Position numbers and translations under genes: made by a program
The notes under the pieces: model-generated
What the model was told of the DNA's origin: nothing
Database searches by the model: none
The model's input: the letters and a program-made list of their open reading frames with translations, nothing else
From: a virus
Length of the DNA: 41,075 nt
Direction: 5' to 3' (one strand)
Virus record (IMG/VR): IMGVR_UViG_3300037325_000185
Span: 1-41,075 of that record
Shown: positions 1 to 41,075 of the stretch, piece by piece
Numbering within the stretch: the first letter of the stretch is position 1
Layout of the letters: every line of letters begins with the position of its first letter

Positions 1-127
1 TACAAAGTATTCTCTTCCGTTAGGACTTAGATATGTTCCAGTAGCCCCTATAGCTTTCCCATATCACTCCATAGTTTGTCATGTAGGAATACTATCGGCT
101 GTTATATTTCATGGGTTATTTGTGTCT
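1..127. repeat. Terminal direct repeat marking circle closure (copy 1)
   Basis: These 127 bases are identical to 40949-41075 at the other end. The minus-strand gene around the junction keeps one open frame through either copy. The simplest reading is the overlap left by an assembler (127 is a common k-mer size) on a circular molecule or a circularly permuted phage genome. A genuine 127-bp terminal repeat cannot be excluded from sequence alone. Confidence 0.9.
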
Positions 128-2526
128 ATTGCTACATTATTCCCAGTCCTTGGGATATCTACCCTTAAAGTAAATCCTTCTTGTGGTACATCCTTTGATC
201 AAGAAGGTTGGTCTCCTAAGCTAAAACCTTCATCTAGAAAACTGTTTGCTGCTTCGTCATCATCTATGTCAAAATCAGATTCTACACCTCAGAAACCTCC
301 ACTATCCATATTGTTTGAGATTATGTCTGCTATCTCATCGTCTGACATGTCTGCATTTATCTTTGAAAAGTCAGGTTCTTCAGGGCGAGTATCATAATCT
401 GTCCCAGGGAGGAGAAACGGTAAAACTCAGTTAGTAAATACTTCGTCGTACTCGGTTGCACCAAATTTTTGTCTATAAAAGTTTTCTGTATTTCATATAA
501 ATAGTTTTGAAAGTGAAGCTATTTTTACTACATTGAGTTCAAGAGTCTTACTTGAACTTGGGAATATTTTTTCATATGCTTTTGACTCAGACTCACTGAA
601 TGCTGCACCAGATAGAGCAGCTCTATAAGATTGCACCATCCCATCAATTAAGTTTTGTAATACTCACAATCTGGGGTTTGTAGTTTTTCAAAGTGCCCAT
701 TCTGCCAGTGCTTCTTTTCATCCTGGTATCTTACCGATGTCTCCTCCTTCTTCTTCATATTCCGTCAAGTAATCTTTAAGTGACTGTATATTGTTTAGTA
801 GATCAATACGTCCTTGCATCTTATCTTGTGTAGCTGTAGACTCTGTTTCTTTTGCTACTGATAAAAGCGTCTGTATTGCTGAGTCTGTTCGTCATTCTTC
901 CAACCTTCTATTAAATTCTTGGCTTGCATAATCTCTTGAGTCTGAAGTAAGCGCTCATGCTATGTTTCAGAATATATCCCGCATAACTCATGTGTACTGA
1001 GTGCTAAATCCTGCGTCATTTAGTATTGTATCAATTTCTTGTTCTGTTTTTCAGTCTAAAAGCATTCATTCTATAGAATTAATCCCATCTTCTTTTGTAT
1101 TTCAAAAATGTTTTTTAGCAAGGGCTTGAGCAAGTGCTTGTTTTTCAAATGATAATGTTCACATCGATGCTCGTCTTAATGCAAGAGCCTTAGTCACTTG
1201 TGTTCGTAATTCTGCTGGCACTGATCATAAAGATGGTAAGTCTCAATTTATAATTCAAGAAACATACGCTTGTATATCTTCTGCTTGAGCAGATGATGTT
1301 CCTCACACTGGGAATTTTTCCCCATCTATAGTTATAGCATTACCAAACTTATCTGATAATCGCCCAGTAAGGTTACTTGCTGTCTCATCTATTTCTCATT
1401 TTTCTGCATCTGTAAAGTCAAGGTTGTTTACTAATGATTCAAATGCTAAATTAGCATCTATTTTTCATTGAGCTACAAGTTTAGATTGGGTATCTGCATT
1501 TTGTTTAATAAGATTGTTTTTTCATGTAATTGCTTCCCTAAGAGTTTTTCTTATAGCAGAAATAGCTTCAGAGCCTGCATTATTTTGCTGAGCTTCAAAA
1601 AGAGAAAGCGTAGCGTTCTTCTCTTTGGAGAATGCATCTAGTATAGCATCTCATTGCTTTTGTAATACTCTTAAGTCTTCTTCAGTACCAGAAGATAGCC
1701 CAACTCCTCGCAAAGACCGTTGTCTTTGAGTAATGTTCATAGTTTTATCAACTGACTCTTGAACTCTAACCTCCTCTGCTTGAATAACTTCTTTTATTCT
1801 TTCTCTTTCTTTCTCTATAACTGTTACCAAATCTTTCTCAACCCTCTCCTCTTTTAGAATAGCATCTCTTGAATCTAATATAGCAGTAATTTGATTTGAG
1901 TCGTATCACTCTGATTCGAGATATCTTCTTACGTGTCAGTCATTAAACTCTAACCCTGGAGCAATCCCTTTTATTTTTTGCCCAATTAAATCTTCAGCTA
2001 CTTTTCGTGATCCTTCTATCGATACTGTTGGTTGTCCGTCCTCGTCAGCATCTTTCACTGTTACTGTTGAAAAACCTATATTATTTAGTATAGGATCTTG
2101 ATTTCATGTAGTCGCTTCTATTGATCTTCGATTTCTTATTTCCTTAGCAAGTTTATTACCTAATTCTGTTCCTCAAGAAATCTCATCAGTAACATTTGCA
2201 GAATCGAGTCAATCAAAAATATTTACCCTTTTTCATCATTGGCTACCAGAGGAATCACCGTCAAATACAGAGTCCGTAGCTGTTGGTTTTCCTATTGTAG
2301 GTGCTGTAGTGTCAACTATGACAGGTTTAGGAGTATCTATAATGTCTACTTTGTCTGTAGGTTGGGCTATAGAACCCTCTATAGCTACAGGGTCTACAAT
2401 AGGGTCAGCATTCATAGCAGTAAGCTTTGGAACTTTAGAAGTGACAACTTCCTCACGTGAGTTATCTCGCGTAGGTTGTCAACGTCTTGTTACTCTGTTA
2501 TCTCTTTTTATTATTGGGATTGCCAT
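1..2526 (-). CDS. Virion/tail-associated protein with C-terminal lysozyme-like domain (5' part)
   Basis: With TGA as Gly the frame is open from ATG (2526-2524) through position 1 and continues at 40948 down to a TAA at 40700-40702, giving about 924 residues. The N-terminal ~100 residues are Pro/Asp/Thr-rich and look disordered (MAIPIIKRDNRVTRRGQ). The middle is long, charged and helical, with a possible coiled coil near 1750-1900. The section just before the junction is very acidic. After it come DTNNPGNIT and a short globular C-terminus. NNPGNI followed by a FARF-like segment and a closing LARA(I/V)M motif is typical of phage-associated peptidoglycan hydrolase domains, so the protein probably opens the cell wall during entry. 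It lies between the glycine-rich fibre block and the internal virion protein. The lysozyme role is inferred from motifs; no catalytic residue is assigned. Confidence 0.75.
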
Positions 2527-2535
2527 AATAATTCA

Positions 2536-2952
2536 TTAAATATTATTTTCTAATTTTTTTAATTTAGTCCTTAATTGTTTTTCAGCTACTGCATATATAG
2601 TTTCAAAATTTTGAGCATTTATCATAATTTTATTGGCTAATTCTATAGCTGTCTCTCAATTTGCCAAGAGATCATTAATAAATTTAGAATCTCCCCCTTG
2701 TATTACTTCTCTAGCTTCTTTTTCTTTTTTAAAAAAAGTTTTTACCTCTGAATCAGAATAATGAGAATTTATAGGGAGTAAGGCTGCGTGAAAAGATTTG
2801 TATGCTTTCTCTCTATTTATTTTGTTTGAAAATTCATTAGGCACAATAGGTTCTTGTGTTTCCATCTTATTGTTTTCGTTAATTGAAAACCTATATCAAT
2901 TAGCAAGCATTTCTTTTTGCTCTTTTGTAAGAGTATTTATATCTAAAGACAT
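2536..2952 (-). CDS. Hypothetical 138-aa protein in tail gene block
   Basis: The frame starts MSLDINTLTKEQKEMLANG and ends ...KKLENNI before TAA, with two in-frame TGA codons read as Gly. It is charged, almost entirely helical, with no signal peptide or membrane segment. It begins 8 nt after the glycine-rich fibre gene and ends 9 nt before the large tail/lysozyme gene, so the three are co-transcribed. That position suggests a small virion component or tail chaperone. I do not recognise the family. With TGA as stop only a 69-aa fragment would be called. Confidence 0.7.
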
Positions 2953-2960
2953 TTTTTTAT

Positions 2961-4625
2961 TTATGATTGAAATAATATTGAAGTTCCCCCAGCATTTCAG
3001 TTGTCTCAATCCCCTCCAGCATTTCAATCAGCTCAACTACCTCAGATAGATCACCCAGCTCAACCATATCAACCAACTCAACCAGCAGCAGTTACTGTTA
3101 TGACCCCTGAAATTATGGTACTGTATATTAATGCAGCACATCCACCTCAACCTCCTGCTCAACCACCTCAACCACCTCAACCCCCTGCAGTAGAATTAGG
3201 AACATTTGTATCACCTCAATTTCAACCAGATCAACCATCTACTCCGTTAGCTGTTATATTTCAAGTACCCGATAATTCATATGCCTTTAATACTATATTA
3301 GCGCTTGATAATCAAGCTATTCCTCCAGCTCAACCCCCTCATGCTCTTTCACCCCCTCATCATCATGAAGAAGTTCCCCCATCTGCTCAAGTACCACCAG
3401 AAGTTGTACCATTATCTCAGTTATTGTTATAGGCATCTCATCCACCTCAAGATCCAGCTCATCAAACACCCCCTGGTGTTCCACCAGCTCATCCATCTCA
3501 ACCATTGTATAATCATCCTCATCCTCATCATCCTCCTCAAAATCAACTTCATTGAGCAGCTCATAGTCATGCTAAATTGCTTCAGTTATTTCAACCAGCT
3601 CAACCAGCTCAACCAGCTCAACCAGCAGCTCATGGGGTCAGAACAGTGTCGTTTGGTAGTGTGATAGATCATGCAGATCAAAGTCAAGCAACTGTTATTG
3701 TTCAATTTAGGTTACACACTCAATTACATCTTAATTCTAATGTTCCATCTGTGTCAGAGCAAGTAACCGTAGCTCACGCAGAAATATTAATAGATGAATA
3801 ATTATACACTCACTTAGCAAACTCTAAATTAGTTGTTCAACTAGGAACTGTTAGCTCCCCATCACTACCATCTCAATAAAAGTTTTTTAAAAATTTTTGG
3901 TCTATAACTCACACGGAATTTAATAGAGGAATAAATCATGCATTATTTTTAGGAATTGGGTCAGGAATTGTTAACAGCGCATTGTTTGTTACAACTAACT
4001 CAGCTCAAGTCTCTCAGGTACTTGTGCCAGCCTTTCTTTGCGCTAATGTTGCTAATTCTACCTTACCCGCAGTTGTTTCACTTGCATTAGCTACAGAACC
4101 TGTCGCAAAACTTGACCAAGCTCCTCATATATACTGATTCAGTACTCATGTAGTAGAATTTCTTATAATCATCCCCTCTTCAGGAGTGAGGGCATCTCTC
4201 TGAGTAGACGTGAGTGATTTAGCGACTATCCCTGCAAAGTCTGTCGCATCGTCCCATTCAAAATTTACCTCGTTGTCTAGCTTTGTATTTACAGATGTTA
4301 CTATATTTTTCCAAAACTCAAAGTTGTCTGATATAATTACTGTCGAGTTTACAGGATGCACCGAAGCAACAGAGTTAATTCATGCTCACTTCTTAAGCGT
4401 TATACTGCTAACATTTACTGTTTTCGCAGATAAGTCAATAGAATCTATTTCTGCAATCTGCATATTCGTAGTGCCTGGCTCAACTACCATATATGTAGTA
4501 ACTCCCGACGGAAACGTGAAGCTTGGCACTGTATTTAAAAACATAGGACCTGTACCTCAAACCCACTGCTGAGATAAACTTGTTCGGAATCAATCCTCTA
4601 ATGGATATGTATTAATATTAGTCAT
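2961..4625 (-). CDS. Glycine-rich tail fibre / receptor-binding protein
   Basis: The frame is 554 residues, ATG at 4625 and TAA at 2961. The N-terminal ~230 residues (MTNINTYPLEDGFRTSLSQQ, then a beta-rich part) resemble a virion-anchoring domain. They are followed by YGDGSDGELTVPSGTTNLEF, a motif common at the start of shaft domains in glycine-rich phage tail fibres. The C-terminal half is extremely glycine-rich, with two separate runs of nine glycines (3159-3185 and 3513-3539). I counted about 55 in-frame TGA codons between 2961 and 3875, so under the standard code the gene does not exist. Such Gly-rich regions usually form poly-glycine-II-type bundles at fibre tips that bind the host surface. 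It sits next to the hub gene, consistent with fibre attachment. Function is inferred from composition and position. Confidence 0.82.
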
Positions 4626-4628
4626 TTT

Positions 4629-6440
4629 TTATCAAAGGTTGGAATATTCAAATAAATCTGTACTTTCATTTTGGAACTCAAGAGTCATCTTGTCTAGTGT
4701 CCATACTAATGAAGCACTCTCACTTGTCATCTTTATTTTTATATTTTGTATGAGATCATATAAAGGAAACTTAATAACATACTGCAATAACTCTACGCTC
4801 CCTAGTGTCACGCCCCCTCATCAGATAGCCAGAGTCCCTATAGCAGTCTCACCTATAGAAATATTACTGCTCGCGTTATTGCGAGTATACTCATCAGTAA
4901 TTGGTCATCAGCCTATTGATTGTCAGTCTGATATTATATCAACAGTTATGTCGTCTCAAAGACTCTTGAGTCATATTATTGTAACTGACTCTATTGTATT
5001 GGATTCTGTCTCATCTCCAAGGTCATATTTTTTAGTTACTGCCTCTACTAATATTTTACCACCCAGATCACTAAACCCTGTCTCAATTTCTATCATCTGT
5101 CACGATGTAGCAGAGTTTATCAAATAGTGATAAATACCATCGGAATCTTTATACGCTACAAAACCATAGTGTGATGGAAGTGTGTATTGACTCCACCCAG
5201 ATGTTAGGGACGAGTATACTAGAGTTGTGTCTGGTCTATCATCATCATTTGTCGAGAAAGACCCATAGTAGTTTGTAAGCGGAAGTATGTATTTACCAGT
5301 TGTAAAATTATAATTCTTAGGTTGCACCTTAGAGGTTAAAGCTCTTACATCATCTGACAGAGGCTCGTCTTGCAAAGCTGTCACACTTGTCGCTCACGTT
5401 TTTGTGCTCAGTGTTGTAAATCATCTATCATTAAAATACAGAAGCGCGTTTGCTACCCGCCCCACAGCTGTGTTCCCATATCCTCAATTCTCAGAATCAG
5501 TTGGGAGAGCAGAAGACAAATCCCCAGCTATAGAGAACACTTTCTTGTCCTTGAACGCCAGAACTCATTGCTGAAGCTCCTCTAAGCAATTAACCCTTCA
5601 TGACTCAGCCCCTCATACAAAAAGGTCGTTGGCTGCAAGGTCGTTTGCGTTTGTAGCAGTAGCGCCAACTGCATTTGTGACAAACAATGTTGACGGAGTT
5701 CTGTCAGCCCCAGCTCCATAGATAGCATCTGCTAAAAAAGCAAGATATCTACATCTTGGCTGAGAGGATGTGAACCCCGTTACTGTACCTAAACCATTAT
5801 TTGTAAAATTAATAGTACCTCCAGTCGGAAAGTACGATATCTTAAACGTGTTTGTCGCTGCTTCTCTTATGTAGAAGTATCTTCTGTCTAATTCTGTAGG
5901 CAGGGTTCATCCTGAAAATTTCACGGAGTCTCCATTATTGAGTCAATGACCAGAGATTGTTATTACATCTGTTGTAGAGTCAAACGTAGCTGTACCCTTT
6001 GATGTCGTACCTATTCTAGAAAAAGTGTCTGTATTTGGGGCATAACTACAGTAATCGTCAAGCCCATTAGACATATATATAACCTCTCTTAATATAGCAA
6101 AGCTCCATCTTGTCCTAGTAATACCGTCAGCCTCAAATTCTGTAAGATTTGTTGCTATAGAGTCCCACGCTCATGTAGATTCTATGTAAGAATACATCTG
6201 AGATCACGAAACTATTAAAAGAGTTCTTATGTTATTTTTTTGGTCATCTAAAAAATACGAACTTGTTATTGGGTCACTTCCTATAGATGCTCAGAATGTC
6301 TTTGTACCATGCCGACTTCTTATTCTCCCATCTGCATCGTAATACATATTCTTGAGAGACTCAAACTGGTTATTTTTAAGCGTTGATGACTCTTGTAAAT
6401 TAAGTCCTCATGTAAAATCCTCAATTTTTAATTTAGGCAT
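4629..6440 (-). CDS. Virion hub/nozzle protein (podovirus tail, P22 gp10-like type)
   Basis: 603 residues, starting MPKLKIEDFTGGLNLQESST. The opening pattern (F-x-G-G-L-N, then a segment ending N-M-Y-Y-D-x-D-G-R-I-x-S-R-x-G) is typical of the beta-propeller-like tail hub or packaged-DNA stabilising proteins of short-tailed phages. The later motif DRGFTTLSTKTGATSVTALQ, followed by PLSDDVRAL, fits the same family. It is beta-rich, with no signal peptide or membrane segment. It starts 2 nt after the head-tail adaptor ends and stops 3 nt before the glycine-rich fibre begins, the usual adaptor-hub-fibre order. Its precise equivalence to P22 gp10 is inference. Confidence 0.7.
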
Positions 6441-6442
6441 AA

Positions 6443-7141
6443 TTATAAATGGTTAGGATTTGTAACTCTGCCAAAACGTACCCTATGCGCTGTCGTGCTT
6501 CTATAAGATGTCTTGTAAACAATATTCTCTCTATCAGGGAGTAAGTATGCGTTGAATAACTTCGCAATCTCTAACCTAAACCTAGCAAGTTTAGTATTAG
6601 CCCTACCTATATTCTTTGCATCTGCTGGTTGAGCTAGTAATGTATAGGAAGCATATAGTTTTATAGCTTTATCAAATGCTTTCATGTATGGAGAAAGTTC
6701 AGTGTCATCAACTGGCGAGGTAACAAACCTATTATAGGTGACATCTATGCCTTTAATAGAATTAGGGTAGGGGTGAAAACCTATTTTATCCCCATATAAA
6801 TAATAATGAGTAGGAGTTCATGATATAAACTCTCTGTATGATCTCTTTAATTCCTCAAAAGTTGTTGGGTAGAGTGTTTGGTCATTATATTTTACTAAGT
6901 TTATTCCTTGGTACCCAGGTATGACATCCTCTATAGTATATTCCTGCTGATTCGCTATAGAATTAAAGTTTACATCCACTTGATTTCCAGGAAACCTGTA
7001 ATTTCATTTTGCTTCTATCTCTTGAATCGCCATATCAATAGCGTCATTAACCTCTGCGTTGTCCCATATTTTTCACAGTCTGTCAATCTTCATTTCTGAT
7101 CTAACACCTGTTCTTAAGGTAAGAAGTGATGTATTTGGCAT
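6443..7141 (-). CDS. Head-tail adaptor / head completion protein
   Basis: 232 residues, ATG at 7141. The protein begins MPNTSLLTLRTGVRSEMKID. It has the layout of phage head-closure adaptors: an N-terminal helix with a Trp-Asp-x-A-E-V-N-D-A-I segment, a central beta part with GTPTHYYLYGDKIGFHPYP (the 'G-x-P-x-Y-Y-x-x-G-x-x-I-x-x-x-P-x-P' signature), and a helical C-terminus (KAIKLYASYTLLAQPADAKN). In podoviruses such proteins seal the portal and connect it to the hub. The next gene downstream is the hub-like protein, which supports this. No TGA falls in the C-terminal third, so a standard caller finds only an 80-aa piece. Confidence 0.75.
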
Positions 7142-7209
7142 AGTACTAATATAAGATGATACATATATTATTATATAATACTCTATTTATTGTATAAAAC
7201 AAATAAAAT

Positions 7210-7554
7210 CTAATCATTTAGTTGATTTAATAATTCAAACAATTCGTCTGCCGAAGAATTCTCTATCATATTTATGTTAAAATTTATATTAGCTGTCGCC
7301 CCTCATTTAATAAGTTGATTCTGTTTGAATGCTTCTGCTCTTGTGGAGTTTACCTCTGATACCTTTACAGATGGATCTCATGAGGTTATACGCTCAAGTA
7401 TCATTACATCACAAGCATCTATAATTTCTTGATTCTTTTTGTAGGTAAGCCCGTAATCTAAAGTATCTGTGGAGGTGTTGGATGCGGTTTCTACATTGTA
7501 TTGATTCAATAGGACGTTGGCTTCTTCTTGCGTCATTACTGGAGTACTTATCAT
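7210..7554 (-). CDS. Hypothetical 114-aa protein opening the structural gene block
   Basis: MISTPVMTQEEANVLLNQYN starts the frame at 7554, and it ends ...ELFELLNQLND before TAG at 7210. It has a TGA codon followed by a GGN codon in the middle (KGGATANINF). Acidic, mostly helical, no membrane segment. It is the first gene downstream of the long structured leader and lies 68 nt before the head-tail adaptor, so it may be a small virion or assembly protein. Family not recognised. Confidence 0.65.
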
Positions 7555-7839
7555 GATTGTTGTGTTATACTTTATGCTGTATATTCTAATTGTAAAAACA
7601 TAGAAAGCAAATTTTCAAAAAAAAAATTTCTAAAAAATATTTTAGTCGAAATGTCAAGTAATATACACTATAGTAGGTTACGAAATGTGGGTGCAGGCTA
7701 ATCATTAATTATTTATTATTTTTAAAAAGGTGGTAGGGGTATCAAAAAATAAATATATTATAAAACATATTATAATATTGTACAGTTAGCACGTGTTTTG
7801 ATGGTATTAGGTGAAAGCAGGTAAGCCAGCAGGAAAGCC

Positions 7840-7881
7840 AAAAAGCACTTAACATAACCTTTGTTATGTTAAGTACTTTTT
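7840..7881. terminator. Strong bidirectional intrinsic terminator
   Basis: An almost perfect 19-bp hairpin pairs 7840-7858 with 7863-7881. It has a four-base loop and one C/A mismatch (7846/7875), and has A/T tracts on both flanks so that a U-run follows in either direction. In the minus direction it stands about 290 nt before the first structural gene, so late transcripts starting at 8.5 kb would have to read through it. Confidence 0.75.
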
Positions 7882-8087
7882 GTTTCTCTGATGGTATAGT
7901 ATATGCATAATTTGTTTATCGTGTCTCTCAGGGCTTGTTTTTGATATTCATATAGGTACTGAGTACATTGATTTGTACTTCTTTTGTATTGTTTTTTAAT
8001 AAAGTATCAGCTAAGTAGAGCCATCCTTGACTTTTTTTTAAGCAAAGTTACCAAAATTCAGAATCCAACGGAACCGTTTTTTATCAT
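7869..8087 (-). CDS. Possible small basic protein (72 aa), doubtful
   Basis: Read with TGA as Gly, the frame starts MIKNGSVGFGILVTLLKKKS and ends with TAA inside the terminator hairpin at 7840-7881, a common arrangement for a last gene. It is basic and Tyr-rich, contains two TGA codons and has one weak hydrophobic stretch. In DNA this AT-rich, with only TAA and TAG as stops, a frame of this length is expected by chance about once in such an interval. It may simply be leader RNA. Confidence 0.25.
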
Positions 8088-8261
8088 TTTTGGCTATTTT
8101 AAGCTAATATATTAAAATAAAGTTCACTAAATCTGATACCGCTGTAGAAAGCTCATTTTAGCCCCTTTCCGACCAAACGGAAGAAGTTTACGGGAGGAGT
8201 TCAAAAAGTAGGTAACCGAAAAAGTCAAGTATTCAGTAAGTTCCCCAAAAAAGCTAAAAAG

Positions 8262-8306
8262 CGGTTCACTTTTTTATCTGAAAGATGCATAAAAAAGTGA
8301 ACCGCC
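8262..8306. terminator. Perfect 17-bp inverted repeat, terminator-like
   Basis: Bases 8262-8278 are the exact reverse complement of 8290-8306, separated by an 11-base loop. The arms begin GCGGTTCAC. A-tracts at 8257-8261 give five U after the hairpin in the minus direction, and the plus side has CTTTTTC, so it could terminate either way. Its GGTTCAC/GTGAACC ends also occur singly at 8390-8460, suggesting a protein- or RNA-binding word as well. Confidence 0.6.
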
Positions 8307-8462
8307 TTTTTCAAGTTTAGCTACTTATAGCTAAATCGCATACAAGCAAAGTATATTATACATCCGCATTTTTTGGTAACTTTCAAAAAACAGTGAACCG
8401 AAAAGAGCAAAACCGATTTTTAGCGGTTCCGTAAAACTCGAAAAAGTGAACCCAGAACCATC

Positions 8463-8487
8463 AAAAAAGGGAACCAAACGGTTCCTT
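8463..8487 (-). terminator. Short intrinsic terminator just after the late promoter
   Basis: On the minus strand a GGAACC-GTTT-GGTTCC hairpin (8470-8485) is followed by six U (8468-8463). It lies only about 20 nt downstream of the predicted start of the promoter at 8507-8535, so default transcripts would be very short. The stem is only 6 bp; termination is plausible but unproven. Confidence 0.45.
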
Positions 8488-8506
8488 ATTTTACACTTCT
8501 CGAATA

Positions 8507-8535
8507 TTTATAATATACTTTTAATAAAGTAGCAA
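8507..8535 (-). promoter_or_regulatory. Sigma70-type promoter for the late/structural block
   Basis: Minus strand reads TTGCTA, a 17-nt spacer, then TATAAA (-35 at 8535-8530, -10 at 8512-8507). The TTGC(T/A) form of the -35 box recurs in the other promoters of this genome. It points left toward the structural genes, whose first ATG is about 950 nt away. Confidence 0.55.
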
Positions 8536-8587
8536 AAAGAGTAATAAAAGTACAAAAATAATTATTTTTATTATTATTTCCATGATT

Positions 8588-9217
8588 TTATATATTATTT
8601 TTTACAATCTCCTTATACACTAATCATATATCTCATGAAAGCACTGAGTAAATAGGATCTTCTATCTCTTCATAATGATCCTCTACATTTTCCTCTATAA
8701 AAAACTCTATTATCTGACTGACTTGATTTTCTTTTAAATCATCCTTGATATTATCTATATAAACACTATAAGAATCATCCATGAAACTTATAAAACCATC
8801 ACAAGACCTATTATTTTCCTGTATAAATTTTGTAAACGCTTCTTTTTTACTTTCTAAGTACTCAAGGATTTTATTAATATCAATTTCACAGTAAACTTTC
8901 ACTTCATCACTTGAATAATTGTAATATTCAGGATTCCAGAGGCTTTCGAAAGCTCATAATTTTATCCCTATTTTTTCAAGTCACAATTCATTTACAATTC
9001 CTTCATACTCACAGTAATAATCTTTTGCTATATTCTCGTGTGTAGTTGTATAATCAATATCTATTACTTCACATAGCTCTTCATAGTCATCTCACTCTTT
9101 CAAAATACCCTCTTCAATATAATTTTCTATAATATATTCTTCCTCTTGATCTACCATAGCGCTAAGGTGACTATGATAGAAACCTGGGAAGCTTGGTATG
9201 TATATAATTTTTTGCAT
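8588..9217 (-). CDS. Hypothetical acidic phage protein (209 aa)
   Basis: Starts MQKIIYIPSFPGFYHSHLSA at 9217 and is open to TAA at 8588; three TGA codons are read as Gly. It is very acidic, rich in Glu, Tyr and Ile. It contains a central SLWNPEYYNYSSDEV segment like that found in several uncharacterised phage and plasmid proteins ('S-P-x-x-Y-N-F-x-T-D'). No signal peptide or membrane segment. An internal GTG at 8902 makes standard callers report only an 89-aa C-terminal piece. Its highly acidic nature could fit a DNA mimic, but that is only a guess. Last gene of the small-gene operon. Confidence 0.72.
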
Positions 9218-9224
9218 AATAGTA

Positions 9225-9668
9225 TTAGTTATTAAAAAAATAAACATCCCCCAAAAAACTATCAATTAACTTATTATAATTATATAAAAACTTTACTTCA
9301 AATTCTTCAATCGTTCTAGTATAAAAATAGAATCAGAAAGCATCATTATATTCATATTTGCATCTATAGTTTCGTATATTATACCTTATGTCTACTCATA
9401 TACTATAAGTGATACCTATATCATCTGGGGCAGTTATCCCGTTTGGATTAACTCAAGCTTCATAATGTATATTTACCCTATTATTAGGAATATATATTCT
9501 TGCTTTGTTGCTTCGTAGTCTGTAGTATTTACCTACTTTACTTGCTAATATATTGTTTTTTATATTTGCGAAATGTAAATTTTCTGAGTCTTCTCTAATA
9601 TCATAAGCTTCAAGTCTTCGTAGTATATCTCCTATTTTTTTAGTTTCCTTTATATCTAAATTACTCAT
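9225..9668 (-). CDS. Hypothetical 147-aa protein of the small-gene operon
   Basis: MSNLDIKETKKIGDILRRLE starts the frame. The first half is helical and charged. The second half is Tyr/Asn-rich and probably beta-structured (RIYIPNNRVNIHYEAG, then GVDIRYNIRNYRCKYEYN). Three TGA codons serve as Gly. It is followed after 7 nt by the next gene and preceded by the repeated AATACTATT-ATG leader. Family not recognised. Confidence 0.68.
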
Positions 9669-9675
9669 AATAGTA

Positions 9676-10161
9676 TTATTTTATTTTTAAAGGCATCAGA
9701 ATAGCTTCTATTTCTTCGATTTTTTCTTTAAACTCTTCCCCGTTGTCTCAGATAAAATATATAGGATCAAGGGGCTTTCATATCTTAATTCTAACGTGTT
9801 TCTGTCCTGATTTTTTATATACTTCTAATATATCAATAGTTTTTTGAATATCTACTCACACGATAACCCCTTCATTGTTTTTTGCATCCACTGCGAAACG
9901 ATCCATATCTATAAAATCTTTGTTATCTAAAGGTTCTAAAGTCGCTGTTAATTCATTACACTTTGCAAGTACTGAGATTGGATACAATCAGTTTTTTGTT
10001 TCTCCTGGCGTAGTAGATACTTTGAAAAGAATATGAGAATCAGTAGCATATAAAACACTATCAATACAGTTTACTTTCGCTAGTCTTGGACGTACGTTTT
10101 CAGTACTTTTTATAGCTTTACATATACCCTTTATAACTTTACTTGTATTTATATCAAACAT
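9676..10161 (-). CDS. Sliding-clamp-like protein
   Basis: 161 residues starting MFDINTSKVIKGICKAIKST. The pattern CIDSVLYATDSHILFKVS, then VDIQKTIDILEVYKKSG, then HVRIKIGKPLDPIYFIGDNG, and the C-terminus EAILMPLKIK resembles the last domain of DNA polymerase III beta clamps, whose C-termini end in MPMRL-like residues. Phages often carry such short clamp-like proteins. No DNA polymerase gene is visible in this genome, so it may instead redirect the host polymerase or act in late transcription, as T4 gp45 does. Motif similarity only; a structural search would settle it. Confidence 0.5.
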
Positions 10162-10186
10162 AATAGTATTTTTTTATTAATTAAAA

Positions 10187-10567
10187 TTAAATTTCATCAT
10201 TCATAGCCTTCAAATCTCTCTCTCTAAAAAAAATATCTCTCACCCTATCAAGTGTCGCTCAGTATCACTCTAAAACCTCCCAGGCGTCCTGAATATCTCA
10301 AGTGTAGTATACTTCGTGATTGTTAAGCTCATATTTTATAATAGCATCTAATCACATCTCAGAAGCTCTTCTTTTCTTCTCGCTTTTATCGTGCTGATTC
10401 AAAGCATTAAACATTTCTTTATAGTTAGATTTTTTAGCCAAAAGCCCACCATCGAAAGATATATACTTTTCGCCTTCTTGTTTTTGCTCTTCGAATCTTT
10501 TATTACTAAAAGCGAAGAAAGCCCCCCACTCTCAGAAATCGAAATTTTTAGGTTCAAATTGTATCAT
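10187..10567 (-). CDS. Hypothetical 126-aa protein
   Basis: Starts MIQFEPKNFDFGEWGAFFAF and ends ...LKAMNDEI; four TGA codons give Gly. Its second half is charged and helical (DAWEVLEGYGATLDRVRDIF). Preceded by the common AAAACTATT-ATG leader. No recognised domain. It lies directly upstream of the clamp-like gene. Confidence 0.65.
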
Positions 10568-10589
10568 AATAGTTTTTTATTTATTAAAA

Positions 10590-10733
10590 TTATATAGATG
10601 TATGACTAGAGATCATCATCAAAACTTCACCATCTTCATACTGACTTCACGCTATTTTTTCAGCTTCTCCTGGACTATTAGCCGTAATTATAATTTTTCG
10701 CATTCTAGTTGTAAGTATTTGAAAATTTTTCAT
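10590..10733 (-). CDS. Small hypothetical protein (47 aa)
   Basis: MKNFQILTTRMRKIIITANS, followed by PGEAEKIAGSQYEDGEV. One TGA codon is read as Gly. It has the look of a small alpha/beta fold: a basic N-terminus, a beta strand, and a helix beginning at PGEAEK. Its leader (TAATTAATAAATAATAACAAC before ATG) is almost the same as that of the 11460-11588 gene. Confidence 0.5.
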
Positions 10734-10740
10734 GTTGTTA

Positions 10741-10917
10741 TTATTTATTAATTAAAATTGACTGCTTTTGTAAATTTTCCCTGCTTGTATCAGTATGATA
10801 CATAATGTACATGGCTAAATTTTCCTTACTTTCTTTTTGCAGTTCTTCTAAAATATCCTCCTCGCTGTAATTGTGGCGATTGTAATAGTTACTCAGTATT
10901 TTTATTACTTCCAACAT
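10741..10917 (-). CDS. Small acidic helical protein (58 aa)
   Basis: MLEVIKILSNYYNRHNYSEE, then DILEELQKESKENLAMYIMY. Entirely helical, no TGA codon needed. It shares the 'SEEDI' turn with the 11713-11871 protein, so the two may be distant paralogues. Function unknown. Confidence 0.5.
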   Translation of the reverse strand: MLEVIKILSNYYNRHNYSEEDILEELQKESKENLAMYIMYHTDTSRENLQKQSILINK

Positions 10918-10926
10918 AGTTTTATA

Positions 10927-11109
10927 TTAATAATTAGGGTAATATTCTCGATCTTGCATTGCTCCCCAGGTCTCAGCGCATGCGTTTATCACTTGTTTTT
11001 CGCTATTCCTGGCAGTGTTAAAAAATAGGTTCTCGCACTTGTTAGCATTAAACACTTCCCCTGATTGTATACTATAAAATAGTATTATTGCTGTAATTGT
11101 TATTTTCAT
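10927..11109 (-). CDS. Small secreted or membrane-anchored protein (60 aa)
   Basis: Starts MKITITAIILFYSIQSGEVF, a short N-terminal hydrophobic segment like a signal peptide, then a hydrophilic part with Cys residues (NANKCENLFFN, VINACAETWG). It could be a small envelope-located protein, for example for superinfection exclusion; that role is a guess. Its leader (TTAAAATTATATTAAA before ATG) matches that of the 11111-11338 gene. Confidence 0.5.
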   Translation of the reverse strand: MKITITAIILFYSIQSGEVFNANKCENLFFNTARNSEKQVINACAETWGAMQDREYYPNY

Positions 11110-11110
11110 T

Positions 11111-11338
11111 TTAATATAATTTTAAAAAAGTATTTCGATATAGTACCCGTTTATCTCACAACCCCCGTATACTTCTTGTATGAGTCAAGCCGATACTGTA
11201 TAGCTTCTCATTTTGCTTTTGTATGTACCGTGTTTGCATACTCATAAGTAATATATTTTCGCTCTCATTCTCGCATCTTATAAGTTGCGTTATAACGTGA
11301 CCTGCTTCGTCCCAATCCTTTATATAAGATATTTTCAT
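11111..11338 (-). CDS. Hypothetical 75-aa protein
   Basis: MKISYIKDWDEAGHVITQLI begins the frame. A TGA at 11156 is read as Gly and the frame closes at TAA 11111, immediately before the next gene's ATG at 11109. Mixed charge, two short beta-like segments. Function unknown. Confidence 0.5.
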
Positions 11339-11350
11339 TTTAATATAATT

Positions 11351-11443
11351 TTAATCATTACAATATTTACAGTTTTTATTATATGTATTCTCTCGCTTTG
11401 TATGTTTTTTTATATGCTCAGCATATGTAAATTCTTCTTGCAT
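11351..11443 (-). CDS. Tiny hypothetical protein (30 aa)
   Basis: MQEEFTYAEHIKKHTKRENT with a C-terminal CKYCND. Basic, with a CxxC pair that could bind zinc with the two His residues. Chosen over the longer in-frame frame up to 11536 because that would overlap the better-supported gene at 11460-11588. Confidence 0.4.
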   Translation of the reverse strand: MQEEFTYAEHIKKHTKRENTYNKNCKYCND

Positions 11444-11459
11444 AATCTTTATATTAATA

Positions 11460-11588
11460 TTAAAAATAATTACACTCCAGCCCCTCCATTGCAAGTTCTC
11501 GCATATCCTGGCGTAATAATTTTGCTTTATTATCAATGCTTCTATTTACTGCTTCATAATATCACTGAGTATCATATTTGTTTTTCAT
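11460..11588 (-). CDS. Tiny hypothetical protein (42 aa)
   Basis: Starts MKNKYDTQGYYEAVNRSIDN and ends ...MEGLECNYF, with one TGA as Gly. Helical and charged. The leader TAATTAATAAATAAATACAAC before its ATG belongs to the repeated leader family of this operon, which supports the start. Confidence 0.45.
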
Positions 11589-11602
11589 GTTGTATTTATT
11601 TA

Positions 11603-11710
11603 TTAATTAAAAATAACTCTTAGGGGATTCTCTTTTCTTATTACACAAATAATTATAAATAATATAAAACTGAGTAAGTAAAACATCCCTATTAATTGTA
11701 GTAAAAACAT
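11603..11710 (-). CDS. Tiny single-pass membrane protein (35 aa)
   Basis: MFLLQLIGMFYLLSFILFII is one continuous hydrophobic helix followed by a short basic tail (RKENPLRVIFN), the composition of a small type II or III membrane peptide. Its role is unknown; small phage membrane peptides often interfere with host envelope proteins or act as pinholins. Confidence 0.45.
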   Translation of the reverse strand: MFLLQLIGMFYLLSFILFIIICVIRKENPLRVIFN

Positions 11711-11712
11711 AT

Positions 11713-11871
11713 TTATTTATTAAAGTTTATAAAGTCTTGTAAGTGATCCCCCTCTAGTATTGCAGTATCTAAAGTGTAATGATCCGATTCTATTATATCC
11801 TCTTCACTACATCCTACTACATCGATCAAGTAATTCATTTTATCCCCTATACTATATTTATTCAGTTCCAT
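11713..11871 (-). CDS. Small acidic protein (52 aa), first gene of the minus operon
   Basis: MELNKYSIGDKMNYLIDVVG, then CSEEDIIESDHYTLDTAI. Strongly acidic; no TGA codon. It is the promoter-proximal gene behind the promoter at 12019-12047, after a leader of about 140 nt, so it is probably expressed early. Possible paralogue of the 10741-10917 gene. Function unknown. Confidence 0.5.
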   Translation of the reverse strand: MELNKYSIGDKMNYLIDVVGCSEEDIIESDHYTLDTAILEGDHLQDFINFNK

Positions 11872-12018
11872 ACTTTCCAAAGTTATTTATATAAAATATT
11901 ATTTCTCTTTTATATGGTACCTGGTGGCATTTCTTATATATAAGAGTTTTTATATCTAATCAGATCTCAAGGCTTATAAACTATATATAATTTTGCTTGT
12001 ATCTCATTTGATAAATCA

Positions 12019-12047
12019 AGTATAGCATAGAAACAAAAGAAATGCAA
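12019..12047 (-). promoter_or_regulatory. Leftward sigma70-type promoter of the small-gene operon
   Basis: Minus strand TTGCAT (12047-12042), a 17-nt spacer, TATACT (12024-12019). Spacing is ideal and the -35 box is the TTGC(A/T)T variant seen elsewhere in the genome. The nearest 20-bp repeat begins 40 bp upstream, so a bound regulator could act on it. Confidence 0.65.
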
Positions 12048-12086
12048 AAGTTTTTTACACTTTTTTACAATATATTACACTTACCC

Positions 12087-12163
12087 CAGAGATAGCTTAG
12101 AATAGCAAATAACTCAGAGATGGCTTAGAATAGCCACTTACCCCAGAGATGGCTTAAAATAGC
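12087..12163. repeat. Three spaced 20-bp palindromic repeats (putative operators)
   Basis: CAGAGAT(A/G)GCTTA(G/A)AATAGC occurs at 12087-12106, 12115-12134 and 12144-12163, spaced 28 and 29 bp. Each contains a small dyad (copies 2 and 3: GGCT ... AGCC). Equal spacing between divergent promoters is what a phage repressor or activator would use. The first plus-strand gene (12434) is a small HTH-like protein and is the obvious candidate binder. Confidence 0.65.
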
Positions 12164-12214
12164 CAAAACATCGAAAAAATCAATTTATAGTGATTCAAGT
12201 CTCCTACATATATG

Positions 12215-12342
12215 GCTCCAAGTCTATTTTAAGGCTGCACATATTTTGACCAACTTTTCGATTTGTAAGTTTTCAAGCCTGCTGATTATATAGCTCCAAG
12301 TCTATCTTAAGGCTGCACATATTTTGACCAACTTTTCGATTT
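12215..12342. repeat. Two 50-bp direct repeats upstream of the rightward promoter
   Basis: 12215-12264 and 12293-12342 are nearly identical (one mismatch, T/C, at the 16th base), 78 bp apart. They start GCTCCAAGTCTAT and end ACTTTTCGATTT. They are too long for one operator and could be iterons of a replication origin or tandem leader elements. Confidence 0.65.
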
Positions 12343-12375
12343 TATAATAAAAAAATACTTTTTATAAACAAAATT

Positions 12376-12403
12376 TTGCTTTTATTATTATTATCAATAT
12401 AAT
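12376..12403 (+). promoter_or_regulatory. Rightward sigma70-type promoter of the replication operon
   Basis: TTGCTT (12376-12381), a 16-nt spacer, TATAAT (12398-12403). The predicted start lies about 25 nt before the ATG at 12434. The -35 box is identical to that of the promoter at 20763. Confidence 0.6.
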
Positions 12404-12433
12404 GATTGGCATATAATTATTAATCTCATAGGG

Positions 12434-12619
12434 ATGAATATCCATAAAAAGCCCCACGGAAATATTAAGATAACAGATGATTCTATTGTTTTAATGCAAC
12501 ATAAATTTCTTTTATTAAAGGATGAAACGAACGACATCAAGATAAAAAGACAAAATATTCTTGACAGTTTTTGAGTGACAGAGGGTCATTATAAAAAAAG
12601 GCTTAAAGATTTGTCGTAG
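12434..12619 (+). CDS. Small helix-turn-helix-like protein (61 aa)
   Basis: MNIHKKPHGNIKITDDSIVL begins the frame. The C-terminal half, RQNILDSFGVTEGHYKKRLK, has the helix-turn-helix spacing seen in small phage regulators and transposase N-termini, with the turn glycine coded by TGA. First gene of the rightward operon, adjacent to the repeats it may bind. DNA binding is inferred. Confidence 0.5.
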
Positions 12620-12654
12620 TTTTAGCAATATATATATTATAATATCTAGGCATT

Positions 12655-15003
12655 ATGTCACAAAATGAGATTTTCATCACCATTAATGCACTTCCTATAT
12701 TAGATGTTTTAAGTGCCTACTGAATATCTTGTCAGAAAGTTTCTTGATCTCAGTATCAGTATTTTGCTTTAAAGCCAGATGGAAAAGTTGATAGCTCATT
12801 CTCTGTACATACAGAGAAAAACATAGCAACAAACTTTGGTGGAAATTGAGAGAGTGGAAAACCTTTTGATATTATCTGAAAATTATTATGAGTGAACCCA
12901 AAAGATAAAGTTGGTACAGGTATGGCTGTCACTTTGAAATGGTTTAAAGATAAATGATTAGTAGTTGACACAGATATGAGAAAGCCGTTTGTAAAGTCAC
13001 TTAAAGATAAGGAAATACTCAAAAAATTTGAGAGCTTAAAAATGTGATGATATAATGATGCTATCTCAAAATGGTTACTTAAGAGATGAGTAAGCTATGA
13101 TGTGATATTTAAGAACCATCTTCTTTTATGAGAGGTATTTAAAGATTTTGGTATTTACGACAATTACTTTTGTACTGAGCATGAAGGGAAAGTTTCTGGT
13201 GACTCTGCAAAATCAGTTCAGGTTATACTTTTCCCATGTTATCATATAGATGATAAACTGAATAAAATACTTGTATGATTAAAGCTTAGGAGAGTTGATG
13301 GTAAGACAATCAGAGGTAAGAAATCACATGCCATAGGTCATACATGATTAATGTGGGATTATTTGTGAGACAAAACATCTTTTATAGTAGAGTGAGAATG
13401 TGACTACGTGATTATGAAACTGCTTGGGTTTAAATCAGTAATATCTAATAATGGGGGAGTATTATCCCACAGAGAAAAAATAAAAAATATATGTTATGAT
13501 ATAGATAAGGTTATTTGCTTATATGATAATGACGAGGCTTGAATAAAGTGAAAGGCTAAACTTTCAGAAGAGATGAATAGACAAATCTTTACAGTTGAGA
13601 TGCCAGTACGAAATGATTCTAAAGGAAATGCTCTATCAGACATAAATGATTACTATGTAGCGGGGTATAATCTTAAAGCAAAATGGAATAGTATTTTTAA
13701 AAATTTGGTGCCAGTTGGGATAGATATTATATGAGAGGCTCAAAAGAAAACATTGTACAGATTCTTATATTTATCTGCTCCAATAATGTATTATGACAGA
13801 GAAGAAAATAAGTGAGTAGGGAAAGAAGATATATCAACTCATACATGATACAACTCAGCTAAGATATTTGAGATGAGACAAACTGGTAAAATAGAAGAAT
13901 ACAGAGATGTTTGCTACCAATACTGATGAAGAGAGTGATATTTCAACTCTATGAATACAGATAATATGATACTTGATGCAGATGGTGAAGATCCAATAAT
14001 TCCTGAGGGTATATCAATTCTCATAAACAACTTCTGCGGATATAACCCTCAAAATATTGAGTGGATGCACCGAGCAATTCTCTACAAGATGACTCATATA
14101 AATGATTGCAGAGTTCCTGCTGTTATATCACATGGTGAGGGATGATCTGGTAAGGGGACACTCATAAAATTATTAGGAAAAATATTCTGAGCGCAAAACA
14201 CTCAACAATGATTGTGACAAAAAGATTTAGTAAGTTCGTTTGATAGTTATACAGGAGGTAAGATCATACTAGAGTTTAGAGAGATATCATCTGGTAATAC
14301 TCAAACAGATAAGATAGTACTTGATAGATTAAAATGAATAATATTTGAAGAGAGAATACATATAAACCCTAAGTTTCAGCCTGCTAGAGAAGTAGACAAC
14401 ATTGCTTGGGTGCATATGTCATCAAACCATGGAACTCCTCTGCAATTAGACAGTGCTTCAGATGGAAATCGTAGGTTTACGGTTATTGAGACTTGATGAC
14501 CTCTTACAGATAGACAATCTGAAATAATACACTCAGATATAGAAGACACAAAGAAAGTAAAACAGTATATATCTTGGCTTTTAGAGTCTTATCCTGATGT
14601 TCCTGGTCTGAGAGTTCTTCACGCTTTAGATAATGCAGATAAAAGAAGCTTGGTTGATAATTGTGAAGAGACAGGAGTATTATTTTTTCAATGGTTTGAG
14701 TCTGAATTTCCAGAAGTTTACAAAATTACCTGACCAGAGTTTAAAATACTGCTTAATTTTTATAGGAGAGTTATAACTTGAGAGAGTGATATGAATGATA
14801 GGAGATATGACATAGGAAACATTAAAAAATGATTAAATCACATATACAAATACTCTCGAATAAAGATACGTGGTAAATCTATATGGTGATATTATATAAA
14901 AAAGACTGAGTTCCAGAAAAAAATAATACCTCTTAAATCTGATGGATCATTCTCTCAGCAAGAATGGAATGAATTTTTAAGAAAAGATTGAGTACATTTC
15001 TAA
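12655..15003 (+). CDS. Primase-helicase (TOPRIM primase + SF3-type helicase)
   Basis: 782 residues. Residues ~15-90 resemble the DnaG zinc-binding domain (YFALKPDG, then SSFSVHTEKN and a Gly-rich turn), but the Cys/His ligands are absent. TOPRIM motifs follow: FIVEGECD at 243-250 and the LYDNDEAG acid motif at 289-296. The helicase part has Walker A GEGGSGKGT at 494-502 and Walker B KIILEF at 536-541, with a sensor-like HMSSNHGT near residue 590. This is the fused primase-helicase type found in phages with D5/DUF5906-like helicases. It primes and unwinds DNA at the fork. TGA codons supply the middle G of EGE (13393-13395) and the fourth position of Walker A (14143-14145), direct support for TGA as Gly. 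First large gene of the replication operon. Confidence 0.88.
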
Positions 15004-15015
15004 TAAATAAAAAGT

Positions 15016-15198
15016 ATGGTATGTATAAAAATAAGATATGTCACAAAGAAGATTGTAAGAAAGAATAAAAAGAAAATAGAATCTAAGTATTGATATAAGA
15101 CAAGTATTTACATATGTCCAAAATGTAGTTATTATCACTTAACATCTGCCTGACATGACAAGAAATCAGATATAAGACGCAGAAATATTCTTAATTAA
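15016..15198 (+). CDS. Small basic zinc-ribbon-like protein (60 aa)
   Basis: Very basic N-terminus (KKIVRKNKKKIESKYGYK) then YICPKCSYYHLTSAGHDKKS, a CPxC-x4-H-x5-H set that could bind one zinc. Such small proteins often bind nucleic acid. It starts 12 nt after the primase-helicase stop. Function unknown. Confidence 0.55.
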
Positions 15199-15204
15199 AA
15201 CATT

Positions 15205-15408
15205 ATGGAACTTGAAATAATAATAAAGAGATTAGAGTCTGCTGGAGAGGGTGAGACAAAGGAATTGTACAGAGATTTATTAAGATTAAAGACTGCAATG
15301 AGTGACGAGATTAAAGAAATACTCAAGCAATGATACAGTCTGAGTGTTTTACTAAACTCTTACAAAGAAGACAGAGATAAGATTAATTTTATTCTTAAAA
15401 ATAAATAA
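15205..15408 (+). CDS. Small helical protein (67 aa)
   Basis: MELEIIIKRLESAGEGETKE, rich in Leu, Glu and Lys, predicted all-helical with one TGA-coded Gly. Its TAA overlaps the ATG of the next gene (TAATG), so the two are translationally linked. No domain recognised. Confidence 0.6.
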
Positions 15409-15866
15409 TGAATAAACAAGAAAAGATAGACAGGATAAAAGATGTGATGGCTAATAAGGAATTGTCCTTTGGGTGTAAGGTAAAGTATTTCTATATAAAT
15501 AATGGAAATCCCGATGGAGATGAAGAGTTTTTATATATGGGATATTGGGAGGGGATGAACGGAAGACATAAGCATCACTTTCTCAGTCTTGAAGATAATA
15601 TAAAATCAGTAATAGATTTATGAGACTTGAATAAAAATTGAGAGATAATAGGACACTCTGTAATGATAGGAGATATATTAAAATATATAGATGAGAATCA
15701 TAACTGGATAAACAAAGGGTATTGAAAATCAAGAGATATGGAAAAGCATAGAGATATGATATGTACTATTTATTATATGTTTATCTGAAGATATACTGAG
15801 CCAATAGAAAAACAGAGCGAAGAGTGCATTGATTATATTCTTAACCTACTACAAATAAATGAATAA
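15408..15866 (+). CDS. Hypothetical 152-aa protein
   Basis: Starts MNKQEKIDRIKDVMANKELS. The first half is beta-rich (KVKYFYINNGNPDGDEEFLY, GYWEGMNGRHKHHFLSLED). The second half is helical with repeated Arg-Asp-Met segments. Its stop region overlaps the next small frame by ATGA. Uncharacterised; the charged His-rich middle might bind a metal. Confidence 0.65.
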
Positions 15867-15945
15867 CAAACCCCCAAGAAAACTATATAAGTGAAAATGA
15901 AATAATGGAAGCTCAAGTAGCTGGAGTTGAACACCTAAAAACTAA
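15859..15945 (+). CDS. Tiny hypothetical peptide (28 aa)
   Basis: MNNKPPRKLYKGKGNNGSSS, three TGA codons read as Gly, overlapping the end of the previous gene. Basic and disordered. Kept because of its tight coupling to its neighbours, but it could be a chance frame. Confidence 0.3.
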
Positions 15946-15948
15946 ACT

Positions 15949-16032
15949 ATGGACAAAGATCACATGAGACTACTAAAACTCCAAAGCATATATAACACAG
16001 ATAAGACTGAAGAAGAAATATGATGGATTTAG
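15949..16032 (+). CDS. Tiny hypothetical peptide (27 aa)
   Basis: MDKDHMRLLKLQSIYNTDKT, then EEEIGWI. A single amphipathic helix, starting 3 nt after the preceding stop. Evidence is only position and frame. Confidence 0.3.
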
Positions 16033-16057
16033 ATTCTAATTTAATAATTATATAATT

Positions 16058-16663
16058 ATGAGTTCAACAAATAGAAGTGACGCAAGAGATAAACATATAG
16101 CAGATTATTATGTTACTCCTCAGAAACCTATAGAGAAATTTTTAGAGGAATTTTGTGAAGACGAGAATATAAATTTATCTTCGCAAGAACATTTTATATT
16201 AGATCCCTGTGCTTGAGGAGATAAAGATACAGATATGAGCTACCCTGCTGTTTTGTTTAAGATGTGAGCTGATTATAATAAAATAATTACAAACGACATT
16301 AGGGAGGATAGTCCTGCAAGATATAACTTAGATTTTTTAAATAGAGATAACACAAATACTAATCTATACGATATAGTTATTACTAACCCTCCTTTTAATA
16401 TAGCTCAAGATATAATTGTTAGGGCATTAGAAGTTTGTAAAGAATGATGATATGTAATAATGCTTTTAAGATTAAATTATTTCTGAGGTAAGGTAAGGCA
16501 AGAGTTTTGGAAAAAAAATATGCCTATACGAGCCTATGTACACAATAGAAGAATGAGTTTTACTCCAGACGGAAAAACAGATAGTGTTGAATATATGCAC
16601 TGTGTATGGAAAAAATGAGAAAACCCTAAAGAAACTAAACTTCAATTAATATATGATTTCTAA
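16058..16663 (+). CDS. DNA adenine-N6 methyltransferase (phage type)
   Basis: 201 residues. The start has DYYVTPQKPIEKF, a common N-terminal signature of phage adenine methyltransferases. AdoMet motif I is ILDPCAGG at 47-54 (first Gly of the GG pair coded by TGA), and the catalytic motif IV is NPPF near residue 108. Length fits a stand-alone small methylase without target-recognition additions. It probably methylates phage DNA against host restriction. No matching nuclease is nearby. Confidence 0.8.
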
Positions 16664-16777
16664 ACAAATGCTCATAAAGAAATAAAAAAGATAATTGTTT
16701 AATTAAAAGTAGCTCATTATCTACAATTAAGATATATAAGCATATAATACCAATTAATTTATAACTAACCTGTGAAT
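16664..16777 (+). other. 114-bp AT-rich gap, possible weak promoter
   Basis: No gene. TTGTTT, 17 nt, TATCTA around 16697-16725 could be a weak promoter for the following block of small genes. A short imperfect inverted repeat surrounds it. Nothing firmer can be said. Confidence 0.25.
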
Positions 16778-16924
16778 ATGAAAGCAAAAATAATACAAAT
16801 ATCTACTACAGATATAGTTGAATGACCATGCCAAATGCACACAATAACTGCATTATGTGAGGATGGGAGTGTATGGAAAAGATGTGATATTGGAGATTGG
16901 GAAGAAATACCACTTAATAAATAA
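16778..16924 (+). CDS. Small hypothetical protein (48 aa)
   Basis: MKAKIIQISTTDIVEGPCQM, then HTITALCEDGSVWKRCDIGD. Looks like a small beta-sheet protein of the type 'ITALCEDGSVW', frequent among phage accessory proteins. One TGA codon as Gly before P-C-Q. Function unknown. Confidence 0.55.
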
Positions 16925-16935
16925 CATATACTAAT

Positions 16936-17358
16936 ATGAAAAACCAAGAAAAGATAGAAAATATAGAAGCTGCCATTAAGAAGTTACAGGAACAGGTTGA
17001 GGAATTAAAAGAAGAGAAAATAGATTTCTCTAAGTTTGTGGGGAAAGATGGGAGAACATTAGCAATAAAATGAGATAGATATTTATTATCATATTCTAAT
17101 TGAGATATTGGACAAAGTACGGTATATTCTTTTTATAAAGAAACCCCAGACTACATCCACACTACAGTAAGTGAACTAGAGAAATGAGATGTGTTTATAA
17201 CTGAGGAAGAAGTTGAACTTGGTATGGATATAAGCAGTTTTAATATATATGTAGCTAATTGATGGGCACAATATTTATTAGATATTGGAGAAGTTGAAAT
17301 TATAGAAAACAGTTACTCCCATTTAGATACTGAAGTTATTAAATTTTTAAGGAACTAA
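16936..17358 (+). CDS. Coiled-coil hypothetical protein (140 aa)
   Basis: N-terminal ~30 residues form a coiled coil (IEAAIKKLQEQVEELKEEK). The rest is beta-rich with FVGKDGRTLAIKGDRYLLSY, and four further TGA codons read as Gly. Followed after 1 nt by the next ATG. Unrecognised; oligomerisation through the coiled coil is likely. Confidence 0.6.
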
Positions 17359-17359
17359 T

Positions 17360-17542
17360 ATGAAAACAGTAAAAGAATTACAGCAGGAATTACCATACAC
17401 AGTACCACAAGAGAATGAGTTAAAACAAGCTTATGTAGACTGATACGAAACAGCTATAACGTGAATTTTAGAAGATATAGAAAGCTCAATGGCAATTTCA
17501 GTAGAAGGTATAGAGAAATATTTATCAGACTTATTAAAATAA
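17360..17542 (+). CDS. Small helical protein (60 aa)
   Basis: MKTVKELQQELPYTVPQENE and then AYVDGYETAITGILEDIESS. Acidic, helical, two TGA codons as Gly. It begins 1 nt after the preceding stop and shares the MKT start context with the gene that follows. Function unknown. Confidence 0.55.
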
Positions 17543-17548
17543 ACAATT

Positions 17549-17923
17549 ATGAAAACAATAGATAAATTAAGAGAAATATTATGTACAGTAGATGTAGTGA
17601 GAAAACAAATTTCATATAATACCACAATAGGAAGTTTTTGATGAGATTCTATTATTAAATTTTGATGAGATTCTTTTATTAAATTTTGATGAGATTCTAT
17701 TATTAAATATAGAGATATACAAGAACGCCATCTCAGACTCTATTGTGAGGAAAAGTGATGGGCTTTTGCAATAGGGAGTACAGGAAAATTAATTTGAAAT
17801 AGAAATAAAGCAGGGAGTTATTGTGAAATGCAACTAGACAACACAAAGGACTTCGAGCAACAATCAGAAGAAACACTATTAGCAATTTATAATTTTTTAT
17901 TAGAAGACAAATGAGCAAAATAA
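17549..17923 (+). CDS. Hypothetical 124-aa protein with FGGDS(I/F)IK repeats
   Basis: After MKTIDKLREILCTVDVVRKQ the protein contains three tandem octapeptides of the type F-G-G-D-S-I-I-K (17636-17707); the first Gly-Gly pair in each is TGA TGA. The C-terminal half (LRLYCEEKWWAFAIGSTGKL and on) is globular, with W-W and Cys residues. The repeat resembles short tandem units that form beta-solenoid turns or lengthen by slippage. The stop overlaps the next ATG. Function unknown. Confidence 0.6.
17636..17707 (+). repeat. Three tandem 24-bp repeats inside a coding region
   Basis: Units at 17636-17659, 17660-17683 and 17684-17707 are TTTTGATGAGATTCT followed by (A/T)TTATTAAA. They differ at one position only, so the expansion looks recent. 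The TGA TGA pair makes this stretch unreadable in the standard code. Confidence 0.85.
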
Positions 17924-18045
17924 CAATTAGCATAATAATACTGTTTTTTGTATTTACAATTTCAGTAATAAAGACGGGAATTTTAGATTGCAGACACGTA
18001 TATGCAGATAAAACAGAATGATGCAATATAACTAATAAAAAATAA
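17911..18045 (+). CDS. Small membrane-anchored or secreted protein (44 aa)
   Basis: MSKITISIIILFFVFTISVI is a clear N-terminal hydrophobic helix, followed by a short polar part with two Cys (ILDCRHVYADKTEGCNITNK). Start ATG overlaps the previous stop in another frame. Could be a small exported peptide with a disulphide. Confidence 0.5.
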
Positions 18046-18048
18046 TAT

Positions 18049-18261
18049 ATGACAGAACAAATAGGAGAGACAACACATAACTGACTAGAAGAAATGAGAA
18101 AGGCAGAAGCAATAGAAAAGGCTATACAAGAGACTAAGGGAAGTTTCTGGACTATACTAAGGTCTATGAGATTATCAGCTACTAGTGACAAGCAAATAGT
18201 GGAAAGACTAGGTAAGTTTGCACTTGATGTTGATATTGATCTTGAGAGACTGGAGAAATAA
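18049..18261 (+). CDS. Small helical protein (70 aa)
   Basis: MTEQIGETTHNGLEEMRKAE, then a basic middle (FWTILRSMRLSATSDKQIVE) and an acidic end. Predicted all-helical. Begins 3 nt after the preceding stop. Function unknown. Confidence 0.55.
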
Positions 18262-18383
18262 TAAAACCTCGCACAATGTAATATCTAAGGAGTTTTCGTT
18301 ACAAGAAAATTTTTTCTAACTTGGGTATCTTGTTAATCCATCTCGAGTAAAAGGTGGTCTTCTACTAATTAAAGAATAAAAAA
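18262..18383 (+). other. 122-bp gap with a repeated 16-mer
   Basis: No gene found. It contains CCATCTCGAGTAAAAG (starts near 18337), which recurs exactly at the 3' end of the 18602-19078 gene (near 19046). It may be a remnant of a duplicated gene end or a binding site. Confidence 0.35.
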
Positions 18384-18563
18384 ATGCTAACACTAATCGA
18401 ATTAATTATTACATTTATAGCAATGATATTTATATTATTACTTCCCTTAGCTTGGATTACTCATGTTATATTTTGCTTAGGTACAGGAGCTTGGGGATTT
18501 TTAGTCGCTGGAGCAATATTCTTTCCAATAGGAATAATACATTGATTTATAATCTGGTTTTAA
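18384..18563 (+). CDS. Small two-helix membrane protein (59 aa)
   Basis: MLTLIELIITFIAMIFILLL forms a first membrane helix, then a short loop and a second hydrophobic segment (GAWGFLVAGAIFFPIGIIHG). Almost no charge. Could be a holin-like or envelope-modifying protein, but its place in the early operon argues against the main holin. Confidence 0.55.
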
Positions 18564-18566
18564 AAT

Positions 18567-18623
18567 ATGCTCAAATACCTTATAGATAATAACCTAATAA
18601 AATGAGACAAACATTATACATAG
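18567..18623 (+). CDS. Tiny frame (18 aa) between coupled genes
   Basis: MLKYLIDNNLIKGDKHYT, starting 3 nt after the preceding stop and overlapping the next start. Possibly a coupling peptide that carries ribosomes to the 18602 start; could equally be chance. Confidence 0.25.
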
Positions 18624-19078
18624 ACGAACTTGATAACGAAGATTACCAGAAATATTTAGACAAGCTAGATTCCTTAAATTATGACGATCCTCTTGATATT
18701 ATAATAAATACTGATTGAGGGCAGGATTATTTAAGAGAAATATTAGTAAAAAGGATTAGAAAATTTAAAGTCTATAACATAGAAGCATACTCTGCTTTTA
18801 GTAATTGAACATATTTAATTGATGTACTCTATAAAGAGGCTAATAGTGTAGATATATGTCTACAGGGTCAATATATGTTTCATATAGGAGCATTTACTGT
18901 AAATATATGAGATTGATGAACATCAAGATGACAATATCAGAAATACAAAAGAGACATTCAAGAAACTATTATTCCTTATATGTATTCTATATTTAATAAA
19001 AAAGAAAGGAATAGTTACTTAAACTGAGAAGATGTTTATATAATGCCATCTCGAGTAAAAGCTTACTACTGAAAATAA
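18602..19078 (+). CDS. ClpP/S14-like protein, possibly a divergent peptidase
   Basis: 158 residues. DPLDIIINTDGGQDYLREIL matches the 'I-x-I-N-S-x-G-G' loop of ClpP/SppA-type serine peptidases. It is followed by EAYSAFSNGTYLIDVL, where Ser would be the nucleophile in an 'A-x-S' context, and MFHIGAF, where His would be the second residue. A charged helical end follows. It is shorter than ClpP (~200 residues) and sits in the early operon, away from the capsid genes, so it is unlikely to be the prohead protease. Fold assignment is moderate, activity uncertain. Confidence 0.45.
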
Positions 19079-19081
19079 ACC

Positions 19082-20308
19082 ATGCTAAAACTGAGAGAAT
19101 ATCAAGAGACTATATCAACAAATGCTTCAATTCTACTTCAGGAACACTGAGTAGTTATGATAGCTATGCAGGTAAGGACATGAAAAACATTTACAGCTCT
19201 GGAGACTATCAGGAAGTTTTGATCTAAGAATGTTCTCTTTTTAACAAAGAAGAAAGCTATATCATCAATAGAGGATGATTATGCACATTACCAAGATTTC
19301 TTTGATATGACGACTATAAACTATGAATCTATTCACAAGGTAGAGTGAATATTTGATATAATCGTACTGGATGAATCTCATACTCTATGAACTTTTCCAA
19401 AACCTAGTAACAAAACTAAGATAGTAAAGAGACTATATGGGAAACTCCCTATGGTCTTATTATCATGAACTCCAAGTCCAGAGTCTTACAGTCAGTTGTT
19501 CCATCAGTTTCACATTAAGCAGAGTAATATTTGGGCAAAGTATACTAATTTCTATTCTTGGTGTAGGGCAGGATATGTTAAAATAAAGCAGATTAGAACT
19601 TCATACGGATTCTCTAACTGTTATAAGTCAGCAAGCTACGACATGATAATGGCAGATGTAGGACATCTTATACTTACTTATACTCAGCAGGAGGCATGAT
19701 TTACTACTAAGGTAAATGAGACGATTCTAAGGGTACCTATGAGAGATATTACATATCGCTTAGTTAAGCGACTTAAAACAGATAAGGTAATAGAATCCTG
19801 AGATAAGGTAATACTTGCTGATACTATGGTAAAAGAAAAACAGAAGATACACCAACTTTATAGCTGAACGATTAAGTTTGAAAACTGAGAGACTATGGTT
19901 TTGGATAAATCTAAAGGGCTGTTTATAAAGGAAAGATTCAAGGATCAGAAAATAGCTATCTTCTATATATTTAAAGCAGAAAAAGAACTTCTAAAGACCG
20001 TATTTGGGGATAAAATAACTGACAATTTAGACGAGTTTAATAGTACAGATAAGAATATCATGCTACAAGTAGTCTCAGGTCGTGAATGAATAAGTCTCAA
20101 GGCAGCTGATAGTTTAGTGTTTTTTAATATAGCGTTCTCTGCCCTCAGTTACTGGCAAGCAAGAGATAGACTCTCTACTATGGATAGACTAGAGAATGAT
20201 GTCTACTGGATATTCTCAGAGTGATGATTAGAATGAGATATATACGAGGCTGTACAGAATAAGAAAGATTTTACTACTAAAATGTATAGAAAGAATGTGA
20301 ATAAATAG
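19082..20308 (+). CDS. SF2 DEAD/SNF2-like DNA helicase
   Basis: 408 residues. Q-motif-like start (LREYQETI), Walker A MQVRTGKT at 29-36, Walker B as VLDESH at 95-100, motif III LLSGTPSP at 126-133. Near the C-terminus, LQVVSGREGISLKAADSLVF and WQARDRLS form motifs V and VI. The layout matches compact phage helicases of the SNF2/RecG-like superfamily that follow a replication primase. It probably remodels replication or recombination forks. Directly followed by a VRR-NUC nuclease, a common pair in phages. Several Gly come from TGA. Confidence 0.85.
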
Positions 20309-20314
20309 TAATCA

Positions 20315-20620
20315 ATGCTAGAATCATTTCACCAGAATAAGATCACGAAGTTTTTAGAGAGTAGGAGCTTCTTTGTTACAAAACTTATAAGAACTAATAG
20401 AAATGGGGTACCTGACCTAATAGCCACGAAAGGAACATTTACTGTATGGATAGAAGTAAAGAAGCCCTGAGGTGAAGTATCAAAACTTCAGAGTTATACT
20501 CATAGGCAACTTAGGAAAAACTGATGAATAGTAATAATTCCTTACTGATACGATGACTTTCTGAAACTGTTTCAAAGTAGCATATTACCGAATATACCAC
20601 AAGACAAGGTGGAAGACTAA
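20315..20620 (+). CDS. VRR-NUC domain nuclease
   Basis: 101 residues. NRNGVPDLIATKG, then VWIEVKKPGGEVSKLQSYTH and a Q/R-L segment followed by GGIVIIPYGYDDF, are the standard VRR-NUC motifs: the G-x-P-D loop, the catalytic E-V-K and the Q-x-x-x helix. The family contains stand-alone structure-specific or Holliday-junction-type nucleases. The Gly after K-K-P and both Gly of K-N-G-G come from TGA. It follows the SF2 helicase by 6 nt. Confidence 0.85.
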
Positions 20621-20756
20621 AGCTATTTTATTGCCAAGAATATTAAATGAGAAATACTTCTTTAATAGATCAGATAAGTTATATATAAAATGAGAAAATT
20701 TTAATGGGAAAGACATAAAATACATAAAAATGAACAAAAGTATAAAAAAGTGATAA
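20553..20756 (+). CDS. Small basic protein overlapping the nuclease gene (67 aa)
   Basis: ATG at 20553 lies inside the 3' end of the nuclease frame. The protein MTFGNCFKVAYYRIYHKTRW continues with KTKAILLPRILNEKYFFNRS and ends ...KKG with TGA TAA. Basic, probably a small beta fold. The overlap suggests translational coupling. It is only visible with TGA as Gly. Function unknown. Confidence 0.5.
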
Positions 20757-20762
20757 TAAGTG

Positions 20763-20791
20763 TTGCTTTTTTTATATAAAAAGAGTATAAT
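20763..20791 (+). promoter_or_regulatory. Strong sigma70-type promoter of the SSB-like gene
   Basis: TTGCTT (20763-20768), exactly 17 nt, TATAAT (20786-20791). It starts 7 nt after the preceding stop. Its position shows that the ATGs at 20772 and 20790 lie in or before the transcript start, so translation should begin at 20839. Confidence 0.8.
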
Positions 20792-20838
20792 GGTTTTAGA
20801 AGTTAATACTTCTTCTTATTTTTTAACTTATAGAAATA

Positions 20839-21476
20839 TGAGTGAGTTTGGTACACCAGTGAGTTCGGATAATGCAACATACTTTTCTATAGGAGGAGGT
20901 AACATAGTCCTTCCAGCAGAAGACGAAGCAGAAGGAGCTAAGTTACGAACATGGGACAGACCAGATGGAACACAAGGTTCTAAATGGGAATACAGAGAAA
21001 AAGATGTTACTGGTATGATTACGGGGCTTGATTTTATAGAAGGTAAGTATGGAGATAATCTTTCTATAAGTATTACAAATTCTAATATGGATTTAGCTAA
21101 GTTACAATTATCAGTAGAGTCTGATTACTTTAAATCATTTGCTAGCGTTCTTAAGAATATTCTTCTTACAGAAGAAGTAGTATTTAATGCTTATGACTTT
21201 ACAGCAGAGGATGGGAAAAGAAGAAGGGGGCTTTCATTGAAACAAGATGGTAAGAAAGTACAATCTTTTTATTATGACGCTGATAAAAAAGTATCTATGA
21301 ATGGTATGCCGTCAGTTGACAAGAAGACAGCTAAAGACTATGACAAAGATGATTGGAAAGTATTCTATATGAGCGTTAAGAAATTTCTCAAGAAAGAAGT
21401 TAAGTCAGTAGAGATTCCAGACTTTGGATTAGGCAAAGCATTATCGGTTGATGCAGTAGAGGACATATTTTCATAA
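20839..21476 (+). CDS. Single-stranded DNA-binding-like protein
   Basis: 212 residues from MSEFGTPVSSDNATYFSIGG. Central part (EYREKDVTGMITGLDFIEGK, then SISITNSNMDLAKLQLSVES) looks like an OB-type beta barrel, and the C-terminus SVDAVEDIFS is acidic with a terminal hydrophobic pair, like SSB tails that recruit partners. Similar uncharacterised proteins accompany exonucleases in many phages. An annealing protein is the alternative. All 17 glycines use GGN; none is TGA, unlike the neighbours. It has its own promoter, consistent with very high expression. Start chosen because the promoter's -10 box covers the upstream ATG. Confidence 0.65.
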
Positions 21477-21493
21477 GATAACGCATTTTAAAA

Positions 21494-21601
21494 ATGACTA
21501 ATACTTGAATAGATGAAAATGGATTTTATCCATTAGATACAAACCAGCCTTTATGATATGATAATACAGAACTATTATGAGAAGATATTACAAAAACTTA
21601 G
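21494..21601 (+). CDS. Tiny hypothetical protein (35 aa)
   Basis: MTNTGIDENGFYPLDTNQPL, then GYDNTELLGEDITKT, with three TGA codons as Gly. Acidic. Overlaps the exonuclease start by 25 bp in another frame. Small, but its Gly-TGA usage matches real genes here. Confidence 0.4.
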
Positions 21602-22449
21602 AGCAAAGAAGTCCAGAGTGGTTTAAGGTAAGAGCTTGAGTTGCATCATGAACTATGATGAAACAGCTCACCTCATCATGAGCTACTCTGAAAGGGTGTC
21701 AGTATAAGGTTCTAGCAGGAAAGCATATAGATGACTGATACCTATCTAAAGATATAGAATTTAAGGATACGTTCTTAGAACAAAAGATTCGTAATGGTAT
21801 AGAATTATCAGCGAAAGACGCAGCAAATCGAGGTATTGAGTTAGAACTATACGCTACAAGACAATATGAAATAGAGACTAAAAACAAAGTCACTGAGATG
21901 TGATTCGTAAAACTTGATAATTATATAGGGTGTTCACCAGATGGGCTTGTAAAGAAATGAAATAAATACATATGAGCTATAGAGATTAAGAGTTTGCTTG
22001 GTCAGAATTACCTGAAGCTTCTAAATGATTGATTTATGAAGTCAGATCATAAGCCACAGATTATTAATTACTTTATATGTATTCCTTCAATAGAATGGAT
22101 TGATTGTATCTCGTTTCATCCAGGAGCTTCTCTTAAGATAGGGGGCTTCCACATAGAAAGGATACTCAGGGTTGATATACTCGATGATATAATTAAGCAA
22201 TCAGAAAAAATATCTATATACAAGAAAACTTTGGATTCCTTAGAGGAGGACTTACTCTCTAAAATACAAGAAAAAAAGATGGTTAATATATGAGAAGACA
22301 CTCCGTACAGCGTAAAACAGGCGGCAATGTTTATGTGAGTATCTGACCAGACAATTAGAGCATGGTGTAAGTCTTGAAAACTTCAGTATTCCAAGGATTC
22401 ATCCTACAAGATCATAGGATTAAATATTTTAAAATTAATATATAAATAG
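21577..22449 (+). CDS. YqaJ/lambda-type exonuclease with C-terminal helix-turn-helix
   Basis: 290 residues. The PD-(D/E)XK exonuclease motifs are in order: QRSPEWFKVRAGVASGT (10-26), NRGIELE (84-90, the E in the R-G-x-E motif), CSPDGL (119-124) and IEIKS (135-139). The family digests double-stranded ends to give 3' overhangs for annealing or recombination. After residue ~235 a separate domain, YSVKQAAMFMGVSDQTIRAW followed by CKSGKLQYS, is a MerR/excisionase-type DNA-binding HTH. Such an end is unusual for lambda exonuclease homologues. About 11 of 22 Gly codons are TGA. It is followed immediately (overlap TAGATG) by another small HTH protein. Partner is probably the SSB-like protein upstream. 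Confidence 0.82.
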
Positions 22450-22632
22450 ATGAACATTGAAAATCATCTAACTTATACTATAGACGACTTAGTCATAATA
22501 CTAAAGTTAGGGAAGAGAACATTACAAAAAAAGATAACAAGATGAGACATTAAGGCTAAAAATGTTGGCACTAATATTAGGGCAGTATATAGAGTCTTAT
22601 GAAAAGATATTTTAGATTACTTAAACAAATAA
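22450..22632 (+). CDS. Small excisionase-like DNA-binding protein (60 aa)
   Basis: MNIENHLTYTIDDLVIILKL continues with GKRTLQKKITRGDIKAKNVG and RVLGKDILDYLNK, the layout of helix-turn-helix 'HTH_17/excisionase' proteins (turn in the first third, basic wing, closing helix). Start overlaps the previous stop by one base. The HTH at the end of the exonuclease has a similar layout, so the two may bind the same site. Confidence 0.6.
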
Positions 22633-22635
22633 ATT

Positions 22636-22701
22636 ATGTTTATTATAGTATTATTTTTAGCAGTTATTATTATAACCCTTCTATTATTTTATGAAGAATA
22701 A
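22636..22701 (+). CDS. Tiny membrane peptide (21 aa)
   Basis: MFIIVLFLAVIIITLLLFYE is a single hydrophobic helix. It lies 3 nt after the preceding stop. Short, but composition is not random for this DNA. Confidence 0.35.
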   Translation: MFIIVLFLAVIIITLLLFYEE

Positions 22702-22749
22702 TGGTATAAAAATAATCAAGATTATATTTTAAACATTAATTAAGCTATC

Positions 22750-22917
22750 GTGCAAATTTTCTATATATTACTAGGACATATTTTTCTTTACGCAGTAGGT
22801 TTATTTCTTGTTATACAGAACAATACAAAATGAAGTGAGAGAAGTTTATACGAGAAAATTGTTACAATATACGCCATTACTATCCTTATATTATCTATAT
22901 ATGGAGCAATATATTAA
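22750..22917 (+). CDS. Small two-helix membrane protein (55 aa, GTG start)
   Basis: Two membrane segments (IFYILLGHIFLYAVGLFLVI and IVTIYAITILILSIYGAIY) joined by a basic loop. No ATG fits, so the GTG at 22750 is taken. Resembles class II holins in topology. Because the lysozyme lies 0.7 kb downstream on the same strand, a lysis role is possible. Confidence 0.5.
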
Positions 22918-22935
22918 TAAATTAAATAACCTATT

Positions 22936-23241
22936 ATGAAGATATTTATTGGGGATTATGAACTAGAAAAAGATAGAAATGGGTACATACTTACAATATA
23001 TGGTATATCAAATAAAGGAATAAACGAATGATCTAGGGTACAAAAAGACCAAGTATACCCAAGCTCACTTATTGCTGCTATACAATACATAAGACAAAAG
23101 AAGCTTGATAGAGAACTTAATGTTAGCCTGTGAGAAGCATTAGAAGAAATAGAAAGAATAGATAAGCAATTTATAACAGAGCTTACAGAAGCTTTTAGAG
23201 GTATTAATATGGATGAGTTTTTAGATACTAAAACTAAATAA
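22936..23241 (+). CDS. Hypothetical 101-aa protein
   Basis: MKIFIGDYELEKDRNGYILT, a beta-rich first third, then a helical, acidic remainder. Two TGA codons as Gly. Similar small proteins (beta hairpin followed by SLIAAIQYI-like helix) occur in phages without known function. Its TAA shares bases with the ATG at 23241 in the next frame. Confidence 0.6.
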
Positions 23242-23285
23242 TGATTTTCTTTAAACAACCACTTTATAAAAATAAATATAAAAAC

Positions 23286-23606
23286 ATGAAAAAAACAATA
23301 CTATTATCAGTAATACTTATTCTTACAATTATAGGATATACAGTACATGCAACTAATGAGAGAGAAAAGACTGAGGAACTTAAACAAAAACTAGAGGTAG
23401 CATTACAGCCTACACCATTTGAAGAACTACAAATAGAGCTTGCTCATAATAGAACTCAGAGAGCTGAAATGGAAAAGCAAAAAGAATCTATTTATCTTGA
23501 AGCAAGAGGTAAAATGGATGCAATAGAAGATAGAAAACAAGTACTATGAGAGAGAGCTGATGATATTAAAAATGAGATGGAGAATATCTTGGGTTTAGAT
23601 TGGTAG
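23286..23606 (+). CDS. Exported coiled-coil protein (106 aa)
   Basis: MKKTILLSVILILTIIGYTV is a textbook signal peptide, probably cleaved after VHA. The mature part is a long charged coiled coil (EELKQKLEVALQP and AEMEKQKESIYLEARGK). Start chosen at 23286 because the upstream ATG at 23241 would add a 15-residue basic tail before the signal. It lies just before the lysozyme gene, overlapping it by 7 bp, so a lysis accessory role such as a spanin is likely but not shown. Confidence 0.6.
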
Positions 23607-24109
23607 AAGAAACTACTAAAAATCACATTGTATATAATACAGAGGAAAGTATACAATGAGAAGCTGTATTGCATAAAAAGGAGGAAGTATTATACAAAGA
23701 AATAACTATAGAGTTTGATATACTTTGAGATAATAAACATAAAGCATTATATGCTTATGGTTATGCAAGAGATAAATGACTTACTTATGACCAGTGATTA
23801 AGATTAGTTGCTCAGATACATAGAGAGAATGGAACTTGGAATGAAACTAGGAGATGAGATGCAGGGTGTTCTGTATGACTTACACAATGGAACGAGTGTG
23901 CAAGATGACCTGTACCACATAAAGATTGGGAAGGACAGATCAGAATACTTATAGATGCAGTATATCTAGATTATATAAAGCTATGAGACTTTATTCAGGC
24001 ACAAGTAGCTTGGAACTCTCCTAAAGTAAGAACTGGAGAATGGAATTATACAAAGACTAAATATTTCGGTCATATAACAGATACTTATTCAATACTTTTT
24101 AATAAATAA
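23600..24109 (+). CDS. Lysozyme / lytic transglycosylase-like endolysin
   Basis: 169 residues. VAQIHRENGTWN with Glu76 as candidate catalytic residue, followed by GDAGCSVGLTQWN (86-98), matches the lysozyme/SLT fold ('E-S/N-G ... G-D-x-G-x-S-x-G-L-x-Q-W'). Gly86 and Gly93 are TGA-coded. No ATG exists in frame after the upstream TAA; the TTG at 23600, overlapping the stop of the exported coiled-coil gene, is taken as start. No signal peptide. It should cleave peptidoglycan during release. Confidence 0.75.
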
Positions 24110-24111
24110 AT

Positions 24112-24666
24112 ATGATAATTGAACACGAAATAAAACGAGAAGGAAAAAAGCTTTCTTGACCTATTACAAATGTAATATTTGCAGAGTGAGAAGAGAGAGG
24201 GGATAGTAAAGAATGCTATTCAAAAGATAGGAAGTTTTATATGGAAAGTTGTAACTCTCCCGAATTATTAGATGGGCATATATATGTGTTGTGAAGTGAC
24301 GAAGCACAAGATACTCGTACAGTGGAATATACTTACAATACAGAAGAAGAAGCTATACAAGCTCTTGCATATATAAATGAATTTACAAAACAAGAGGATG
24401 AGTATGTAAGGGGAGAAGTGGTAGAGGTGACAGATGGGGGAGGTGACGATTGGAAAAAAAGAATATACTTATCTACTATTGAATGAACAAAACTTCCCTA
24501 TATTGTGGTTTCTTTGTATGATGAAGATGAGTATAATAATTGAGAAAAGTTTTCCACTATATCTTATAAAAAAATAAGAAAACTATCTACTATTACAATG
24601 ACTTACAACTGACAAGAGGTGGAAGTTAAAAAAGAGGTAGCAAAAGAATTATGATTTAAAATATAG
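24112..24666 (+). CDS. Hypothetical 184-aa protein, last rightward gene
   Basis: MIIEHEIKREGKKLSGPITN opens an acidic, beta-rich protein with repeated Tyr and Glu. A central DGGGDDW turn is encoded mainly with GGN, and six TGA codons supply other Gly. It ends just before the first of three short promoter-terminator units. No family recognised. Confidence 0.6.
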
Positions 24667-24679
24667 AGTTGATATTTTT

Positions 24680-24707
24680 TTGCATTTTATAAGTAAATAA
24701 GCATAAT
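24680..24707 (+). promoter_or_regulatory. Promoter of short RNA 1
   Basis: TTGCAT (24680-24685), 16 nt, CATAAT (24702-24707). The -10 box lies inside a 7-bp palindrome with a 3-base loop (24700-24716: AGCATAA ... TTATGCT), which could be an operator. Confidence 0.5.
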
Positions 24708-24713
24708 TGTTAT

Positions 24714-24826
24714 GCTCCAAAATAATTTAATATTACTCAGAGTAAAAATAATGGATGGTATAAATTGGTTCTTCCCTACCAAGAGTTTATATCCTAATAG
24801 AACAGATTAAGTCTGTTTTTTTTTTT
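24714..24826 (+). ncRNA. Putative short phage RNA 1 (~113 nt)
   Basis: Bounded by the promoter at 24680 and the terminator at 24801. A small internal hairpin (TTGG ... CCAA around 24764-24781) is possible. No translation start with a meaningful frame. Existence is inferred from signals alone. Confidence 0.4.
24801..24826 (+). terminator. Intrinsic terminator of RNA 1
   Basis: AACAGA, five-base loop, TCTGTT, then a run of eleven T (24816-24826). It may also end the preceding operon. Confidence 0.75.
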
Positions 24827-24852
24827 GCATTTAAAACAATTACTTATATACT
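24825..24852 (+). promoter_or_regulatory. Promoter of short RNA 2
   Basis: TTGCAT (24825-24830), 16 nt, TATACT (24847-24852). Starts within the T-tract of the preceding terminator. Confidence 0.5.
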
Positions 24853-24858
24853 AGGTTT

Positions 24859-24915
24859 CTCAGCACTTTGTCCGTAATGAGATAAAAAAAACTAGATTCG
24901 TTCTAGTTTTTTTTT
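24859..24915 (+). ncRNA. Putative short phage RNA 2 (~55 nt)
   Basis: Predicted start ~7 nt after the -10 box, ending at the terminator 24884-24915. About half its length is the terminator stem, leaving ~25 nt of free 5' sequence, a size typical of antisense or decoy RNAs. Confidence 0.42.
24884..24915 (+). terminator. Intrinsic terminator of RNA 2
   Basis: A-rich left arm ending ACTAGA, loop TTCGT, right arm TCTAGT followed by nine more T. Strong. Confidence 0.8.
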
Positions 24916-24941
24916 GCATTAAATTATTGTCTACGTATAAT
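24914..24941 (+). promoter_or_regulatory. Promoter of short RNA 3
   Basis: TTGCAT (24914-24919), 16 nt, TATAAT (24936-24941), the best of the three. Again fused to the preceding T-tract. Confidence 0.55.
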
Positions 24942-24947
24942 AAAAAC

Positions 24948-24997
24948 GTGTTGATCCCATTGCAAAGTAAAACCCCAAGCGTTAACTTGGGGTTTTA
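24948..24997 (+). ncRNA. Putative short phage RNA 3 (~50 nt)
   Basis: From ~24948 to the hairpin at 24968-24997; about 20 nt of single-stranded 5' end (CGTGTTGATCCCATTGCA) before the stem. Signals only. Confidence 0.42.
24968..24997. terminator. Bidirectional intrinsic terminator
   Basis: Twelve base pairs (TAAAACCCCAAG with CTTGGGGTTTTA), loop of six. It ends RNA 3 on the plus strand and, on the minus strand, the late operon whose last stop is at 25008. Confidence 0.85.
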
Positions 24998-25007
24998 TGA
25001 TTATTTA

Positions 25008-25184
25008 TTACAAGTACATAGAGAGTACTCTATCTAAGTCTCATAGAGTAGTATCTTTGACTTTCTGTACATCTTCTGGAAGAGAATTGACACGAGCTAG
25101 TATTCTTGCTCACTCAGGGAGTAAATCTTCTCTTTCTCCATCATATATAACTCCTTTCTGATTATTTCTTTCGTATATTAGCAT
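25008..25184 (-). CDS. Small acidic protein (58 aa), end of late block
   Basis: MLIYERNNQKGVIYDGERED followed by LLPEGARILARVNSLPEDVQ. Starts within the last codons of the methyltransferase gene (overlap 7 bp). Two TGA codons as Gly. No domain recognised. Confidence 0.6.
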
Positions 25185-25864
25185 ATTCTTTCTTTAGCAA
25201 TATTAAAATAAGTTTCATTTAGTTCAATACCTATAAATTCTCTGCCTAAATTTTTACAAGCAACTCCTGTAGTTCAGCTTCACATAAACGGATCAAATAC
25301 TACTCCTCATGGAGGACAACTATTTCTTATAGTTTTTTCTATAAATTCTAATGGCTTGATAGTAGGGTGATTCCATAATTTTTTATCTTTATGATTTATA
25401 AGTCATAAATATACTGTTTTAGCATCATCGTAGTTTTGAGGCTTATTATATGCTCAAGCTTTTTTAAAATAGAGACAATACTCGTTATCCGTAAGATATT
25501 TATTATTATAACTTGGTATAGCATTTTTTTTATTCCAAATAAGAATATCGAATAAGCAATTTCTTTTTATAACAAAATAATCCATGTACATAGGGATTTG
25601 TTTTTTATTACACCATATGTATATATTTGTTTTGTCTTGCAACTTCTCAGCTTTTTTTATAAATGAATAAAAATCATATCCATTATCTAGCCCTGCATTA
25701 GCAACTTGGATAGTAGAGTTTTTAAATTTTTTTATTGTGTTTATACTTCAACCTCAATTTTTGACACTTACATCGTATGGTGGATCTATTTGTATTAAAT
25801 CCACTTTTACATCTTGAGCAATTAGCCTATCCATTTCTTCCAAGCAGTCTCAGTTTATTAACAT
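25178..25864 (-). CDS. DNA N4-cytosine/N6-adenine methyltransferase
   Basis: 228 residues. Catalytic motif IV QIDPPYDV is near residue 29 and AdoMet motif I, VFDPFMGSGTTGVA, near residue 200, i.e. the beta-class order with a KPLEFIEKTI segment in front. Two of the invariant glycines of motif I are TGA codons (25280-25282 and 25274-25276), the clearest single proof of the recoding. It probably protects phage DNA; no companion endonuclease is present. Placed at the end of the late block. Confidence 0.88.
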
Positions 25865-25939
25865 AGTATAATGTTATCGAATAATTCATTGTTTATAAGC
25901 TTCTCTTCCTTCTTTTCTCCAGAACTCTAAAAAGAGCAA

Positions 25940-26809
25940 TTAAGCCCTTGAATATTTATTATATATCTCTTTAAAGTATAAACACTTTAAGTCTAACAAT
26001 GCTGATTGATTAACTTTACTTCATTTCCTAAGAAATAATATTTTACCTATTTCTGCAAAATCTTCTTTATAATCTTTTTTCGAATACTCAGTTATAAAGT
26101 CTTTTTCTTCACTTGCATCAAAAAGCACCTTAAAAGCCTCTCTCTCCTCCTTTGTAGCTCTATTGAATATGATATGCCCATATTCATGCTCAAGAGTTCA
26201 TAGCCTCTTAATATCATCTTTTTTAGCAAAATGATTTTCAGTTAAGAATATCTTCTCAAATCATTCAAAAACACATCAATTAGAACCATCACTACACATA
26301 CTATCAGAATACTCTACCTGTATTCATTTATAATCATCCAGCTCCTTGCTTCTCATATAATAGAAATTTCATTTCTCAATTCATACCTCAACTGCTCCTG
26401 CATATCAGTTTCTTATATTTATAGGGATGAGATTATCGTCTATCTCAGTTGCCATAATATGAAGATGAATATCTTGAGTTCATGTTTTCCCTGTGTATCA
26501 TATAATATCTCAACTCTTCACAATATCCTTTGTTTTTACTTTAACCTCTGAAAGATGGCAATATCAAAATATTACATCAAGATTGTCCATATATAAATCA
26601 ATTCTAAGACCGTAAGCTCACGCATTAGGCTTTACGACTATAGTTCAGTCTTCTACTGCGTATACTGGACTAGGACTTCATGGTGTATCATTTATATCTA
26701 GTCCCTCGTGTCATAGGAATCAATATTTTTTATAATACTCTGGTCTTGCTCAAAATATTTGAGTTACTCTATTCTTAGATTGTGGTTGTGAAGTTGTGAA
26801 ATGTTTCAT
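25940..26809 (-). CDS. M23 (LytM) endopeptidase fused to an HExxH zincin-like domain
   Basis: 289 residues. Residues 30-120 are an M23 peptidase: H34-E-G-L-D38, then YCHL at 83-86, then H115-L-H117 with the surrounding VKSGDIIGYTGKTG. M23 enzymes cut peptide cross-links of peptidoglycan. Residues ~150-289 form a second domain with LEHEYGHIIF (HExxH, His208/Glu209/His212) and a downstream YKEDFAEIG whose Glu could be the third zinc ligand, as in anthrax-lethal-factor-type zincins. At least eighteen Gly are TGA. No signal peptide. It lies beside the holin-like and DUF1353 genes, i.e. in a lysis/entry cluster. The two-domain combination is new to me. Confidence 0.78.
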
Positions 26810-26810
26810 A

Positions 26811-27215
26811 TTATCTTTTATAATTAAAAAATCATCAGATTCTTACTCAGTAGTATATTATATTTCTCTCAATAAATCAAGCTTTCTCAACTGCTAGTGC
26901 ATCTCTTAAGATTTTATCAGCTTGTAATCTCGTAGGAACTATTGAGTGTGTCTCAAAATCGTCTTGGAACATTATATATATCCCTTCCGAGTACAGTCAG
27001 TCATGAAGTACATAAGCAAGAAACTTTGTCGGATTAAAAAAAGACTGTAGTATTCTTGGTATATTTCAGAAGTCTGTAATAAATCATTGAGGGATAATTA
27101 CATATACTCTTTTATCTTCATAGTCTAAATACCAAACAAACTCCTGAGCAATCTCCCACTTACTGTAGGATACTTTTCTTAGGAGTCAGGTCTTTGATGC
27201 TTGGGTAAATTTCAT
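26811..27215 (-). CDS. DUF1353-family phage protein
   Basis: 134 residues. Contains VIIPQGFITDFGNIPRILQS, then FLAYVLHDGLYSEG and RLQADKILRDAL. These are the 'G-F-x-T-D-x-x-x-I-P', 'H-D-x-x-Y' and 'A-D-x-x-x-x-x-A-L' motifs of DUF1353 proteins found in many tailed phages, often near lysis or tail genes. A hydrolase-like role has been suggested from the conserved D/H residues but is not established. Stop is 1 nt from the start of the M23 gene. Confidence 0.72.
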
Positions 27216-27224
27216 ATTATATTG

Positions 27225-27329
27225 TTATGCTAACCCCTGTCCTTTCTTAATCTTGTATTTTTTAGGGGGTGCTATCTTTCCTTTATATGTTCCTTTTTTT
27301 AAAGGATTACTTGTCTTTCATTTAGGCAT
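27225..27329 (-). CDS. Tiny basic protein (34 aa)
   Basis: MPKGKTSNPLKKGTYKGKIA, then PPKKYKIKKGQGLA. Highly basic, Lys- and Gly-rich; might bind nucleic acid or the envelope. Starts 1 nt after the preceding stop. Confidence 0.45.
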
Positions 27330-27330
27330 C

Positions 27331-27510
27331 TTATTCTACAATTATTGTTATTCACTCATGCTTCAAGTCTTCTATATATTCAAACACTGTATCTAATCTA
27401 TTATCGTTTTCTTTCTCAATTACGTATCCCCATAAAAGTATAGATATTAAAGATAATTGTAAGATTATTATAACCCTACATAAAACCTCTGCGTAAATTA
27501 AATAATTCAT
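27331..27510 (-). CDS. Small membrane protein (59 aa)
   Basis: N-terminal hydrophobic helix (VLCRVIIILQLSLISILLWG) then an acidic helical tail (EKENDNRLDTVFEYIEDLKH). Type II-like topology; overlaps the 3' end of the holin-like gene by 13 bp. Possible spanin/holin partner. Confidence 0.5.
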
Positions 27511-27791
27511 TCTTTAAAAATTAGCTTAAGTATTGCCAATATTATACTTGTTCACACAACTGTTGCAAACAAAACAAAAACTTTAGTTATATTTTGAATA
27601 GTATTATCTCTTATTTTAAGCTCTTCTTTAGTAGCATACTTAGATTCAGCCATTTCCATCCACTCTTTTATTAAGGTTTCTGATTTATTAGCAGATTTAA
27701 TAACAGTATCTTTAAGTTCAGAAATAGCTTCTTTCATATATGATAGTTCTAGTTTAATTAAATCGGATTCTGTGATCTCTTTATGAGGCAT
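27498..27791 (-). CDS. Holin-like protein (97 aa, one C-terminal membrane helix)
   Basis: Long charged coiled-coil N-terminus (MPHKEITESDLIKLELSYMK onwards), then a basic turn and a C-terminal membrane helix (VFVLFATVVGTSIILAILKL). This is the layout of XhlA-type lysis proteins. One TGA in the helix is Gly. Directly after the large fibre gene and before the lysis/wall-enzyme genes. Confidence 0.6.
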
Positions 27792-27798
27792 TTAATTT

Positions 27799-30700
27799 TT
27801 ATTTTAATCAGATAAATTTAGCTGTTGTTAGGGTTTTATCTATCTTTGTATCAACTGTGTTTATTTTAGATAATTGTATACTTTCAGCAGGAGTTAATCC
27901 ACTGACTCATGTTTCAGCTATAAATACTTTATCTCGCCATACAACGTCAATACCACCACCTCAGGTAGTGGGCTTTTTAACTGGATATACCTCATCATCT
28001 CTATAAAATCTTACATTATCTGTTTGTACAACATTCGTACTAGTTGTATTATCTAATAATATAGCTGCAACTGAAGTTATATTTTCAAAGTTAGCAATAT
28101 CCCTTGCTATGTATGCTCCAAAAAATAACCTTATTCCTTGCTCTAAAGTCAGATTATAAACAAACCAAGAATATAATTCGTGCCCTAGAAAGTCAGTCGC
28201 TATTGTGAGGTCTATCTCTGTATCAGTATAATCAGCTGTGAATTTAGTTACCCCAGAGCCATCTATTCCGATTGTATTATAAATAGAATCATTAGCTTGT
28301 GATATTGGGAGTGAATTTTCTGCTGTAGCAGTAGGAAATGTAAATGTACCTGTCAGAGAATCTTTTGCAGTTACTCCACTTGAATAAGTTATTCTATACC
28401 TCCCCTCGTCTCACGCATCGTAATCAGTACCTTTTGTGTATGTTAGGTCTATTCCACTTCCTCCTGATACAAGAGCATTATCTAATTCGGTAGTTTGAGT
28501 TACATTATATATTTGGAATCGTGAGTCATCTATTATATTTGGTAGTAGAAGATTGTATGTTGTAGGTACTTCTTCCACGGTAATAGTCCCACCAGTGTTT
28601 CCTGCTGTAGTGGTAGTGGTTCCTGTTGGTACAATCACTGTAATAGCAAAAGCGTTTACGTTGCGTAAGTCTAGCGTTCCACTGTGTTCCCCTGTTAGGG
28701 TGTAGGTGTCAGTACTAGCAGAGGTTAGGTTTACAATAGTATCAACCGTGTTTAAAGTGTAGGTTGCAGCTGCTCCAATAGTAAGTGTTCCCCCTGAAAA
28801 TAAAGGAAGTGTTGTTAGTTGTGAAAAGATACCTCCTGTGTACGTGTAGCCAAAAGGTTCATTACCTGTAAGAGTAAACGACCCAATACTTAACTGTCCA
28901 GCACCGTTGAGAGTAAAGCCTGTGGTAGTCACATCTCCATTTGAAATTAGTACAGGAGCGCCAGCAAGTCCAGCTCCCTCAACTGCAATAATGTCGTTAA
29001 GGTTTGTTATTGCTTCATACTGACTCAGGTCGTACAAATACTGAAACGTCATATCATCTGTAAGGTCTGTATCTGTTTGAGTAAGTCCCCAGTCAAATGT
29101 TACACCACTATATCCTGCTGCTGTAGCTTCTGTAGCACTAATAGTCACGTTGACTGTCCTCTTTGGCGAACTCTCATTAAACAAGTAACCATAATGCCGA
29201 CAAGATACAACATAAGGGAAGTCAGGTACGCCTGAGAATAAAGCGTGTTCTGTTTCTAATGTTGCGTGACTAGCACTATAATTGATAGATAGCTCTCCTG
29301 CACTTCCTGAACCATTTGTAACAGTTAGTTCGTACCGTTGCCATACATCGTTTGCTTCGGTGCAGGTAAATACATCGGGGGTAGTTCCGAGTCCTGATAA
29401 AGTAACTGTAGCAACAATACCAGCATCAGACCGTTGTACATATCCAACAATTATTACTGTCTCATTGTTTTTTACAGGTATCAAGATTTCATAAGGTCGA
29501 GTTCTTCCAGCTTCTAGTGTTTTGAATTTAAAAGAAGATGTTGAGCGTGTAACCGTTGTGTTCTCTCTTTCGTAAGTATATTCACTCGTAGAAAAGTTGG
29601 TCATAATTTTAGCAAAAGTAGGGTCACCATCTTGTCCTGTGTTATAAACCCTCGCTGCATCTGGCGAACCAATAACATTGAACGTTGGCTTAAAGTAGCC
29701 AGCCAGAAGTCTTATTCCTGAGCCAAAGTTACATCTAATCACACTCATTATAGCCATACCTCTAATATCAGTAAATTGTAATGACCGAGTATCTCCAAAA
29801 GCCGTATTTACATCACAATCAATATGCGTGCTTGTAGTCGAATTTGCACTACCTAGAAGTACATATTTTGTATTTCTACGTGTTAAATAATCCCCACCTC
29901 TTGAGCGACAATTTAAAAATACATCTCCAACCCATTCCTGAGCTACATCACTTGAACCATAGTTTGCGTAGCCAGAAGGTAACTCAATAAACAGGTTTTC
30001 AGAACAAGTTGTTCCACGAAACGAACCACCGATACTTATTGCGTTTTTATATGAGGGAGTGCTATGTTCGTTAGTTGTATAAAAAACACAACGGTTGAGA
30101 CTGAAATTTGAAAGTGAAATGTTGGTCACTAGTGCGTTACCAAACATTTGATAAAAAGAACAGTCATCCATTCCTTTAAAACTCTCACTCATCCAGTGTT
30201 GGGAATAAAAGTACACTCCACCTCTAAAAGAATTACCTAAGCCTAAAAACTCTACATTAGAAAATTTACGAGTATACGAAGAATCTTCTTGTCTAACGTC
30301 TACATAAAATTGAGCCTGACCATTTTCTGTCTGTACGCCCGATGTAATAATCATATTACTAGACATATTAGCAATGTATCCACCAGTTTGATAGGAATTA
30401 GAATTGCCACCTACCCAAGTAATGTTATTCCCAGATACAGCCGTCAGTACCACTGTTTCGTTTCCGTTATTAGTTCAAGGCGTTGTATTTGTAATTACGA
30501 TAATATCCCCAACAGCCCAGCCTGTAGCACTTACAACTGTAGCTGTAGTAGCTCCAATACTAGTTGCACCGTTAAGGTTAGTCCATCTTGTTCGTGGAAA
30601 TCCTTTGAAAGTAATATCTAAACACTTATTCTCTCCAATAAAAGCATAGTTTGCATTTGAAACATTGTTACGCAATACAATTTCACAAGATACTGCGTTG

Positions 30701-30969
30701 TCGCTGGAAACATCCATATTAAATGTACCAGTGTTTCTTTTAATAGTAATAACCCCTTCGGATACTAGCTTACTACTAGCAGTTGGGGAACAATTAGCAG
30801 TACCATTAACATCAAGAGTATCGCAGACACAGTTCGTACTTGCAAGAGTTACAGTATCGTCAGTTACAATAGTTACTTGGTCAGAACTTGTTGGAATAAC
30901 TCCTCAAGCCCAAGAGGCTGTTGCATCCCAGTTTCCTCATCCTGTTCCATTACTTGTAATTGTTGCCAT
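27799..30969 (-). CDS. Large tail fibre / receptor-binding protein, chimeric
   Basis: 1056 residues. Starts MATITSNGTGGGNWDATASW, a frequent beginning of phage tail proteins with a beta-helix/G8-like domain. The middle is beta-solenoid-like, rich in Thr, Asn, Gly, with no charged helices. The final ~200 residues form a carbohydrate-binding-like end. Only seven TGA codons occur: two at the N-terminus, one near 30475, one at 28411 and three near the C-terminus. Between 28414 and 30471, 686 codons have none, and GC content is visibly higher. This suggests a module taken from a standard-code phage inside a recoded frame. Standard callers see three separate pieces. Role as a host-binding fibre is inferred from composition and position. 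Confidence 0.78.
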
Positions 30970-30984
30970 ATTAATCCGTTTTAA

Positions 30985-31296
30985 TTATTTACTGTAACTT
31001 AAACTAGCCCTGTTATCCCATATGTTATCAAAGTTTGTGTTAGAATCTGCCCATCCTACATTAAGTCAAGATGTTTCATTTAATCTTTTAATTCTCCATG
31101 ATCCAGCAGACGTAGCTGTTCATATACTTGCTTCTCAAATATATGTGATATCAGATGTAGTAGTGTTATCTAAAAGTAAATCGTATGATACAACTGATAA
31201 TGCAGATATTATCTGATCTTGTTTTGTTTCTGTAGATGGGTTTATAACCATTAAGGAGTCATTGGTTATTTGAACGACACTTGATCTATCAGACAT
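30985..31296 (-). CDS. Virion-associated fibre base protein (103 aa)
   Basis: MSDRSSVVQITNDSLMVINP, then TSAGSWRIKRLNETSG and a C-terminus NFDNIWDNRASLSYS. The 'G-S-W-R-I-x-R ... F-x-x-I-W-D-N-R-A-S-L-x-Y' pattern is common in small proteins coded before tail fibres. Start is 3 nt after the coiled-coil gene; ends 15 nt before the fibre gene. Probably links the fibre to the particle. Confidence 0.6.
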
Positions 31297-31299
31297 ATT

Positions 31300-32145
31300 T
31301 TATAAGTTAATTGTTATTCATGCTTTTTCATAAAGACTTGTTACTTTTGCTGATAATTTATTTAACTTTTCCTCTTTATTAATTAAGTGTATAGTAAGTT
31401 CTTTAGCTGATAATAATTCTTTATTAACTTTCTCTAGTTCTTTTTTACTATTATCTAAAGATTTTCATGATAATTTTAATTCAACTAAGATTGAGTCTTT
31501 TTTAAATTCTAACTCTTCTACTTCTAAAATATTAATAGTTTTATCATTTATAAGACCTGATACCTCTTTTCAATATTGCTCTTTTGCTTCTATTAATCTT
31601 TTTTCCTCATTTTCAAGATTTTTTGATTTTTCTGATTTTATATCAATTTGTTCATCTAATGAAATTACTTCTTTTTGTTTTTTACTTATAATATTATTCA
31701 AATTTTCATTTTCATTAATAGCATCTAATTCTGATTGACATAAATCTTTCATATATAAAGATGCATTTAATTCTATTTTTTCTGTTTCTGTTTTTATATC
31801 TAAAGCATATTTTTTATAATCTTGTCTTAATATATGTATTTTAGATACAATATCCTTCTGTGCTTTTTCTAAGATATTATTCTCATGATATATTTTATTA
31901 CTCTCAGCTTTTAATTCATCTAGTAATTGTAGTTCTAATTTTTTATTAGAAACACAAATAGCAACATCCGTATTAAGTGTTGCTTTTTCTTTTGATAAAG
32001 TATCGATTGTTTCTTGTAAAGAAAGAGACTCAGCTTTTAGATTATCTCTAACTCACATATCTATATTAATAGATTCAGTTATCTGTTTCCTTTGAGTATT
32101 AAGTTCGTCTTCCAATAAAGGATTAGCCTTGTCTCTTCTTTTCAT
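31300..32145 (-). CDS. Long coiled-coil protein (281 aa)
   Basis: Apart from a short start (MKRRDKANPLLEDELNTQRK) the whole protein is Glu/Lys/Leu heptads, e.g. LENEEKRLIEAKEQ and KKELEKVNKELLSAK. Only four TGA codons. Such rods serve as fibre shafts or virion spacers. Its place between a beta-sandwich protein and the fibre base protein suggests a virion rod. Confidence 0.65.
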
Positions 32146-32147
32146 GA

Positions 32148-32546
32148 TTAATCGTTACTAAATAAATATCATTTTACCGTAACCGAACCAGCAGATCTAG
32201 ATGTCACTTGAACATTAATCCATCTCATTCCTGAAACATTTGCTTCAAAATGTCTTACTGCATCTGTTCAAGAAACTGAAAAACCTGTTTCTCATGATAC
32301 ACTAGCTCCGTCTTCTAAATCGATTACTTGTATATTATTCCATATGTTGTTAACAGTTTTTGAAGCATCAAAATCAGGTTTATTAATTGAAATACTTCAC
32401 TGAAATTTTATAGTTAAATTAGCCGATAAAGCTGTCCCTACTGAAAATACAATATTACCAAAATCAGTTGCAATTTTAGCTATTCATGCACCAGTAGAAT
32501 CTGCTTGATCTAAAAAAGTAACATCATTTTCTCTTCTAATAGACAT
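32148..32546 (-). CDS. Virion beta-sandwich protein (132 aa)
   Basis: MSIRRENDVTFLDQADSTGA and on: alternating hydrophobic strands with S/T/V, and a closing motif RWINVQVTSRSAGSVTVKG like that of phage fibre or decoration domains ('W-x-x-V-x-V-T-S ... G-x-V-T-V-x-G'). Six TGA codons. Preceded by a 71-nt gap with an imperfect hairpin (TAATCC ... GGATTA around 32570-32610) that might be a partial terminator after the capsid genes. Confidence 0.6.
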
Positions 32547-32617
32547 GGTTCAAATTAATTATAGATGTAAACTAATCCCTACCCCCTAACGAATTAAGAG
32601 ATAGGATTAATCTAGAT

Positions 32618-32845
32618 TTATTGCTTTGGAGTTGTTACTTCAGCTTCTGTTGTTACTTCAGCTTCTGTTGTTACTTCAGCTTCTGTTGTTACTTTAGTTT
32701 TAGCTGTTACTTTAGCTTCTGTTGTTACTTTAGTTTTAGCTGTTACTTTAGCAACATTTTTAGCATCCTTAGCCTTATTTTGTCTTTCAATGAATGTATC
32801 AGAGTCTATTAGGACTCAATCTACTTCAATAAACATATGGGACAT
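32618..32845 (-). CDS. Small repeat protein next to the capsid gene (75 aa)
   Basis: N-terminal MSHMFIEVDGVLIDSDTFIE, then a tail of Lys/Thr/Val/Ala repeats (AKVTAKTKVTTEA, then EAEVTT three times). The DNA shows the matching near-perfect 15-bp tandem repeat. N-terminal part resembles short 'I-x-V-D-G-x-x-I' domains of phage head-associated proteins. Located 22 bp after the major capsid gene. Confidence 0.55.
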
Positions 32846-32867
32846 AGTGTTTTAGGTTAATTAATTA

Positions 32868-33788
32868 TTACGCATTAGAACCATACCACATTGTTGGTAG
32901 TTCAAATGCACCAAATCTAAACGATGCACTTGCTGGGAATACTTGAGTTAAGTTTTCTCTTGTCTGTCTGTCTTCTAGTATTATTCCTTGAATATACTCA
33001 ACTATAAGAGCCGATTCTTTAGTACTATCTTTAGCAAACCAATTAGTGTCAGAAGTTATAAACGGAGATTCAATAAGAGTATAATCACCGTTATTGTAAA
33101 CATTTACATTTCCGATAGTAGCCGATTGCATTTTAGTATCACCAGCTAATACTTTTCTAAAGTTTTTAGCAGCAGTTCCACCTTGTTTAGCTATAAGAGT
33201 TTTCATTCTCATAGGCATAGGTTTACCGTTTGCGTCTGTAAATGCACCACAATATTGCTCAAGTTCAGTAAGTGCAGCTTCACCAGCAGCAGTATCACCA
33301 GGTGATCTATTAATAAACTCTCTGCCAGTAGACTTGTATGAATGAGTACCGAATATAGCAACTGCGTCAGGAGCAAGAGCTGTTGTAAACCCAAGGTTTA
33401 ACATTTTCATAGCGTTTACCTCTGCAAAGTTATAAGCATCTGATATAAGTACAGGGACTTTAGTATCTACTATTTTATTAAAGAGAGTTGTTTCGTCTTT
33501 TGCATTAAGTGTTTCTTTCTTAGTGATAGTTATCTTTCCTCCAAACTCAGCAGAAACTCCTACAGCTTTCCAACCTTCGAGATTATCTACGTCACTTAAA
33601 TCAGCAGCCTCACCAAAATAATCCACTCCAGTACCACCTTCAATAGAAGTGTACCCTTTAGAATAATCGTCAGAATTCTCAACTTTAAACATTATGTTTA
33701 ATGAAGAATTCTCTTGTGCTTCCATTGAGAACATGTTCGCACTTTCTTTTACTTTCTCATCAAGATGAGCTGGATATTGATTTAACAT
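32868..33788 (-). CDS. Major capsid protein
   Basis: 306 residues, starting MLNQYPAHLDEKVKESANMF. Layout and motifs (WKAVGVSAEFGGKITITKKE, then DAVAIFGTHSYKS, and a closing FGAFELPTMWYGS) match the Mu gpT-like/HK97-fold capsid proteins. It follows the scaffold and decoration genes as expected. All 24 glycines use GGN and none TGA. For comparison, genes on either side use TGA freely, so this is consistent with selection for fast, accurate decoding in the most abundant virion protein. Confidence 0.82.
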   Translation of the reverse strand: MLNQYPAHLDEKVKESANMFSMEAQENSSLNIMFKVENSDDYSKGYTSIEGGTGVDYFGEAADLSDVDNLEGWKAVGVSAEFGGKITITKKETLNAKDETTLFNKIVDTKVPVLISDAYNFAEVNAMKMLNLGFTTALAPDAVAIFGTHSYKSTGREFINRSPGDTAAGEAALTELEQYCGAFTDANGKPMPMRMKTLIAKQGGTAAKNFRKVLAGDTKMQSATIGNVNVYNNGDYTLIESPFITSDTNWFAKDSTKESALIVEYIQGIILEDRQTRENLTQVFPASASFRFGAFELPTMWYGSNA

Positions 33789-33807
33789 TTTGTTATCAAA
33801 TTAGTTA

Positions 33808-34218
33808 TTAAAATACTGGTTTGTTTATTTTTACTACTACATTAGTAGTTGAGCCTACAGTTCCTGCATCAGCACTAGGCAATATTTTTAGTACATCAGT
33901 AGTAGAAGCTCCAATATCAATAAGCTGTGCTCCAGAAGAGACAACTAGGTCAACTTCAGCACCTCTATTTGTTGCTGCAAAATTAGCATCAGCAGTACCT
34001 GATAGTTCTAGATTAGGATCTACGTTTACTTGTATTTCAGTTACTCATGCTGGAGCTCCTCCTTCACAATATGCAATAGCAGCAGAAGTAGCTGAAGCTT
34101 TAACTACAAGTCCAGAAGTAAGTGCTATAAAGTCACCAGCCTCAATTACTGTAGCTGATGCTTTTAAAAATGTTTTTGTTCTATTAACTCCGCCAGAGTT
34201 GTGTACCTTAAAGTCCAT
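33808..34218 (-). CDS. Head decoration / capsid cement protein
   Basis: 136 residues, MDFKVHNSGGVNRTKTFLKA, then AGDFIALTSGLVVKASATSA. The 'V-x-x-G-D-F-I-A-L-x-S-G-L-V-V-K-A' stretch is typical of small beta-barrel decoration proteins coded just before the capsid gene. Only one TGA codon in 136, again pointing to high expression. Confidence 0.65.
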
Positions 34219-34230
34219 GGGATGTTATAT

Positions 34231-34869
34231 TTATAAATTAAAAGTGTTTATTATGTCAGAAACTTCAGATGAAGATTTTATTCACATCCTCTTTTTTACT
34301 GACGCGCTTACTGATGCTTTTTCTTCCTCTTTAGATATTCAGAGTGATTCTCCTCATATACGTCTAGATGTCTTAGATTTATCAATTAAGGATTGATCTA
34401 AGAATCATGAAGATTCTAATATTTCATCATAACTCTTGTCAGATTGAAATTTCTTTAAATCCCTAATAATAGTTTTTTGAGAATCTGAAAGAGTTTTAAA
34501 TTGTGAAACAAAAGTAGTAAATTCTTTGTCAGATTCTTGGGATTGTTTTTCACTCATGAACTGATCCTTAAACTTAATAAGGTCTGTAATGTCTTCTACT
34601 TTTGCAAATCACATCTCTTCCATGACCTTTCTTGCTTCTTCTAGTCTAGGGTCTAATAGTTTTTTCTTATCTTCGGAAAGAGTTGTAGTTTTTTTTGTGT
34701 AATCAGCTTGTCTCATATATCCATTCTGTAGCTCTTGCAAAGTAACTTTTTTTGTTTCTCAGTTAATTTGTATTTCCACTTCTGTTGATAAATCAACAGC
34801 GCTATTACTTGGTTCTCCAGATGGATTATTTGGTTCCGTTATAGGTTTTCCGTTTTTATCTAGTTCCAT
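34231..34869 (-). CDS. Capsid scaffold protein
   Basis: 212 residues. N-terminal disordered part (MELDKNGKPITEPNNPSGEP), then YMRQADYTKKTTTLSEDKKK, the scaffold signature in which a helix follows a 'G-Y-x-R-Q-A-D-Y-T-x-K-T' motif, then a long helical, charged section. No protease motif. Position between portal and decoration/capsid genes is the normal one. Directs procapsid assembly. Confidence 0.72.
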
Positions 34870-34945
34870 TTCAAAAAATGTTAAAAATTATCTGGAGAAA
34901 ATTCTCCTTTCTGCTCACAAATATTTTGCAAACAGTAAGAAAACT

Positions 34946-35254
34946 TTATCCTTTGTTTTCAAAAACAGATAGATAATACAAAAACCTATTAGATAAGTCA
35001 AGTCTTTCTTGAAGTTTTGTTGTCATCCCTGGATTGTCTATAGCATTTATTTTTCAAATTTCTGACAATGCTACAGAAAACTCTTTTTTCCAATATGTTT
35101 TAATAGCATTATATCCATCAGTTCATTCAATTTTTTGTATTTTAGCTAATGAGTCAGCATAAACTTTAATAGCTTGTTGATCTGCTGGTATAGTCTTTTC
35201 ATATTCTCTCATATTTGCGTTCGCAATTTCAAATATGTTTGTGCTTCATGCCAT
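34946..35254 (-). CDS. Small helical protein between portal and scaffold (102 aa)
   Basis: MAGSTNIFEIANANMREYEK with the third codon TGA, then DGYNAIKTYWKKEFSVALSE. Mostly helical; ATG 6 nt downstream of the portal stop. The 76-nt gap after it contains a short GGAGAATTTTCTCC hairpin. No family recognised; may be an assembly factor. Confidence 0.55.
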
Positions 35255-35260
35255 AGTATA

Positions 35261-37111
35261 TTAATTACCTAATAAATTATCTCATCCTGCTACCGCTGAT
35301 GTGAGCTCTGCTGGCGTTGTTGGCATAGCTGGTCATGCTCACTCCTTTCATGCTGGGATTCTTGACTGCCCAGATCATCATAAGAGCGACTCTATATCTC
35401 ACCCTCATTCTTCTACCTTTGGCATAAGTTTATCAATATCAACTTGCTCAAAAGTAGAAAAGACTCTTTTAAATAAATAATTTAAGTCTACGTTTGCTCC
35501 TGAGTTTACTGCCTCTATACCAAGATTTTTTAGTGCAATAGCGTCAGCTCTTCTATTCTCTACATCATCAAATGAAGATGAGTTAGCTTCTACAATTATA
35601 TCGTATCTTTTTACAGCTTCTTTTATAGCATTAATATTTATCTTTAAGAACTCCTTAGAATTAGTTTTCTTTAAGACTATATCTTTATCTATGTTGTTAG
35701 CAGTCCAATCAAGTATTTTATATGATAGCTCTGTAACTCATCTCTCAAAGTTTTTTCTAAATTCGGCTATAACTGAGTTTGACTCAAAGAAAGATATCCT
35801 TGCTCCTGTTGCAGTGTTAGTTAGAGCGCCTTGCCCTCCTGGCTGGGAAACATCTGTTGTATGAGTAAGTGCCTGTATATCTCTATTGTAATCATTTATA
35901 TTAGAAAAATATTGTGCTGGAAGCTCTCTATTATCTTGCTCCTTTAGATTTCTTTCTGCTTGCTCAACTCAATCCATACACATAATAATGTTTCATGGTC
36001 TGTCTGATATTAATTGTGATGGGTCTACTCATGACTCTGGAGACCAGTAATATGATCTATTTAAAGATTTAGATATAGCAGTTGCTTGTGCATTCTTCTG
36101 GAAGTTTAACTCGTCAGTTATTCCAAGTATAGGAGCAACCATTCATATTGAGTTAGCAGTTTCTGGGTCTTCGTGTCCTTTTATATCTACTATAGATATA
36201 GTTGTTATTTCTTCAATTCAAATTATTACAGCCTGATTTACTGTAGTAACTTTATATAATTTTTCGTTTATTGCTTTTCCCGTAATTGAGTATCTTATTT
36301 GAGATTCTTCTAGAGATAAAGAGTTTACTTCAATTCATCTTCAGCATTGTACTCACTGTACTCATGTTACCTGAAATATAAGATTTGAGTACTGATCTAT
36401 GTCTGAATATTTGGTACCTGCCATCTTCTTAACCTTATCTAGGTTAAAGTATTTTCCGTCAGATATAAGATCTAGAAGTCTAACTGATTTTCTACGCCTT
36501 ATTATTCATGGCATATCCTCAAGCATTTTAAACCTAGAATCAAAGAATATTTCAGTCCAGCTCAGTATGTCTATTGTAGGCATAGCTCAAACTACTGTTT
36601 CTGTTATCTTTCAATCAGAATCTTTTGATCTTTGAATTTTATAACTCCCAATTACATCAGCATACGCATTTCAATATGTAATTTGATTAATTACCCATAA
36701 CTTAAGCCTTTCTCTAAAATTTTGACTTGAATATAAAGCATTCAAATAATCTTGAACAGCAGATGCATATTTAGAATGTTTTTGAAGCATTTCTTGCCTT
36801 TCTGAAGATGATGGGTCAGTATTTTTCTCATCACCTGGCTCAAATACATCTGTCGCAGGAGAAACAATCATCTTTGGTGGATTAGCTATAATCCTAGGAA
36901 CTACTTTTCTAACTACTTCATGAGCTTTATTTATTTTAAATCTTGTAAGTACATCTCACGTGTTTGGCATTTCAAAAGTAGATAATGCTTCGTAAACTTG
37001 TAAAAGTTGTTCTCTTACATCCTTACTCTGTGTTTGATACTCTTTTAAAGATAATCATATAAATGATAATAAATCTGCTTGTTCCTTAACTGTTAAAGTA
37101 ATATTCTTCAT
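35261..37111 (-). CDS. Portal protein
   Basis: 616 residues. Starts MKNITLTVKEQADLLSFIGL. Contains conserved portal-type segments: a wing (VPRIIANPPKMIVSPATDVF), the ERLKLWVINQITYGNAYADV core, a stem-like NTATGARISFFESNS region, and a Gly/Pro-rich C-terminus (PAGKEGAGPAMPTTPAEL). Forms the dodecameric ring through which DNA is packed. Very rich in TGA Gly, including the last ~40 residues, where most glycines are TGA. Follows the large terminase as in most tailed phages. Confidence 0.78.
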
Positions 37112-37170
37112 GTAAGTAAGTTATTGGGATATATAATAAATTGTATATAAAAATACTCTATTGTAAATAT
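37112..37170 (-). promoter_or_regulatory. Possible internal promoter before the portal gene
   Basis: On the minus strand TTTACA, 16 nt, TACAAT is followed by an AT-rich stretch. The words TACAATA and AGAGTATT also occur in the 68-bp gap before the head-tail adaptor (7142-7209). Weak evidence. Confidence 0.3.
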
Positions 37171-38703
37171 TTATCTTAATACGGGCATTCAAAACTTATT
37201 AAAATTAACTTTTGGTATTTTGTATTTATTTTGCATACCAGGTCTGAGTTTATACAAATGTAATGCAAGTTGTAGCGAATCTGGATAATCATCATGCTTT
37301 CCCCTTGGGAATTTTAGTAATTGAGTTTCTAATTTATCTGAGTCTCATCTTCTATGAAAGATAAGTCAATTTCTATATAAAGGTATCAATGCCCTAAGTT
37401 TAGCTCATTTATCTTCTCTTTGTCTAATTTCTTCAATCTCTATCCTTTGGAGTCATTCTTTTATAAGCCTTCGAGTAAGAGAAAAAGATATAGTAACTTG
37501 CGCAGCTATAGACTCAACTCAAATCGTCTCGGGATTCCATTTTTTTGCATGATATATTATGTTATCCTCTAACTCAGCTGGATCAAACTTTCCTCACGTT
37601 TGTTCTAGTATATAACACTTGTCTTCTATAAACTTTACCGTGGTTATAACACTGTCGTCTGACCTTACTTTTTTAGAAAACGCTGGGTCAACTGTCGTAA
37701 ATATTCTGCCTCTTGCTTCTGGAATTCAGTCATAGTATTTAAACCATTCTTCATGAAATTCTTGAGATCATTTGGCAATAGGGTCTTGCTGGTACTGACA
37801 GTTATAATTGACTGGTCAATAAGATTTTTCTAACATTCTAAGAGATTCTATAGGGAACCTTTGTGGAGATAATGGTTCTCCTGGAAATAGCTCAAAATCT
37901 CAGTACCTAGTTTCATACTTTGCATATTCTTCTGTCTCAGCGGCTAAAGATAAAACAGTGTATTCTTCTCATGAACCATCATTCATTTTTTGTATCAAAT
38001 GCCCGCACAAATCATCATCGTGCGTTCTCTGCATTATTATAATAATAGCATCTTTTGAAGGATCTCTGAGCCTAGATACTATAGTGTTATCAAACCAATG
38101 GTTTATATTTATTCTTTTTGTATCAGAATGTGCTGCCTCATCTGGTTTGATGGGATCATCTATAATAAGAATATTTGCACGCTTACCTGTAATAGGTCAT
38201 CAAGCACCAGTAGCATAATAACTTCATCATAGTTTATTTTGCCAATGATCCTTAGTGTTTTGCGTATCACTTAATTGTGGTGATCTTGGGAATAACTTTT
38301 TAAAACAAGGGGATTCATATATTTCCTTAGCTTCAGCAGAAAATCATTTCGTCAAAGTTCCTGAATATCAAGTTACAATTATTTGTAAGTAAGGATTCCT
38401 TCATAGTGAGTGTACTGGGAAATGCTTTGTTATAAGCTCAGTTTTTCAAAATCCAGGGGGAATATTAATTATAAGCCTAGTTATTTCTTGTTTATATACT
38501 TTTTCAAGAGTATCTGCTACGATATAATGGTAGGGCTCTACAAGGAATTCTTCTACTCATTTTGGTCTTTCCTCCTTAAAATAAATACCAATAGTCTTGA
38601 GAATATCTTCTCTATACTGTATTGTTTTTTCCTCAAGAGCTTTTATTATAATTTCTCTCTTAACTGCGTTTTTCGGATCATGGTTTACTATTTTTTTTGT
38701 CAT
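37171..38703 (-). CDS. Terminase large subunit
   Basis: 510 residues. ATPase: Walker A NIPPGFGKTE (80-89, Gly86 coded by TGA) and Walker B NILIIDDP near residue 180 (38143-38175), followed by the A-A-H-S segment. The nuclease end has LLKFPRGKHDDYPDSLQLAL, the C-terminal 'F-P-x-G-x-H-D-D' motif of terminases. Cuts and pumps DNA into the procapsid. The start ATG overlaps the preceding small gene by 44 bp; a TTG 39 nt upstream is an alternative. Confidence 0.88.
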
Positions 38704-38863
38704 GTAACTTTGTTTGTACTTTATATCATAAAAGTTGTTCAACTTTTTTACAAGCTGTGTCTAGCATAATCATTGGATCTTTCTGCATTATAGTAACAAA
38801 CCAATATGTAGTAAAAAACTTTCATTTTTTATATGGTTTCCATTTGTGTATAAGTATTGTCAT
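38660..38863 (-). CDS. Small basic protein before terminase (67 aa)
   Basis: MTILIHKWKPYKKGKFFTTY and on; basic, three TGA codons as Gly, overlapping the start of the large terminase. A small terminase subunit would be expected here but this is short and lacks a visible HTH. Unrecognised. Confidence 0.5.
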
Positions 38864-38865
38864 TA

Positions 38866-40674
38866 TTAATCTATTAAAGAATCCATAAAGTTTCAAATTC
38901 ATCCTGCCGCTTCTATACTATTCATTTCTTCGTCCTGTGTTTCTTCATATTGAATTTCTTCTTCGTTTATTTGCAGAACTACTATTAAACTATTCATTGC
39001 TGTTTTAATTTTTTTGCCATCTCAATTAGCAATAGCATCTGCCAGTGCTTTTTTCTCTTGTGCCCCCGTACCCAACTTATTAGATAACGCCCACTGTGGA
39101 GTTGACATCATTCTGTCTAGAGCATATCATGATTGCCTCCCTACGAAACCTCATACAGTAGCCGCAGTAGCGATTCATGCAGGTCAAAAGATATATCCTA
39201 TACCTGCTCACACTGCCGCTCAAACACCAGTTGCTGCTGATACAATTTCTATTCCCTTCCTTGATTGAACTCCTCATCATTTTCCTTTTCAACGTCTTCT
39301 AGCCTTAGTCTCAGAAAGGACAAGGTCTAAATTTGCATAAAAAGAAAATTCTTTATTTATCGCAGCCTGAGTTGGATTGTCTTTAGCAAATTGGTCTGTT
39401 AAGCTATCAGCTAATCTCTTTTTTAAAACGTTTTGAAATTGGTCGAGTGTTGCATCTGTGCCTTCATAGACTTCACTAAACGCTCATTTAATAGACTTAA
39501 ACTTGTTTGCATCTACAAAACGTTCTCACTCTGAGGCAAGGCTTAGGGTTTGCATAACACTTTGAAGTAGTTCTACTTTATTTTCTTGCCCAGATATAAC
39601 ATTGTTTTTTGCATCTATAAGATTAGATTTATATGCAAAATCAGCAACAATTTTATCTAATATTTCCATGTCAACATCTCACTTCATTCCTATCTCGTCA
39701 AATTTTTCTACAAGTTTTCAAAATTCTTTTCTTCATTTTTTTGCAAGTAATCACACTTCTCTTCTTGTTCATTTTATATTTCTTTCTAAAATTTCAGGAG
39801 TAATTTTTGCTGCTGCTCTTCCTGTAACATTTTTACTAGGATCTAAAAATTGTCAAACAAGCTTATCTGCCTCTACATCAAGATCAATTATTTTATCTAG
39901 TTCAGCCTCTGTTACTGGCCTAGAAAGTTTTCTACTACCTTCCAAGTCTGCGTCCTGGTTGAACTTAATCATTGCTTGCCGTTCAGCAGCTGTTGATACC
40001 CCAGTAACTTTTTTTATAACTTGACGTCATGAAAAACCAGACCCTATATCAAAGAGTGAATTAATAGTCTGATATGTCTCTGGATTATTTTCTCACCATT
40101 CATTGTATGCTTCTACTCCTTTTCAAATCACTTGTAATCATGTCTGAACTGCATCTGTCTCTAATAACTTTTTCCCTTGCGCTGAATTAAACTTTTTAAC
40201 TGCCTCAGGAGTTAGTTTATCGTACACATCAGCAAGAGTTCAAAATCATACCTCTCAGGCAATCTCAACTGCTCATCATACTATGTTTCAAGTATTTTGT
40301 ATACCTTCACGTAAATTAATCGCTGCTGCTCTTACAGGCGTTGGGCTCTCAAATATATTATTCTCCCCAGCTGTAACAACGTTCTGCCTTATAGCCTCGC
40401 CTCTTTTTCATAATGTTTCCCTTACTGTGTCTACTATATTTTCTTTTGGCTCAGTAGTATTCTGTACTGGTTTTATACTAAAATCCTGAGCTAATGGTGT
40501 AGGGACAGCAGGGTTGCCCTTTGCTGGTTTTATACTAAAATCTTGAGCTAATGGTGTAGGAATAGCAGGAGATTTCTTACCTTTTGCTTTCATAACAATA
40601 TCTCTAGCCCTTTTGCGGTCAATTCACTGACCTACAAGACCTCTAAACATTTGGATCTGTTGTTTACTTGCCAT
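38866..40674 (-). CDS. Internal virion / DNA ejection-type protein (602 aa)
   Basis: Starts MASKQQIQMFRGLVGQGIDR. Two copies of PTPLAQDFSIKP lie in residues ~35-70, matching a 46-bp direct repeat at 40467-40512 and 40524-40569. The body is helical and charged. Near residue 470 is a glycine- and alanine-rich hydrophobic segment (SAATGVGAAVGAGIGYIFGP then AGIATAATVGGFVG), like a membrane-inserting hairpin. Such long helical proteins with one amphipathic hairpin, coded near the tail-lysozyme protein, usually travel with the DNA and form the channel across the cell envelope in podoviruses. Most Gly in the hairpin are TGA. Function by analogy. Confidence 0.6.
40467..40569 (-). repeat. 46-bp direct repeat inside the internal virion protein gene
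   Basis: Copies at 40467-40512 and 40524-40569, 57 bp apart and nearly identical, encode the duplicated P-T-P-L-A-Q-D-F-S-I-K-P. A recent in-frame duplication; the peptide may be a docking motif for the portal or capsid interior. Confidence 0.75.
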
Positions 40675-40699
40675 TTTCTTTTTATTAAATTTTAATACA

Positions 40700-41075
40700 T
40701 TACATAAATCACTCAGCCTTCATTACTGCCCTAGCAAGAATACTAGGGTCTATATCCTTTATTTGCGTGTCTTCACTTGCTCCTGTTATCCTTGTTAGAA
40801 CATTTAAGTATCATTGTTCTGTTGCTCATACATATACTCTTTGAAATCTAGCAAGAGTGTCTGTTGGTTTTATATTCCTACTTCATCATGTCATCTTAGC
40901 TGTTATGTCTCTTTCTAAAGCTGCAATTCATCAGTCAACATTTGGAAATACAAAGTATTCTCTTCCGTTAGGACTTAGATATGTTCCAGTAGCCCCTATA
41001 GCTTTCCCATATCACTCCATAGTTTGTCATGTAGGAATACTATCGGCTGTTATATTTCATGGGTTATTTGTGTCT
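40700..41075 (-). CDS. Virion/tail-associated protein with C-terminal lysozyme-like domain (3' part)
   Basis: This is the C-terminal part of the protein whose N-terminal part is at 1-2526; bases 40949-41075 duplicate 1-127. Reading on from the junction: TDTNNPGNITADS, a Gly-rich loop (GATGTYLSPNGREYFVFPNV), a DTLARFQRVYVGATEQGYLN segment and the end ILARAVMKAEGFM. The NNPGNI and LARAxM motifs are those of hydrolase domains in phage tail-tip or entry proteins. All four Gly-Gly pairs include TGA. Stop TAA is 26 nt before the next ATG at 40674. Confidence 0.75.
40949..41075. repeat. Terminal direct repeat marking circle closure (copy 2)
   Basis: Exact copy of bases 1-127. Removing one copy gives a 40,948-bp circle in which the gene crossing the joint has 925 codons without interruption. 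Confidence 0.9.

Follow-up and report, generated by a model that had tools for sequence, protein, structure and literature searches.

The window, which is the IMG/VR record IMGVR_UViG_3300037325_000185 analyzed over its whole length of 41,075 nt, is a complete-looking phage genome with a direct terminal repeat of 127 bp and uses genetic code 25. Early genes (primase, helicase, exonuclease and others) occupy the plus strand from ~12,190 to 24,666 and late genes (terminase, portal, tail, lysis) the minus strand, ending at 25,011, the labels early and late being inferred from gene content. A Shine-Dalgarno-like motif was found in 0 of 35 phage genes checked, and A/T-rich sequence precedes the starts. 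The two operons converge on a locus of 344 bp (24667-25010), where the cumulative GC skew reaches its peak. The minimum lies in the region of early/late divergence. There, three repeats of ~29 bp (12078-12166) and two of 78 bp (12180-12335, 83% alike) were noted, which together with the skew minimum suggest that 12078-12335 may be a replication origin or an array of regulator-binding sites. At the same divergence point, TTTTGCAT-N17-TATACT on the minus strand (12047-12019) has the host-type form described below and is likely the main late promoter. Inside the late genes, a long hairpin at 7839-7882 with T/A tracts on either side, on both strands, is predicted to be a strong two-way terminator.

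Within the locus, the motif T7GCATT is present in three plus-strand copies, each containing a TTGCAT box that is followed by a 16-nt spacer and a -10 element (P1-P3, Table 1). This confirms the three boxes and following terminators described in a sequence-only reading of the same DNA, as well as its observation that in two units the -35 box begins in the T-tract of the preceding terminator, namely P2 in T1 and P3 in T2. The T-tract of a further structure, T0, continues into the -35 box of P1. T0 might be the end of the early operon; its fold (24640-24682) has an energy of -5.7 kcal/mol, which is not significant (z -1.85). The -10 element of P1 deviates from consensus and is covered, together with the predicted start, by the perfect palindrome AGCATAATTGTTATGCT (24700-24716). 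Considered as an operator, this palindrome has copies elsewhere in the genome that are no commoner than chance. Each unit has an intrinsic terminator shortly downstream of its promoter, although the tail of T3 is weak and the stem of T1 short. Nine terminators in the genome score 14 or higher, five of which fall in the locus (three on the plus and two on the minus strand).

A fourth unit, absent from the sequence-only reading, was found on the minus strand by a strict TTGCAW scan. Its promoter, P4, sits just past the minus-strand face of T3. The -10 elements of P3 and P4 overlap and are near-symmetrical (TATAATA). Their predicted starts are separated by 18 bp, which fits the geometry of a bidirectional promoter. 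According to PMC10268837, citing Warman et al. 2021, this separation is the commonest geometry among bacterial bidirectional promoters. The predicted RNA4 is complementary to the predicted RNA2 across the T2 hairpin, and P4/RNA4 is probably a fourth small-RNA gene of the cluster. When folding was compared with 200 shuffles, RNA2 (z -4.15) and RNA3 (z -3.97) folded better than all of them, whereas RNA1 as a whole did not stand out (z -1.25).

Table 1 Predicted features of the locus and annotated genes beside it.
Feature	Position	Strand	Description
Last early-operon gene	24112-24666	+	184 aa, without family
T0	24658-24681	+	weak A-U stem + T7
P1	24680-24707	+	TTGCAT-N16-CATAAT, -10 at 24702-24707; predicted start ~24714
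RNA1 (predicted)	24714-24826	+	~110 nt; hairpin 24753-24795; 19-codon ORF 24751-24810
T1	24801-24826	+ only	AACAGA-TTAAG-TCTGTT (24801-24817) + T11; short stem
P2	24825-24852	+	TTGCAT-N16-TATACT, -10 at 24847-24852; predicted start ~24859
RNA2 (predicted)	24859-24915	+	~57 nt; 25-nt 5' part CTCAGCACTTTGTCCGTAATGAGAT, then T2
RNA4 (predicted)	24882-24930	-	~49 nt; terminated by T2 minus face; z -5.86
T2	24884-24915	both	AAAAAAAACTAGA-TTCGT-TCTAGTTTTTTTT + T9; perfectly symmetrical, predicted bidirectional
P3	24914-24941	+	TTGCAT-N16-TATAAT, -10 at 24936-24941; predicted start ~24948
P4	24937-24965	-	TTGCAA 24965-24960, N17, TATTAT 24942-24937; predicted start ~24930
RNA3 (predicted)	24948-24998	+	~51 nt; 19-nt 5' part GTGTTGATCCCATTGCAAA, then T3
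T3	24967-24998	both	GC-rich; weaker tail TTTTATGATTATT; predicted to end RNA3 (+) and late operon (-)
Last late-operon gene	25011-25185	-	57 aa, without family
DNA methylase (N6_N4_Mtase)	25178-25864	-	228 aa

Consecutive plus-strand units of promoter, short RNA and terminator at the point where the early operon of a code-25 phage converges with the late one, as first proposed, are supported by these observations, and we hold the predicted promoter/terminator anatomy with high confidence. With slightly better than even confidence, we interpret the cluster as three small-RNA genes on the plus strand and probably one on the minus strand, whose RNAs would act by pairing.

The main rival to this small-RNA reading is a transcription insulator, which would mainly separate the converging operons: two-way terminators would stop transcription from both sides, the promoters would fire against read-through, and the short RNAs would be by-products. 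The location of the locus exactly between the operons and at the skew peak, the crowding of terminators with T2 and T3 both predicted to be bidirectional, and the shortness of every predicted transcript are all in line with such a function. However, an insulator does not need promoters, and each plus-strand promoter sets off new transcription in the direction of the late operon right after a terminator, while P4 points away from that operon. Moreover, the ends of convergent operons usually need just one two-way terminator. We regard the insulator as a serious but rather unlikely explanation.

The claim that the RNAs have no coding capacity holds for RNA2 and RNA3, which lack a usable ORF, but is too strong for RNA1, as its 19 codons, encoding MDGINWFFPTKSLYPNRTD, begin with an ATG whose surroundings are A-rich and SD-free, as is typical of the genes of this phage. 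RNA1 might thus be a mini-mRNA for a 19-aa peptide, with RNA2 and RNA3 being secondary. Against this, a frame of 19 codons is by an unquantified estimate fairly often expected by chance within 110 nt, the frame runs into the stem of T1 with its stop codon in the loop, and RNA2 and RNA3 encode nothing similar, leaving the mini-mRNA improbable.

A chance origin of the boxes within the A/T-rich interoperonic spacer has in its favor the composition of the stretch and the result of a generic sigma-70 plus terminator scan over 20 kb, which was not distinguishable from shuffles; the signal therefore depends on the TTGCAW form. The exact pattern TTGCAT-N16-[CT]ATA[AC]T, however, is present three times in the region, while none of 2000 regional dinucleotide shuffles contained two or more copies and at most 6 contained a single one. 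Under a strict definition of the host-type promoter, TTGCAW-N16-18 followed by at least five of the six TATAAT positions, the 41-kb genome contains six promoters, four of them in the locus and the others at 12047 (-) and 27568 (-). As shuffled genomes contained 2.1 on average and 6 at maximum, the genome-wide count is only modestly high and the clustering is the extreme part, with two or more strict promoters in 0 of 1000 region shuffles. The -35 form had been said to match the other promoters of this genome; the two strict promoters outside the locus agree with this, but there are no more of them, and it is in code-25 hosts that the form is found by the hundreds. Given that the boxes have the form of the real promoter of the host clade, we consider a chance origin very improbable.

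To find out whether the T-tract with GCAT represents a cassette of the phage, 28 code-25 host genomes from GTDB were picked by the RpoC motif NADFDGDQMAVH with one glycine encoded by TGA. TTTTTTGCAW-N15-18-TATAAT yielded 97 matches in these genomes in comparison to 1 for the reversed control. TTGCAW-N16-18-TATAAT was found 591 times (26 in the control) and the TTGACA form 326 times (37 in the control), totals that were summed by hand from tables. TTTT precedes TTGCAW at 11 of 395 background sites versus about 97 of 591 promoter-like sites. Host examples examined by eye lie mostly 20-60 nt ahead of an ATG, and in the hosts L087, L117/L139 and L149 a terminator T-tract is fused to a TTGCAW -35 box, apparently ahead of protein genes. 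The locus promoters are thus of the type used by the host clade. The earlier description as a repeated cassette with variable cargo does not survive this comparison: the T-tract/-35 element is all that the three plus-strand units have in common, and as this element also stands fused to terminators before ordinary host genes, it represents the normal promoter of the clade rather than a mobile unit. This strengthens the promoter calls and removes the puzzle of the cassette. A limited literature search found no paper describing the TTGCAW -35 box with T-tract as a promoter of this clade.

The proposal of small regulatory or decoy RNAs of a code-25 phage was correct regarding the genetic code, with the function remaining putative. 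Target prediction within the phage yielded no antisense or pairing partner above shuffles, an Rfam search no family above the gathering score and a tRNA search no match. Homologues of the RNA cargo were absent from the phages searched, and the 28 code-25 host genomes gave no convincing match. Hfq was found in 0 of these 28 genomes, in which positive controls were detected, so that pairing by the RNAs would presumably be Hfq-independent. RNA anti-CRISPRs of the Racr type, imitating host CRISPR repeats, would suit code-25 hosts, in which type V-A systems predominate (PMC10746230), but as the window nowhere contains a Cas12a-type repeat hairpin (TCTAC-N3-6-GTAGA) and the host genomes gave no convincing cargo match, this already disfavored reading is hardly credible.

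A blastn search with the array against 50,697 phages gave no match. Close relatives were not found in IMG/VR via the last early gene, exonuclease, tail chaperone or capsid-region protein, in a search whose protein-to-DNA patterns may miss TGA-coded glycines and possibly did not cover the records nearest to the window. None of the terminase relatives (39-56% identical) carries the array, and the methylase relative L004 (77%) is without a comparable downstream region. The tandem-unit pattern matched four stretches in IMG/VR. Two appear to be coding sequence, L154 by its ORF listing and L083 from the raw sequence; the other two, from the related phage records L082 and L084, each contain one intergenic unit with a terminator-fused TTGCAA promoter, an RNA of ~80 nt and a terminator. 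In the 28 host genomes, the tandem pattern gave a single, spurious-looking match. In L066, a code-25 phage and terminase relative, positions 1307-1500 hold a promoter, an RNA of ~126 nt and a terminator to which the promoter of a 109-aa gene is fused; this unit is comparable to those of the array but not homologous, and could be a leader or a small RNA. A code-25 host genome (L124, ~1500-1620, minus strand) contains a lone promoter, an RNA of ~65 nt and a terminator, which make up a candidate host small RNA. The similar units in L066 and L124 speak for the small-RNA reading of the locus.

Promoters, terminators, their spacing and non-randomness, and the host-type promoter form can be read directly from the DNA; that the RNAs are produced and act via their short 5' parts is what we infer. 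In the small-RNA reading, host RNA polymerase would initiate at P1, P2 and P3 and, on the minus strand, at P4, which uses the -10 element of P3. It would halt at T1, T2 and T3 on the plus strand and at T2 on the minus strand, and the resulting RNAs would be about 110, 57, 51 and 49 nt long. The T-tract of a terminator would also supply the first bases of the -35 box that follows, by which the units are packed head to tail. As the promoters are of the strong type of the host clade, with no phage factor evident, the RNAs would probably be made early or throughout infection. Through their short 5' parts, of 19-25 nt in the case of RNA2 and RNA3, the RNAs would pair with host or phage RNAs in an Hfq-free manner. 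A more ambitious and doubtful version is a dedicated small-RNA array of a code-25 Patescibacteria phage, whose different 5' guides, made from their own host-type promoters and sharing terminator and promoter bases, would redirect several host RNAs without Hfq. The cluster remains a well-founded prediction. To our knowledge, little is known about transcription and small RNAs of Absconditabacteria/Gracilibacteria and their phages. The locus supplies predicted start sites that can be mapped and a compact setting for studying putative phage small RNAs in an Hfq-less host, and the 28 genomes support the combination of T-tract and TTGCAW, 16-18 nt and TATAAT as a promoter type of the clade.

Trans-acting small RNAs of phages listed in a review table are about 50-90 nt long (PMC12197685). 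The predicted RNAs resemble lambda PreS and VP882 VpdS from that review in being short phage RNAs that would act in trans, but Hfq is missing from the code-25 hosts examined. The words 'tandem' and 'array' are absent from the review. Lambda OOP RNA (PMC12197685) is likewise a short promoter-driven phage RNA; in contrast to OOP, which is antisense to cII, RNA1-3 are antisense to no gene, RNA3 overlapping only the late-operon terminator and RNA4 only RNA2 and P3. RNA anti-CRISPRs (PMC10651486) also follow directly after a promoter as short phage RNAs, but the locus RNAs do not resemble a CRISPR repeat. With the bidirectional promoters described in PMC10268837 (citing Warman et al. 2021), P3/P4 share the near-symmetrical -10 element and the spacing of predicted starts; a difference is that P3/P4 have a -35 box in either direction, with a terminator no more than about 50 nt away on both sides. 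As in the Gracilibacteria/SR1 host fusions (L087, L117, L149), the terminator T-tract forms the start of a TTGCAW -35 box, but the host fusions are single and apparently precede protein genes, whereas two or three stand in a row before short RNAs in the phage locus.
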